The position numbers were made by a program, and so were the translations under genes. From the NCBI GenBank assembly GCA_937960435.1, contig CALGPN010000047.1, positions 1 to 52,766 on the forward strand: 52,766 bases of DNA. Reading direction: 5' to 3'. The notes under the pieces were generated by a model. It made no database searches. It worked only from the letters and a program-made list of their open reading frames with translations, and was not told where the DNA came from. This document shows, piece by piece, positions 1-52,766 of the stretch (its first letter is position 1; the number at the start of each line of letters is the position of its first letter). The DNA comes from an uncultured Desulfosoma sp. (GTDB taxonomy: Bacteria > Desulfobacterota > Syntrophobacteria > Syntrophobacterales > DSM-9756).

Positions 1-530
1 TATGGCCACAAAGCTGAGGAGGAAGGCTCCGAGGAGGTTTAGGATCCTTTGAGAAAAAGGGTGGCCCGCACCTTTGACGCGGGATCGAAAATTGAAAAAA
101 GATGCAGCGACAAACTTCGGGCCAAACATCGCACACCTCCATCAAATCATTCTGCTTTTCAGACAAGCCACGCGCACGAAACGGTTCTGTTGCGCATTAT
201 ACCAATGGTCCCGCATTTTTCAACGCCAGACTCGTATTGTGATCATAGGGGCGCGCGAAAGAGAAGACAAAGGCACAGGAAAAATGCTTATACGGCACCA
301 GCCCTTAAGTGGTGATGATCGCGCCGGTCGAATGTGAGGATACGTTCGGTGCTGGTGCGGACAAATTCATGGATACTGATCTTGGCAAGAAGAAAGGTCT
401 CCTGCTCGTCGAAAGGTCGGTGGAAGACGGCGGAGAACGGAAGTGCCGGCAGCGTGGGAGTCGGAAGGGGGTGCGTGTGTAAATTTCGGTGAGGTTGGGC
501 ACGGGATGCCGTGACGCGGGGCAAAAAGGA

Positions 531-557
531 GTTGGGGTGAGCGCAGCGAACCCCAAC
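531..557. repeat. REP-like hairpin, family C
   Basis: GTTGGGGT and ACCCCAAC arms enclose GAGCGCAGCGA. Further copies are at 656-686, 13695-13721, 28692-28722 and 42724-42754. Three of the five copies have GTAG (or CTAC in the other orientation) at the foot. Confidence 0.8.
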
Positions 558-587
558 GCGAAGGTTCACGGACGGTGCAACAATTGC

Positions 588-612
588 GGGCGGGCACAAG
601 GCCCGCCCCTAC
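588..612. repeat. REP-like hairpin, family A
   Basis: GGGCGGGC, loop ACAAG, GCCCGCCC, then CTAC. On the other strand it reads GTAG followed by a hairpin, the usual layout of REP elements moved by RAYT transposases. The same unit recurs several times between 42430 and 43038. Confidence 0.85.
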
Positions 613-655
613 GGGTTTCGTGGGGTGGGGTGATTAGCCCCTGTGGGGCAGCCCC

Positions 656-686
656 GTAGGTTGGGGTGAGCGCAGCGAACCCCAAC
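656..686. repeat. REP-like hairpin, family C, with GTAG foot
   Basis: GTAG followed by the GTTGGGGT/ACCCCAAC stem, nearly identical to the copy at 531-557 and, in the opposite orientation, to 28692-28722. Confidence 0.8.
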
Positions 687-884
687 GGACGGGGTTCGGG
701 CGGTTCTGTCAGAGCCTCAAGGGGCGGTCCTTCTCAGCAAAAAGGAACAAAAGGCTCCAAAGCATAGGCGGAGGGCGTAAGCCCAAACCATCCACAAAGG
801 CATGGCCGCGCGTGCTAATATGAAAGTTCATTTTCCTCTCAGGCCGCGGACCAGGGGGGATCAAAAACAAAAAAGAGGTTCTCG

Positions 885-923
885 AAAAAAGAGCGAGAAC
901 TTCCGTGCGGAAGCTCTCGCTCT
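885..923 (-). terminator. Rho-independent terminator of the PEP-CTERM gene
   Basis: Read on the minus strand, a stem of about nine base pairs (AGAGCGAGA with TCTCGCTCT) with an inner TTCC/GGAA helix is followed directly by six Ts. It lies about 50 bases beyond the stop codon at 970. Confidence 0.85.
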
Positions 924-969
924 GGTCTAATTCTAGAAAAATCCTCTCCTTGAGGGCGCTCGTCAAAAC

Positions 970-1782
970 CTAAAAGCCTTTGCGGCGTCTTGCGTTCCTC
1001 TTTCGTGAAAGAATCCCGCTGGCCACAAGCCCTGAGCCCAGGAGCAGCATCGTTGCGGGCTCCGGGATGGCCTGAGGCGGGCCGCCTCCATTTGTCCACG
1101 TCACATCGTGAGACCCGGGATTGTTTTCCAAAGTTGTACGAATTTGAGTTTGACCTTGGTTATTCGTCTCCAACGCCATGACGTCGAAATGGATCCAATC
1201 GAGTTGAAGAGTTCCCAATTGAAACGTGATAACCTTTATTTCACCTTTTGCCGAACCCAATTCAGTCTTGAAATCAGGGACGCTTTCATTATCGGAAAAA
1301 TTACCTATATCAAAATAAAGAAAATCAGCAATGTTAGCTTTAACCGGGTAATGTTCATTAGGGAAATAACTGGGCGTATCGGAAAAATAAAATGCTGAGA
1401 TGGGAGGGGAGCCGTCCACAGCAATCTTCAGATCGGTGTAATAAGTTAAAAGATCGTTAGATGATTCGGGAACTGAAACCAACAATATGGCGTTGTGACC
1501 ATCAAAGACAGATGGGAAGCCGAAATCACTCCACTTCTTCCCGTCTGAGTATTGCCCCCCGAGCTGAAGGGATGAATTTTGATTTTGGTTCTGAGCCCTC
1601 ACCCCTGCCACGTAAAGAGTGTCACCCGTTGTGAAAGCCGTGTCTTCATCAGAACCTATAGTGGTATAGTCCACATACCCGCCTGACCCATCCGGCACCC
1701 CCACCTGGAGAATGGGGACGGCCAAGACCGAGGCAGGCAGGGCGACAGCGAGGATCATCAGCAACAACGTGATTTTTCTCAT
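970..1782 (-). CDS. PEP-CTERM sorting-signal surface protein
   Basis: A 270-residue exported protein. It begins with a signal peptide (MRKITLLLMILAVALPASVLA) and ends with a PEP-CTERM tail: the motif IPEPAT, a hydrophobic stretch (MLLLGSGLVASGIL) and a basic end (RKRNARRRK). In known systems exosortase recognises this tail and delivers the protein to the cell surface, often with exopolysaccharide. The middle matches no domain I can name; it is rich in Asp, Asn, Ser and aromatic residues, like secreted beta-rich proteins. No exosortase lies in the window. The start is supported by AAAGGAG just upstream of the ATG. The gene is clearly richer in A and T than its neighbours, which may mean recent acquisition. 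It has its own sigma-54-type promoter and terminator, so it is probably a single-gene unit. Confidence 0.88.
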   Translation of the reverse strand: MRKITLLLMILAVALPASVLAVPILQVGVPDGSGGYVDYTTIGSDEDTAFTTGDTLYVAGVRAQNQNQNSSLQLGGQYSDGKKWSDFGFPSVFDGHNAILLVSVPESSNDLLTYYTDLKIAVDGSPPISAFYFSDTPSYFPNEHYPVKANIADFLYFDIGNFSDNESVPDFKTELGSAKGEIKVITFQLGTLQLDWIHFDVMALETNNQGQTQIRTTLENNPGSHDVTWTNGGGPPQAIPEPATMLLLGSGLVASGILSRKRNARRRKGF

Positions 1783-1872
1783 AGCGACTCCTTTGCGTCC
1801 CTTCGTTCGTTCGCGTCAATCTCGCCGCCGGTTTTTCCTGCGGCCTATCGTCCTACTTTCATTACGGAACAA

Positions 1873-1888
1873 GGCAAAATATGTACCA
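1873..1888 (-). promoter_or_regulatory. Candidate sigma-54 (-24/-12) promoter
   Basis: On the minus strand TGGTACATATTTTGCC fits the RpoN consensus TGGCAC-N5-TTGC at all fixed positions but one (T for C). It lies about 90 bases upstream of the PEP-CTERM start codon. PEP-CTERM genes in other bacteria are often controlled by the PrsK/PrsR pair acting through sigma-54, so the match fits the gene it precedes. Confidence 0.6.
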
Positions 1889-2383
1889 GATAGTTGTTGA
1901 AAATGTTGTGGAAACTTTTATCTAAAGATATTAATATGTTGAAAAATGAAGGCGAGGCGGGCTAAAGGGTTTTTTGCCCTCCCGGGTGCAGCCCTTTGCG
2001 CACAAAAGCGGAAGTCCTTTGCACACATAAGAAGAACCTTGCACACCTGGAATGGACTCGGAGGATTCCCGTTGGTCTTTCCTCTGCAGGCTGTTGGAGC
2101 GGCAAAAAACAAGACGACCGACCGCCGTCAATGACATGGCCCGATTTTCCTTAAGCGAATAGAATCGGCTACACCGGTCGTTTCTCGAATCTTCACACTT
2201 GGAATGTTCCGAGACGGGCTTCGAAGGATCGGCCTGGGAGAATGCAAAAACAATGGGCCATAGAAAAAAGCGAAGGATCGCGGGATCCAACGGGGAATGA
2301 CCTTTCCCGGCCGCGTCGGATTTATGGAGGGGAAAGGGCGCTATGCCGAAACCGCCCGAGGTGCGCTTTGAATAGGCGTTCAC

Positions 2384-2411
2384 AAAAAAGGGGGCTTCCA
2401 CCCCCCTTTTT
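2384..2411. terminator. Bidirectional terminator after the protease gene
   Basis: AAAAAAGGGGG, loop CTTCCA, CCCCCCTTTTT: a GC stem flanked by A-run and T-run, which works in either direction. It lies about 30 bases beyond the stop of the S8 protease. Confidence 0.8.
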
Positions 2412-2443
2412 GCCTATCTCTTCCCGTTGATTTCTTCCGGAAA

Positions 2444-4249
2444 CTATTTGATGACCGTCACGGACTTGGTTCCTTCATTCCCGGCGGCATCGACGGCGAC
2501 GGCCTTGATGGTATGAGGCCCTGAGGCGTAATTGCTCGTGTTCCAAGAGAAACTCAGGGTCGACGCTGTGGTGGAGGCTTTGATGACGCCGTCGATAAAG
2601 CACTGGATGCCGGTGACCTTCACGTTGTCCGTAGCTTGGATGGAAATGGTCACTTTCTTTGACACCACAGAGCCGTCGGCGGGACTCGTGATGGTCACGA
2701 CGGGCGGCTGGCTGTCCACGGGATCGGGGATATTGTCCACGGTGACCGCTACGGCTTTGGAAACCCCTTCGTTTCCGGCCTTATCCCACGCCTTGGCCGT
2801 GAGCGTCAGGGACCCGTCGGCAAAGGCGGTGGTATCGAGACTGAACCGGTACGGGGCTTCCGAGGTTTCGGCGACAAGACTCCCGTTGGCATAGAGCGCG
2901 ACGCGAAGGACGCCGACGTTATCCGATGCGGAAACATCGACGGCAAGGGTTCCGGAAACCTTGGTTCCCGCGGCCGGCGACGTGACGGTGACGACGGGCG
3001 CTTCAATGTCCACGGGTTTGGTTTCCAGGGCGGCGAGCACGGCTGCCTGGGCGTCCACACGGCCGTGGCCGTAAAAGGTGTCCCAGCCGGCCGTTCCCAA
3101 GTCCACCGCGGTTTCTTCAAGGAGTCTTTCCACTTGGTCGGGCGAGAGGCTGGGGTTCAGGGAAAAGAGGAGGGCTCCGACGGCCGCCGCCGCAGGGCTT
3201 GAAAAGGACGTCCCTGAGACGCTGGCATAATCGCCGCCTCGCGCCGTCGTCAGGATGCCCGAACCGGGGGCGGCCACATCCACGAAGTTGCCGTAACTGG
3301 ACCAGCTCGCCTTGGTGTCTGTGCTTGTGGTCGCCGAAACACTGATGATGGCCGGGTTTTCCGGCGTGCTTTCAAAGGCCCCGGTGTTTCCCGCCGAGGC
3401 GAACACAAGCCCGCCTTTTTGACGAAAGTAATTGGCGGCGCTGGTCACGGTGGAACTTCCCGTGACCATGTAGCTGATGTTGGCCACACGGGCGCCGTGA
3501 TCCGCCGCCCAGGTGAGACCGCTGGCGATGGTGCTGTAATAGGCGTAGCCGTCGGGCTGGCTGATGCGCACGGGCATGATTTTGGTGTTCCACGCGAGGC
3601 TCGCCACACCCACGGCGTTATTGGCGGCGGCGCCGATCACCCCGGCCACGTTGGTCCCGTGGCCGTAGACATCCGAGGTGTCCGCGTTGTTGTCGTACAT
3701 GTTCCAGCCGGGGACGAGTTTTCCCACAAAATCCGGGTGGGTGCCGTCCACACCGGTATCGAGAACCGCCGCGACGACCCCGTCACCAAGCGTGTAATCC
3801 CAAGCCGCGGGGGCTTTCATGAGGGGAAGGTGCCATTGGCTCGCATATTTGGGGTCGTTGGGGATTGTGTCGTCCGGGGGGATCAGGGCGTCGGGTTCGG
3901 CGAAAGCGATTTTCGGGTGTTTTGAAAGGGCGCGGGCCACAGCCTCTTCCGCCCGGGGCGGGACGGAAACTACGTGGACACGGATTTGATGGAGCGCCCC
4001 GAGACGACGGCCGCCGTGTTCGAAGAGCACATCATCCAGTTCCGCGTCACTGACCCCGACCCGAGCCTGGACGAGAATGCGGCCTTGGGCCCACGGGGGC
4101 TTTTGGGCCCAGGCCGTGGCACCGAGGAGCAAAGAAAAAAGCACGGCACCGAGGAACGCAAGACTCCACAAGGAAAGGACAGGGCCGGCACTTGCAACGC
4201 AGGCCCGAAAAGCGGAAAAGGTCGCAGCGGGTCGTTTTGGGAAAGACAT
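2444..4249 (-). CDS. Secreted subtilisin-like (S8) serine protease with two Ig-like domains
   Basis: An exported endopeptidase of 601 residues. In order: signal peptide ending ATAWA; an I9/fervidolysin-like propeptide (about residues 55-125); the S8 catalytic domain with Asp163 (VLDTGVDG), His197 (GHGTNVAG), the oxyanion-hole Asn in ASAGN and Ser348 (SGTSFSSP); then two Ig-like repeats of about 90 residues, each opening PPVVTITSPA or close to it and each carrying KAxDxAGNEG near its end. The start is placed at the ATG preceded by GGAGGTGTCCT, 18 codons inside the longest frame. Such proteases process surface or extracellular proteins and feed on external protein. The gene sits behind a c-di-GMP riboswitch, so its output probably follows the switch between motile and sessile life. 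Its exact substrate cannot be told from sequence. Confidence 0.93.
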   Translation of the reverse strand: MSFPKRPAATFSAFRACVASAGPVLSLWSLAFLGAVLFSLLLGATAWAQKPPWAQGRILVQARVGVSDAELDDVLFEHGGRRLGALHQIRVHVVSVPPRAEEAVARALSKHPKIAFAEPDALIPPDDTIPNDPKYASQWHLPLMKAPAAWDYTLGDGVVAAVLDTGVDGTHPDFVGKLVPGWNMYDNNADTSDVYGHGTNVAGVIGAAANNAVGVASLAWNTKIMPVRISQPDGYAYYSTIASGLTWAADHGARVANISYMVTGSSTVTSAANYFRQKGGLVFASAGNTGAFESTPENPAIISVSATTSTDTKASWSSYGNFVDVAAPGSGILTTARGGDYASVSGTSFSSPAAAAVGALLFSLNPSLSPDQVERLLEETAVDLGTAGWDTFYGHGRVDAQAAVLAALETKPVDIEAPVVTVTSPAAGTKVSGTLAVDVSASDNVGVLRVALYANGSLVAETSEAPYRFSLDTTAFADGSLTLTAKAWDKAGNEGVSKAVAVTVDNIPDPVDSQPPVVTITSPADGSVVSKKVTISIQATDNVKVTGIQCFIDGVIKASTTASTLSFSWNTSNYASGPHTIKAVAVDAAGNEGTKSVTVIK

Positions 4250-4336
4250 AGGACACCTCCGACAAAGAATTGGGGTTTTCGGGCAGGAAACGGGAAGGGA
4301 CATCCTCGACGCCGGTCAGGAGGTGTTCCCGTTTCT
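4250..4336 (-). promoter_or_regulatory. Riboswitch expression platform with anti-Shine-Dalgarno
   Basis: On the minus strand the leader contains ACACCTCC (plus-strand 4319-4326), an exact complement of the protease ribosome site GGAGGTGT (plus-strand 4253-4260). A competing stem can form from AAACGGGAA and TTCCCGTTT, with the anti-SD in its loop, and AGGATGT could also pair with the anti-SD. There is no T-run. The layout suggests control of translation rather than of transcription. Confidence 0.6.
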
Positions 4337-4412
4337 TCGGCAGCCCGGCCGTCCCGTTTTTTCTCGGGACCCGTGGCTTTGCGTCCCCGCCTTGCGGCGG
4401 GTTTGCCCTTTC
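4336..4412 (-). ncRNA. Cyclic di-GMP-I (GEMM) riboswitch
   Basis: Read on the minus strand the leader carries the GEMM core in order: GGGCAAAC; a P2 helix CCCGCC/GGCGGG closed by a GCAA tetraloop; GACGCAAAGCCAC; a second helix; and GCCGGGCTGCC at the end. These match the invariant parts of the Vibrio Vc2 aptamer as I recall it. It lies about 90 bases upstream of the S8 protease start, in the right orientation. Confidence 0.87.
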
Positions 4413-4514
4413 GGAAACGCGGGGCCTTTCGGCCCTCAGTGAAGCAATCGGTCGGAGGGCGAGCGGACTTAAATGGTTTTTAATGATTTTTGCCAAGGCG
4501 GCCCAAAGGCCGAG

Positions 4515-4557
4515 GAGCCTGCACTGCCGGAAAAACATTTACCGAAAATGCAGGCTC
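4515..4557. repeat. Inverted repeat after the epimerase gene
   Basis: GAGCCTGCA and TGCAGGCTC are separated by 25 bases, just past the stop of the epimerase gene. There is no good T-run on the minus strand, so it is at most a weak terminator. Confidence 0.4.
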
Positions 4558-4572
4558 TTTCTGGGAGCGGCT

Positions 4573-5628
4573 CTACGGCCGATCGGGGGAGCCGTCGCCG
4601 TAATAGGCACGGTACCAGGCGACAAATTCCCGGATGCCGTCTTGGATGGAGGTGGCAGGTCGAAAGCCGAAATCCCGGGCGAGATCGTCGATGTCGGCCG
4701 CGGTGGCAGGGACGTCCCCGGGCTGCATGGGAAGATACTCCTTGCGGGCTTCCGTTCCCAGGCATTCTTCCAGAGCGCGGATGAATTCCATGAGTTCCAC
4801 CGGATGGTTGTTGCCGATGTTGTAGATGCGGTAGGGCGCGGCGCTCGTTCCGGGATCGGGGGCGTCCCCGGACCATTGGGGGTCGGGTGCCGGGGCTTTT
4901 TGCATTACCCGCACCACCCCTTCGATAATGTCGTCGATATAGGTAAAATCGCGGCGCATCTTGCCGTAGTTGAACACTTTGATGGGTTCACCGGAAAGGA
5001 TCGCCCTCGTGAAAAGAAAAAGAGCCATATCGGGCCGGCCCCACGGGCCGTAGACCGTAAAGAACCGAAGTCCTGTGCAGGGAAGGCCGTAGAGGTGGGC
5101 GTAGGTGTGGGCCATGAGCTCGTTGGCTTTTTTTGTGGCGGCGTAGAGTGAGACGGGATGGTCCACATTGTGATGCACGGAAAAGGGCATGCGCGTGTTG
5201 GCCCCGTAGACGGAGCTCGAAGAAGCGAACACGAGATGTCCTACCCCGTGGTGGCGGCACCCTTCCAAGATGTTCATGAACCCCATGAGGTTGCTGTCCA
5301 CATAGGCATAAGGGTTCACGAGGGAGTAGCGGACGCCGGCCTGGGCCGCGAGATGCACGACCACGCGGAAGGGATACCGGTCGAAAACGGCTTCCATGGC
5401 CGCCCGGTCCGAAAGATCGAGACGGTGAAAGGTGAAGCCGGCGTAGGCTTCCAGCATTTTCAGCCGATCCCATTTGATGCGCACATCGTAGTAGTCGTTG
5501 ACGTTGTCGAGGCCCACCACGGGAAAGCCCTCGGCGAGAAGCCGCCGGGCCAGGTGGAAGCCGATAAAGCCGGCGGCCCCCGTGACGAGTACGGGAAATG
5601 CGGGATCCAGCAAGGCGGATTCGGCCAT
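4573..5628 (-). CDS. NAD-dependent UDP-glucuronate 4-epimerase-type protein
   Basis: A short-chain dehydrogenase-type sugar nucleotide epimerase of 351 residues, close in length to UDP-glucuronate 4-epimerases (LpsL/Cap1J type), which make UDP-galacturonate for lipopolysaccharide and capsule. Visible features are the NAD site GAAGFIG (17-23), DNVNDYYD after the second strand, the SSSSVYG segment, and the catalytic Tyr162-x3-Lys166 in YAATKKANE. The phrase [13 protein letters not shown] is typical of the glucuronate epimerase branch rather than plain GalE. It starts 6 bases after the stop of the upstream stress-protein gene and is probably the last gene of that operon. The pairing with stress proteins is unusual and may be incidental. 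Confidence 0.85.
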
Positions 5629-5634
5629 GAACGA

Positions 5635-6099
5635 TCAATCCTTTTTCTTCAAACGCACGGTAAGGACGGAACAGGAGGCTTTGCGCACGACGCGGTCGGC
5701 GGTGCTCCCGAAAAGGACATGGGCGATGCCCGTAAGGCCCTGGGATCCCATGACAAGAAGGTCTACGGCGCGATCTTGGGCGAACCGCACGATTTCCGTG
5801 GCCGGGTAGCCGGAGAGAATGTGAATCTCATAGGGCTGCTTTTCCCTCAGTTGGCTGACGTAGCGTTCCTCGATGGCCGCCTTGGCCCCTTCGGTGGCCC
5901 GTTCCACGAAATGGACGTCCATTTCCAGCGGCACGTAGATTTCCCGGATGGGGGCCGTGCTGAAGGTGACGAGCACATGGACGATGTGCAATGTCGCCCC
6001 GTAGCGCCAGGCCAGATCTTTTGCGGCGATGAAGGCTTCGTCGGCGTTGTCGCTGAAATCCGTGCAAAAGGCGATGGTCTTGTACAGGTTTTCGCTCAT
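5635..6099 (-). CDS. Universal stress protein (UspA family)
   Basis: A single UspA domain of 154 residues. The C-terminal nucleotide-binding signature is clear: VMGSQGLTG, then FGSTADRVV, then CSVLTVR, the G2xG9xG(S/T) pattern of ATP-binding Usp proteins. The N-terminal strand KTIAFCTDFSDNADEA is also typical. GGAGAGAGAACCC precedes the ATG. It is third in a minus-strand operon, after a ThrRS-editing-like protein and another Usp. Family members support survival under stress or growth arrest; the specific role is unknown. Confidence 0.9.
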   Translation of the reverse strand: MSENLYKTIAFCTDFSDNADEAFIAAKDLAWRYGATLHIVHVLVTFSTAPIREIYVPLEMDVHFVERATEGAKAAIEERYVSQLREKQPYEIHILSGYPATEIVRFAQDRAVDLLVMGSQGLTGIAHVLFGSTADRVVRKASCSVLTVRLKKKD

Positions 6100-6146
6100 G
6101 GGTTCTCTCTCCTGTTCGGCATGCTGCCGGGGGGATGTCGACGGGA

Positions 6147-6635
6147 TCAGGCGTCCACGATCCAGACGGTGACGCCGCGCGCCATCCCGGCCACGGATTT
6201 GGACACACTGCCCAGAAAGAATTCTTTGACGCGGCTGAGCCCCCGCCGTCCCAGAACCACGGTGGAACAGCGAAGGGCCTTGGCCCTTTCCACGATGATG
6301 TGGGCGATTTCCTGCCCTTCCACGCCGAAATCCTCGTGGATCCGGGATTCAGAAACCCCACCTTCCTTAAGGATGTCGCGGGCGATGGCGAAGGTGCGCC
6401 GCATTTTGTCTTCGTCTTCCGGATTCCAAAAATAGCCGCTCACATGCGGGTGCGTCTCGTGAATCGCTTCGATCCATCGGATGACGTCTTTGGGAAGGAG
6501 ATTGGGCGAGGCGGGCGGAAGGACGTGAAACAGGATGAAGTCCACATGGTCGGCCCCTTTGAGCATCCGGGTGAGGTACTGGACGGCTTTGAGGGACCCC
6601 GGCCGGTCGTCCATGGCGATGAGCACGCGTTCCAT
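6147..6635 (-). CDS. Universal stress protein, divergent UspA family
   Basis: A 162-residue Usp-fold protein. It starts MERVLIAMDDRPGSLKAVQYL and carries VVLGRRGLSRVKEFFLGSVSKSVAG, the same loop pattern as ATP-binding Usps, with an Arg pair in place of the usual GS. The region about 45-80 (HVLPPASPNLLPKDVIRW) is longer than in the adjacent Usp, and the two proteins are clearly diverged. AAAGGAG precedes the ATG. It lies 19 bases after the stop of the editing-domain gene and 47 bases before the next Usp, so the three are probably co-transcribed. Confidence 0.85.
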   Translation of the reverse strand: MERVLIAMDDRPGSLKAVQYLTRMLKGADHVDFILFHVLPPASPNLLPKDVIRWIEAIHETHPHVSGYFWNPEDEDKMRRTFAIARDILKEGGVSESRIHEDFGVEGQEIAHIIVERAKALRCSTVVLGRRGLSRVKEFFLGSVSKSVAGMARGVTVWIVDA

Positions 6636-6654
6636 GGAAGGGCTCCTTTGGACG

Positions 6655-7065
6655 CTAGAGATCCTTGAACACCTTGGCGAGGGAATCGCCCGCCACGTGG
6701 ATTTTCCATTCGTTGAGGTACCCGAAGGGGGTTTCCCGTACGGTAAAACCGGTGCGTTCCAAGCGGCGGCGCACCTCTTCGGTCATGGCCCGGGCCGTCT
6801 CCGGCGAGGCCTTGGTTTCCGCCAAATGGTTGAAGGAATGAAGGACGACGGTGGTCGTGTCGAATTTTCGGGCGAGCCACTTGGCGTTTTTCACCCATTT
6901 TTCCACGACTTTGCCTTGGCGGTCTTCGTCGTGGGCTTCTGCATGGAAAAAGATCACCACGGCGTTTCGGCACTCGTTCTCTTCGTCGTGATCGGGTGCC
7001 TCGGGAAGGGTTTTTTGGAACGTGCGGTACCAAAATTCAGTTGCATAAAACATGAGGAGTTTCAT
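6655..7065 (-). CDS. Free-standing archaeal-type threonyl-tRNA synthetase editing domain
   Basis: A 136-residue protein that reads end to end like the N-terminal editing domain of archaeal ThrRS (tRNA-Thr_ED, a D-aminoacyl-tRNA-deacylase fold). The match covers the opening MKLLMFYATEF, the middle LHSFNHLAE (residues 75-83, archaeal YPFAHLSS) and the end PFGYLNEWKIHVAGDSLAKV (archaeal [20 protein letters not shown]). In archaea this domain removes serine wrongly joined to tRNA-Thr. No synthetase domain is attached here. By my alignment from memory, His80 keeps the conserved histidine, but Asn118 replaces the lysine thought important for editing, and GDS replaces GHP. It may therefore act on another substrate or have lost activity. 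It heads an operon with two universal stress proteins. Confidence 0.75.
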   Translation of the reverse strand: MKLLMFYATEFWYRTFQKTLPEAPDHDEENECRNAVVIFFHAEAHDEDRQGKVVEKWVKNAKWLARKFDTTTVVLHSFNHLAETKASPETARAMTEEVRRRLERTGFTVRETPFGYLNEWKIHVAGDSLAKVFKDL

Positions 7066-7206
7066 GAATCCACCCGTTCATCCACCTCGTTCACCCTTCG
7101 CCGCAGCCCCCTCCTCCCTAATGGGAGAGAAACCTTTTCCCCCAAAGCCAAACTGAACCCCGTACCCTATACACCCAAAGAAAGGCGTCGCGCAAGGCAC
7201 CTTGGC

Positions 7207-7235
7207 TTGACATTGCGGGGGGGCGCCGATAGGAT
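7207..7235 (+). promoter_or_regulatory. Sigma-70-type promoter of the hflKC operon
   Basis: TTGACA (7207-7212), a 17-base spacer, then TAGGAT (7230-7235). Transcription would start near 7242, so the small membrane protein must start downstream of that. Confidence 0.65.
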
Positions 7236-7355
7236 TTGGCGGTCGTGCGGCTGCCGTCGGCCGGGGAAGTCGCGGCAGGGGCCGGGTTCATGAAGTCGAA
7301 AAGCCGTGCCGCGCGAGCTGGGGCTTTTCAACGACCGGGTGGGAAAGGGGAGGGT

Positions 7356-7523
7356 GTGCGCTGGAAGGTTCTGGCCGTTCGAGCAGTCCTCGGTGTTTTT
7401 TTCGCCGTCTTTCTCGGGCGGTTTTTCTTTCCGGAGGCGCCGGGTGGAAAAATCCTCGTCTTGGCGCTTTTACTCGTCTTTTCCGCCTACATTTTGGAAG
7501 CGCTTCGATCTAAAGGGCAATGA
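7356..7523 (+). CDS. Small two-helix membrane protein upstream of hflK
   Basis: A short protein of 55 residues if it starts at the GTG at 7356 (preceded by AAAGGGGAGGG), or 77 if it starts at the ATG at 7290. It has two hydrophobic stretches, VLAVRAVLGVFFAVFLGRFF and KILVLALLLVFSAYILEAL, with a short PEAPGG turn between them. I do not recognise the family. It lies between the promoter at 7207 and hflK on the same strand, so it may be a partner of the HflKC membrane complex, but position is the only evidence. Confidence 0.5.
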   Translation: MRWKVLAVRAVLGVFFAVFLGRFFFPEAPGGKILVLALLLVFSAYILEALRSKGQ

Positions 7524-7620
7524 AACGGCACCGCCGGCTTTTCCGGGCAAAGGTCGCCGCAGGTGAAAATGCCCTACGGCCCCACACGGCGGCCGTCGAG
7601 GGCGTTTCGAGGAGGTTTCG

Positions 7621-8691
7621 ATGGATTGGGAAAGGCCCCCGCGTCGGGGACAGGGTCCGGGGGTTCCGCCGGACCTTGAGGACGTCATCAGCCGTTTGAG
7701 GCAAAGGTTCCAGTTTCCGGCCTTCAAGGGCGGCGCCTTCTGGGTCGTTGCCGCCGTGGTGGTGCTCCTCATCGTGGCCGCCAACGCTTACTACACGGTG
7801 GAACCTCAGGAGACGGCCGTGGTGCAGCGCTTCGGTCGGTTCGTTCGCACCGAGGGCCCGGGGCTCCATTTCAAGATTCCTTTCGGGGTGGAAACCGTGA
7901 CCAAGGTCCTGACCGGCCGGGTGCTCCAGCGCGAATACGGCTATCGGACCGTCACCCCCGGCGTGCGCAGCCGGTTTGCGGAAAAGGGTTTCGAAGAGGA
8001 AGCCCGCATGCTCAGCGGCGATCTCAACGTCCTCGACCTCCAGTGGACCGTCCAGTACAAGATCCAGGACCCCATGGAGTACCTGTTTCGCCTTCACGAT
8101 GTGGAAAGTACCCTGGATGACATTTCCGAATCGGTCATGCGCCGTATCGTCGGAAACCGTTATGCCGACGAGGTCTTGACCGTGGGGCGCGGGTCCGTGG
8201 CGGAAATGGCCCGAAAGGAAATCCAGGAGATCATGGACACGTATCACACGGGCTTGCAGATCGTCACCGTGAAGCTCCAGAACGCCAACCCGCCCGACCC
8301 CGTCAAGGCCGCCTTCAACGAAGTGAACGAAGCGCGTCAGGAAAAGGAGCGCATGATCAACGAAGCCCAGCAGGTCTATAACGAACGCATCCCCAAGGCG
8401 CGAGGCCAAGCTCGGCAGACCATCACTCAGGCGGAAGGTTACGCCACGGAACGGATCAACCGCGCCGAGGGGGAGGCGGCCCGGTTCCGAAACATCATCG
8501 ACGAGTATGAGAAGGCTCCCGAAGTGACCCGGCGGCGCATGTATTTGGAAGCTCTGACGACCTTCCTGGGCAAGGCGGGCAACGTCTTGGTGCTGGATTC
8601 GGGTTCGGCGGGGGTTTTGCCCCTTTTGGATCTGAACCAGGTGGTCCGCCAGTGGGCCGAAGCAACCCCGGGTCCGGAAAAGAAGGAGTAG
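7621..8691 (+). CDS. hflK: HflK, FtsH-modulating SPFH membrane protein
   Basis: A 356-residue SPFH/band-7 protein. Features: a proline- and arginine-rich N-terminus, one transmembrane helix (about 39-57), the SPFH domain opening YYTVEPQETAVVQRFGRF, then a long charged helical region (NEVNEARQEKERMINEAQQ onward) rich in Ala, Glu and Arg. With HflC it forms the large membrane cage that surrounds FtsH and tunes its proteolysis of membrane proteins. GGAGG lies just before the ATG. The stop is 5 bases from the hflC start, as in most genomes. Confidence 0.95.
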   Translation: MDWERPPRRGQGPGVPPDLEDVISRLRQRFQFPAFKGGAFWVVAAVVVLLIVAANAYYTVEPQETAVVQRFGRFVRTEGPGLHFKIPFGVETVTKVLTGRVLQREYGYRTVTPGVRSRFAEKGFEEEARMLSGDLNVLDLQWTVQYKIQDPMEYLFRLHDVESTLDDISESVMRRIVGNRYADEVLTVGRGSVAEMARKEIQEIMDTYHTGLQIVTVKLQNANPPDPVKAAFNEVNEARQEKERMINEAQQVYNERIPKARGQARQTITQAEGYATERINRAEGEAARFRNIIDEYEKAPEVTRRRMYLEALTTFLGKAGNVLVLDSGSAGVLPLLDLNQVVRQWAEATPGPEKKE

Positions 8692-8696
8692 CCGCC

Positions 8697-9692
8697 ATGG
8701 CGCAAAATCTTCGCACAGCCCTCATCGGCCTTTTTGTGCTCGCGATCTTGGCGGCCGGTTCCCTTTTCGTGGTTTCCGAAACGGAACAGGTGGTCATCAC
8801 CCAGCTGGGCCGGCCCGTGGGCAAACCCATCACGACCGCCGGGCTCCATTTCAAGATTCCCGTCATCCAGAAAGCCAACTTTTTCGAAAAGCGTGTCCTG
8901 AAATGGGACGGCAGCCCCAACCAGATCCCCACCCGGGACAAGAAATACATCTGGGTGGATACCACCGCCCGGTGGCGGATCAAGGACCCGTTGCTGTTTT
9001 TGCAGCGCGTGGGGTCTGTGAGCACGGCCATGAGCCGCTTGGACGGCATCATCGATTCGGTGGTGCGAGACCATGTGTCCAATAACAACCTGGTGGAATT
9101 GGTTCGCAGCGAAGGCTGGGAGCATGCCCGAGAGATCCTTCTGGATGCCGGGTTGGGGGATTATCAGATCATGGCGGGCGATGAAGGGGAAGGCGACCCG
9201 GAAGCCTCGGCGGCCCTCAGCAAAGGTCGGGAAAAAATCACGCGGGACATGGTGGCCGACGCGGCGCGGCTGCTTCCCGAATTCGGGATCGAGCTTTTAG
9301 ATATCCGCATCAAACGCATCAACTACGTGCAGACGGTCCAGCAGCGCGTGTTCGAACGCATGATTTCCGAGCGCAAACGCATCGCCGCCCAGTACCGTTC
9401 CGAAGGCGAGGGGGAACGGGCCGCCATTCTCGGTCAGATGGAACGGGACCTGGCGAGGATCCAGTCGGAAGCGTACCGCACGGCGGAGGAAATCCGCGGC
9501 AAAGCGGACGCCCAGGCCACCCGGATCTATGCGGAAGCCTTCGGCCGCAATCCGGAATTTTACCAATTCTACCAAACGCTCGATTTCTATAAAAGGTTCG
9601 ACAACCCTCGGGGCCTTTTCGTTCTGGGCACAGACGCGGAGCTTTTCCGGTATCTCAAGGACCGGGACCCGGAAGGCGCCGAAGCGCCGTAA
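8697..9692 (+). CDS. hflC: HflC, FtsH-modulating SPFH membrane protein
   Basis: A 331-residue partner of HflK. One N-terminal helix (about 7-25, IGLFVLAILAAGSLFVVSE) is followed by an SPFH domain (ETEQVVITQLGRPVGKPI; GLHFKIPVIQKANFFEKRVLKWDG) and a helical tail with RIYAEAFGRNPEFYQFYQTLDFY, a hallmark of HflC. The start at 8697 is set by AAGGAG at the end of hflK; the longer frame starting inside hflK is not needed. About 60 bases then separate it from the glycosyltransferase gene. Confidence 0.95.
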   Translation: MAQNLRTALIGLFVLAILAAGSLFVVSETEQVVITQLGRPVGKPITTAGLHFKIPVIQKANFFEKRVLKWDGSPNQIPTRDKKYIWVDTTARWRIKDPLLFLQRVGSVSTAMSRLDGIIDSVVRDHVSNNNLVELVRSEGWEHAREILLDAGLGDYQIMAGDEGEGDPEASAALSKGREKITRDMVADAARLLPEFGIELLDIRIKRINYVQTVQQRVFERMISERKRIAAQYRSEGEGERAAILGQMERDLARIQSEAYRTAEEIRGKADAQATRIYAEAFGRNPEFYQFYQTLDFYKRFDNPRGLFVLGTDAELFRYLKDRDPEGAEAP

Positions 9693-9749
9693 GGCGGAAA
9701 AGCCGGCGGGACGGAGGAAAGGGAACAGTCCGATGCATCGGAGTGCGGG

Positions 9750-10967
9750 ATGATTGCCGTGGAAGAGAATCCTCAGAATGTGCAGCAGGCGGACATTGTG
9801 GTCGCCATCCCCACCTTCAACGAGGCGTCCACCATCGGACGTGCCGTGGAGATCGTGGGGCGGGGGCTTCGGGAACACTACCCGGACCGATCTTCGGTCA
9901 TCATCAACTGCGACAACCATTCCGTGGACGGCACGCGGGAGGCGTTCTTCCAAGCGCCCGTTGACGTGCCCCGCTTGTATCTTTCGACCGAACCCACTCG
10001 GCGCGGCAAAGGGGCCAATCTGCTCATGCTCATGGAAAAGATCACGGCCCTGGACGCCCAGGCCGTTCTCGTCCTGGAGGCGGACATCACCAACGTGACG
10101 CCCGTGTGGGTCCGGCTGTTCATCGAACCCATCTTTCGCGGGGCGGCCTATGTGACGCCGCTTTACGTGCGGCACAAATACGAAAGCACACTCACTTCCA
10201 CTCTCGTCTACCCCATGCTGCGATGCCTCTACGGGCGGCGCGTGCGCCAGCCCGATGCGGGGGACTGCGCCTTTCGGGCGGACATGGCGTCCACGTTTCT
10301 GGGAGCGCCGGCCTGGTCCGAAGCCGTGGAGGGCACGGGGATCGATGTGTGGATGGGCACCGTGGCCCTCACGAGCCGGGCTCCCGTCTGGCAGACCCTC
10401 ATCGGGTCCCCCAAAAGACACCGGGCCAAGGATCCCTTCGCCCATTTGGCCGCGCGCTTCCGAAACGTCTTGGCGGCCATGTTCGATCAGATGGCGGCCT
10501 ACGCGGATTTCTGGAAGCGGGTCAAGTGGAGCAAACCGACGGCGCTCTTCAATCTGGACGGCCGGGAAATGGACAACCCGCCGTTGGTGGAAATCAACGC
10601 CGTGCGACTGCACCAGCGCTTCGTGGAAGGTTTTCAGGAAAACGAAGCCCTGTGGCGCGGGGTGCTCGATCCGGCGGCCATGAACAAACTGGACGAAATC
10701 CGGCGCATGCCCTATGAGCAATTCACCTTTCCCAGCCAGACCTGGGCGGCGGTCCTGTTTGACGCAGCGTGCGCCTACCGCCGTTCGGCACCCGAAGAGC
10801 GCCTCAGATTGCTGGATTCCCTGATGCCGCTCTACATGGGCAAGGTGGTCTCCTTCGTCAAACGCACGGAACGCATGTCCGTTCAGCAGGCGGAAGATCA
10901 CGTAGAAGAAACCTGCGCCATCTTCGAAGAATACAAACCCTATCTCGTGGATCGATGGCCTTCATGA
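9750..10967 (+). CDS. Family 2-like glycosyltransferase, mannosyl/glucosylglycerate synthase-like
   Basis: A 405-residue soluble GT-A glycosyltransferase. The N-terminal half has ADIVVAIPTFNEASTIG, TRRGKGANLL and the metal-binding EAD (110-112) in VLEADITNVTPVW. QPDAGDCAFRADMA, EGTGIDVWMGT and a helical C-terminal region follow (LMPLYMGKVVSFVKRTERM). The order and wording of these blocks resemble mannosylglycerate synthase of Rhodothermus (DADITSFGPDW; QPLGGELLMRREVA; GIDTLY), and the helical C-terminal region is similar too. Such enzymes make glycerate-based compatible solutes for salt or heat stress. Substrates cannot be fixed from sequence. No strong ribosome site sits directly before the ATG; GGAGGAAA lies about 30 bases upstream. 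It follows hflC on the same strand. Confidence 0.7.
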   Translation: MIAVEENPQNVQQADIVVAIPTFNEASTIGRAVEIVGRGLREHYPDRSSVIINCDNHSVDGTREAFFQAPVDVPRLYLSTEPTRRGKGANLLMLMEKITALDAQAVLVLEADITNVTPVWVRLFIEPIFRGAAYVTPLYVRHKYESTLTSTLVYPMLRCLYGRRVRQPDAGDCAFRADMASTFLGAPAWSEAVEGTGIDVWMGTVALTSRAPVWQTLIGSPKRHRAKDPFAHLAARFRNVLAAMFDQMAAYADFWKRVKWSKPTALFNLDGREMDNPPLVEINAVRLHQRFVEGFQENEALWRGVLDPAAMNKLDEIRRMPYEQFTFPSQTWAAVLFDAACAYRRSAPEERLRLLDSLMPLYMGKVVSFVKRTERMSVQQAEDHVEETCAIFEEYKPYLVDRWPS

Positions 10968-11019
10968 AAGGAGGCGGCCCCTACCCGACGGGGCCTCCGC
11001 TCGCGGCAGGAGGGAACCT

Positions 11020-11385
11020 ATGGCGAAGATTTTGGTCGTGGACGATGAAGAACACATCCGGCTGCTCTATTCGGAAGAACTCCGAGACGCGGGATACGAA
11101 GTCATTACGGCGGACAGCGGCTACAAACTGCTGGAGCGCATCGAGCAGGAAAAGCCGGATCTGGTCATTCTGGACATCAAGATGGTGGACTACGACGGAT
11201 TGGACCTCCTGCAGGACATCCGCAGCCGGTTCTACGATCTTCCGGTCATCCTTTCCACCGCTTACGACACGTTCAAGGAAGATTCCAAATCCATCGCGGC
11301 GGATTACTACGTCGTGAAAAGCTTCGACTTGACGGAGCTTAAGAAAAAGATCGCCATGGCCCTGGAAACCCATCTGCCCGGCTGA
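11020..11385 (+). CDS. Single-domain response regulator (CheY-like receiver)
   Basis: A 121-residue receiver domain with no output domain. The acidic pair Asp8-Asp9, phosphoacceptor Asp52 (VILDIKM), the Ser/Thr switch in ILSTAYD and the conserved Lys in VVKSFD are all in place, so it should accept phosphate. GGCAGGAGGGAAC precedes the ATG. It lies 52 bases after the glycosyltransferase and converges with lptG. Its kinase is not in the window. It may act through protein binding, as CheY and Spo0F do. Confidence 0.9.
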   Translation: MAKILVVDDEEHIRLLYSEELRDAGYEVITADSGYKLLERIEQEKPDLVILDIKMVDYDGLDLLQDIRSRFYDLPVILSTAYDTFKEDSKSIAADYYVVKSFDLTELKKKIAMALETHLPG

Positions 11386-11398
11386 TCCCTGAGCCTCA

Positions 11399-12475
11399 TC
11401 ACTGGGGAGCGCGAAACCACAGGGCGGCGCTGACGGCGGCGAAAAGGGCGTTGGGTGCCCAAACCCCCAGAGCGGGGGGAAGCATTTCGGAGCGGGCGAA
11501 AGAGGCGCCTGTGTGGAACAGGACCAGGTAAAGAAACGTGAGGCCCAAGCCCATGGTGATGCCCAGGGCGATGCCGCCCCGGTGGCCGAGATGGAGGCTC
11601 AAGCTCACGCCGATGACCCCGAGGATGACGGCGGCGCAGGCCGTGGCGAGCCGACTGTGGAGTTCCACCCGATAGGGCAGGGTGTTGTAGCCTTCCGCCG
11701 CAAGTTTTTGGGCGTAGGCGTAGAGTTGATCCCAGCGGAGATCTTCCGGAAGGGTCGCCGCGGCGGCGAGATCTTCCGGTTCCAAAGAAAGAGGCACCTC
11801 CATCGCTTCGAAGTTGCGGTGCCGCGCCGCACCTTCTTCCCATTCCAAGACGCTTCCCTTTTCCGCCCGCCATTTTGATCCGGCCCACACTAAGCGCTGA
11901 GCGTCCAGGCGACGGCGCAAACGGAAATTTTCATCCAACTGATAGAGGGAAACCCCTAGAAAAATTCGGGCTCGAGCGTCGTAGCTCCTTGCCTGCAAAA
12001 AAAAGTCCTCGCCTCGGGTCCACACGTTTTCCTGAACAAGGCCCAGTGGGGTTTGTTTCTTCGCGATTTTTTCGCGCCAAAGGGTTTCCGCCTTATGGTT
12101 CAGGGTACGGCCAAGGGTTTCCCCCGCAAGAAAGGTTCCCAGGGCGAGAACCACAGAAGCCGCCACCATGGGGCCGGCGTAAACCCAGGCCCGAAGACCC
12201 GCGGCGCGCAGGGCGATGATTTCCCGGTTCCGTTGCAAGAGCCCAAGGCCGATGAGCGAAGCCAGGAGTACGGCCATGGGGATTCCTTGGACCAGGATGG
12301 CCGGGATTTTATATGCGAAGTAAAGGACGGCGTCCCAAGCGGCCGCCTTTTTTTCGATGATGTCGTCCAGCTTCTCGAAGAAATCCACGACGAGATAGAT
12401 GCCGCCGAAGCCGAACAGGGCGATGCCGAAAACGGCGGCGAAATGCCGAAGGACGTATCGGGTGATGATCTTCAT
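11399..12475 (-). CDS. lptG: LptG, lipopolysaccharide export permease
   Basis: A 358-residue YjgP/YjgQ-family permease. Three N-terminal membrane segments (HFAAVFGIALFGFGGIYLVVDFFEKLDD; IPMAVLLASLIGLGLLQRNREIIALRAAG; AGPMVAASVVLALGTFLAGE) precede a periplasmic beta-jellyroll and three C-terminal segments. With LptF and the LptB ATPase it extracts lipopolysaccharide from the inner membrane. Its start overlaps the lptF stop by four bases (ATGA), so translation is probably coupled. LptG is assigned because it is second in the pair and opens MKIITRYVLRHF. Confidence 0.9.
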   Translation of the reverse strand: MKIITRYVLRHFAAVFGIALFGFGGIYLVVDFFEKLDDIIEKKAAAWDAVLYFAYKIPAILVQGIPMAVLLASLIGLGLLQRNREIIALRAAGLRAWVYAGPMVAASVVLALGTFLAGETLGRTLNHKAETLWREKIAKKQTPLGLVQENVWTRGEDFFLQARSYDARARIFLGVSLYQLDENFRLRRRLDAQRLVWAGSKWRAEKGSVLEWEEGAARHRNFEAMEVPLSLEPEDLAAAATLPEDLRWDQLYAYAQKLAAEGYNTLPYRVELHSRLATACAAVILGVIGVSLSLHLGHRGGIALGITMGLGLTFLYLVLFHTGASFARSEMLPPALGVWAPNALFAAVSAALWFRAPQ

Positions 12476-13560
12476 CGTCGTTGTGCCGTGACCCAGAGAA
12501 CCAGTGCCAGGGATCCGGTGAGGGCGTTGGGGAACCAGATGCCCGCCGCGGGCGGCACCATGCGCTGTTCAGCAAGAGCGTTCCCGGCGGAAAGCAGGAT
12601 ATAGTAAGCGAGGAAAAGGGCGATGCCCACCGTGATGCCGCTCATGCGCCGCCCTTGGGGGAAGAGGATGCCGAAGGGGGCGGCCGCCAGGCCGAGGACG
12701 AAGCAGGCGAAGGGCAAAGCGAGCCGCTTGTGCCATTCCAGGGCGTAGCGCCGGTCTCGGGTCTCGAGCAGGGCACGGCGCAGTTCGTCCATGGTCATTT
12801 CCCCCTTTTTCCAGCCCGTTTCCGAATCCGCCCCGAAAAGGGCGTCAAGGGACAGCACCAAATCGTAGCTTTGAAAGGTGACGGTTTGGGTCGATTTGAG
12901 GTCCGATCCCATGCGCGAAAGCATCCCGTCCTGGACGTGAATGATCACTTCCTTGCCGTCGCTGCGTTCTTTCAGCACGGCGCGCCGTGCCATGACGGTG
13001 ACGCGTGCCTGAGGGTTTCGGGCATCGTGGATGAGCACCCCGCGGATGGTCTGATCCTGCACGTCCACATGATCGAAAAAGAAGACCATGTGGGGTACCG
13101 TGTCGATAAAGCGCCCCTCGCGAAGCAGCGCCGGGATGACGGCGCGGCTCAGCGACTTGAGCGTCGTCTTCAACTGCCGGTTTGCTGTTGGCAGGACCCG
13201 GACGGACGTGTAAAAGGACAAGGCGGTGAAGGCCAAGGCCAGCGTGACCACGGCCGGGGCCAATTGTCGGAAGCTCACCCCGGCGCTGCGCATGGCGGTG
13301 AGTTCGTTGTCGGCGTTGAGGCGGACAAAGGCGAGCAGCGTCCCGATGAGGCTCGCCATGGGCAGGGCGTACAAGACGAGCTTCGGCAGGGCCAGCCCCA
13401 TGACGGTGACGACCACGGCCGGAGACACCGAGGCGGCGGTCAGATACTGGAGGAACTGCATGAGGCGGCCCGTGACGAGGATCATGAGCAGCCCCAAGAA
13501 GCAGAGCGATGCCGGCGTCAGCTGTTCCATCAAAAGATATCGGTAAAAAATCCAACCCAT
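12472..13560 (-). CDS. lptF: LptF, lipopolysaccharide export permease
   Basis: A 362-residue YjgP/YjgQ-family permease and partner of LptG. It has the usual layout: N-terminal membrane segments including MILVTGRLMQFLQYLTAASVS, with RLNADNELTAMRSAGVSFRQL (the family's E-x-x-A-x-R-x-A-G coupling-helix signature) between segments two and three; a periplasmic beta domain; and C-terminal segments. It is first in a two-gene operon. The 5' side towards dgt (13561-13774) carries a family C repeat and shows no gene. Confidence 0.9.
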   Translation of the reverse strand: MGWIFYRYLLMEQLTPASLCFLGLLMILVTGRLMQFLQYLTAASVSPAVVVTVMGLALPKLVLYALPMASLIGTLLAFVRLNADNELTAMRSAGVSFRQLAPAVVTLALAFTALSFYTSVRVLPTANRQLKTTLKSLSRAVIPALLREGRFIDTVPHMVFFFDHVDVQDQTIRGVLIHDARNPQARVTVMARRAVLKERSDGKEVIIHVQDGMLSRMGSDLKSTQTVTFQSYDLVLSLDALFGADSETGWKKGEMTMDELRRALLETRDRRYALEWHKRLALPFACFVLGLAAAPFGILFPQGRRMSGITVGIALFLAYYILLSAGNALAEQRMVPPAAGIWFPNALTGSLALVLWVTAQRR

Positions 13561-13694
13561 GGGCTCCTTGCGATTCTCCTCGGATGGACGTTTCCAAGCC
13601 TTTGGGAAATCACGGCCTTTGCGCCGTGTGCGTGGGCTTCTTCGTCACTTCCACGGAAAGCCCGAGCTGAGCCTTCACCGGAGGCTTCACCGTC

Positions 13695-13721
13695 GGTCGG
13701 GGTGAACGGAGCGAACCCCAA
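13695..13721. repeat. REP-like hairpin, family C, variant
   Basis: GTCGGGGTGAACGGAGCGAACCCCAAC: the family C stem with one changed base in each half. It lies about 55 bases upstream of the dgt start-region triplication. Confidence 0.65.
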
Positions 13722-13774
13722 CGCGGACCCAATGCCGACACTCGGCTCCTTACCGGAAGCCTTCAAGGGGGTCA

Positions 13775-13952
13775 ATGCAGAAAAAGGAACAGAAGACAGG
13801 CTCTGACGTCGGGCACCCACAAGGGGTGCCCCTACAGTTGCGGATCCATGCAGAAAAAAGAATATAAGAGGCGTTCTGACATTGGGCACCCACAAGGGGT
13901 GCCCCTACAGTTGCGGATCCATGCAGAAAAAAGAATATAAGAGGCGCTCTGC
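13775..13952 (+). repeat. 73-bp tandem triplication of the dgt start region
   Basis: Three copies of ATGCAGAAAAA(A/G)GAA begin at 13775, 13848 and 13921, exactly 73 bases apart. The first two are each followed by a family B hairpin (13811-13835 and 13884-13908; GGGCACCC, loop ACAAG, GGGTGCCC, CTAC) and AGTTGCGGATCC. The third runs on into the dGTPase. As 73 is not a multiple of three, the three ATGs lie in three frames. The first two open short frames of 30 codons that end at TAA 13865-13867 and 13938-13940, each overlapping the next start. The only strong ribosome site (AAGGGGG, 13764-13770) precedes the first copy. Confidence 0.9.
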
Positions 13953-15000
13953 TTTCGCCACTGTGCGCCAGTGGCTGGAAGACCGGGAATGTGAAATCCT
14001 GGCGCCCCAGGCGCAAAAAAGCGTCGCGACCCGAGGACGCCTTCATCCCGGCGACCCCGAATGCCCCTTGCGCACGGCCTATCAACGGGATCGGGACCGC
14101 ATCGTCCATTCCAAGGCCTTTCGGCGCCTCAAGCACAAGACCCAGGTGTTCCTGTCGCCCACGGGAGACCATTACCGCACGCGGCTCACCCACACCCTGG
14201 AAGTGTCTCAGATCGCCCGCACCATCGGGCGGGCCCTTGCGCTGAACGAAGACCTCATCGAAGCCATCGCTCTGGGCCACGATCTGGGCCATACACCCTT
14301 CGGCCACGGCGGGGAAAGGGTTTTGAACCAAATCCATCCCGGCGGTTTTCGGCATCATGAGCAGAGCCTGCGCGTGGTGGATTCTTTGGAAAAGGGAGGC
14401 CGCGGACTCAACCTCACTTTCGAAGTCCGGGACGGCATCCTCAAGCACTCCAAGGGCAAGACTCATCCCATCCTGACGGAGCCCGGCAAGGGGCCCGTGA
14501 CGTTGGAAGGACAGGTGGTTCGGGTGGCCGACATCGTCGCCTACCTCAACCACGACCTGGATGATGCCATACGGGCTCATCTGCTTTCGCCTGAGGATCT
14601 ACCCGCGCCCATTCGGGAACGTTTGGGCGAGACTCACGCCCGGCGGATTCACAACTTGGTGGAGGACGTCGTCACGGCGAGCGCGGAAGGCGGCCTGGAG
14701 GAAATCCGCCTCAGCGAGCCTATGCTGCGCCTCGTGGAGGATCTTCGGGCCTTTCTTTTTGAAAGGGTCTACGAACTTGAGGCCATCCGCCAGGAATTTG
14801 AAAGGGCTCGAAAGATCATCGAAGACCTCTATGCGGTCCTCCTTAAAGACAAGGACCTCTTCCGACGCGAAGTGGGCCCGCGGGATCCACGCCTTTCCCG
14901 CGCCCAGCAGGTGTGCGATTATGTCGCGGGCATGACCGATCGGTATGCTCTGGACCTTTACAAGAAGATTTTTTTCCCTCGACCGTGGATGCGTCTTTGA
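13921..15000 (+). CDS. dgt: Deoxyguanosinetriphosphate triphosphohydrolase-like protein
   Basis: An HD-domain dNTP triphosphohydrolase of 359 residues, which splits dNTPs into deoxynucleoside and triphosphate and so helps set dNTP pools. The metal ligands are clear: His91 (RLTHTLEVSQIA), His120-Asp121 (GHDLGHTPFGH) and a later Asp in VRVADIVAYLNHDLDDAI. The opening SVATRGRLHPGDPECPLRTAYQRDRDRIVHSKAFRRL is typical of the short bacterial dGTPase-like group. The start is the third of three repeated ATGs; it lacks a ribosome site of its own, which lies before the first copy at 13775. A start at 13882 would add residues encoded by the repeat and is less likely. Translation may depend on reinitiation from the short upstream frames. 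Confidence 0.9.
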   Translation: MQKKEYKRRSAFATVRQWLEDRECEILAPQAQKSVATRGRLHPGDPECPLRTAYQRDRDRIVHSKAFRRLKHKTQVFLSPTGDHYRTRLTHTLEVSQIARTIGRALALNEDLIEAIALGHDLGHTPFGHGGERVLNQIHPGGFRHHEQSLRVVDSLEKGGRGLNLTFEVRDGILKHSKGKTHPILTEPGKGPVTLEGQVVRVADIVAYLNHDLDDAIRAHLLSPEDLPAPIRERLGETHARRIHNLVEDVVTASAEGGLEEIRLSEPMLRLVEDLRAFLFERVYELEAIRQEFERARKIIEDLYAVLLKDKDLFRREVGPRDPRLSRAQQVCDYVAGMTDRYALDLYKKIFFPRPWMRL

Positions 15001-15020
15001 CGGTAAGACCTTGGAATGGC

Positions 15021-15050
15021 TTGACACTGAATTTTACAGCGTGCTAACGC
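15021..15050 (+). promoter_or_regulatory. Possible sigma-70 promoter before the acidic protein gene
   Basis: TTGACA followed after 18 bases by TAACGC, a good -35 but a poor -10. It lies about 95 bases upstream of the ATG at 15144, in the only gap between dgt and the next gene. Confidence 0.3.
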
Positions 15051-15143
15051 TTTCGTGCTCTTCGCCGAACCGCTTTCGCAGGGCCCGCGAAGTCTTTTTC
15101 CCGCCGCGCATGGCGCGGCGCTCGGGCATGACAAGGAGAGGCC

Positions 15144-16244
15144 ATGAAGGATCGCAAGAAACCAGCGCGCGCACCCGGTGATCCTACGCCAGGGGACGAG
15201 GAAGTTCGCGACTTGTTTGCGGACATGGAGGACCTGGTCCGATCGCCCGGTGAGGGAGACGACGAAGAGGTCTTGGAACTGGACGAAGTGGTGGACGACG
15301 GCGAGGACGGGCTCAGGGACCTCCCCGACCTTGAAGACGACCTGGGGGATCTGGGAGATCTGGAGGGGGTGGAGCCTTCCCTGGATGAGCCTGAGGCGGA
15401 GGAATCCCTTTTCGATGAGGAGGTGACCGTGGAGTTGGCTCCTCGAGGGAAGGGGCGGGAGCTGCCGCGGAAACCGCTGGAAGAAACGGCCTTGGAAGAA
15501 GACGAGGCGCTGGAAGAAGAAGTTCGGCCGGAAGAAGACCTGGACGAATCGGAAGAGGAGCTGCCGCTGCCTGAGCTGGGTGAGGCCCAGGAGCTGGAGG
15601 CGGCCCGTGCCGAAATCCTGGATCAGGAGGCCTCGGAAGCCCCAGAGCCCCGGGAAGATGCGGGTTGGGAGGATCTCGGTGAGCCGCAACCCGTGGAAAC
15701 CCAGGTTTGGGACGGCGACAAGGAATTGCAGGAACTCCTGAAGACGGCCGATGCGGGCATCGCGGGCAAAACGGTGGAAGCGCAAAAGGAAGAGCTTTTG
15801 GACGAAGTCGAGCCGGCTTTGGCGGAGCCCGTCCCGTCGATGGAGCAACGGCCGACTCTCGAGTCCGAACGGTTTGCCCCTGAGCCTTGGGAAACCGTTC
15901 GGGAAGCGCCTGAGACAGATCGGGCCCTTTCGGAAACAGACCGGCCTATTTCAAAAGAAGCTCCCATCGATTCGGGAACGGCGGTGCTCGGCCCCGTAGC
16001 GGCCGCAGCGGTGTTCGGTCCGGAGCCGGAGGAGGTCCGTGCCATGACATCAACTGAACGTGCCGAGGAGAAAACCATGGAAGAACGGCCGGCCATGTTT
16101 CAACCTATTGTGGAGGCTTTGGAAAAGCGGCTCCAAACGAGGGTCCAGGCCATGGTGCAGAAGGCGGTCCAAGAACAGTTGCCGGGCATTGTCCGTCGGG
16201 TGTTGCAGGAAGAAATCGAGCGGCTTTCCAAAAGCTTGGGCTGA
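15144..16244 (+). CDS. Acidic disordered protein with PopZ-like C-terminal helices
   Basis: A 366-residue protein, strongly acidic: residues 1-200 are mostly Glu, Asp, Leu, Pro and Gly with no predicted fold, and a Pro/Glu-rich linker continues to about 315. The last 50 residues are different: amphipathic helices MFQPIVEALEKRL, VQAMVQKAVQEQLPGIVRRVLQEEIERLSKSLG. The phrase LPGIVRRxLxEEIERL resembles the oligomerisation end of PopZ (DUF2497), and a long acidic Pro-rich linker before it is also the PopZ plan. PopZ forms polar condensates that hold chromosome and signalling proteins. No N-terminal client-binding helix like that of PopZ is evident. AAGGAG precedes the ATG, and the stop is 40 bases before valS. 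The role is inference; I am sure only of the composition and layout. Confidence 0.75.
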   Translation: MKDRKKPARAPGDPTPGDEEVRDLFADMEDLVRSPGEGDDEEVLELDEVVDDGEDGLRDLPDLEDDLGDLGDLEGVEPSLDEPEAEESLFDEEVTVELAPRGKGRELPRKPLEETALEEDEALEEEVRPEEDLDESEEELPLPELGEAQELEAARAEILDQEASEAPEPREDAGWEDLGEPQPVETQVWDGDKELQELLKTADAGIAGKTVEAQKEELLDEVEPALAEPVPSMEQRPTLESERFAPEPWETVREAPETDRALSETDRPISKEAPIDSGTAVLGPVAAAAVFGPEPEEVRAMTSTERAEEKTMEERPAMFQPIVEALEKRLQTRVQAMVQKAVQEQLPGIVRRVLQEEIERLSKSLG

Positions 16245-16284
16245 AGCCCATGGATGTGGGCATGAGGGTGGAGGGATGTTCTTG

Positions 16285-18963
16285 ATGAATCGCGACGCGT
16301 TGCCGAAGGCCTATGAATTCCAGGATGTGGAAAAACGTTGGGTGACCCATTGGGTGGAAAGCCGATGTTTCCGGGCCGACCCGGGGGCGGCCAAACCCCC
16401 GTTCAGCATCGTCATCCCGCCGCCTAACGTCACGGGGCAACTCCACATGGGCCATGCGCTCAACAACACCCTCCAGGATATCCTGTGCCGCTACAAGAGA
16501 TTGAAAGGTTTCGAGGTCCTCTGGGTTCCCGGGACGGACCACGCCGGCATCGCCACCCAAAATGTCGTGGAACGGCACATCGCCAAAGAAGGCCTCACGC
16601 GGCACGATTTGGGTCGGGAAAAGTTTCTGGAAAAAGTCTGGGAATGGAAAAAGACTTACGGCGACTACATCATCGGGCAGCTCAAACGGCTCGGCGCCAG
16701 CTGTGATTGGACCCGGGAACGGTTCACCATGGATGAGGGCCTTTCCCGGGCGGTGCGCATCGTCTTTGTGCGCCTCTACGAGGAAGGGCTCATCTACCGC
16801 GGCCACCGCATGATCAACTGGTGCCCTCGATGCATGACCGCCTTGGCCAACATTGAAGTGGAAGGTGAAGAAGTCGAGGGGCGACTCTATCATATCCGCT
16901 ATCCCCTGGCGGACGGTTCCGGAGCGATCACCGTGGCCACCACACGGCCCGAAACCATGCTGGGAGACACGGCCGTGGCGGTCCACCCGGAGGATCCCCG
17001 CTACCGCCATGTGATCGGAAAAACTGTCATCCTGCCCCTGGTGGATCGACCAATCCCCGTCATTGCCGACCCGTATGTGGACCGCGAATTCGGCACGGGA
17101 GCTCTGAAGATCACCCCGGGGCACGATTTCAACGACTTCGAAATCGGGCAGAAACACGGCTTGGACGTCAATCGGGTCATCGGGGAAGACGGGGTCATGA
17201 CGGCCGAAGCCGGCCGTTACCAGGGGTTGGACCGCTACGAATGCCGAAAAAGGGTCGTGGCTCATCTGGAAAAGGGCGGCTATCTGGTTGCCGTTCAGGA
17301 TCATCTCCATCGCGTCGGGCACTGCTACCGGTGCAAAAGTGTCGTCGAACCCACACTGTCGCTCCAATGGTTCGTCAAGACTCGGCCGCTGGCGGAACAG
17401 GCCATGGAAGCCGTTCGGGACGGCCGCACACGCATCATTCCGGAAAAATGGGAAAAAGACTACTTCCAGTGGTTGGAAAACATTGAAGACTGGTGCATCA
17501 GCCGCCAGATCTGGTGGGGCCATCGCATTCCGGCTTGGTACTGCGCCGACTGCGGCGGAATCACCGTGGCCTTGGAAGATCCGTCGGCGTGTGGGACCTG
17601 CGGCGGCACGCGATTGGAACAGGACAGCGATGTTTTGGACACGTGGTTCAGTTCGGCCCTGTGGCCTTTCACCACCATGGGATGGCCGGAAAAGACGCCG
17701 GAATTGCAGAAATTTTATCCCACATCCGTTCTCGTGACGGGTTTCGACATCCTCTTTTTTTGGGTCGCCCGCATGATGATGATGGGCCTTCACTTCATGA
17801 AGGACGTGCCGTTCCGAGACGTCTACGTCCATGCTCTGGTGCGGGACGCCCAAGGGCAAAAGATGAGCAAATCCAAGGGGAACGTCATCGACCCCTTGGT
17901 CATGATGGACCGTTACGGCACCGACGCCCTTCGGTTCACGCTCACCGCCTTTGCGGCTCAAGGCCGGGATATCAAGCTTTCCGAAGAACGCATCGAAGGC
18001 TACCGCCATTTCGTGAACAAGATCTGGAACGCTAGCCGGCTTGTGCTCATGAACATCGAAGGGGCGACTCTCCTGGACACCATCCCGCAACGGCCTCGGC
18101 AGCTCGCCCACCGGTGGGTCCTCAGCCGGTTCCAGTCGGTTCTCGATGAGGTGGAATCGGCGCTGGAAAACTACCATTTCAACCAATACGCCCAGAGCCT
18201 GTACCAGTTTTTCTGGCATGAGTACTGCGACTGGTACCTGGAAGTCATCAAGCCGGACCTCTACGGGGAAGACCCCGAAGCCAGGGTGCTGGCCCAGACC
18301 ATCGCCGCCGCCCTGTTGAAGAATCTCCTCATCATGCTTCATCCCGTCATGCCGTTTGTCACCGAGGAGCTTTCCCAACGGTTGCCCGGGTCTCCCGACA
18401 GCTTGGTGCGTGCCGTTTTTCCTGAAAAGGAGCCGTGGCGTGCGGATCCCGAAGCGGAAAAGGACATGGGCCTTCTCATGGAGGTCATCACCGGCATCCG
18501 AAACATCCGCGGGGAGATGAACATCGCCCCGGGGCTTCGCCTGAGGGCCGTGTGTCTGTGCGCTTCCGACACCGAAAAGCATCTGCTGGAAACCAACCGA
18601 CAGATGCTTATGGATCTCGCGCGGTTGGAAAGCATCGCCGTGGGGCTGCAAGGGGAGATGGCCAAACCGCGGCTTGCGGCCGGGACGGTTTCCGGGAAAG
18701 TGGAGGCCTATGTGCTCCTGGAGGGCGTGCTGGACTACGAGGGCGAAGCCAAGAGACTGGATAAGGAAATCGGAAAGATCCAAAAGGAACTGGAAGGGGC
18801 GCGAAAGAAACTCGCCAACGAAGATTTCCTGAAACGCGCTCCCTTGGATGTGGTGGAAAAAGAACGCGAAAAGGCGGATCGCCTCTCGGAAAAACTGGGA
18901 AAACTGCGGGCCAACCGGGAGCGTGTGGAAGCGCTTCTGCGCGAGGCGGCCCAAAGCGCCTGA
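16285..18963 (+). CDS. valS: Valyl-tRNA synthetase
   Basis: A class I synthetase of 892 residues that joins valine to tRNA-Val. It has the HMGH form of the HIGH motif (54-57), KMSKS (526-530), an editing insertion (TTRPETMLGDTAVAVHPEDPRY), a zinc-type module (CADCGG, CGTCGG) and a C-terminal coiled coil (DKEIGKIQKELEGARKKLAN) that binds the tRNA. The ATG at 16285 has GGAGGG nine bases upstream; the ATG at 16276 abuts that site and is less likely. The reading frame stays open far upstream, through the acidic protein gene, but that part is only shadow. Confidence 0.96.
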   Translation: MNRDALPKAYEFQDVEKRWVTHWVESRCFRADPGAAKPPFSIVIPPPNVTGQLHMGHALNNTLQDILCRYKRLKGFEVLWVPGTDHAGIATQNVVERHIAKEGLTRHDLGREKFLEKVWEWKKTYGDYIIGQLKRLGASCDWTRERFTMDEGLSRAVRIVFVRLYEEGLIYRGHRMINWCPRCMTALANIEVEGEEVEGRLYHIRYPLADGSGAITVATTRPETMLGDTAVAVHPEDPRYRHVIGKTVILPLVDRPIPVIADPYVDREFGTGALKITPGHDFNDFEIGQKHGLDVNRVIGEDGVMTAEAGRYQGLDRYECRKRVVAHLEKGGYLVAVQDHLHRVGHCYRCKSVVEPTLSLQWFVKTRPLAEQAMEAVRDGRTRIIPEKWEKDYFQWLENIEDWCISRQIWWGHRIPAWYCADCGGITVALEDPSACGTCGGTRLEQDSDVLDTWFSSALWPFTTMGWPEKTPELQKFYPTSVLVTGFDILFFWVARMMMMGLHFMKDVPFRDVYVHALVRDAQGQKMSKSKGNVIDPLVMMDRYGTDALRFTLTAFAAQGRDIKLSEERIEGYRHFVNKIWNASRLVLMNIEGATLLDTIPQRPRQLAHRWVLSRFQSVLDEVESALENYHFNQYAQSLYQFFWHEYCDWYLEVIKPDLYGEDPEARVLAQTIAAALLKNLLIMLHPVMPFVTEELSQRLPGSPDSLVRAVFPEKEPWRADPEAEKDMGLLMEVITGIRNIRGEMNIAPGLRLRAVCLCASDTEKHLLETNRQMLMDLARLESIAVGLQGEMAKPRLAAGTVSGKVEAYVLLEGVLDYEGEAKRLDKEIGKIQKELEGARKKLANEDFLKRAPLDVVEKEREKADRLSEKLGKLRANRERVEALLREAAQSA

Positions 18964-19304
18964 CGGAACAACAAGGGTGCCCGGCGGGGAGAAAACCCGC
19001 GCGAGCGCCCGTCGTCCAACGCCTGACGGACCGATACCCATTGGGCTTTACGGGGGCGGCCCATCGATGCGCCCGCCCGGAACTCGGCCTTCGGCAATGC
19101 AGCGCCGCAAGGATCTGTAGGGGGAGGCCCTCAGTGTCCGCCCCGAATTCGGGGCAATGGACGAAAAGCGGCCAGGGGATTCGGCGCGCCATGGAAGGTG
19201 CGCCCCACCGAAAAGAAACGGCACCGGGGATGCCTCCTCCGGGGCGCCCCGGAGGGCGATCTACCGCGGCTTCCCTGCACGGAGCCGGAACGGCAAGGAA
19301 ATCC
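18964..19304. other. Long leader region before rfbC with two palindromes
   Basis: No gene was found in these 341 bases. Two perfect palindromes stand out: CCCCGAATTCGGGG (about 19144-19157) and CCTCCGGGGCGCCCCGGAGG (19236-19255), the second about 50 bases before the rfbC start. Neither is followed by a T-run. Confidence 0.5.
19236..19255. repeat. Perfect 20-bp palindrome upstream of rfbC
   Basis: CCTCCGGGGCGCCCCGGAGG is fully self-complementary with no loop, so as DNA it is a possible dimeric operator, and as RNA a hairpin needing a few unpaired bases. It ends 49 bases before the rfbC ATG. Confidence 0.6.
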
Positions 19305-19856
19305 ATGCGACGCCTGCCCACCGACATTGCCGATGTGATCCTTTTTGAGCCCAAGGTGTTTTCAGACGACCGCGGTTTTTTTTATGAAAGCTACAACCGT
19401 AAAACGTTTCACGCCTTGGGTCTTGAGGCGGATTTCGTCCAGGACAACCATTCGCGGTCGCGTCGCGGGGTTTTGCGCGGCTTGCATTATCAACTGGCCC
19501 CTCGAGCTCAGGGCAAACTGGTCCGAGTCATTGTCGGGGCAATCTTCGATGTAGCCGTGGACCTTCGCCGATCGTCGCCGACCTTCGGCCGATGGGTGGC
19601 CGTTCATCTTTCGGCGGAAAACAAGAAACAAATCTTCATCCCCGAAGGGTTCGCCCACGGCTTTCTGACGCTGTCGTCGTGGGCCGAGGTCTGCTACAAA
19701 ACGACCGAATATTATTCGCCGGAACACGAACGCTGCCTTTTGTGGAACGATCCGGCGCTGAAGATCCCCTGGCCTCTGGCTGACGGGGAAAAGCCGGTTT
19801 TATCTCCGAAAGACGCTCAAGGGGTGCTTTTGAGCGAGGCGGATCTCTTCGAGTAG
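19305..19856 (+). CDS. rfbC: dTDP-4-dehydrorhamnose 3,5-epimerase
   Basis: A 183-residue cupin enzyme of the usual RmlC length, third step of dTDP-L-rhamnose synthesis for surface polysaccharide. Conserved parts: FSDDRGFFYESYNRKTF, QDNHSRSRRGVLRGLHYQ with catalytic His61, VDLRRSSPTFGRW, and KTTEYYSPEHER with the catalytic tyrosine. AAGGAA precedes the ATG at 19305; the longer frame beginning near 19041 lacks this support. It is followed after 19 bases by rfbD. The rfbA and rfbB partners are not in the window. Confidence 0.95.
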   Translation: MRRLPTDIADVILFEPKVFSDDRGFFYESYNRKTFHALGLEADFVQDNHSRSRRGVLRGLHYQLAPRAQGKLVRVIVGAIFDVAVDLRRSSPTFGRWVAVHLSAENKKQIFIPEGFAHGFLTLSSWAEVCYKTTEYYSPEHERCLLWNDPALKIPWPLADGEKPVLSPKDAQGVLLSEADLFE

Positions 19857-19875
19857 AAACGACCAAGAAAAAACG

Positions 19876-20742
19876 ATGAAAACCGTCGTCGTCACCGGCA
19901 TCATGGGCCAGTTGGGCTGGGAACTGGAGCGCTCCGCTCCCGGGTGGGCCCGCCTCGTGGGAGTGGATCTTCCCGAAACGGATATCACTCGAGCCGACCA
20001 CGTTGAACGGCTCTTTTCGGAAAACCGCCCGGACGTCATCCTCAATGCCGCCGCCTATACCGCCGTGGACCGAGCGGAACAGGAGCCGGAGGCGGCCTAC
20101 CGAGTCAACCGAGACGCCGTGCGCTTGCTGGCGGAAAACTGCGCCCGGTTCGGCGCCCACTTGGTGCATGTTTCCACCGATTTCGTCTTCGACGGCACTG
20201 GGTCGCGCCCTTATCGGCCGGAGGATCCGCCCAACCCTTTGGGCGTCTACGGGGCGAGCAAAAGAGCGGGAGAAGAGGCCGTCCTTGAGGTCCTGGGGGC
20301 GGGGTCGACCATTGTGCGCACCGCCTGGCTCTATTCCAGCCACGGGGCCAATTTTGTCAAAACCATGCTGCGCCTTTTCGAGGACCGCGACGAAGTGCGG
20401 GTGGTCGCCGATCAAGTGGGGACCCCCACATGGGCGGCCAACTTGGCGAATTTTCTCTGGAGCCTCGTGGGAAGGTCATCCGTGCCGCCGGGGATCTTTC
20501 ACTTTACCGACGCCGGTGTCGCCTCCTGGTACGATTTCGCCGTCGCCGTGGAAGAAGAAACACGGCCCCGGCGCCTGAGACCCGTCTCCGTGCGGCCCAT
20601 CCGGACGGAAGAATACCCCACTCCGGCGCGGCGCCCGCCCTACAGCGTTTTGGACAAGCACGCGGCCTGGGCTCTCTGGGGCCGCCGGCCCGAACACTGG
20701 CGCGAGGCCCTCCGCCGCATGCTTCAAGAACTTTTCCCCTAG
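19876..20742 (+). CDS. rfbD: dTDP-4-dehydrorhamnose reductase
   Basis: A 288-residue short-chain reductase that completes dTDP-L-rhamnose. The nucleotide site GIMGQLG (8-14), NAAAYTAVDRAEQEPEAAYRVN, STDFVFDG and the catalytic YGASKRAGE are all standard RmlD segments. The C-terminal part keeps GIFHFTDAGVASWYDFA. It is in one unit with rfbC. The next 180 bases hold no gene but contain an 8-bp tandem repeat at 20907-20938. Confidence 0.95.
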   Translation: MKTVVVTGIMGQLGWELERSAPGWARLVGVDLPETDITRADHVERLFSENRPDVILNAAAYTAVDRAEQEPEAAYRVNRDAVRLLAENCARFGAHLVHVSTDFVFDGTGSRPYRPEDPPNPLGVYGASKRAGEEAVLEVLGAGSTIVRTAWLYSSHGANFVKTMLRLFEDRDEVRVVADQVGTPTWAANLANFLWSLVGRSSVPPGIFHFTDAGVASWYDFAVAVEEETRPRRLRPVSVRPIRTEEYPTPARRPPYSVLDKHAAWALWGRRPEHWREALRRMLQELFP

Positions 20743-20906
20743 GGGAGCCGACCCGAGGGCTTCGGCCTGTCGCCCTTTGCGCTGGAAAGGAAGCGGCTCT
20801 AAGTGCCAAAAGGCCGGAGGTCGCCCTCAAGACCCCCAGGAATGCCCAAACATTCGTCTAATTCTCATCGACCCCTCGCCGGAAAAAGAGATCCCGGTAC
20901 CGGGCG

Positions 20907-20938
20907 TTCACGACTTCACGACTTCACGACTTCACGAT
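20907..20938. repeat. 8-bp tandem repeat across the aminotransferase stop
   Basis: Four head-to-tail copies of TTCACGAC (the last TTCACGAT). The stop codon of the minus-strand aminotransferase (20924-20926) lies inside the array. Changes in copy number would alter only the last few residues. Confidence 0.85.
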
Positions 20939-22111
20939 TGTTGAAAGAGGAGCGCTGCGACCGACCTCGTTCAGGACGGCCACGGCGCGATGAATCTCCT
21001 CGTCCGTTGTGCACCAATGGGGCGCAAGCCGCAAATACCCCGATCGGGCCGAGACGAACACGCCCCGGAGGGCCGCCTCCTTCATGATTTTTTCCGGGGC
21101 TTGCCGGCAAATCACCGAAAGAATCCCGGAACGGTGCACCTGCGGAAAAATCACCGGGGTGTAGCTTTCCGGATCGAGATTTTCGACCATGAGGTCCTGC
21201 AGCCGGAAGATTTCTTTCTGAATGTTTCCGATTCCCACAGGGAGGATCGCTGATCGAAGGCTTGCCGCCAGCGCTGCTGCAAGCATCGTCGGGGACGTGC
21301 TGTATTCGAAGCGGCGCGCCGTGGGGTGGGGCTGCCATGTGTGGTTGAGATAGTCTTCTCCTTGGATCATGCATTCCGCGCCCACAAGCACATCGCCCAG
21401 CTTTTGGCGAAATTCCCGTGAGGTGTAAAAGAGGCCCGTACCCGTGGGCCCGAAAAGCCATTTCCAGCCCGATGCGGCCACGGCGGCAATGTGGCACCGA
21501 TCGGGTTCAATGACGAGGCTTCCGAGACTTTGGGCGGCATCCACCACAAGATCGATTCCCCGTTCTCGGCAAAAGGTGCCGAGTTCCTCCAAGTCCGCGG
21601 CGTAGCCGCTGGTAAATTGCACGTGGCTGATGGCGATGATGCGGGTCCTCTCCGTGGTGAGCCGCCGCACATCGTCCATGGACCAGCCGCACGGAAGCCC
21701 CTGGGCGGGCGAGGGTGCCGCGGGCCGGTCCGGGAGGAGCACGAGCTTGACCCCACGCTTTTCCTGCAGGCGCCACGGATAGTGGTTCGCGGGGTATTCG
21801 TGGACGTAGCTCAAGATTTCGTCTCCGGGCTGAAACGGATAGCCGTTGGCGATCATCCCCATGGCCTCGGAGGTGTTCTTGACGAAGGCCACATTGTCGG
21901 GGTCCGTGGAGAGAAGTTCGGCGGCGGCGATGCGCAAGTCTTCCAAGATTTTTCGATACGGTGTCAGCCCAAATCCTCCGAGGCGCATCTGAGAAGAGGC
22001 GACCTCCATGACAGCGTCCGAAGCGGGCTTCGGCAGTGGGGAAATGGCGCAGTGGGCGAGAAAGACGCCTTCCTTTTTCACGGGAAAAAGATCCGAGTCT
22101 TTGGGGATCAT
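20924..22111 (-). CDS. Class V aminotransferase (cysteine desulfurase-like fold)
   Basis: A PLP enzyme of 395 residues. Features: NVAFVKNTSEAMGMIANG (cofactor phosphate loop), HEYPANHYPW, the cofactor Asp in DLVVDAAQSLG and the Schiff-base Lys217 in SGWKWLFGPTGTGLFY. The layout fits the SufS/NifS/isopenicillin-epimerase branch, but I see no catalytic Cys loop of desulfurase type, so a plain class V aminotransferase or lyase is more likely. The ATG at 22111 is preceded by AAAGGAAAG; the longer frame from 22165 is not needed. It stands alone, divergent from the lipoprotein gene. The reaction is not known. Confidence 0.85.
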   Translation of the reverse strand: MIPKDSDLFPVKKEGVFLAHCAISPLPKPASDAVMEVASSQMRLGGFGLTPYRKILEDLRIAAAELLSTDPDNVAFVKNTSEAMGMIANGYPFQPGDEILSYVHEYPANHYPWRLQEKRGVKLVLLPDRPAAPSPAQGLPCGWSMDDVRRLTTERTRIIAISHVQFTSGYAADLEELGTFCRERGIDLVVDAAQSLGSLVIEPDRCHIAAVAASGWKWLFGPTGTGLFYTSREFRQKLGDVLVGAECMIQGEDYLNHTWQPHPTARRFEYSTSPTMLAAALAASLRSAILPVGIGNIQKEIFRLQDLMVENLDPESYTPVIFPQVHRSGILSVICRQAPEKIMKEAALRGVFVSARSGYLRLAPHWCTTDEEIHRAVAVLNEVGRSAPLSTIVKS

Positions 22112-22473
22112 GGCAGGCTTTCCTTTCGATGATTTGCCGCGTCCGACAGGTTCGGTCCATAACACGTCACACCGCCTTCAGCATGCCACGATTCGATATC
22201 TCATGCCAGAGCGCCGTGCCCTGAACCCAGGCTCGATCGGCCATGGGTGCCGGATGGCGATTGCCTCAAGACCATGGGCTCGCGGGAAGTCCACCGTGGG
22301 TTCGAACCGAGCGTCCTGGAAATGGAAAAACTTTGGGACGAAAGTCATTCACGGGCTGTGAACCCAAGGCGGAACCCTAAGGGATGTTCCTTAAGGGGAA
22401 TTGACGCCACATACGGCGCTGGTTATGTACAAAAAAAATCAGCAGACCATGAATGCGCACAAAGGAGACCTTG
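22112..22473. other. Divergent intergenic region
   Basis: It separates the aminotransferase (minus) from the lipoprotein (plus). Apart from a promoter-like pair at 22401-22429 I see no gene or structured element. Confidence 0.5.
22401..22429 (+). promoter_or_regulatory. Sigma-70-type promoter of the lipoprotein gene
   Basis: TTGACG (22401-22406), 17-base spacer, TATGTA (22424-22429), about 45 bases upstream of the ATG. Confidence 0.55.
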
Positions 22474-23037
22474 ATGAAGGGAAAATTGAGAACGCCGCTT
22501 GTCGTTTTGTTTCTTTTAGGAATTGGGATTCTTTCCGGCTGCGGCCCGTACCTTCAAGGCGGGGGCAAACAACCGGGGCCGCCCGCGGGGCCCAACCCGC
22601 CGAAGATTGACGGCGCCTTTGCCGTTTCCTCCATGTGGCTGGGAAAGACGTGGGAAATTTTTGTGGAAGGCTCGGACCCCGACGGCGATATGGAATACAT
22701 CTGGGCGGAGGTTTCACAACTGGGCGGCCACATGTGGGATCAGCACCTCATTCGCCTCAAGGGGCCGGATCAAAAGCGTTTCAAAGGGGTGATCGAACTG
22801 CCGACCCCGTCCTTTTTCTCCCGAAAGATTTGGGAAACGTTGCGAGTGACACTGCGCATCCGCGACCGCGCGGGCCATTACAGCGAACCCAAAACCCTGG
22901 AAGTGGAACTGGGCAAACCAACGCGAGAAACCGTTCCGGATGCGTGGACGGACGCCCGCCGACACAGACTGGGCGTGATCTTCTTTGATTTCGATCTGGA
23001 TCGCGCCGAAAACGGTAAAGATTACAAGATGTGGTGA
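22474..23037 (+). CDS. Predicted lipoprotein of unknown function
   Basis: A 187-residue protein. It has a lipoprotein signal peptide with lipobox ILSGC and lipidated Cys23, then a Pro/Gly-rich linker (GGGKQPGPPAGPNPP), then a compact domain that looks like an Ig- or fibronectin-type beta sandwich: EGSDPDGDMEYIWAEVSQLGG, LRVTLRIRDRAGHYSEPKTLEVELG. The DPDGD and RDRAGHYS phrases are typical of PKD/cadherin-like folds. AAAGGAG sits six bases before the ATG at 22474. A strong terminator follows the stop, so it is probably a single-gene unit with its own promoter. I do not recognise the family. Confidence 0.8.
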   Translation: MKGKLRTPLVVLFLLGIGILSGCGPYLQGGGKQPGPPAGPNPPKIDGAFAVSSMWLGKTWEIFVEGSDPDGDMEYIWAEVSQLGGHMWDQHLIRLKGPDQKRFKGVIELPTPSFFSRKIWETLRVTLRIRDRAGHYSEPKTLEVELGKPTRETVPDAWTDARRHRLGVIFFDFDLDRAENGKDYKMW

Positions 23038-23044
23038 AAAGCCG

Positions 23045-23080
23045 GCGAGGGCTCTTTTGCGAGCCCTCGCTTGAGTTTTT
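23045..23080 (+). terminator. Rho-independent terminator after the lipoprotein gene
   Basis: A perfect 10-bp stem (GCGAGGGCTC with GAGCCCTCGC) and loop TTTTGC, followed by TTGAGTTTTT, starting 7 bases after the stop codon. Confidence 0.85.
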
Positions 23081-23114
23081 GAGGATTCATCTGAAAGAGC
23101 GTTGGGAGATGCCT

Positions 23115-23537
23115 TCAGCCGGGAAACTTGATGGTCACGGTTTCTTCCGAGCCGTCCTTTTCGTATTTGACCTTGAGTTCCAGGCTGCTGTCCCGAATGC
23201 CCAGGGCAAGGGGTGATTTTCCCTTGTCCCCTTCAACCCCGATGACGTGTTTCAGCGTTTCGATGATCTTGGCTCCCACTTCCGATCCCGGCGAGCGCAA
23301 CGGGGCTTCACGATATTTGGCCCGCACGTCCACGCTTCCATCTGCTCGGCGGGTAATCCGAACCTTTTCCGCCCCGGCGGTCACACCGTGGAGCACGGCC
23401 AGCGCCACCCATTTGAGGGCGGCCTCATCTTTGTCCGATTCATGGGGAACCTTTGCCATTTCCATCAAAGGATCCGTGGTGGCGAAGCAGTCGCACAACT
23501 CCTGAACCTTTTGGTGTAGGTTTCTTTTGTCTTTCAT
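23115..23537 (-). CDS. Uncharacterised 140-residue protein
   Basis: I do not recognise this protein. The start is fixed by GGGAGAAGAGG before the ATG at 23537; the longer frame to 23762 would run through the promoter. The N-terminal half is helical (LHQKVQELCDCFATTDPLMEM; DEAALKWVALAVLHGVTAGAEKV). The second half alternates charged and hydrophobic residues as a beta-sheet would (VRITRRADGSVDVRAKYREAP; SLELKVKYEKDGSEETVTIKFP). No signal peptide or membrane segment is seen, so it should be cytoplasmic. It is divergent from the pyruvate dehydrogenase genes. Confidence 0.75.
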   Translation of the reverse strand: MKDKRNLHQKVQELCDCFATTDPLMEMAKVPHESDKDEAALKWVALAVLHGVTAGAEKVRITRRADGSVDVRAKYREAPLRSPGSEVGAKIIETLKHVIGVEGDKGKSPLALGIRDSSLELKVKYEKDGSEETVTIKFPG

Positions 23538-23574
23538 GGCCTCTTCTCCCTCATTTGTGTTCTCGGATGTCTTG

Positions 23575-23602
23575 AATTTAAGTGTTTTCTCTGTACGATC
23601 AA
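23575..23602 (-). promoter_or_regulatory. Sigma-70-type promoter of the 140-residue protein
   Basis: On the minus strand TTGATC, a 16-base spacer and TAAATT, about 40 bases upstream of the ATG at 23537. This supports the shorter start. Confidence 0.5.
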
Positions 23603-23749
23603 GAGAATGAGGCTCTGTCTGCCGACCGAATCTTGCCGCGGCGGGCTTTTTCATGTTAGCGGGTTCGAAAAGATTTTCGGCGGCTTTTCCGCCGAGGTCT
23701 TCCAAGGTTCTCATTGCATCGGCCCAAGCGAACGCCATAGGAGTCGCCC

Positions 23750-24856
23750 ATGCCCCGCACACGTTTGAACCTGGACATTCCCTTGGAGTTTCTTTCGATT
23801 CTTACGCAAGACGGCCTTGTGGACGAAGATCTTGAGCCGGATGTGCCGGGAGAGCTTCTCCTGAAGCTTTATCGGTTCATGGTCTTGGGGCGCCGTTTCG
23901 ACGAGCGGATGCTGCAGCTGCAGCGCCAGGGGCGGATCGGCACCTTCGCCCCCATCAAGGGTCAAGAGGCCGCGCAGCTCGGCGCGGTGGCCGCTTTGGA
24001 ACCGCGCGACTGGATGGTGCCCTGCTTTCGTGAGACGGCCGCGCAGCTTTGGCGCGGAACGCCCATGGAGAGCATCCTTTTGTATTTCGGCGGCTACGAC
24101 GAGGGCGGGCGCATTCCGGACGGCCAAAAGGATCTGCCCGTGGCCATTCCTGTGGCGTCCCAATTGCTTCACGCCGTAGGCTTGGCCTGGGGCGCCAAAT
24201 ATCGGGGAACCGACGAAGTGGCCATGACGTTTTTCGGCGACGGTGCGACATCGGAAGGCGACTTTCACGAAGCCCTTAATTTTGCCGCCGTCTATCAAAC
24301 CCCGACCGTTTTCGTCTGCCAAAACAACCAATGGGCCATATCCATCCCACGTTCCAAACAGACGCGATCGCGCACCCTGGCGCAAAAAGCCTTGGCCTAC
24401 GAGATGCCCGGCATTCAGGTGGATGGAAACGATGTTTTGGCGGTCTATGTGGCGGCGAGGGAGGCTGTGGAGCGCGCTCGATCGGGCGGCGGGCCCACCT
24501 TGATTGAGTGCGTCACGTACCGCATGGCCATGCACACCACGGCGGATGATCCCACACGGTATCGGTCCGAAGAGGAAGTGCTTCAGTGGGCACGTAAGGA
24601 TCCTCTCGTGCGTTTCGAAAAATATCTTACGGACAGGGGCCTTCTGAGCCCCGAAAAGATCCAGGAGGTGGCCTCGGACACCGACGCCGCAATCCAAGAG
24701 GCTGTAAGGCGCTACGAGGAACTGGCCAAAACTTTGGGCGATCCCCTGCAGATGTTCGACCATCACTTTGAAGAGCTGCCGCCGAATCTTCGGGAACAAA
24801 AAGAGGAATTGAAAAGGCTCCTGGCGGCCGAAAGAGAGGAGGCGTCCCATGCCTAA
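23750..24856 (+). CDS. pdhA: Pyruvate dehydrogenase E1 alpha subunit
   Basis: A 368-residue thiamine diphosphate enzyme subunit that, with E1 beta, decarboxylates pyruvate and hands the acetyl group to lipoyl-E2. The ThDP/Mg motif GDGATSEGDFHEALNFAAVYQTP...NN is complete. QGRIGTFAPIKGQEAAQLG, QTRSRTLAQKALAYEMPGIQVDGND and TTADDPTRYR follow the Gram-positive PdhA sequence closely, which favours pyruvate over branched-chain keto acids. GGAG lies before the ATG. It overlaps pdhB by eight bases, the first of four tightly packed genes. Confidence 0.9.
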   Translation: MPRTRLNLDIPLEFLSILTQDGLVDEDLEPDVPGELLLKLYRFMVLGRRFDERMLQLQRQGRIGTFAPIKGQEAAQLGAVAALEPRDWMVPCFRETAAQLWRGTPMESILLYFGGYDEGGRIPDGQKDLPVAIPVASQLLHAVGLAWGAKYRGTDEVAMTFFGDGATSEGDFHEALNFAAVYQTPTVFVCQNNQWAISIPRSKQTRSRTLAQKALAYEMPGIQVDGNDVLAVYVAAREAVERARSGGGPTLIECVTYRMAMHTTADDPTRYRSEEEVLQWARKDPLVRFEKYLTDRGLLSPEKIQEVASDTDAAIQEAVRRYEELAKTLGDPLQMFDHHFEELPPNLREQKEELKRLLAAEREEASHA

Positions 24857-25835
24857 GATGACCATGGTTCAGGCCCTGAACTTGGCTCTGCGCCAGGAAA
24901 TGGAAAAAGACGACCGTGTCGTCGTGCTCGGGGAAGACGTGGGCGTGGATGGCGGTGTCTTTCGTGTCACCGAAGGACTCATTGATCTTTTTGGGCCCGA
25001 TCGTGTCCTGGACACGCCTTTGGCCGAATCGGCCATTGTGGGCATGTCCATCGGCATGGCCGTCTACGGCCTGCGACCCGTTTGTGAAATCCAGTTTTCC
25101 GGTTTCACCTATCTCAATTTTCATCAAATCGAATGCCATGCCTCTCGCCTTCGACACCGTTCCCAAGGCCGCTTTACCGTGCCCATGGTGTTGCGCACGC
25201 CTTATGGGGGCGGCGTCCGCGCCCTGGAACACCATTCGGAAAGCCGCGAAGTCTTCTACGCCCATATGCCGGGCCTCAAGATGGTGATTCCTTCGGGGCC
25301 GAGGAACGCTCGGGCGCTTTTGGTGAGCGCCATTCGGGATCCGGACCCCGTGATCTTTTTTGAACCGAAAGCGGTCTATCGCGCCTTTCGGGAAGAGGTG
25401 CCCGAAGAGGAGGAAACCATGCCCATCGGCCGATCGGTCATCGCGCGCGAGGGCCGTCATGTGACCGTCATCACCTACGGGGCCATGGTCCGGCCGACGT
25501 TGGAGGCCGCCGAGCGGCTCAGTCGTGAAGAGGGTCTAGAGGCCGAGGTGGTTGATGTGCTCACTTTGGCCCCTTTGGATGACAGCCTCATTACGGCTTC
25601 GGCCCGAAAAACCGGCCGAGTCGTCATTATCCATGAGGCGCCGCGCAGCTATGGGCCTGGAGCGGAAATCACCGCCCGCCTTGTGGAAAAGGCTTTCTAT
25701 TTTCTGGAAGCGCCGGTGCGCCGCGTGACGGGATTTGATGTCATTATGCCGCTTTTTGCGCGGGAGCAAGCCTATTTGCCCAATCCGGCGCGCATTGCCC
25801 GGGCTGTGAAAGAAACCCTTGAGGCGGCGGCTTGA
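24849..25835 (+). CDS. pdhB: Pyruvate dehydrogenase E1 beta subunit
   Basis: A 328-residue transketolase-like subunit. MTMVQALNLALRQEMEKDDRVVVLGEDVGVDGGVFRVTEGL is the usual N-terminus, with the ThDP-activating glutamate in GED. Next come DTPLAESAIVGMSIGMAVYGLRPVCEIQF and the C-terminal domain with VVIIHEAPRSYGPGAEI. The length is normal. GGCGGCTTGA and GGCGGAGG bridge the 15-base gap to the E2 gene. It works as an alpha2-beta2 tetramer with the preceding gene product. Confidence 0.92.
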   Translation: MPKMTMVQALNLALRQEMEKDDRVVVLGEDVGVDGGVFRVTEGLIDLFGPDRVLDTPLAESAIVGMSIGMAVYGLRPVCEIQFSGFTYLNFHQIECHASRLRHRSQGRFTVPMVLRTPYGGGVRALEHHSESREVFYAHMPGLKMVIPSGPRNARALLVSAIRDPDPVIFFEPKAVYRAFREEVPEEEETMPIGRSVIAREGRHVTVITYGAMVRPTLEAAERLSREEGLEAEVVDVLTLAPLDDSLITASARKTGRVVIIHEAPRSYGPGAEITARLVEKAFYFLEAPVRRVTGFDVIMPLFAREQAYLPNPARIARAVKETLEAAA

Positions 25836-25850
25836 GGCGGAGGATCGGCT

Positions 25851-27158
25851 ATGGAGAAAGTATTCCGATTGCCCGACCTTGGGGAAGGGATCCATGAAGG
25901 GGAAATCGTGGAAGTGCTGGTCCGCTCGGGAGATTCCGTCGTCGAAGGACAGCCGCTCCTGATTGTGGAAACGGACAAGGCGACCGTGGAAATTCCCTCG
26001 CCTTTCACCGGTGTAGTCCGGACCGTCCATGTGGAAGCCGGCCAGGTGGTCCATGTGGGGGATCCTTTGGTGACGGTTTTAGAGCCCGGCGAAAAAATGG
26101 AAGAACCTCCGCGTGCTCCCGAGTCGCCCGCGGAGACGGCGGTGCCGCAGAAGCCGGCCATGGAGGCACTTCCGGTGCCGGCTTCACCGGCGACCCGGCG
26201 CCTTGCCAGAGAACTGGGAGTGGATCTTCGGCGGGTGCGTCCCAGCGGCCCCGGAGGCCGGGTCACGGCGGAGGATGTGCGGCGGGCGGCCGAAGAGGCG
26301 GCCAAAGCTCCGAAAAGGCCTCCGGCGATTCCCGAGGTGGTGGCGTTCCCTTCACGGGAAGAAGGTGCCGAAGAACCGAAAGGAACGCCTTCTGAGCAAG
26401 AACCCGTGGCTCCCGCCGTTGCCGTCGTTGGAAGGCCGAGTCGCGAAGCCGAGGATCGCGTGCCCCTGAAATCCGTTCGGCGCGTCATTGCGCGCCGCAT
26501 GGCGGAAACCTGGGCTCGGGTGCCCCATGTGAGCCATCACGAGGGGGTGGACATTTCGGAGCTCGAACGGCTTCGCCAAGAGATCAACCAGGAATCGACC
26601 GATCCGGCACGCCACCTTTCGCTCACCCCGTTCCTCGTCAAGGCCGCCGTTGCGGTTCTCAAGGAGTTTCCCTATTTCAACGCGAGCCTGGATGAAGCTC
26701 GGCAGGAAATCGTTCTCAAAAGGGATTACCACATCGGGGTTGCCGTGGATTCCCCGCGGGGCCTTGTGGTTCCCGTCCTCAAGGAGGCGGACCGAAAAAG
26801 CATTACGGAACTGGCAGCAGAACTCCGAGCCCTTTCTCAACGGGCTCGATCGGGGGAACTCACCCCCGAGGATGTTTCGGGGGGAACTTTTACCTTGACC
26901 AACATCGGCGCTTTGGGCGGCCGAGGCTTCACGCCTCTGATCAATTACCCGCAGGTGGCGATCTTGGGGGCCGGCAGAGCGCGCCTGGAACCCGTGGTCG
27001 TCGGGACCTTGGAAGAACACACTGTGACGGTGCGATTGATGCTCCCCGTGGTTCTCGCCTTTGACCATCGCGTGGTGGACGGCGCCGATGGGGCCCGGTT
27101 CGTCAACCGGCTGAAAGCACTTTTGGAAGATCCCAAAAGGCTTTTGGTCTCTCTGTGA
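25851..27158 (+). CDS. pdhC: Dihydrolipoamide acyltransferase (E2) of the pyruvate dehydrogenase complex
   Basis: A 435-residue core subunit. In order: one lipoyl domain with the lipoylated Lys43 (VETDKATVEIPSP); a Pro/Ala/Glu linker; the E1/E3-binding domain (about 118-150, SPATRRLARELGVDLRRVRPSGPGGRVTAEDV); a second linker; and the acyltransferase domain with the His406-x3-Asp410 pair (FDHRVVDGADGARF). A single lipoyl domain is usual for Gram-positive-type and branched-chain complexes. The substrate call rests on the E1 alpha. No lipoate synthase or ligase gene is present in the window. Confidence 0.92.
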   Translation: MEKVFRLPDLGEGIHEGEIVEVLVRSGDSVVEGQPLLIVETDKATVEIPSPFTGVVRTVHVEAGQVVHVGDPLVTVLEPGEKMEEPPRAPESPAETAVPQKPAMEALPVPASPATRRLARELGVDLRRVRPSGPGGRVTAEDVRRAAEEAAKAPKRPPAIPEVVAFPSREEGAEEPKGTPSEQEPVAPAVAVVGRPSREAEDRVPLKSVRRVIARRMAETWARVPHVSHHEGVDISELERLRQEINQESTDPARHLSLTPFLVKAAVAVLKEFPYFNASLDEARQEIVLKRDYHIGVAVDSPRGLVVPVLKEADRKSITELAAELRALSQRARSGELTPEDVSGGTFTLTNIGALGGRGFTPLINYPQVAILGAGRARLEPVVVGTLEEHTVTVRLMLPVVLAFDHRVVDGADGARFVNRLKALLEDPKRLLVSL

Positions 27159-27175
27159 AAGGTGGGATACCGACC

Positions 27176-28603
27176 ATGGTGATGGGTGAATTGAGCCAAG
27201 AGACGGAAGTGGTCGTCATCGGCGGTGGGCCCGGAGGATATGCCGCGGCTTTCCGTGCGGCGGATCTGGGCCTGGATGTGACCCTTGTGGAAATGGAACC
27301 CCGATGCGGCGGCACTTGTTTGCTTCGAGGGTGCATTCCGTCCAAGGCCCTGTTGCAGACGGCCGAAATCATCTGGGATGCTTCGGAGGCGGCGGGCCGC
27401 GGGGTGCTTTTTGGGGGGCCAAGGCTGGACCTTGAGCAATTGCGTACTTGGAAAAACGGGATCATCGAGAAACTGGCGTCGGGTTTAAATCGCCTGGCAA
27501 AGAAACGCAGTGTGCAGATCCTTCAGGCTCGCGCTTTCTTCGAAAATGCCCGGACCCTCCGGCTGGAAGGATCGGACATCACCCACCTGAACTTTCGACA
27601 TGCCGTGGTGGCCGTCGGGTCCGAGCCGGTATGGCCGCCCGGCATTTCTTTCCAGGACGGCGGGAGGATCATGGATTCCACGGGGGCTCTGGCCCTGCAA
27701 GACATTCCCGAAAGGTTGCTCGTCGTCGGCGGCGGATACATCGGGCTGGAATTGGGATGTGCCTACGCCGTCTTTGGAAGCCGGGTCACCTTGGTGCATC
27801 GCGCGAAACAGATTCTCGGCGGTGTGGACGACGATTTGGTCCGCCCCCTGGCGAAAAGAGTCCAGAGGCTTTTTGAGGCGGTGCATCTCCAGACCGAAGT
27901 GGCGGAACTTCGTGAAAACACCCATGGAGTGGACGCCGTACTTCGAGGTCCTGATGGGACGATTCGGGAGTATTTCGACCGGGTGCTTTTCGCCGTAGGG
28001 AGGCGACCCAAGACCCGTGGGCTGGGTTTGGAAGCGGCGGGCGTCGCTTTGGATGATTCGGGTTTCATCGTTGTGGATGCGCAGCGTCGAACATCGGTGC
28101 CCCATATCTACGCCGTGGGCGACGTGGCAGGCCAGCCCATGCTGGCGCACAAGGCCATGCGCGAAGGTAAGGTCGCCGCGGAAGTCATCGCCGGTTTGCC
28201 CTCGGCTTACGACGTCCAAGCCGTTCCGGCCGTGGTCTATACAGACCCGCAAATCGCTTGGGCCGGGTTGACCGAAACGGAGGCCCGCCGAAAAAACATT
28301 TCGGTGAAAATCGCCCGGTTTCCTTGGGCCGCGTCAGGCCGGGCCCTGACCATGGAGGCCGGCGAAGGGTTGACCAAAATCCTCTTTGATCCGGAGTCCG
28401 GCCGGGTGTTGGGCATGGGGATCGTGGGACGCGGCGCCGAAACCATGATTGCCGAAGGGGTGCTGGCGATCGAAATGGGGGCTTCCGCCGAGGACTTGGC
28501 CCTCACCGTCCATGCGCACCCGACCTTGTCGGAAACGGAAGGCGAAGCCGCCGAAGTTTTCCTGGGAAGCGCGACCCATCTCTACGTGCCTCACAAACCG
28601 TAA
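27176..28603 (+). CDS. lpdA: Dihydrolipoamide dehydrogenase (E3)
   Basis: A 475-residue flavoprotein that reoxidises dihydrolipoamide with NAD. FAD site VVVIGGGPGGYAAAFRAADLG; redox cysteines Cys48 and Cys53 in GGTCLLRGCIPSKALL; NAD site VVGGGYIGLELGCAYAVFGSRV; and the catalytic HAHPTLSETEGEA near the C-terminus. The start is taken as the ATG at 27176, with AAAGGTGGG upstream; a GTG at 27155 overlapping the E2 stop is the alternative. It ends the operon; a family C repeat lies beyond it. Confidence 0.94.
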   Translation: MVMGELSQETEVVVIGGGPGGYAAAFRAADLGLDVTLVEMEPRCGGTCLLRGCIPSKALLQTAEIIWDASEAAGRGVLFGGPRLDLEQLRTWKNGIIEKLASGLNRLAKKRSVQILQARAFFENARTLRLEGSDITHLNFRHAVVAVGSEPVWPPGISFQDGGRIMDSTGALALQDIPERLLVVGGGYIGLELGCAYAVFGSRVTLVHRAKQILGGVDDDLVRPLAKRVQRLFEAVHLQTEVAELRENTHGVDAVLRGPDGTIREYFDRVLFAVGRRPKTRGLGLEAAGVALDDSGFIVVDAQRRTSVPHIYAVGDVAGQPMLAHKAMREGKVAAEVIAGLPSAYDVQAVPAVVYTDPQIAWAGLTETEARRKNISVKIARFPWAASGRALTMEAGEGLTKILFDPESGRVLGMGIVGRGAETMIAEGVLAIEMGASAEDLALTVHAHPTLSETEGEAAEVFLGSATHLYVPHKP

Positions 28604-28691
28604 GAGGCGTGGCAACGGTGCAGGGCGGTTGTTGTTTGGCGGTAATGAATGGAGTCGGCGAGGGTGAGGGTAGGGGTGAGGGTGTAGGCGT

Positions 28692-28722
28692 GTTGGGGTT
28701 CGCTGCGCTCACCCCAACCTAC
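28692..28722. repeat. REP-like hairpin, family C, between convergent genes
   Basis: GTTGGGGT/ACCCCAAC stem followed by CTAC, between the convergent lpdA and metG genes. It is the only strong hairpin there and may serve as their terminator. The stretch just upstream is G-rich and repetitive (GGGTGAGGGT units). Confidence 0.75.
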
Positions 28723-28763
28723 GGAGGCTGCAAGGTGGAGGGTTTGTGGGTGGGGAGCGGCTC

Positions 28764-30728
28764 TCAGGATACCGTGGACCCGGGGGCGGCCGGGGCGTCC
28801 GTGGTGATGAGACGCAGACCTTCCGCATGGTGGGCGGCCAGGATCATGCCGTGGGATTCCACGCCCATGAGGCGCGCGGGTTTGAGGTTGGCCACCACGA
28901 CCACCGTTTTCCCCACAAGGTCTTCCGGGGCGTAGTGCTCGCCGATCCCGGCCACCACCTGCCGGGTTTCGCCCATATCCACGAGGAGTTTCACCAGTTT
29001 CTTCGATTTGGGCACCCTTTCGGCAGTTTTCACCACCGCCACTCGAAGGTCCAGGCGCTGAAATTCTTCGATGCCGATGAGCGCGCCTTGCTCGGGCGAT
29101 TCCGCCGGGGCTGAAAGTTCTTGAGCCTTGGCCACTTTCGCGGCCGCGGCCTTTGGGGGCACCGGCCTTTCGCCGGAGGCTTGCGGCTTTTTCGCATCCA
29201 CCCGGGGAAAGAGGGCTTCGCCCTTTTCCACGGGGGTTCCTTCGGTCAGGCCGCCCCATGCGGCGTCGCGATCCAGGCGAACATCCAGGGCCGTGCGTTT
29301 GATGCCCAGGCGGCCGAGCATCTTTTCGGCCGTCTCCGGCATGAAGGGCGCAATGAGGACGGCCACGGTCTTGTTCACCTCCAGCAAGGTGCGGATAACG
29401 CTCTGCAAACGGCCTCGGCGAGCCGGGTCTTTGGCGAGATCCCAGGGGGCGGCACGGTCGATATATTTATTGGCCGCGTTGATGACGTCCCAGACGGCCA
29501 TCAGGGCCTTATGGAAGGCCAGCTGCGGGATTTCCTCCCGGTAAATGCCGACAGTCCGTTCCAACTCCGACTGAAGCGCAGCGTCTTCGGGCTCTTCGGT
29601 GTCTCCGAAGGGTGGCACCTGACCACCGAAATACCTGCCGGTCATGGCAAGAGTGCGGCTGAAGAGGTTGCCCAAATCATTGGCGAGATCGGCATTGAGG
29701 CGCTGCACTAGAGCGTCCTCGCTGAAATTGGCGTCCAGCCCGAAAACCATTTCTCGCAAAAGGAAATATCGAAAGGCATCCAGGCCGTAGAGAGGGGCCA
29801 AATCGAGAGGGCGAACCACCGTGCCCCGGCTTTTACTCATTTTGCCTTCATTGATTTTCCAATACCCGTGGACGTTCAGATGCCGGTACGGGGGAATGCC
29901 CGCCGCCTTGAGCATGGTCGGCCAGTAAATGCCGTGCGGTTTTAGAATGTCCTTGGCGATGAGGTGCTGGGCCACAGGCCAGAATTTCTCGTAAAGGGCT
30001 CCGTCGGGATAGCCCAGCGCCGACACGTAATTGATCAGGGCATCAAACCACACGTAGGTCACGAACCGGTCGTCGAAAGGCAGCGGGATGCCCCAGCTCA
30101 ACCGTTCCCGAGGCCTGGAAATGCAGAGATCCTCCAGGGGGTCGCGCAGGAAAGCCAACACTTCGTTTTTGTACCGTTCCGGCCGGATGAAATCCGGGTT
30201 CTCTTCGATGTGGTCGATGAGCCACTGCTGGTAGGCGCTCATGCGAAAAAAGTAATTTGCTTCTTCCCGTTCCACGGGCTCCGTGTCATGGTCGGGGCAC
30301 TTGCCGTCTACCAGTTCCCGGTCCGTGATGAACCGTTCGCAGCCGACGCAGTAGCGCCCTCGGTAGGTGTCGAAGTAGATGTCGCCGTTGTCGTAAACCT
30401 TTTGGAGAATGCGTTGCACGACCTGGACGTGGCGCGGTTCCGTGGTGCGGATGAAATCGTCGTGGCTGATGTTGAGCTTCGGCCACGTTTCCCGAAAAAG
30501 GGCACTGATGCGGTCCGCGTAGCTTTTGGGATCCGTCCCGGCGGCTTCGGCCGCCTGAACGATCTTATCGCCGTGTTCGTCCGTCCCCGTGAGGAAATAG
30601 GTTTCATAGCCCATGAGGCGATGGAATCGATTGAGCACGTCGGCGACGATGGTCGTGTAGGCGTGGCCGATATGGGGTTCTGCGTTGACGTAATAGATGG
30701 GCGTCGTGACATAGAAACGTTTTTCCAT
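28764..30728 (-). CDS. metG: Methionyl-tRNA synthetase with C-terminal tRNA-binding domain
   Basis: A class I synthetase of 654 residues. HIGH is at 19-22, KMSKS at 296-300, and a zinc-type finger reads YCVGCERF...GKCPDHD. The last 110 residues form a Trbp111/EMAP-II OB-fold (EFQRLDLRVAVVKTAERVPKSKKLVKLLVDMG), which helps grip the tRNA and dimerise; a Lys/Pro/Ala linker separates it from the core. It charges initiator and elongator tRNA-Met. It starts 4 bases after the ricT stop, the last gene of its operon. Confidence 0.95.
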   Translation of the reverse strand: MEKRFYVTTPIYYVNAEPHIGHAYTTIVADVLNRFHRLMGYETYFLTGTDEHGDKIVQAAEAAGTDPKSYADRISALFRETWPKLNISHDDFIRTTEPRHVQVVQRILQKVYDNGDIYFDTYRGRYCVGCERFITDRELVDGKCPDHDTEPVEREEANYFFRMSAYQQWLIDHIEENPDFIRPERYKNEVLAFLRDPLEDLCISRPRERLSWGIPLPFDDRFVTYVWFDALINYVSALGYPDGALYEKFWPVAQHLIAKDILKPHGIYWPTMLKAAGIPPYRHLNVHGYWKINEGKMSKSRGTVVRPLDLAPLYGLDAFRYFLLREMVFGLDANFSEDALVQRLNADLANDLGNLFSRTLAMTGRYFGGQVPPFGDTEEPEDAALQSELERTVGIYREEIPQLAFHKALMAVWDVINAANKYIDRAAPWDLAKDPARRGRLQSVIRTLLEVNKTVAVLIAPFMPETAEKMLGRLGIKRTALDVRLDRDAAWGGLTEGTPVEKGEALFPRVDAKKPQASGERPVPPKAAAAKVAKAQELSAPAESPEQGALIGIEEFQRLDLRVAVVKTAERVPKSKKLVKLLVDMGETRQVVAGIGEHYAPEDLVGKTVVVVANLKPARLMGVESHGMILAAHHAEGLRLITTDAPAAPGSTVS

Positions 30729-30731
30729 GCG

Positions 30732-31637
30732 TCATATCCCTTCTTCATCATCGTCCTCGTCGGCTTCGGCGACACTGACGCCCTCTCGACACGGTGAGGG
30801 GCACGGCGAATCCGAACGAACACATCCCGCCGCCTTGGGCGTCTCTTCCGGAAGCGGCCCGTAGGAGATTTCCAATTCTTCGCCGTTTTCCAAAAGAACG
30901 GTGATGGTGCGGTCCATCACGTTTTGACGAATGACTTTCCCCCGGCCCTTGGGAGTGTCCACCTTCTTGCCCAGTTTGGGCATGCCCTGCTTGTATTGGC
31001 GGTAGACGTCGTATTCGTATTGCAGGCAGCACATGAGTCGCCCGCAGGCTCCGGAAATTTTGCCGGGGTTCAGGCTGAGATTTTGTTCCTTGGCCATCTT
31101 GATGGAAACGGGATGAAAGGTCCTGAGAAACGTGGCGCAACACAGGGGCCGTCCGCATGTGCCCAGGCCGCCCACCATCTTGGCTTGGTTTCGCACTCCG
31201 ATTTGGCGCAGTTCCACGCGGGTGCGGAACCGGCGCACCAGATCTTTGACCAGCTCTCGAAAGTCCACGCGGGTCTCGGAGGTGAAATAGAAGATGATCT
31301 TGGATCGATCGAAGAAGCACTCCACGTCCACAAGGTTCATGGGCAGGTTCAGTTCTTGGATGCGTTCGAGGCAGAACTTTTCGGCTTCCTCCTCAAAACG
31401 CATGTTTTCGAAATACTTTTCGATTTCTTCCGGATGGGCGGGTCGTTCAATGGGTTTGACATCCTTCGGATGAACGTCGGGATTCTTGACAAACGGCCCT
31501 TCCACCACTTCTCCGAGGCCCATGCCCTGTTCGGTGTGGACCACCACATAGTCGCCTTTGCGCACGTCCCAATCGCCCGGGTCAAAATGATAAATTTTTC
31601 CTCCCTCTCGGAAACGGATACCGATCACCTTGTCCAT
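30732..31637 (-). CDS. ricT: PSP1-domain protein RicT (YaaT)
   Basis: A 301-residue PSP1 protein. VIGIRFREGGKIYHFDPGD opens the fold. The cysteine-rich core CGRPLCCATFL...GACGRLMCCLQYEYDVY provides the ligands that in the Bacillus RicAFT complex hold iron-sulfur clusters and link to RNase Y-dependent RNA maturation. A Cys- and acid-rich tail ends the protein. AAGGATG spaced nine bases before the ATG at 31637 favours that start over the one three codons earlier. It overlaps the end of holB by 56 bases. The tmk-holB-ricT order matches Bacillus. Its role in this organism is inferred. Confidence 0.9.
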   Translation of the reverse strand: MDKVIGIRFREGGKIYHFDPGDWDVRKGDYVVVHTEQGMGLGEVVEGPFVKNPDVHPKDVKPIERPAHPEEIEKYFENMRFEEEAEKFCLERIQELNLPMNLVDVECFFDRSKIIFYFTSETRVDFRELVKDLVRRFRTRVELRQIGVRNQAKMVGGLGTCGRPLCCATFLRTFHPVSIKMAKEQNLSLNPGKISGACGRLMCCLQYEYDVYRQYKQGMPKLGKKVDTPKGRGKVIRQNVMDRTITVLLENGEELEISYGPLPEETPKAAGCVRSDSPCPSPCREGVSVAEADEDDDEEGI

Positions 31638-32748
31638 AAACCACATCCTTAATCTTCAAGCACACGGCTTCCAGCAGGAGCTGTTTGGAAGCGTGTGCGC
31701 GATGGTGCTGTTCGGCGGTTTCGAGCACCTCGAGCACGCGCAGCAGTTTTTCCGGGTCGGCTTGAACCCATGAAGCGCACACGGTCTCATCCTGTGCCGC
31801 ACGTCCTCGTCCCCAATGGCGCAACAAAGCTTCGCGCGCCAAGAACTTAATACATTCCAGGTCCTGTTCCAAGTCTTCCGTTTCTTTGACCCATTGGGCC
31901 ACGTCCTGGAAAAAATCGAGCATGGAACAGTGCAGGAGTTTTTCCAGTCGGCCCGAGACGGCGTCCATCTTGTGCAGCCGGTTTTCTCGAGCCCATGTGC
32001 GGGCTTTTTCCAGGCTTCCGAAGGAAAGGCGGGCAAGCCTTACGGCGGTTTCGGCATCGAGGGAGAATTCCGCCTGCAGTGAGGCCGCCACGAGGTGATC
32101 CTCCAGGGGTCGGCACCGGATGTGGCAACATCGGGACACGATGGTGGGCAGGAGGCTGTAAGGTTCCGGCGCCAAAAGGAAAAAAAGGTTGGACGCCGGA
32201 GGTTCCTCCAGGATTTTCAGCAAGGCGTTGGACGCTTCCTCAGTGAGATCCTTGCTGTCTTCGATGATGATCACCCGACGGGCGGCTTCATAAGGGTGCA
32301 CCCGGCATCGCTCTTTCAGCGCCCGGATTTGGGCGAGCTTGATGGAAGCCCCATCTTTGGCGACGACCAAAACATCGGGATGAACCCCTCGAGCGATTTT
32401 GGTGCATGGGACACACCGACGGCAGGCCATGCCCGCGGGTTCGGGATGGGCGTCGGCACCGGTTGCGGATCGGGGCGCGAGGCGGCTAAGTCTCGAGACT
32501 GCGGACGACTCACCCGCGTCGTCCTCGGACCGATGGGGCACCCTCTCGGGGGCGGAGGCGATCGGCGCGGTTTGGGGGGGCTGTCCCATGCAGTTCAAGG
32601 CCTTGGCGCATTCCAGGGCCAGGGCCTTTTTGCCGACGCCGGGCATTCCCGTCAGCAGCACGGCGTGAGGCAGCTTCCCGCTTCGGATCATGCGCAAAAG
32701 GACGCGCTGGGCATGAGGTTGCCCCGTAAATCCTTCATCAACGCTCAT
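31582..32748 (-). CDS. holB: DNA polymerase III delta-prime subunit
   Basis: A 388-residue AAA+ clamp-loader subunit. P-loop GMPGVGKK (34-41), SKDLTEEASNALLKILEEPP (Walker B and sensor region) and the helical collar are standard. The zinc-type module is odd: its first cysteine (Cys53) is followed only after 55 residues by Cys109, Cys112 and Cys115, where the usual gap is about ten. The insert is low-complexity, rich in Ala, Pro, Ser and Arg. The C-terminus runs 56 bases into ricT in another frame, and the start overlaps the tmk stop by 11 bases. Confidence 0.9.
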   Translation of the reverse strand: MSVDEGFTGQPHAQRVLLRMIRSGKLPHAVLLTGMPGVGKKALALECAKALNCMGQPPQTAPIASAPERVPHRSEDDAGESSAVSRLSRLAPRSATGADAHPEPAGMACRRCVPCTKIARGVHPDVLVVAKDGASIKLAQIRALKERCRVHPYEAARRVIIIEDSKDLTEEASNALLKILEEPPASNLFFLLAPEPYSLLPTIVSRCCHIRCRPLEDHLVAASLQAEFSLDAETAVRLARLSFGSLEKARTWARENRLHKMDAVSGRLEKLLHCSMLDFFQDVAQWVKETEDLEQDLECIKFLAREALLRHWGRGRAAQDETVCASWVQADPEKLLRVLEVLETAEQHHRAHASKQLLLEAVCLKIKDVVYGQGDRYPFPRGRKNLSF

Positions 32749-33433
32749 GGCTTATCATGGGAGGAAAGTCGCGACCTCCGGCCCTGTTCATCGACAGCTT
32801 GGAGCTTAAGGCCGCTGTGACGTCTTCGAAAACTTTCGGGGCATCTTGGCTCGCATCGACAACGACAAAACGCCCGGGCTCTTTTCGGGCCAAATCCAGG
32901 TATCCCTGACGGACCCGTTCCATGAAGTCTTTCGCTTCCCGTTCCATCCTGTCGTGGGACCTCGGCCTTCGCGAGAGACGATCCCAGGCCACGGTCACCT
33001 CACAGTCCAGCAGCACGGTGATGTCGGGAAACAGAGGCCCGAGGATGAGATCCTGAAAGGTGCGCAGACGATCCGCCCCAATTCCCCGCCCATAGCCTTG
33101 GTAGGCGACGGTGGCATCGCGAAACCGATCTGCCAGGACCCACTCGCCCCGTTCCAGGGAAAGGACGATGGTCTCCCAGGCTTGTTGGGCTTGGCTGGCC
33201 ATGTAAAGACACGCTTCCGCCCATGGGGCCATGGGAGCGTAACGGGGATCGAGAAGGACTTCCCGAATCTTTTCCCCCAGGGCCGTCCCGCCGGGTTCGC
33301 GAACAACCGTGACGATCCGTCCCTGGTGCTCGACCCATCGGCACAGGGACTCCAGCACCGTGGATTTTCCCGCGCCGTCGATCCCCTCGATGCTGATAAA
33401 GACGCCTTTCTTCAAAGGCTCATGAGTCCTCAT
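32738..33433 (-). CDS. tmk: Thymidylate kinase
   Basis: A 231-residue dTMP kinase. P-loop GIDGAGKST (17-25), the DR motif in VLADRFRDATVAYQGYGRG and the LID region RRPRSHDRME are present. It makes dTDP for DNA synthesis. The ATG at 33433 shares an ATGA overlap with the stop of the HD-domain gene, so translation is coupled; the longer frame to 33595 only shadows that gene. Confidence 0.95.
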   Translation of the reverse strand: MRTHEPLKKGVFISIEGIDGAGKSTVLESLCRWVEHQGRIVTVVREPGGTALGEKIREVLLDPRYAPMAPWAEACLYMASQAQQAWETIVLSLERGEWVLADRFRDATVAYQGYGRGIGADRLRTFQDLILGPLFPDITVLLDCEVTVAWDRLSRRPRSHDRMEREAKDFMERVRQGYLDLARKEPGRFVVVDASQDAPKVFEDVTAALSSKLSMNRAGGRDFPPMISHER

Positions 33434-34521
33434 GAGCGCAGTCTCTCGCCAGGACTTTCGGACCACAAGGGCAACTGCTGGACGTCCTGAAATGGGGGAT
33501 GGGGCGCCGGAGTTTTGGATGCCTCCGGGGGCGGCGCATCCTTTGGCGATCCTTTGTAAAAATAACGGCCGTAAAGAGACTGGTACGCCGTCCACAGGGA
33601 ATCGGGACCGGTGCTCTTGGCCAAGAGCTCGTCGAGATTGTTCATTTTGGCGTCCAAATCGTCGGCCAGATGTAAGGCGATGGCCTCTCGGGTCATGGGG
33701 CTTTGGACCGCGCCGAATTCCGGTTGACCATGATGGCTGAGGATCAGGTGCTTAAGGAGGAGAGCCGTTTCTTCGGGAAAATCTTTGCACGCGGCGATCT
33801 TGGCGTTCAGGATTTCCACCCCGAGGACCATATGGCCCACGAGCCGTCCCACGTCGGAATAATCGATGACGAACTCGTAGGTGAATTCGTGGATTTTGCC
33901 GATGTCGTGGAGGAAAGCCCCCATGAGAAGGGTTTCTTTGTCCAAAGAGGGGTATTGGGTGGCGATGAGGTCACTGAGCTTCATGACACCTACGGTATGT
34001 TCCAGAAGGCCGCCCAGGTAGGCGTGGTGGAAGTTTTTGGCCGCCGGCGCCTCGCAGAAGGCCTTCATGAGCTTCTTATCGGAAAAGAAGGCGCGGACCA
34101 GGTTCCGGTAGGGGTCTTTCTGCACCTTTTGGAGCAAAACTTTTAAGTCCTGCCGCAAAACTCTGGGATCTTTGGGGCAGACGGGAAGGAAGTCGAACGG
34201 GTTCACCTCGTTTGCGGGCACGGGTTCCGCTTGATCGATGTGGATTTGAAGTTCGCCGTTGAACAGTTCGCTGCGTCCCCGAACACGCAAGACCCTGTAC
34301 CCGGCGATGGCTTGATCGGCTTTCGCTGCGTTTTCCCACACCCGTGCCGTGACGCTGCCGGTCTTGTCGCGGAGTTTCAGATTCAGGAAAGGTTTCCCGC
34401 TCTTAGCCGTTCTCAGCTGTTTTTCTTCGACCGCAAAAGTCCCGTCCACAACCTGGTTCGGCACGATCTCCGCGATCCGTTGCCCGGCATCGCCCTTTGG
34501 TTGGGAAAATTCGTTGCCCAT
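33430..34521 (-). CDS. OB-fold/HD-domain nuclease of the YhaM type
   Basis: A 363-residue protein with an N-terminal OB-fold (DGTFAVEEKQLRTAKSGKPFLNLKLRDKTGSVTARVWENA) and an HD phosphohydrolase domain: the first His in GGLLEHTVGVMKL, then His205-Asp206 in GAFLHDIGK, then HLILSHHGQPEFG and a final Asp in LADDLDAKM. This is the plan of Bacillus YhaM, a 3'-5' exoribonuclease that also acts on DNA. The C-terminal 40 residues are Pro-rich and disordered. The start at 34521 is supported by a promoter at 34581-34608 that overlaps the longer frame. It heads the tmk-holB-ricT-metG operon. Confidence 0.88.
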   Translation of the reverse strand: MGNEFSQPKGDAGQRIAEIVPNQVVDGTFAVEEKQLRTAKSGKPFLNLKLRDKTGSVTARVWENAAKADQAIAGYRVLRVRGRSELFNGELQIHIDQAEPVPANEVNPFDFLPVCPKDPRVLRQDLKVLLQKVQKDPYRNLVRAFFSDKKLMKAFCEAPAAKNFHHAYLGGLLEHTVGVMKLSDLIATQYPSLDKETLLMGAFLHDIGKIHEFTYEFVIDYSDVGRLVGHMVLGVEILNAKIAACKDFPEETALLLKHLILSHHGQPEFGAVQSPMTREAIALHLADDLDAKMNNLDELLAKSTGPDSLWTAYQSLYGRYFYKGSPKDAPPPEASKTPAPHPPFQDVQQLPLWSESPGERLRS

Positions 34522-34580
34522 AGACTGTGCACCCCTTCGGTTTCGTGTCGCCGATCCCCTCACTGCGAGGGATGGGCCCG

Positions 34581-34608
34581 ATACTACAGGAAAGCCTGTG
34601 TTTTTCAA
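34581..34608 (-). promoter_or_regulatory. Sigma-70-type promoter of the tmk operon
   Basis: On the minus strand TTGAAA, a 16-base spacer and TAGTAT, about 60 bases before the ATG at 34521. Confidence 0.5.
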
Positions 34609-34693
34609 AGGCGTTGTCGGCTCGGCGGTGACGGCATCTTGTCACGTGCCGCGAAAGCCCCTAGGATGAGGGAAACTCTAAGGAGGCGGGACC

Positions 34694-35668
34694 ATGGAAA
34701 TTATTGCCAAGCTGGGATCTCTTCTGGGCCTTTCTTTTATCTGCGGGGTGAACCTCTATGCCACCGTCGCTGTCGTGGGCTTGTGTCTGAAACACGGCCT
34801 GGTGCAGGGGCTTCCCCCGGAACTCTCCGTCTTGGCCAACGATGCGGTCATCTTTGTGGCCTTGTTTCTCTACATTGTGGAATTCGTCATCGACAAGATC
34901 CCGGGTTTGGACACGCTCTGGGACACGCTGCACACGGTCATCCGCCCTTTGGGCGGGGCCCTGATCGCCGTGCTGCAGGTCGGAGAAGGCTCCCCGGCTT
35001 TAGAGGTCATCGCCATCATGATCGGGGCGAGCCTGGCGTCGGCGGCCCATTTGACCAAGGCGGGCACACGAATTTTGGTGCAGCTCAGCCCTGAACCCTT
35101 TTCCAACATGGCGCTGAGTTTCGGGGAAGACATTTTCACCGTGGTCTACGGCTATCTTGCCTTGGCGTATCCCCGATGGATGTTTTTCATCACCCTTGCC
35201 CTGACGGCGGCGGTCGTTCTGTTCCTTCCCCTTTTGTTTCGAGCCGTTTCCATGGGCGTGCGGGCTCTGGGGCACCGGCTTTTTTCGGCCTTCGGCGGCC
35301 GATGGTCGGAAAAGCCGGAAATGGAGCTCACATGCGCTGTGGATTCGGCCTTCGAAAACGTCCGGGAAGACGGCGAAGGGATTCTGTGGGCCGGAAAAGC
35401 CTTTGCCTTCCGCATCCCTGGGGTCCCGCGCTACGCCCCCGTGCGAATGATTCTCTCGGATCGGGCCGTGACAGTTTTCTTCCACCGGTTTTTCCAAATG
35501 AGACACCGAAGACTGAATCGCGCCGAGGTGACCCGTGCGGCCCTCTATCCCGGAAAACTTGTTGCGGTCTGCGCCTTTCACAACGCCGGCACGCGGTGGA
35601 CCGTGGGCGTGTATCGTGCCGTGGCCCGGACCTTGCCGGCCCTGTGGTTTCCCCGAAACACGTCGTGA
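34694..35668 (+). CDS. DUF4126 membrane protein
   Basis: A 324-residue inner-membrane protein. The N-terminal 190 residues match DUF4126: LGSLLGLSFICGVNLYATVAVVGL, a following segment ending DKIPGLDTLWDTLHTVIRPLGG, then ASLASAAHLTKAGTRILVQLSPEPFSNMALSFGED and a last membrane pair to about residue 195. About 120 soluble residues follow, ending in a basic region (MRHRRLNRAEVTRAALYPG). The family has no settled function. AAGGAGG precedes the ATG. The next gene, a GTPase, starts about 50 bases after its stop. Confidence 0.85.
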   Translation: MEIIAKLGSLLGLSFICGVNLYATVAVVGLCLKHGLVQGLPPELSVLANDAVIFVALFLYIVEFVIDKIPGLDTLWDTLHTVIRPLGGALIAVLQVGEGSPALEVIAIMIGASLASAAHLTKAGTRILVQLSPEPFSNMALSFGEDIFTVVYGYLALAYPRWMFFITLALTAAVVLFLPLLFRAVSMGVRALGHRLFSAFGGRWSEKPEMELTCAVDSAFENVREDGEGILWAGKAFAFRIPGVPRYAPVRMILSDRAVTVFFHRFFQMRHRRLNRAEVTRAALYPGKLVAVCAFHNAGTRWTVGVYRAVARTLPALWFPRNTS

Positions 35669-35719
35669 CGGGGAGCCTCGAGAACCACTCCCTTGTGCCG
35701 GCTCGACCTCGAGGAATGG

Positions 35720-37426
35720 ATGGAGTCTCGGGAGAGAATTTCGGATATGGAAAATGTCCTGGTCCCCGGGTTTACCGAGGAAGGAATGCAGCTTCCCCAC
35801 GCTTTGCGAGCGCTCGTTCGGGAGCGAAACCTCCTTGCCTATAAGGAGGCGACGCCCTTTTTTTGGGTTTTTTTCATGGGGGGGACGGGCACCGGCAAGT
35901 CCACGGTGTTCGATGCCGTGTGCGGGGTGCCGGTGAGCGCTGTGGGCGCCGAGCGCCCCAAGACGTCCGGGGCTGTGGGCTTTGTGCACCACGAGGCCTC
36001 TTTGGAGGCGGGTTTTCCCTTTCCGGAATTCGGTTTCGTCAAACACGGCGGCCCCGACGCTCCCCGCCGGTCCCCTTTGATCGGGGAGCCTGGCGTCATT
36101 CACCTGTGGCTTCATGACAATGCCGATCTGGCTTTTGTGGTCTTGATGGACACTCCCGATGTAGACAGTGTGGAAGCGTCCAACCGCACCTTGGTGGAAA
36201 CCCTGTGGCGGCTGGCGGACGTGGTGGTTTTTGTGACGAGCCAGGAAAAGTACGCCGACGATGTGCCGTCGCGGTTTCTCAAAAAGATCGTGGACGAAGG
36301 CACCGACGTGCTGGTGGTGTGCAACAAGGTGGGCGCGGAGACGCGGGAAGAGGACATCCGAGACATCTTGGATCGGGAAACACGGGTGCCCGCGGGATCC
36401 CTGTGGTTGTTTCCGTTCCTATCCCCCAATCCCGTGGAGGCTTTAAAAACGCTGCCGGAGTTCCTAAGCTTTTCCGACGCCTTGAAAGCCAAAATCTCAG
36501 GGCCGGATACGGTCGAAAGGCGCGCTCGATGGATGGCTCGTCGAAAAAAGGCCCTGGCGGACGGCATCGGCAGGGCATTGGACGCAGTGCACAAGGAAGC
36601 CTTGGAAGCGCACCGGTGGAGGGAACAGCTTCGGCGTTATGCCGACGAGGCCGTCAGCCAAATCGTCGCCGACCAGGAGGGGCATTTTTCTTCCGAGACG
36701 CGCTCCTATCTTCAAGCGGAAATTCGCGCCCTGTTTTCGCGCTACGACGTGCTCGCCGGCCCTCGGCGATGGATCTCCCAGGTGGTCACCGCCCCCCTTC
36801 GCTTCTTAGGATTGATGAAGTCCGCGCCATACCCCGACCGGCGGGAAGTTTTGGAACGGGTCAAGCAACGGATTCATTTGGGGGGGATTCAGGCCGCAGT
36901 GCAGCGCTATGGCCGGCGGGTTCTGGAAGAGACCTTGCCGGACCATGTCGCAAGTCCCATTTACCAAGCCGTGATGCGCCCCGGGGTGCTCATGACCTCC
37001 GAAGAAATCGCCGAGCACGTCTACCGGGAACAGGAACAGCTCATCCAATGGTTGGAAAAGGTCTTTACGGAACTGGCTCGAGACATTTCCAAGGGCACGA
37101 AATGGGGCATTTATTCCACATCGGTCCTTTGGGGCGTTTTGATCCTCAGCCTGGAAGTGGCGGTCGGGGGAGGCCTCAGCGTGATGGAAGCCGTCATTGA
37201 TGCAGCCTTGGCTCCCTTTGTGACCAAAGGAGCCGTTGAACTTTTCGCTTACGCGGAAATTCAAAAAATCGCCCGGCAGCTTGCGGAAAGGTATCGCACG
37301 AGCTTGGTTTCGGTGGTCGAGGTTCAACGGCGACGCTTCGAGGCGTGCTTGGAGCCCCTTTTGCCTCCGCCCCAGGTGCTGGAGGTCCTGAGCGGCTGGG
37401 CCCGATCGGCCGCGAATGGGCGCTGA
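35720..37426 (+). CDS. Large membrane-associated P-loop GTPase (first of a pair)
   Basis: A 568-residue protein with a TRAFAC-type GTPase domain: Walker A GGTGTGKST (Lys60), switch region KTSGAV, DTPD in VVLMDTPDVDSV, and the base-specifying NKVG in VVCNKVGAE. A long helical region follows, then near residues 460-520 a hydrophobic pair (YSTSVLWGVLILSLEVAVGGGLSVMEAVIDAALAPF), then a final helix. The plan is that of dynamin-like or YfjP-type GTPases, which bind membranes. The start is uncertain: GAGGAA precedes the ATG at 35720, but a TTG at 35693 is possible. A second, similar GTPase follows after 45 bases. Confidence 0.8.
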   Translation: MESRERISDMENVLVPGFTEEGMQLPHALRALVRERNLLAYKEATPFFWVFFMGGTGTGKSTVFDAVCGVPVSAVGAERPKTSGAVGFVHHEASLEAGFPFPEFGFVKHGGPDAPRRSPLIGEPGVIHLWLHDNADLAFVVLMDTPDVDSVEASNRTLVETLWRLADVVVFVTSQEKYADDVPSRFLKKIVDEGTDVLVVCNKVGAETREEDIRDILDRETRVPAGSLWLFPFLSPNPVEALKTLPEFLSFSDALKAKISGPDTVERRARWMARRKKALADGIGRALDAVHKEALEAHRWREQLRRYADEAVSQIVADQEGHFSSETRSYLQAEIRALFSRYDVLAGPRRWISQVVTAPLRFLGLMKSAPYPDRREVLERVKQRIHLGGIQAAVQRYGRRVLEETLPDHVASPIYQAVMRPGVLMTSEEIAEHVYREQEQLIQWLEKVFTELARDISKGTKWGIYSTSVLWGVLILSLEVAVGGGLSVMEAVIDAALAPFVTKGAVELFAYAEIQKIARQLAERYRTSLVSVVEVQRRRFEACLEPLLPPPQVLEVLSGWARSAANGR

Positions 37427-37471
37427 TGGGCTTGCCGCCATCCAACGCACATGCGATCGGGAGATGGCCTC

Positions 37472-39229
37472 ATGGGCGAATGGAAAACGGCTTCTTCGGC
37501 CGTGGATGAACTTCGAAGACGGCTCCGCGATTTCCAAAGTTTCCTGACCTCTGAAGCTTTCATTGCCATGCCGGAAGAGGAGCGTCAGGCGCTGTGGCGG
37601 AAAGCGCGGGACCTTGAGGAAAAGCTGCGGCAGCTGGAAGATCGGACGTTGCTCATCGGGCTTGTCGGGGGCACAGGAGTCGGCAAATCCACCCTGATGA
37701 ACGCTCTGGCCCAGGAGCAGATCGCCTCCATCAGTCACAGAAGACCCCACACGGACCGGGTTTTAATCTACCGGCATGCCCAATGTCTCGTCCCCCAATC
37801 GCTGAAACGGGGGGAAGGTTTGTTTACCGAAGTGATCCACGGGGCGGATGCCGTGCGCCATGTGATCATGGCCGACCTTCCGGACTTCGACAGCCTCGTT
37901 CCCGAGCATCGGGAGCGGGTGCTTGCCTTCATGGAACACCTGGATTTGGTGCTGTGGGTGACCACCCCGGAAAAGTACGCGGACGGGCGCTTTTACGAGA
38001 TGCTCCTTAAAGCGCCCAAAGCACGCCGAAATTTCGCTTTTGTGTTGAACAAGGCGGACATTTTCTTTCCGGATTCGGGAAAACCCGGCGCCATGGAAGA
38101 TTTCGATGCCGTGGTCCGCTCTTTCCGGCGGCTCGTGCAACAAGCCGGGGTGAACGATCCCGTCCTCTACGTCATCTCCGCCCAAGAAGCGCTGAACGGC
38201 TTGGAAACGTCGTCGTGGAATCAGTTTCCTTTCCTGCGCCGATGGGTGTTCCAGGAAAGAGACGCCAAGGAAATCCTCGCCATCAAAGGGGCGAACCTCG
38301 ATGCGGAATTCCAATCTGTAGCCGGGCGCCTGCAGGATGCCGCGCTCCAGTTGGAAAAAGCGGTTCATTTCCTTGAGCGGCTGGAAACCTCCGCCCGAAA
38401 CGACCAGGCTGACGGAACCGCTGCTTCTTTGGTGCGGTCGGTCTTCAGCCTCGTGCCCATGGAAGGCATCCTTTGGCAAAGTTTGGAAAACCCCGAGGAT
38501 CTGCGCGGCGGGGCGGCTTTGATTTCGTGGCTGGCCCAGATCCGAGCGGCTTCGCCGGATCCGTCCCACGCGGGCTCGGCCTTCGCCGGAAAGATTTCTG
38601 CGGCGCTCGAGGACCGATTCCGCCATCACATGGACGCTTTTCGGGACTACAGCGCCGCCTTGGCGATTCAAGCGGGGCTGTCCGATCCTTTGAGGAATGA
38701 GCTTCTCGAACGGCTTTCCCGATCGATCCAAAACCTCTCCATTGCGCAAAGTGCTCGCGAAGCCGTCACCACAGTTCTCGGGCAGGCGCGAAGGGCCCGG
38801 GGGGCGTCATGGCGCCTCAGGCAAAGTCTTGCCGGCTTTTTCACGACGGCGCTGCTGCTCCTCGCCCTCGGCGGCCAAGAAGGCTGGCGGGCCGTGTTGT
38901 CCCAGCCGGGGCCGGCGAACCTGGTGGGCCTAGGTGCCGCCATGGTGGAAAAACTCTTTAGCGGTCAGGGGCTTGCAGCCATGAGCACGTGGGCTTTCTT
39001 GCAGCTCGTGCTGGGGGCCCGGTTCTACCAAGAATACAAGAAATCCTTGCAGCGTCGCGGCGAAGCGATTATAGACTCGCTGCAATCGGTTCTGGAGGGC
39101 GTCGTGCGCGACGTTGTGGAAAAACACCTGGATGTCGTCCGACAGTGCCGAAAAGAGATGCAGGACCAAAGAGAAAAGATGCGGCGGATGGTCGAAGCGG
39201 CGCCTTCGGAGGACCGTCCGGTTTCGTGA
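37472..39229 (+). CDS. Large membrane-associated P-loop GTPase (second of a pair)
   Basis: A 585-residue protein with Walker A GGTGVGKST (Lys72), DLPDFDSL in place of DTPG, and NKAD in FAFVLNKADIFF. An N-terminal helical segment with heptad-like spacing (AVDELRRRLRDFQ...LWRKARDLEEKLRQLE) comes first. The region after the GTPase domain is helical, with hydrophobic segments near residues 455-475 (SLAGFFTTALLLLALGG) and 505-525 (MSTWAFLQLVLGARF), and a charged C-terminal helix. It is clearly related in plan to the upstream GTPase but diverged in sequence. Paired dynamin-like proteins often act as heteromers; whether these do is unknown. GGGAGA precedes the ATG at 37472. Confidence 0.8.
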   Translation: MGEWKTASSAVDELRRRLRDFQSFLTSEAFIAMPEEERQALWRKARDLEEKLRQLEDRTLLIGLVGGTGVGKSTLMNALAQEQIASISHRRPHTDRVLIYRHAQCLVPQSLKRGEGLFTEVIHGADAVRHVIMADLPDFDSLVPEHRERVLAFMEHLDLVLWVTTPEKYADGRFYEMLLKAPKARRNFAFVLNKADIFFPDSGKPGAMEDFDAVVRSFRRLVQQAGVNDPVLYVISAQEALNGLETSSWNQFPFLRRWVFQERDAKEILAIKGANLDAEFQSVAGRLQDAALQLEKAVHFLERLETSARNDQADGTAASLVRSVFSLVPMEGILWQSLENPEDLRGGAALISWLAQIRAASPDPSHAGSAFAGKISAALEDRFRHHMDAFRDYSAALAIQAGLSDPLRNELLERLSRSIQNLSIAQSAREAVTTVLGQARRARGASWRLRQSLAGFFTTALLLLALGGQEGWRAVLSQPGPANLVGLGAAMVEKLFSGQGLAAMSTWAFLQLVLGARFYQEYKKSLQRRGEAIIDSLQSVLEGVVRDVVEKHLDVVRQCRKEMQDQREKMRRMVEAAPSEDRPVS

Positions 39230-39242
39230 AAGGCGTGAGTTC

Positions 39243-39452
39243 GTGCCCTTAAAGATTCTCATTCTGACGACACTTTTTGTGCTTCCCTTGGTTCCCACCT
39301 TTTGGGCCATCCAAGAAATCCCACGGCGTCAGTTTCGGACTCGGCGGCGCAAGATGATCTGGTTCGCCGTGGTGGCCACCGTCCCCTTTCTCGGGGCGGT
39401 GCTTTATTGGATCTTGGAAAGGCGACACACCACCCCCGTCATCTCCGCCTGA
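39243..39452 (+). CDS. Small membrane protein with PLDc_N-like domain
   Basis: A 69-residue protein starting at the GTG at 39243 (GAAAGG upstream). It has two membrane helices, KILILTTLFVLPLVPTFWAI and MIWFAVVATVPFLGAVLYWIL, and between them RRQFRTRRRK. The phrases W.AI, K.W..V...P.LGA.LY and the final basic residues fit the PLDc_N (phospholipase D N-terminal) two-helix family. It sits between the second GTPase and ppiD with gaps under 20 bases. The function is unknown. Confidence 0.7.
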   Translation: MPLKILILTTLFVLPLVPTFWAIQEIPRRQFRTRRRKMIWFAVVATVPFLGAVLYWILERRHTTPVISA

Positions 39453-39469
39453 AGGAGGATGGACCTTTT

Positions 39470-41362
39470 ATGCTGACCGTTTTCCGCGAACATGCCGGCA
39501 GTTGGATCATCAAGATCGCTCTTTTCGCCATTATCGTGGTGTTCATCTTTTGGGGCGGATATTCGTACAAATCTATGCGAGCCAGCCGCTTGGCTCGGGT
39601 CGGGGATGTTTACGTCACCTATGCCGACTACAACCAGGCCTACGATCATCTCCTCGATATGTATCGGCGCCAATTCGGGAACCATTTCAGCCAGGAACTT
39701 TTGGAGCGTTTGAATATCAAACAGCAGGCGCTGGATCTCGTCATCGACCGGCTGCTCATCACCCAAGCGGCCCGCGCCTTGGGGCTCAGTGCCGGGGTGG
39801 AAGACGTTCAAAGCGAAATCCTTTCCTTTCCGGTGTTTCAGGTGGACGGCCGCTTCGACCGGCAGCGGTATGTGGCCGTTTTACAACAAAACCGCATGAC
39901 GCCTCAGGCGTTCGAACAACAGCTGGCTCAGGACCTGACCTTGCGCCGTGTGGAAGCCTTCGTGAAGGGCCAAGCCGTGGTCACTGAAGCGGAAGTGGCG
40001 GCGGATATCCAATACCGCTTCGGCCGGGTGCAGGTGGCCTACACGCAGTTCGATCCCAAAAACTTTCAGGACAAAGTCCAAATCGACGACGCCCAGGTCT
40101 CGGCCTTTTTCGAGAAAAACGCCGATCGCTACAAGGAGCCGGAAAAGAGACTTCTCGTCTACGTGCCGTTTGTTCTCGACGATTTTCTTGGTGACGTTTC
40201 GGTTCAGGATGATGAAATCCAAGCGTACTACGAAGACCATCGGGACCAGTTCCACCAGGAAAAGCAGGTGAAAGCCCGCCACATTCTGTTCCGGCTCAGT
40301 GAAGCAGCCTCGGAAGACGAGGTGAAAAAAACGGAGGCGGCGGCTCGAGCGGTCCTGGAAAAAGCGCGCAAAGGGGAAGACTTCGCCGCGCTGGCCAAAG
40401 CCCATTCCCAGGACGGTTCCGCTCAAGCCGGTGGCGATTTGGGCTGGTTCGCCAAGAATCAGATGGTGCCGACTTTCGCCGAGGCGGCTTTCGGCATGAA
40501 GGCCGGCGAGGTGAGCGATCTGGTGCGTACGCCGTTCGGGTTTCACATTATCAAAGTGGAGGATGTTCGCCCGGAAGAGACGGTGTCTCTGGAGAAGGCG
40601 AAGCCCCAGATCGAACTGAATCTCAAACGGGAAAAGGCCCGAGAGTTGGCCTATCTCAGAGCGCGGGAATTCGCCGACGGGGCCTATGCCGACGGCGATG
40701 TGGCCAAAGCGGCCGAACGGATGCACCGGGCGGTGGAATCCCCGGAGAAACCCTTTGCGCTCACGGATATTCTTCCCAAAATCGGCAACGCCCCGGAGGT
40801 GATGAAGGGCTTGTTTGGCTTGAGTGAAGGGGAAGTGTCCGACGTTTTGGAATGGCCCAACGGTTTCGTGGTCGGCCAAGTCACGAAGATTTTAGCGCCT
40901 CAGGTCCCCGCCTTGGAAAAGGTGAAAAGCCGCGTCCAAGACGACCTCAAGGCGGAACGAACCCGCGAAGAGGCGGAAAAAGCGGCGAAAGCCCTTTTGG
41001 AAGAGGCGCGCCGGCTAGGCGGCTTGGAAAAAGCCGCGGCGTCCGTTGGGGTGAGCGTCCAGACCAGCGGCTGGTTTTCCCGCTCGGAGCCCGACGAAAA
41101 ACTGAGACTTTGGGGTGAGGCGGCGGAGGCCGTCTTTCAGCTCCAAAAGCCCGGCGACATGCCGGAAGCGCCTGTTTCGTGGCAAGGGATGTTTGTCGTT
41201 TGTCAACTCCTCGGCCGTCAGGACCCGGCGCCGGAAACTTTGGAAAAGGGCCGGGAAGAGGCCCGGGCGCGTCTGACCCAAATGAAACAGAACCAGCTCT
41301 GGCAGGCTTGGCTCGCCAAACAACGCGATCTCGCCAAAGTGAAGATCCTGCATCAGCTCTAG
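39470..41362 (+). CDS. ppiD: PpiD/SurA-like peptidyl-prolyl isomerase chaperone
   Basis: A 630-residue inner-membrane-anchored periplasmic chaperone. The N-terminus has one membrane helix (12-29, WIIKIALFAIIVVFIFWG), then a SurA_N-type helical domain, then a parvulin domain (KARHILFRLSEAAS...LAKAHSQDGSAQAGGDLGWFAKNQMVPTFAEAAFGMKAGEVSDLVRTPFGFHIIKVE), then a second helical part that resembles a decayed parvulin domain. It helps fold outer-membrane and secreted proteins as they leave Sec. AAGGAGG lies before the ATG at 39470. The length is close to E. coli PpiD (623). Confidence 0.9.
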   Translation: MLTVFREHAGSWIIKIALFAIIVVFIFWGGYSYKSMRASRLARVGDVYVTYADYNQAYDHLLDMYRRQFGNHFSQELLERLNIKQQALDLVIDRLLITQAARALGLSAGVEDVQSEILSFPVFQVDGRFDRQRYVAVLQQNRMTPQAFEQQLAQDLTLRRVEAFVKGQAVVTEAEVAADIQYRFGRVQVAYTQFDPKNFQDKVQIDDAQVSAFFEKNADRYKEPEKRLLVYVPFVLDDFLGDVSVQDDEIQAYYEDHRDQFHQEKQVKARHILFRLSEAASEDEVKKTEAAARAVLEKARKGEDFAALAKAHSQDGSAQAGGDLGWFAKNQMVPTFAEAAFGMKAGEVSDLVRTPFGFHIIKVEDVRPEETVSLEKAKPQIELNLKREKARELAYLRAREFADGAYADGDVAKAAERMHRAVESPEKPFALTDILPKIGNAPEVMKGLFGLSEGEVSDVLEWPNGFVVGQVTKILAPQVPALEKVKSRVQDDLKAERTREEAEKAAKALLEEARRLGGLEKAAASVGVSVQTSGWFSRSEPDEKLRLWGEAAEAVFQLQKPGDMPEAPVSWQGMFVVCQLLGRQDPAPETLEKGREEARARLTQMKQNQLWQAWLAKQRDLAKVKILHQL

Positions 41363-41477
41363 AAACAACGCTTGCGGGGCTGCAGGGTCATGGAGCGGCA
41401 CGGAGCCGCACAGGCGGCCGAAACAGTCACCGGAGAAGGCCTTCTGTGGGAATTCGCCCATGCCTGGGAAAAAGGTT

Positions 41478-41519
41478 AGGAAAGCGAAGGGCCTGAAACC
41501 CTTCGCTTTCCTCCTTTTG
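41478..41519 (+). terminator. Strong terminator hairpin after ppiD
   Basis: A perfect 14-bp stem (AGGAAAGCGAAGGG with CCCTTCGCTTTCCT) and loop CCTGAAA, then CCTTTT. It lies about 115 bases past the ppiD stop and 45 bases before the next start codon, so it separates the two units. Confidence 0.75.
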
Positions 41520-41563
41520 GCGTGCGCTCGACGCCTCGACAAATGTGACAAGCAGGGGAAGCC

Positions 41564-42271
41564 ATGCTGAGGCTGCACGTCTTGAAACACGTCCCTTTCG
41601 AGGGGCCGGGCCACATTGCCGCTTGGGCGGAAGCTCGCGGCCACGAAGTCCGCACAACCCGCCTGTACGCTCTGGAGCCTTTGCTGCCCATAGTTTCTTT
41701 GGATTGGCTCGTCGTCATGGGCGGGCCCATGAATATCTATGAGGACGCCCGCTACCCTTGGCTGGCGGCTGAAAAACGGTTTATTCGAACCGCCATGGCT
41801 TCCGGGAAAAAGATTTTGGGCATCTGCTTGGGAGCCCAGCTTTTGGCCGATGCTTTGGGATCGCGGGTATACCGAGGTGCGTTCAAAGAGATCGGCTGGT
41901 ACCCGCTTCAGATGACGCCGGCCGCTGCGGACTCGCTCTTATTTCGAGAATTTCCTGCGTCGTTCCCTGGCTTTCATTGGCATGGCGACACCTTCGACGT
42001 GCCCGACGGTGCGCGCCACATCGCTCGAAGCGCGGCGTGCGAGAGCCAAGCTTTTGTTTACGGAGAGCAAATCGTGGGGCTCCAATTTCATCTGGAATCC
42101 ACCGAGGAAAGCGTGGAAGCGCTTCTTCGCCACTGCAGAGAAGAGATGATCGAGGGGCCGTATATCCAGGACGAGGCCGAGATCCGGAAACAGACGCCGT
42201 TCATGAGCCGTGAAGCCCAAAGGCTCTTGGAGCGGCTCCTTGACGCCATGGCTGCCAATTGCCCGAGCTGA
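41564..42271 (+). CDS. Class I glutamine amidotransferase
   Basis: A 235-residue GATase1 protein resembling the stand-alone GMP-synthase-like amidotransferases. The nucleophile is Cys88 in LGICLGAQLLADALG. The catalytic His-x-Glu is in GLQFHLESTEES, and WLVVMGGPMNIYEDARYPWL forms the oxyanion-strand region. No synthetase partner is nearby, so the acceptor is unknown; some relatives act on peptides or gamma-glutamyl compounds. It stands alone between the terminator at 41478 and the repeat cluster at 42384. Confidence 0.88.
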   Translation: MLRLHVLKHVPFEGPGHIAAWAEARGHEVRTTRLYALEPLLPIVSLDWLVVMGGPMNIYEDARYPWLAAEKRFIRTAMASGKKILGICLGAQLLADALGSRVYRGAFKEIGWYPLQMTPAAADSLLFREFPASFPGFHWHGDTFDVPDGARHIARSAACESQAFVYGEQIVGLQFHLESTEESVEALLRHCREEMIEGPYIQDEAEIRKQTPFMSREAQRLLERLLDAMAANCPS

Positions 42272-42383
42272 GGTTCCCCCCGAAGTTTTCCTGAACCAAT
42301 CGCAGCGAATCAACACGCGGCCGTTCGCGTGGATTTCGTCAGTGCAACCGAGAAGGCGAAATCCAGCAAGTTCACGGTATTCC

Positions 42384-42604
42384 GTAGGGGCACCCCTTGT
42401 GGGTGCCCCCTAACGTGGGGGGACCGATTACGGGCGGGCACGAGGCCCGCACCTACGGCGGGAGGCCGGCATGGGGTTGGGACGCCGTTACGGGCGGGCA
42501 CAAGGCCCGCCCCTGGGGTGATGGGCCTGGGGGGTGGGCGCAAGCTGTAGGAGCCGGCTTGCCGGCGATTATCGCCTGCGGGCGGGCACAAGGCCCGCCC
42601 CTAC
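42384..42604. repeat. 220-bp repeat block, copy 1
   Basis: A block holding, in order, a family B hairpin with GTAG foot (42384-42411), two family A hairpins (42430-42456, 42490-42514) and a REPIN (42547-42604). It recurs at 42760-42978 with the same order and only scattered base changes. Confidence 0.9.
42547..42604. repeat. REPIN-like element (two inverted REPs)
   Basis: It begins GTAGGAGCCGGCTTGCCGGC and ends with a family A hairpin and CTAC, so two REP units face each other with GTAG/CTAC at the outer ends. The length is 58 bases. A copy of the same length is at 42921-42978. Confidence 0.85.
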
Positions 42605-42690
42605 AATGGGTTCTTGGTATGGGTCGGGTCCTTTATTGGATGCGGGCAAAAGGCACGCCGTTAAGGGTTCGCCGCGCCGGGCATCGGAGG

Positions 42691-42717
42691 GGGGATGCGG
42701 GGATGCGGGGATGCGGG
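42691..42717. repeat. Short GGGGATGC tandem repeat
   Basis: Three copies of GGGGATGC followed by a partial copy, between the two 220-bp blocks. Nothing coding is seen around it. Confidence 0.7.
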
Positions 42718-42723
42718 GTTGTG

Positions 42724-42754
42724 TTGGGGTTCGCTCCGCTCACCCCAACCTACG
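42724..42754. repeat. REP-like hairpin, family C
   Basis: GTTGGGGT/ACCCCAAC stem ending in CTAC, with a compensating pair of changes in the loop relative to the copy at 28692-28722. Confidence 0.75.
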
Positions 42755-42759
42755 GTTTG

Positions 42760-42978
42760 TAGGGGCACCCCTTGTGGGTGCCCCATATCGTAGGGGGACC
42801 GATTACGGGCGGGCACAAGGCCCGCCCCTACGGCGGGAGGCTGGCATGGGGTTGGGACGCCGTTACGGGCGGGCACAAGGCCCGCCCCTGGGGTGACGGG
42901 CCTGGGAGTGGGCGCAAGCTGTAGGAGCCGGCTTGCCGGCGATTATCGCCTGCGGGCGGGCACAAGGCCCGCCCCTAC
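42760..42978. repeat. 220-bp repeat block, copy 2
   Basis: Second copy of the block at 42384-42604: family B hairpin (42760-42786), family A hairpins (42807-42831, 42867-42887) and REPIN (42921-42978). A further family A unit follows at 43014-43038, just beyond the stop of the minus-strand PLP enzyme gene. Confidence 0.9.
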
Positions 42979-43052
42979 GGTGGGCGCTCCGCGGTGGTCG
43001 GGCGACCCGTTACGGGCGGGCACAAGGCCCGCCCCTACGGGGGCGTTGCCCG

Positions 43053-44228
43053 TCAGGGTTTCGGTTCGCCGACCGCTTGGAGGGCGTCGTCCAAATCCGT
43101 GATGAGGTCCTCCACGTCTTCAATGCCCACCGAAAGGCGGATGAGCGTCTCTCGGATGCCCATTTTTTCTCTTTCCGCAGGGGGCACGGAGGCATGAGAG
43201 GTTTCCACGGGAAAGCAGGCCAGGGATTCGACCCCACCGAGGCTCACGGCGGGTTTGAAAAGTTTCAAACGGCGCATCACTGAATGCGCTGTTTCGGTGT
43301 CGCCTCGGGGCTCAAAGGACAGCATGCCGCCGAAGCCCCGCATCTGGCGGGCGGCGACGGCATGCCCCGGGTGGTCGGCGAGGCCGGGATAAAAAACCCT
43401 TTCCACGCGAGGGTTCTTCGCCAAGAAAGTCGCCACGGCCATGGCGTTTTCGTTGTGGCGGGCCATGCGCAGCGCCAGGGTCTTGAGCCCTCTTTCCAGG
43501 AGGAAACAGTCGTAGGGGCTCAGGCTGGGGCCATAGAGCGAAACCGCGGAACCCACGGCCTGCAAGAGGTCCGATCGAGCCACCACCGCCCCGCAACATA
43601 AGTCGCTGTGCCCGTTGAGATACTTGGTGCCGCTGTGAACGACGATATCGATCCCTAAATCCAAAGGATTTTGGTTGATGGGCGTCGCGAAAGTGTTGTC
43701 CACCACCGTGAAGACGCCTCGGGAGCGGGCTTCCCGGGCCAAGGCCTCGAGATCCAAAATCTTCAAAAGCGGGTTCGACGGGGTTTCCACATAGATGAGG
43801 CGCGTGTGGGGCCGAACCGCAGCGGCGAAATCTTCCGGGTTTTCCGAATCCACCCAGGAAACCTCGATGCCGCGCCGCGGAAGTTCCTTGCGGGCCAGCG
43901 CCAGAGTGCCCCCGTAAAGATCGCGTTGCAGCACCACATGGTCACCGGCCTGGCACAAGGCAAGAAAAACACTGCTGATGGCGGCCATGCCGGAAGCGAC
44001 GACCATCCCGGCTTCGCCGTTTTCCAGAGCGGCGATCTTTTCCGCAACGGCCTTCTGTCCCGGGATGTTCTGATACCGGGGGTAGACCACCGTGCCTAAG
44101 GGGCCCGGGACCTGAAACGCCGACGAAGCGAAAATCGGCGTGTTGACTCCACCTGCGAGCGTGTCTTCAAAAGTGCCTGCATGCACGCATCGGGTGGAAA
44201 AACCCCTATCGGACCATTGATGAGCCAT
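43053..44228 (-). CDS. Cys/Met-metabolism PLP enzyme (cystathionine gamma-synthase/lyase family)
   Basis: A 391-residue PLP enzyme. Conserved segments: STRCVHAG...VNTPIFASSAF, YPRYQNIPGQKAVAEKIAALENGEAGMVVASGMAAIS, FTVVDNTFATP with the cofactor Asp, and Lys202 in VVHSGTKYLNGHSD. SLGGVESLACFP near the C-terminus binds the substrate carboxylate. The family covers cystathionine gamma-synthase, gamma-lyase and methionine gamma-lyase, and motif reading cannot choose between them. The ATG at 44228 has GGAGAGG six bases upstream. It follows transketolase by 97 bases on the same strand. Confidence 0.9.
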   Translation of the reverse strand: MAHQWSDRGFSTRCVHAGTFEDTLAGGVNTPIFASSAFQVPGPLGTVVYPRYQNIPGQKAVAEKIAALENGEAGMVVASGMAAISSVFLALCQAGDHVVLQRDLYGGTLALARKELPRRGIEVSWVDSENPEDFAAAVRPHTRLIYVETPSNPLLKILDLEALAREARSRGVFTVVDNTFATPINQNPLDLGIDIVVHSGTKYLNGHSDLCCGAVVARSDLLQAVGSAVSLYGPSLSPYDCFLLERGLKTLALRMARHNENAMAVATFLAKNPRVERVFYPGLADHPGHAVAARQMRGFGGMLSFEPRGDTETAHSVMRRLKLFKPAVSLGGVESLACFPVETSHASVPPAEREKMGIRETLIRLSVGIEDVEDLITDLDDALQAVGEPKP

Positions 44229-44325
44229 TGTCAACCTCTCCATGCCACTCAAGGCCTTTGAAAGGGATATGAGGTGCTTCGCCGGGCTCACGGCTGCGGC
44301 GACGGCTTTCGGCGATCTCTCGCGT

Positions 44326-46314
44326 TCACTCGCGGTTCAGGGGCAAAAGAGCCAGAGCCGCAGCCACCACGTTTTCCACGGTGAAGCCGAAGTTTTTCAT
44401 GAGGACGGATCCCGGGGCCGAAGCGCCGAACCGGTCCACGGCGATCACACTACCTTGGGAACCCGTCCACCGATGCCACCCCATGGACGAGCCCGCCTCG
44501 ATGGCGCACCGGGCCGTCACATCCGGCGGCAGCACCGCGTCCCGATAAGCGGGCTCCTGACGCTCGAAGAGCTCCCAGGACGGCATGGACACCACCCGCG
44601 TGGGGATGCCCTTTCCTTGTTCGAGAACCTTTTGCGCTTCTAAGGCCAGATGCGTTTCGGATCCCGTAGCGATGAGGATTACGCGGGCAGGGGCGCAGCT
44701 TTCCGAGAGCACATAGGCGCCTCGAGTGACCCCCTGAAAAATCTTTTCCCGATCCCCATCGAGCACGGGCACGTTCTGACGCGTCAGGGCCAAGGCCACG
44801 GGGCCGTCCGCTTCCAGAGCGATTTTCCAAGCTGCGGCCGTCTCATTGGCGTCGGCGGGGCGCAGGACGGTAAGGTTTGGAATGGCCCTCAAACTTGCCA
44901 ACTGCTCGATGGGTTGATGGGTCGGGCCGTCTTCACCCACCCCGATGCTGTCATGAGTGAAGATGTAGATGACTTTGGTTTTCATGAGCGCCGCCAACCG
45001 GATGGACGGGCGCATGTAATCGGCGAAAACCAGGAAGGTGCCGCCGTAAGGGCGCACGCCGCCGTGCAGGGCCATCCCGTTCAGAATGGCGCCCATGGCG
45101 TGTTCGCGCACCCCGAAGTGCAGGTTGCGGGATCCTCCTTCGGAGAGGAACGTTTTGTTGGACGGCGCCAGATCCGCGGAGCCCCCCATGAGGTTGGTGA
45201 CGACGGAAGCCACGGCGTTCAAGACTTTTCCGGAGGCGTTGCGCGTGGCCACAGGCCCGGCCGCCGGATCGAAAACGGGAAGGGATTTTTCCCACCCGTC
45301 CGGCATCGTTCCGTTCAAGTAAGCCTTCAAGAGGGCGGCTTCTTCAGGGTAAGCCCGAGCATAGTCCTCCATCAGGGACTCCCAAGCCTCCTGGCGGCGT
45401 CGCCCTTCGTTGACGGCTTCGCCCATGGTCCGTCGCACCTCATCCGGCACATGGAAAGGCTCTTCCAAGGGCCAGCCGTAGCATTCCTTGGTCCGGCGCG
45501 TGGCATCGGGGCCTAGAGGCTCCCCATGGCACGCGGCGTTGTTGGCTTTGGGGCTGCCATACCCGATGACGGTCCGCACGGCGATGAGAGACGGCCGATC
45601 CGAGGCGGCTTTTGCCGCTTCGATGGCGCGGTGGATGGCTTCCAAATCGTTGCCGTCGCCCACTCGCTGGGTATGCCAGCCGTAGGCTTGGAAGCGGGCT
45701 AAAACATCTTCGGTAAAGGTCAGGGCCGTGTCCCCTTCGATGGTGATATGGTTGTCGTCGTAAAGGTAGATGAGTTTGCCCAGCTTCCAGTGGCCGGCCA
45801 AAGATGCCGCTTCAGAGGCGACCCCTTCCATGAGATCGCCGTCGGAAACAAGAGCGTACGTGTAATGGTCGATGACGGGAAAGCCTGGACGATTGAACTT
45901 TTCGGCAAGCCACTTTTCCGCTAGGGCCATTCCGACGCCCATGGCGAAGCCTTGCCCCAGGGGACCGGTGGTGCATTCCACTCCAGGTGTCAGGCCGTAT
46001 TCGGGGTGGCCGGGGGTTTTGCTGTGCCACTGGCGGAAGTTCTTGAGTTCCTCCAGGCTGAGGTCGTAACCGGTGAGATGAAGAAGAGCATAGAGCAGCG
46101 CGGAGCCGTGCCCGGCGGAAAGGATGAAGCGATCTCGATTGATCCAGGAGGGATCCGACGGGTTGTGGCGAAGATGACGGCGCCAGAGCACGTAAGCCAT
46201 GGGTGCCGCCCCCAAAGGCAGCCCCGGATGGCCCGACTTGGCTTGTTCCACCATATCCACCGCCAAAAGCCGTAGGGTTGTGACGCACCGTTCGTCCACG
46301 TCGTCCGCGTGCAT
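44326..46314 (-). CDS. tkt: Transketolase
   Basis: A 662-residue ThDP enzyme of the pentose phosphate pathway. Features: [31 protein letters not shown], the ThDP motif [22 protein letters not shown] as [21 protein letters not shown], and the pyrimidine domain [19 protein letters not shown]...[26 protein letters not shown]. It shuttles two-carbon units between sugar phosphates. AAGGAGGAG before the ATG at 46314 sets the start; the frame to 46443 is open but lacks support. It has the normal length and all key His residues I can recognise. Confidence 0.96.
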
Positions 46315-46494
46315 GCCTTGCTCCTCCTTGAAAGAGTCCGTTGCTTCGAGCCCAATGTTTTCCGATGGCGCCGATTTGAATTCCCCGCACTGGTGCCTCA
46401 CATGAATCGCAATGTCAAGTCGCCAATCCACGCCTTTGCCCAAAGCATTTTTCGGGGATTCTAAGGGTTTTTCGATCCGAAACGGCGCACCCTC

Positions 46495-46524
46495 TTGACA
46501 GCAACCCCAGGAGGTCGCTAAATT
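46495..46524 (+). promoter_or_regulatory. Sigma-70-type promoter of the TonB-ABC operon
   Basis: TTGACA (46495-46500), 18-base spacer, TAAATT (46519-46524). The expected transcription start is close to 46531, just before the palindrome. Confidence 0.65.
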
Positions 46525-46534
46525 CGCGAATCAA

Positions 46535-46554
46535 TTCACATACGAATATGTGAA
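46535..46554. promoter_or_regulatory. Perfect palindromic operator candidate
   Basis: TTCACATACGAATATGTGAA: two 8-bp arms around CGAA. It lies at the expected start of transcription, where a repressor would block RNA polymerase. A third half-site (CTCACA) follows at 46556-46561. The regulator is unknown; it does not look like a Fur, Zur or DtxR box. Confidence 0.65.
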
Positions 46555-46676
46555 CCTCACAGTCATTTGACTCCTCCGCAACCGACGCCACGAAGGCCTG
46601 ATTCGTCCTGTGTGGGGCTGTTTTGGCTTTGGGCCGAAACGCCAAGGCGTTCCCATGTCAAGGGGAGGAAAAGACC

Positions 46677-48701
46677 ATGGACCGAAGGGGCTTTTGTCGC
46701 GTCGTGCTCGGTGCTCTCACAATCGCCGCGTGGATTTGGGCTTTCTCTGGGGCGCCATATGCTGCGGAGAACCTGGAGCCCGTGGTGGTTACGGCCTCCA
46801 AGTTGCCGCGGACACCGGGCAACGTGACCCAAAAAGTGGATACCGTGGATAACGCGCGGCTTTCCGTGATCGTTTCAGGCCATGGCAACGTGGCCGACTG
46901 GCTCATCTACCAGCCGGGAGTCTTCGCCAGTCCGTTGTCCCGAAACGATGCCAACTGGGGCTCCGTAGGCGGGCTTTCCCAAAAGTACAACACCTACATG
47001 CTCGAAGGCCTGCCCATCGATGTCTTTGTGGAACCCCAAAGCCTGGAAGTCCTGACCTTCGACCGTATCGAGGTCCAGCGCGGTCCGGCGGCGGTCCTTT
47101 ATCCCAACTATTTGGGAATGGACTTTGCCGGAAACCAGAGCCCTCTTACGGGGACCACCAACATCCTCCTGAAAGAGCGGTTCGACACCATGCAGACGCT
47201 CATTGACGCCTCTTACGGCTCGTACAACACTTTCGGGGCGCGTTTTCTCCATCAGCAACCTGTGGGCAATGTGCATTTCTTCCTCGGAGGCAGCCTGGAA
47301 GATTCGGATTACACCAACTACGGCACCAAAAACTCCTGGCTGAACATGATCGACGATCCCGAGTATCAAAAGACAAAATTCTACGGCAAGACCACGTGGT
47401 TCATTGACGGCGACGAGCGGCACAAGGTGTCGTTTTTTGCCCATCGAACCGATCACCACGGCGACGCCGGCCGCCCGAAACGAGGTTTCAATCACGCGTA
47501 CTGGACGATGAACTCGGCGTATCAGGTGCCTCTCAATGAAGCTCTGACGGCGTCCGTCAAACTGGGTTATAGGAACTACGACCGCTCCTGGCAGGAAGAC
47601 AACTACCCGACCGGTTTGACCTTGAGGGAAGAAAACGGCGTGCGCCAGGAAATCATTCCCGGGGACGTTTCGGTGGCCTTCGACCACTGGGGCGGAAGCC
47701 TCTTGACCGTGGGCGGGGACTTTCAGACGGCCTCTTACAAAACCTACACCAACCCCGGGGCGCGTTCCGTGACCAACGACGCCGTCGCCGTCCAGTACGG
47801 CCTCTATGCCCAGGAAGAGTTCGTGTGGGAGAAAACGGTTTTTCGTCTTGGAGGCCGCTATGCCTACACGAAACATGACGTGGATCGGTTGAGCGGCACG
47901 ACGCCCGAAGACGATTCTCCGTCATGGGACAAGTGGTTGTGGAGTGCCGGTGTGCGCCATCATCTTTTAGACAATTTGGCGATTTACACCAATGTCGGGA
48001 CGAGTTTCGTGGCCCCGTCCATCCATTCGGTGGGCGGCACTTTGAAGGTCTCGGACCGGGGGGTGCCGGGGAAGGACGGTCGGTTGCCCAATCCTGATTT
48101 AGAACCCGAGTCCGGGATCGGCGCGGATTTAGGTTTCGATTGGAACCCTGTGCGCCGGTTGAGCTTCGGGGCGAGAGGGTTCTACAACAAGGTGAAGGAC
48201 AACATCGTGCAGGTGGTGGTAAGCCAAAACCCCTCGCAGTCGCAGGATATCAACGCCGGTGACACCACCTCGTACGGACTGGAACTGGAAGCCCAACTTA
48301 GACCTGTGGATTGGCTGCGCCTTTTTGCCAACTACACCTTCACGGACACGACCATCGACAACGACAAGGATCCCGACATGGACGGCGCGGAAGTCCCGTT
48401 TGTTCCCAAACACATGGGAAACATCGGCGCAGATTTGGAACTTCCCTACGATGTCAAGGCCGCCGTCTATCTCCATGTGGCCGGAAGGATCTATGACAGC
48501 ACGTCCAAACAAGGCCGAAACCGCTTTTCAGGCTATGAAGTGCTCAACGCCTATGTGGAAAAGCTCCTCTTGAAAAAGGACACCACGACTCTTTCGGTCT
48601 ACGGGCGCTTCTATAATCTGACGGACAACGATTTTGAAATGCCATGGCAGTTCCAAGACCCCGGTTTCGCCTTCACGGGTGGGGTGAAACTCGTTTTCTA
48701 G
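46677..48701 (+). CDS. TonB-dependent outer-membrane receptor
   Basis: A 674-residue outer-membrane receptor. A signal peptide (GFCRVVLGALTIAAWIWAFSGAPYAA) is followed by a TonB box (EPVVVTASK), a plug domain (MLEGLPIDVF...FDRIEVQRGPAAVLYPN) and a 22-strand-type barrel ending GGVKLVF with the terminal Phe. The ABC importer genes that follow imply uptake of a metal chelate, haem or corrinoid; the sequence does not tell which. GGGGAGGAAAAG precedes the ATG at 46677. A promoter and a palindromic operator candidate lie upstream, so expression is probably repressed until the nutrient is scarce. Confidence 0.93.
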   Translation: MDRRGFCRVVLGALTIAAWIWAFSGAPYAAENLEPVVVTASKLPRTPGNVTQKVDTVDNARLSVIVSGHGNVADWLIYQPGVFASPLSRNDANWGSVGGLSQKYNTYMLEGLPIDVFVEPQSLEVLTFDRIEVQRGPAAVLYPNYLGMDFAGNQSPLTGTTNILLKERFDTMQTLIDASYGSYNTFGARFLHQQPVGNVHFFLGGSLEDSDYTNYGTKNSWLNMIDDPEYQKTKFYGKTTWFIDGDERHKVSFFAHRTDHHGDAGRPKRGFNHAYWTMNSAYQVPLNEALTASVKLGYRNYDRSWQEDNYPTGLTLREENGVRQEIIPGDVSVAFDHWGGSLLTVGGDFQTASYKTYTNPGARSVTNDAVAVQYGLYAQEEFVWEKTVFRLGGRYAYTKHDVDRLSGTTPEDDSPSWDKWLWSAGVRHHLLDNLAIYTNVGTSFVAPSIHSVGGTLKVSDRGVPGKDGRLPNPDLEPESGIGADLGFDWNPVRRLSFGARGFYNKVKDNIVQVVVSQNPSQSQDINAGDTTSYGLELEAQLRPVDWLRLFANYTFTDTTIDNDKDPDMDGAEVPFVPKHMGNIGADLELPYDVKAAVYLHVAGRIYDSTSKQGRNRFSGYEVLNAYVEKLLLKKDTTTLSVYGRFYNLTDNDFEMPWQFQDPGFAFTGGVKLVF

Positions 48702-48709
48702 AGACACTG

Positions 48710-49807
48710 ATGATTGTGAAACAGCCGGACACGATCACAACGCGAAGTCGTTTGGGACGGGGCGGACCGCCGAGTGACAGGCCTTGGTTGTGGGCGGCCG
48801 TTGCGGCGGCCGTCCTTGCCCTTGTTTTGGGTCTTCAACGTCCTGTTGCCGCGGCGCCGGTCCAGGCCGAAGATTTTCGAGGCACAACCATCGTCTTGCC
48901 GCAGCCCGCCCAAAGAATCGTGTGCCTCATCGAAAGCGCCCTTTCCGGACTTTACATGCTGGGCCTCAAGGATCGGATCGTCGGCGTGCCGGCAAGTGTT
49001 TACAAGGAGAGTCTCAGGCCGTATTACGAAGCCCTGGACGACCGGATCCGCAGCCGGACTCTGCCTGCCCCGGGGAATTGGGACTTTATCAACATGGAAT
49101 CCATCGCGGCACTAAAGCCGGACCTGGTGGTGCTCTGGGCCCATCAAACCGAGGCCGTGGAGGTTCTAGAACGAAGGGGCTTTCCGGTCTTCGGGGTGTT
49201 CCTCCAGCGGTTCGACGATGTGCACCGGGAAATACGAGCCTTAGGGAGGCTTGCGGGCGTTGAGGAAAAAGCCCAAACTCTTATCGGGCTCGCAATGGAA
49301 GAAAGACAATGGGTTCGAGACAGAGTGCGATCATCCCCTGGGGCCAACGCTCCGTCCGTCTATTTCATGTGGGCTCAAGGCGATCTGGAGACCTCCGGAG
49401 GAACCTCAACAGTCAACGAACTTATCGAGGAGGCCGGAGGTCGCAACGTGTTCGGGCATCTCACCCAGGAACACCTCGTGGTGCATTGGGAAAGCCTGCT
49501 TAAGGCCGATCCGGACGTGATCGTCATGTGGGTCAACGAGACCCGCGACCCGTCCCATGTTTTGGTCGACCCGCGATGGCGTTCCGTCCGGGCCGTTCGA
49601 AAAGGGCGTGTCCATGAACTGCCCGACATTTTTACGAGCGATTTGTGGACGCTCAAGTACCCCTTGGCCGTTCTCACGGTAGCCTCTTGGCTTCATCCCG
49701 ACGCTTTCGTCGATATGGACCTCACAGCACGCAAGATGTCTTTTCTCGAAAAACTCTATGGCTCCTCGGCCGTAGCCCGGGTGGCGGCCCGTGCCATTGC
49801 GAATTAG
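48710..49807 (+). CDS. ABC transporter periplasmic binding protein (BtuF/FepB type)
   Basis: A 365-residue substrate-binding protein. A basic leader and signal helix (WLWAAVAAAVLALVLGL) are followed by the two-lobed fold: RIVCLIESALSGLYMLGLKDRIVGVP, NMESIAALKPDLVVLWAH, GGTSTVNELIEEAGGRNVFG, ESLLKADPDVIVMW, with a rigid helix between the lobes. This is the class III binding protein fold for iron-siderophore, haem and cobalamin. The signal region has more than 20 residues before the hydrophobic core, so the true start may be further in. It lies 8 bases after the receptor stop and its end overlaps the permease start by 17 bases. Confidence 0.88.
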   Translation: MIVKQPDTITTRSRLGRGGPPSDRPWLWAAVAAAVLALVLGLQRPVAAAPVQAEDFRGTTIVLPQPAQRIVCLIESALSGLYMLGLKDRIVGVPASVYKESLRPYYEALDDRIRSRTLPAPGNWDFINMESIAALKPDLVVLWAHQTEAVEVLERRGFPVFGVFLQRFDDVHREIRALGRLAGVEEKAQTLIGLAMEERQWVRDRVRSSPGANAPSVYFMWAQGDLETSGGTSTVNELIEEAGGRNVFGHLTQEHLVVHWESLLKADPDVIVMWVNETRDPSHVLVDPRWRSVRAVRKGRVHELPDIFTSDLWTLKYPLAVLTVASWLHPDAFVDMDLTARKMSFLEKLYGSSAVARVAARAIAN

Positions 49808-50795
49808 GCAAATCCTTGTCTTTGGACTTCCGGGGCCTTTGCTCGTTGTGTCCCTTTTCCTGGGTCCCGCCGATTCCATTCGTGCTTTGGAGGTGATGCA
49901 GTGGTTCGGCGCCGGGTTAGGGGTGGCGGACGGTCCCGAAAACGCCGAATTGGTGGGGGCCATTGTTTGGGATATTCGAATCCCCCGAATTGTGCTCACC
50001 TTCCTGGTGGGGGGCTCCTTGGCCGCCTCCGGTGCCAGTCTGCAGGCCGTATTCCGAAACCCCTTGGTTTCTCCCTATATCCTGGGGCTTTCTTCGGGGG
50101 CGGCCTTGGGCGCCGCCTTGGCCATGGCGACGGCTCGGCTGCCCGTTTACCCGTCGGCCTTCTTTTTCGGCATGTTCGCCGTGGGATGCAGTTACGTGCT
50201 GGGCCGGGTGGGAAAGACGGTAAGTTCCGTCAGCCTCGTCCTTTCGGGCGTGATCGTTTCCGGAATTTTTACGGCCTTACTGACACTGGTCCAGTTTCTG
50301 ACCGACCCGTTCAAGCTTCAGACCATCGTCCATTGGACCATGGGAAACCTCCACAATGCCGACTGGAAGAAACTGAGGGATTCATGGCCCTTCCTCATGG
50401 CGGGTTTTGTGGGACTTTTCCTCCTGCGATGGCGGATGAACGTCTTGGCTCTGGGGGATCAGGAAGCGTGGGCCGTGGGAGTGCATCCCGAAAGGGAAAA
50501 AATCCTGATCCTCATTCCGGCGAGTCTTTCGGCATCGGCGTCGGTGGCCGCCGCCGGAGTCATCGGCATGGTCGGGTTGGTGGTCCCCCACATGGTTCGC
50601 ATGATGCTCGGACCCGACCACCGCCTCGGCATCCCCGCCTGCTTTGCTTTTGGTGGGGGCTTTCTTGTGCTGGTGGATGACCTATCCCGGGTTTTGACGG
50701 CTTTTGAATTGCCCATCGGAATTTTTACCACCTTGGTCGGCGGCCCGTTTTTTATTTATCTTCTCCGGCGATCCCGCCTAGGCTGGGAAGCATGA
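49791..50795 (+). CDS. FecCD/BtuC-family ABC transporter permease
   Basis: A 334-residue inner-membrane permease with about ten membrane helices. RIPRIVLTFLVGGSLAASGASLQAVFRNPLVSPYILGLSSGAALGAAL is the defining FecCD segment. ALGDQEAWAVGV is the coupling region that contacts the ATPase, and GVIGMVGLVVPHMVRMMLGPDHR is the second signature. GTG is the apparent start at 49791, overlapping the binding-protein gene; there is no strong ribosome site, as expected for coupled translation. The next gene overlaps by four bases. Confidence 0.92.
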   Translation: MPLRIRQILVFGLPGPLLVVSLFLGPADSIRALEVMQWFGAGLGVADGPENAELVGAIVWDIRIPRIVLTFLVGGSLAASGASLQAVFRNPLVSPYILGLSSGAALGAALAMATARLPVYPSAFFFGMFAVGCSYVLGRVGKTVSSVSLVLSGVIVSGIFTALLTLVQFLTDPFKLQTIVHWTMGNLHNADWKKLRDSWPFLMAGFVGLFLLRWRMNVLALGDQEAWAVGVHPEREKILILIPASLSASASVAAAGVIGMVGLVVPHMVRMMLGPDHRLGIPACFAFGGGFLVLVDDLSRVLTAFELPIGIFTTLVGGPFFIYLLRRSRLGWEA

Positions 50796-51589
50796 AGGAA
50801 CCGGGGACATTTCCGATCCACGATTCAAAAATTGAAGCCCTCAGGGTTTGGCGAGTTCATTTTTCCTATAACGGATCGCCGGTGCTGCGCGATGTGAACT
50901 TTGACGTCAAGCCCGGCACTTTTTCCGTCGTCTTGGGCCGAAACGGGAGCGGCAAATCCACTTTGTTTCGAATCATCGTGGGGATGCTTCGGCCTCAATC
51001 GGGAACGGTTTCGGTTTTCGGCCGCACTTTCCATGATCTTTCTCTCCGGGAAAGAACCCGCCTTTTGGGATTTTTGCCTCAGCATCACCACGCCGTTTTC
51101 CCTTTCGCTGTGGAGGACGTGGTTCTCACCGGTCGGGCGGCCTGGGTTGGTTTGATGCCTAAGGAAGAGGACCGCCGCGCCGCCCTGGAAGCCATGGAAC
51201 GCCTGGGAATCGGCCACCTTAGAGGAAAGCCCTATACGGCGTTGTCCGGCGGGGAACAACAACTGGTGCTCATTGCCCGGGTTCTGGCCCAAAACCCTCG
51301 ACTGCTTCTCCTGGACGAGCCCACGTCACACCTGGATTTCGTCAACGCCAACCGCCTTCTGGCTTTGGTTCGGGAATCCCTCTGCCCGCACATGACAGTG
51401 GTGGCGATCCTTCACGATCCCAACCTGGCGTTTCGGCACGGAACCCATTTTCTCTTCCTTGTGGATGGGACCATAGTGCAGCTTCCCGAAAAAACACCTC
51501 CCTGGGATCGCCATTGGCTGAGCCGCGTCTACGGCATGGCCGTGGAGACGGTGCCCTACGGGGATCGAGCTTTCGTGGTTCCCCGCTGA
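50792..51589 (+). CDS. ABC transporter ATP-binding protein (FecE/BtuD type)
   Basis: A 265-residue ATPase. Walker A GRNGSGKST (49-57), Q-loop FLPQHHHAVFP, signature LSGGEQQLVLIARVLAQNP, Walker B LLLLDEPTSHLD and the H-loop in VAILHDPNLAFRHG are all intact. It powers the FecCD-type permease just upstream, with which it shares an ATGA overlap. It ends the four-gene import operon. Confidence 0.94.
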   Translation: MKEPGTFPIHDSKIEALRVWRVHFSYNGSPVLRDVNFDVKPGTFSVVLGRNGSGKSTLFRIIVGMLRPQSGTVSVFGRTFHDLSLRERTRLLGFLPQHHHAVFPFAVEDVVLTGRAAWVGLMPKEEDRRAALEAMERLGIGHLRGKPYTALSGGEQQLVLIARVLAQNPRLLLLDEPTSHLDFVNANRLLALVRESLCPHMTVVAILHDPNLAFRHGTHFLFLVDGTIVQLPEKTPPWDRHWLSRVYGMAVETVPYGDRAFVVPR

Positions 51590-51775
51590 ACGACTTTCCC
51601 TTTTGATGACGCTTCCCTGAAACTCGGTGCGCAATCCCGGGCTCGACGGCTTTCTCCTTTCAGGCGTTGAAACCGGGGGCATCCAAAGAAAATTCAATGA
51701 GGTCGCATTCCATGCCCAGAAGCCGCACTCCGGCACCGTAACGCGCCATGGCCCTGGCCGATGGGGTTCTTGTCG

Positions 51776-51805
51776 TTGACAATTTTTGGGGGCGTGAGGC
51801 ATAAA
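51776..51805 (+). promoter_or_regulatory. Sigma-70-type promoter before the sensor gene
   Basis: TTGACA (51776-51781), 18-base spacer, CATAAA (51800-51805), about 60 bases upstream of the GTG start at 51869. The rest of the gap 51590-51868 shows no gene. Confidence 0.5.
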
Positions 51806-51868
51806 CAATTTCATCATGCGTCATGGGTGCACCGCCTCATCCGGACTTTTTCTAAAGGATTGACGGCT

Positions 51869-52766
51869 GTGGTTTCGAGGTGTCGGTTTGCGCGCCGTTG
51901 GGCGATTCGATGGTTTGCGGTAATCAGCCTGCTCTGGGCCGCGGGCTTATGGGCCATGGGGTTTTCGGCCGCCTGGGCGGAACACACCTCGCCGCTTCGC
52001 GTCATCATGGACGACAATTATCCTCCTTATATCTTTCGCGGCGCGGAAGGGCGGCTCCAAGGAATTCTCGTGGATCAGTGGGCTTTGTGGGAAAAACACA
52101 CAGGCCGTCGTGTAGAGCTCACGGCCACGGATTGGGGCAAGGCCCAGGAGCTGTTCCGCCAAGGGCACGCCGACGCGATCGATACGATCTTTTTCACGCC
52201 GGACCGGGCGGCCCTTTACACCTTCAGCGCCCCATACGCCGACATTCCCGTAAGCATTTTCTATCATGCGACCATTTCCGGCATTCCCGACCTGGAGGCT
52301 CTCAAAGGCTTCGCCGTCGCCGTAAAAGACGGCGACGCCTGCATTGAGGTCCTCAAGAAGAACGGGATCACGTCGTTTCTGTTTTACCCCAGCTATGAAG
52401 CCATCGTGCGCGATGCCGCTTCGGGCACGGTGAAGATTTTCTGCATCGATGACCCGCCGGCTTTTTACTTTATGACCAAATACGGTGTGATCGAACACTT
52501 CAAGAAGGGCTTCACCCTGTATTCCGGGCAGCTCCACCGTGCCGTGCTAAAAGGCCGGGAGGACGTCCTGCGCATGGTCGAAGAGGGGTTTGCCGTACTC
52601 CCCAAAGGTTCCCTCCAAGAAATCGATCGCAGGTGGTTGGGAACTCCTTTGGGTGCCGGTGTGCCGTGGCGGACGGTGGGGTGGGTTGTCGGCGGGTTGG
52701 CCTTTGCGGCGTTTTTGAGCCTCTTATGGAACGTTCTTTTGAGAGCCCGCGTGCGTCTCAAAACCC
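51869..52766 (+). CDS. Periplasmic-binding-domain sensor or transporter protein, 3' end cut off
   Basis: An open frame of 299 codons that runs off the window. GTG at 51869 has AAAGGA nine bases upstream. A signal peptide ends FSAAWA, then comes an SBP_bac_3 domain: VIMDDNYPPYIFRGAEGRLQG, GHADAIDTIFFTPDRAALYTFSAPYAD, a hinge, and a second lobe to ALLxxWLG-type RRWLGTPLG. A membrane helix follows (TVGWVVGGLAFAAFLSLLW) with basic residues after it. A binding domain anchored ahead of a helix is the plan of EvgS-like histidine kinases and of some diguanylate cyclases, so the missing part is probably a signalling domain. Which kind cannot be seen. Confidence 0.8.
   Translation, partial: MVSRCRFARRWAIRWFAVISLLWAAGLWAMGFSAAWAEHTSPLRVIMDDNYPPYIFRGAEGRLQGILVDQWALWEKHTGRRVELTATDWGKAQELFRQGHADAIDTIFFTPDRAALYTFSAPYADIPVSIFYHATISGIPDLEALKGFAVAVKDGDACIEVLKKNGITSFLFYPSYEAIVRDAASGTVKIFCIDDPPAFYFMTKYGVIEHFKKGFTLYSGQLHRAVLKGREDVLRMVEEGFAVLPKGSLQEIDRRWLGTPLGAGVPWRTVGWVVGGLAFAAFLSLLWNVLLRARVRLKT

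Follow-up and report, generated by a model that had tools for sequence, protein, structure and literature searches.

In Pseudomonas, a surface adhesin is set free by proteolysis when c-di-GMP is low, through LapG and LapD, a system in which a c-di-GMP-binding membrane protein acts on the protease. In C. difficile, the zmpI/ppep-1 gene (CD2830), which encodes the secreted zinc metalloprotease PPEP-1, instead has a class-I c-di-GMP riboswitch ahead of it, and c-di-GMP represses it (PMC6366702, PMC11477304); this switch is transcriptional, the substrates CD2831 and CD3246 are sortase-anchored, CD2831 is encoded next to the protease gene, and the substrates have class-II ON riboswitches of their own. 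Among other GEMM-I RNAs, Vc2 of V. cholerae is a translational OFF switch governed by the stability of its P1 helix (PMC9262584). In Geobacter, the gene for the subtilisin-like protease OzpA lies beside that of an extracellular protein, the multihaem cytochrome OmcZ, which OzpA processes (PMC9473688), and in Aquincola, PepA-type PEP-CTERM proteins keep exopolysaccharide cell-bound in flocs, with no c-di-GMP-controlled protease described there (PMC9850573).

The locus considered here lies in a contig of 52,766 nucleotides from an uncultured Desulfosoma sp., analyzed at its full length (the window). By computation, we located a GEMM-I aptamer, its gene, two alternative pairings in the leader, the recurrence of the arrangement in relatives, and a PEP-CTERM neighborhood (Table 1). 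As in C. difficile, a class-I c-di-GMP riboswitch stands before the gene of a secreted protease, the logic is predicted to be OFF, such that low c-di-GMP would yield protease, and a surface-anchored protein is encoded alongside. However, the protease is an S8 serine protease, the switch is predicted to be translational, and the neighbor is an exosortase/PEP-CTERM protein, a candidate substrate only, that lacks a GEMM-I RNA. The likeness to the PPEP-1 module is an analogy, there being no formal family; the riboswitch on a secreted protease is present, and the PPEP-type zinc metalloprotease is not. The aptamer class is shared with Vc2, whereas the target gene and the sequence of the expression platform differ; LapG/LapD has no riboswitch and an unrelated protease family; and the neighbor shares its sorting signal with the PepA-type proteins but belongs to the choice-of-anchor N family. 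Taken as a whole, we consider it probable that the GEMM-I RNA senses c-di-GMP and switches translation of the secreted S8 protease OFF, and that this protease serves to trim or release surface proteins.

Table 1. Features of the riboswitch-protease locus, in window coordinates (SD, Shine-Dalgarno sequence).
Feature	Coordinates	Strand	Description
GEMM-I (c-di-GMP-I) riboswitch aptamer	4335-4417	-	RF03167 and RF01051, both full length
P1 5' strand CGUUUC	4414-4419	-	pairs with 4330-4335
Switching strand GAAACGGGAA	4326-4335	-	3' strand of P1 (4330-4335) or 5' arm of the anti-anti-SD hairpin
Anti-SD ACACCUCC	4319-4326	-	8 nt, perfectly complementary to the SD
GAGGAUGU	4300-4307	-	pairs with the anti-SD within the anti-anti-SD hairpin in the predicted ligand-free state (MFE structure)
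Anti-anti-SD hairpin 3' arm UUCCCGUUUC	4287-4296	-	10 nt, complementary to 4326-4335
SD GGAGGUGU (also GGAGGTGT)	4253-4260	-	3 nt before the ATG at 4247-4249
Secreted S8 (subtilisin-like) protease CDS	2444-4249	-	Peptidase_S8, E 5.2e-47; 601 aa from the likely start
Predicted signal peptide	4106-4249	-	basic start, long hydrophobic core, AWAQ; cleavage likely after AWA
Fervidolysin_NPro-like prodomain	3890-4105	-	PF22148, E 1.9e-7, residues 67-138
S8 catalytic domain	3062-3787	-	PF00082, 161 bits
Two Big_7 Ig-like domains	2447-2998	-	PF17957, two stretches, E 1.9e-34
Neighboring PEP-CTERM surface protein, choice-of-anchor N family	970-1782	-	NF038141, 111 bits (cut-off 40); PF07589

A cmscan search of the whole window against Rfam 15 gave a single match above the gathering score, to RF03167 (c-di-GMP-I-GGC, in a clan shared with GEMM-I), at 4335-4416 on the minus strand (74.6 bits against a cut-off of 59 bits, E 6.2e-16, model positions 1-80 of 80). 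The search with RF01051 that the first-pass annotation had proposed as a check matched 4336-4417 on the same strand with 76.4 bits, far above the cut-off of 35 bits (E 3.4e-15 over the whole genome, model positions 1-87 of 87), and each model has one match in the 3.0-Mb genome. The GEMM core described in that annotation is in place (GGGCAAAC at 4401-4408, GACGCAAAGCC at 4375-4385, and GCCGGGCTGCC at 4339-4349), as is P2 with its GCAA loop. The canonical model scores higher than the "GGC" variant, and while the score for the latter exceeds its threshold, the equivalent of Vc2 A47 is an A (GACGCAAAGCC), at odds with the G of the RF03167 consensus (GACGCGAAGCC); we note that taking this column to define the c-di-GMP-I-GGC subfamily is our own reading of that consensus. 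That the match is accidental or the aptamer decayed, as its single copy in the genome might suggest, is scarcely conceivable, given an E value of 6e-16, an intact core, and a conserved position before orthologous genes, and we discarded a chance match on the scores and full-length extents of both models. We are nearly certain that this leader is a GEMM-I c-di-GMP riboswitch, with ligand binding as its predicted property.

Read in what we take to be the Vc2 numbering of the crystal construct, the aptamer has G at position 20 and A at position 47 (core AAGGGCAAAC). The same genome encodes five GGDEF domains and one EAL domain; four of the former are legible, all of them canonical, with a GGEEF or GGDEF motif and the conserved GD, the residues that c-di-GMP cyclases conserve and Hypr enzymes alter. 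G20 is the selectivity factor for c-di-GMP over cGAMP (PMC9262584), and a GEMM-I aptamer has been made to bind cGAMP through the G20A change (PMC6274999). Because of G20 and the canonical GGDEF domains, the predicted ligand should be c-di-GMP and not cGAMP. Geobacter, from the same broad bacterial group, does have cGAMP-sensing members of the class (PMC6456294); however, with G at position 20 and no Hypr-like domain among the four read in this genome, it is very unlikely that the aptamer senses 3',3'-cGAMP in the manner of the Geobacter GEMM-Ib riboswitches, and we discarded cGAMP as the ligand on these two grounds.

Directly after this sole aptamer lies the sole S8 gene found in the genome. 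The mechanical open reading frame opens at 4303, and its translation (P0001) is thus 18 residues longer than the likely product, the ATG being the likely start judging by the fit of the SD and by the relatives. The closest solved relative is thermitase (1thm, E 3.3e-51), to whose catalytic triad Asp182, His215, and Ser366 (P0001 numbering) align, such that both domain and triad place the protein in family S8. The first-pass annotation had described a c-di-GMP-I riboswitch just upstream of a secreted subtilisin-like protease with two Ig-like domains, and the aptamer, Peptidase_S8, and Big_7 matches bear this out, for a product that appears from its sequence to be exported.

The leader between aptamer and ATG is about 85 nt long, and the aptamer lies in the 5' leader of the gene together with an expression platform. 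When the window leader is folded without constraint, the switching strand pairs with the 3' arm of the anti-anti-SD hairpin, the anti-SD is enclosed, and the probability of SD:anti-SD pairing is 0.01, compared to 0.99 when P1 is forced. The free structure is better than the P1-forced one by about 7.4 kcal/mol, and this gap against P1 would therefore require tight ligand binding or co-transcriptional folding. Since the P1-forced fold pairs the SD with the anti-SD, we think it quite likely that the riboswitch turns translation OFF, as Vc2 does. At low c-di-GMP, the switching strand would pair downstream, the resulting hairpin would hold the anti-SD, and the SD would be left free, allowing the protease to be made and exported. 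At high c-di-GMP, the ligand would stabilize P1 and so destroy the hairpin, whereupon the released anti-SD would pair with the SD and translation would stop. The protease would thus appear upon a fall in c-di-GMP, and would then trim or release a surface or matrix protein, for which the neighboring exosortase-sorted PEP-CTERM protein is the first candidate; ligand binding, the sign of the switch, export, the substrate, and any role in dispersal are what we infer here. No intrinsic terminator was found on the minus strand between aptamer and gene, in a scan that overall yielded no more sites than shuffled sequences, and transcription attenuation in the window leader was discarded because this interval holds no terminator-like site on that strand. 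The scan for sigma-70-like promoters found none.

The layout of the platform is common to six leaders of the P0001 clade. P1 is kept in genomes G007 and G005, retains five of six pairs in G009 and G368, and has six pairs with wobbles in G385. Shuffle tests of the anti-SD gave p values of 0.011 for the window, 0.0025 for G007, and about 0.01 for G368 and G385 (0.0025-0.20 over the six leaders), and those of the anti-anti-SD arm gave about 0.0015 for the window and 0.0005-0.017 in five relatives of the same design. Pair 6 of the anti-anti-SD hairpin is G-C, A-U, or G-U across the six leaders, and in G009 and G368 it is an A-U pair in this hairpin but a mismatch in P1; the arm is kept through compensatory change. 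The anti-SD and SD likewise covary (UCC..GGA in G368, CCC..GGG in G385), and the anti-anti-SD stem of G005 requires a bulge. We note that MAFFT, when applied to the six leaders, put the platform elements in the wrong places and that pairs were counted on elements picked by eye, a procedure that favors the model, such that the shuffle test is the less biased evidence. The folds of the relatives vary: in G005, the probability of SD:anti-SD pairing rises from 0.12 to 0.90 when P1 is forced, forcing P1 does not produce this helix in the folding model for G007 and G009, and in G024 and G026 it forms with and without forcing. Because of these last four leaders, the predicted sign of the switch is not common to every relative. 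Neither platform helix was found in the Thauera and Nitrosomonas leaders.

The pairing of leader and protease that the first-pass annotation suggested looking for in relatives does recur. In a sample of 39 genomes of the order, all four with a close P0001 relative (100, 76, 66, and 47% identity, the window being the 100%) have the aptamer directly upstream, and searches of the whole order and whole class limited the close orthologues to these four, the window included. The aptamer also precedes a more distant S8 lineage in the order (G024 and G026, 31-32% match), relatives elsewhere in the phylum (G368 and G385, 39%), and relatives outside it, in Thauera (51%) and Nitrosomonas mobilis (46%). 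Most of the further orthologues contributed by the phylum sample have no GEMM RNA, and homologues without one are found in G291 and G349 (close ones, 57%) and in several Gammaproteobacteria. Three genomes of the same family (G001, G003, and G004) and a congener (G006) have neither aptamer nor protease relative, and G002 has two GEMM-I RNAs and no protease relative. On the protease tree, six changes of label (gain or loss of the riboswitch) are needed, at least four of them forced by well-supported branches, and riboswitch and protease have therefore been repeatedly joined or separated.

The view of a protease as out of character for a GEMM RNA is not supported. Among the first open reading frames downstream of the GEMM-I RNAs in the order (n = 80), those bearing FN3 domains rank first (18), ahead of several repeat and PKD families and then S8 proteases (6), HDOD proteins (4), pilins (4), and others, including one papain-type protease (L003), such that for a GEMM RNA of this order a secreted protein is an ordinary target; in addition, control of PPEP-1/ZmpI by a class-I c-di-GMP riboswitch was already documented in C. 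difficile (PMC6366702, PMC11477304). The secreted FN3-domain targets carry QVTLAWDA..GYKLYYG, and many have an anti-SD of the same design (L004, L058-L061, L014-L028, and others). At G009:C1:3041694-3041895 (L083), a tandem pair of GEMM-I aptamers precedes one gene.

The next gene downstream of the protease encodes a protein whose PEP-CTERM signal scores above the PF07589 cut-off (C47:1000-1071), and the genome encodes one exosortase (PF09721, E 3.3e-75), both components of the PEP-CTERM/exosortase system thus being present. No GEMM-I RNA precedes this neighbor, the genome having one aptamer. PEP-CTERM genes above the cut-off number three in the window genome (G000), four in G007, one in G005, six in G368, and seven in G385, and in all five genomes one of them adjoins the protease; in G005, the sole detected PEP-CTERM gene adjoins the sole S8 gene. 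Counting loci flanked on both sides, a PEP-CTERM gene lies within about 1.5 kb at 9 of 14 loci of the P0001 clade compared to 0 of 10 other S8 loci (Fisher p 0.0015), and within the same genomes at 5 of 7 compared to 1 of 20 (p 0.0014), p values that are indicative, as the loci are related by descent. Three Gammaproteobacteria that lack a GEMM RNA show such adjacency too, as does Thauera, which has one. Since the neighbor is absent at G009, G075, and L036 and present at the riboswitch-less loci L032-L034, neighborhood and riboswitch are separable, and the pair of protease and PEP-CTERM gene is more widespread than the riboswitch. From the adjacency, the PEP-CTERM protein may be the substrate or partner of the protease, an assignment that we regard as a serious possibility just short of probable.

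Several further observations concern these neighborhoods. The adjacency of PEP-CTERM genes to the protease clade is not confined to one phylum and occurs with and without the riboswitch (window 970-1782; L130-L133, L032-L035). Another S8 gene of G368, different from the first, adjoins a PEP-CTERM gene as well (G368:C1:3457469-3459796), and a protease relative that has no riboswitch (L141, G075:C13:66000-82000) neighbors a series of genes with curlin-like repeats. In a gene-poor stretch of the window, two copies of a REP-like inverted repeat (GTTGGGGTGAGCGCAGCGAACCCCAAC) occur at 530-560 and 658-690.

Other readings of the sign of the switch and of the purpose of the enzyme were weighed as well. 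GEMM-I aptamers serve as ON or OFF switches (PMC9262584), and the subtilisin-like OzpA matures the surface cytochrome OmcZ in Geobacter (PMC9473688), such that the riboswitch could also turn the gene ON or act mainly on transcription, with protease made at high c-di-GMP to mature matrix or surface proteins and not to release them. The failure of P1 forcing to sequester the SD in G007 and G009 would fit this. However, the anti-SD and the anti-anti-SD arm change coordinately and the window leader folds to OFF, the leader holds no minus-strand intrinsic terminator, and there is no multihaem cytochrome among the neighbors of the protease, all of which make such a switch improbable. A partner of the OmcZ/OzpA type was discarded separately, as no haem-rich open reading frame was found near the protease in six genomes.

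Somewhat less unlikely, though still doubtful, is that the protease is a scavenging exoenzyme, its riboswitch tuning the secretion of a nutrient-degrading enzyme to planktonic life, with the PEP-CTERM neighbor being incidental. The S8 domain does resemble broad-specificity subtilisins such as thermitase, the GEMM targets in the order are often other secreted proteins, and the PEP-CTERM neighbor is missing at three loci of the clade, as noted above. On the other hand, PEP-CTERM genes are rare (one in G005, three in G000) and yet adjoin this protease, a placement that the other S8 genes of the same genomes share in just the one case of 20. A role in dispersal, as suggested in the first-pass annotation, gains weight because the logic is predicted to be OFF and a PEP-CTERM gene adjoins: PEP-CTERM proteins bind exopolysaccharide to the cells of flocs (PMC9850573), and cutting one as c-di-GMP falls would therefore loosen the matrix, if adjacency is any guide. 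Extending OFF control of a surface-trimming protease one step further, and tentatively, the locus could be a Gram-negative counterpart of PPEP-1 built from unrelated parts (a GEMM-I RNA, an S8 protease dedicated to PEP-CTERM proteins, and a substrate encoded alongside), in which a fall in c-di-GMP would directly set free exosortase-sorted matrix proteins, and in which the pair of protease and PEP-CTERM gene would predate a riboswitch that came or went on several occasions.

That a riboswitch can govern a secreted protease is known in principle, while the S8/exosortase version is new, and the PEP-CTERM adjacency of this protease clade is a new lead; our literature search found no paper tying GEMM to subtilisins, which is not proof of absence. 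Secreted proteases hereby join the recurrent targets of GEMM-I riboswitches. The function of PEP-CTERM proteins and their removal from the surface are poorly known, although a link of these proteins with floc formation is reported (PMC9850573), and a c-di-GMP-gated protease beside a PEP-CTERM gene would offer a testable route from the second messenger to the loss of a matrix protein. If this account is true, the solution seen in C. difficile, of a riboswitch, a secreted protease, and an anchored adhesin, would have arisen more than once with different components.
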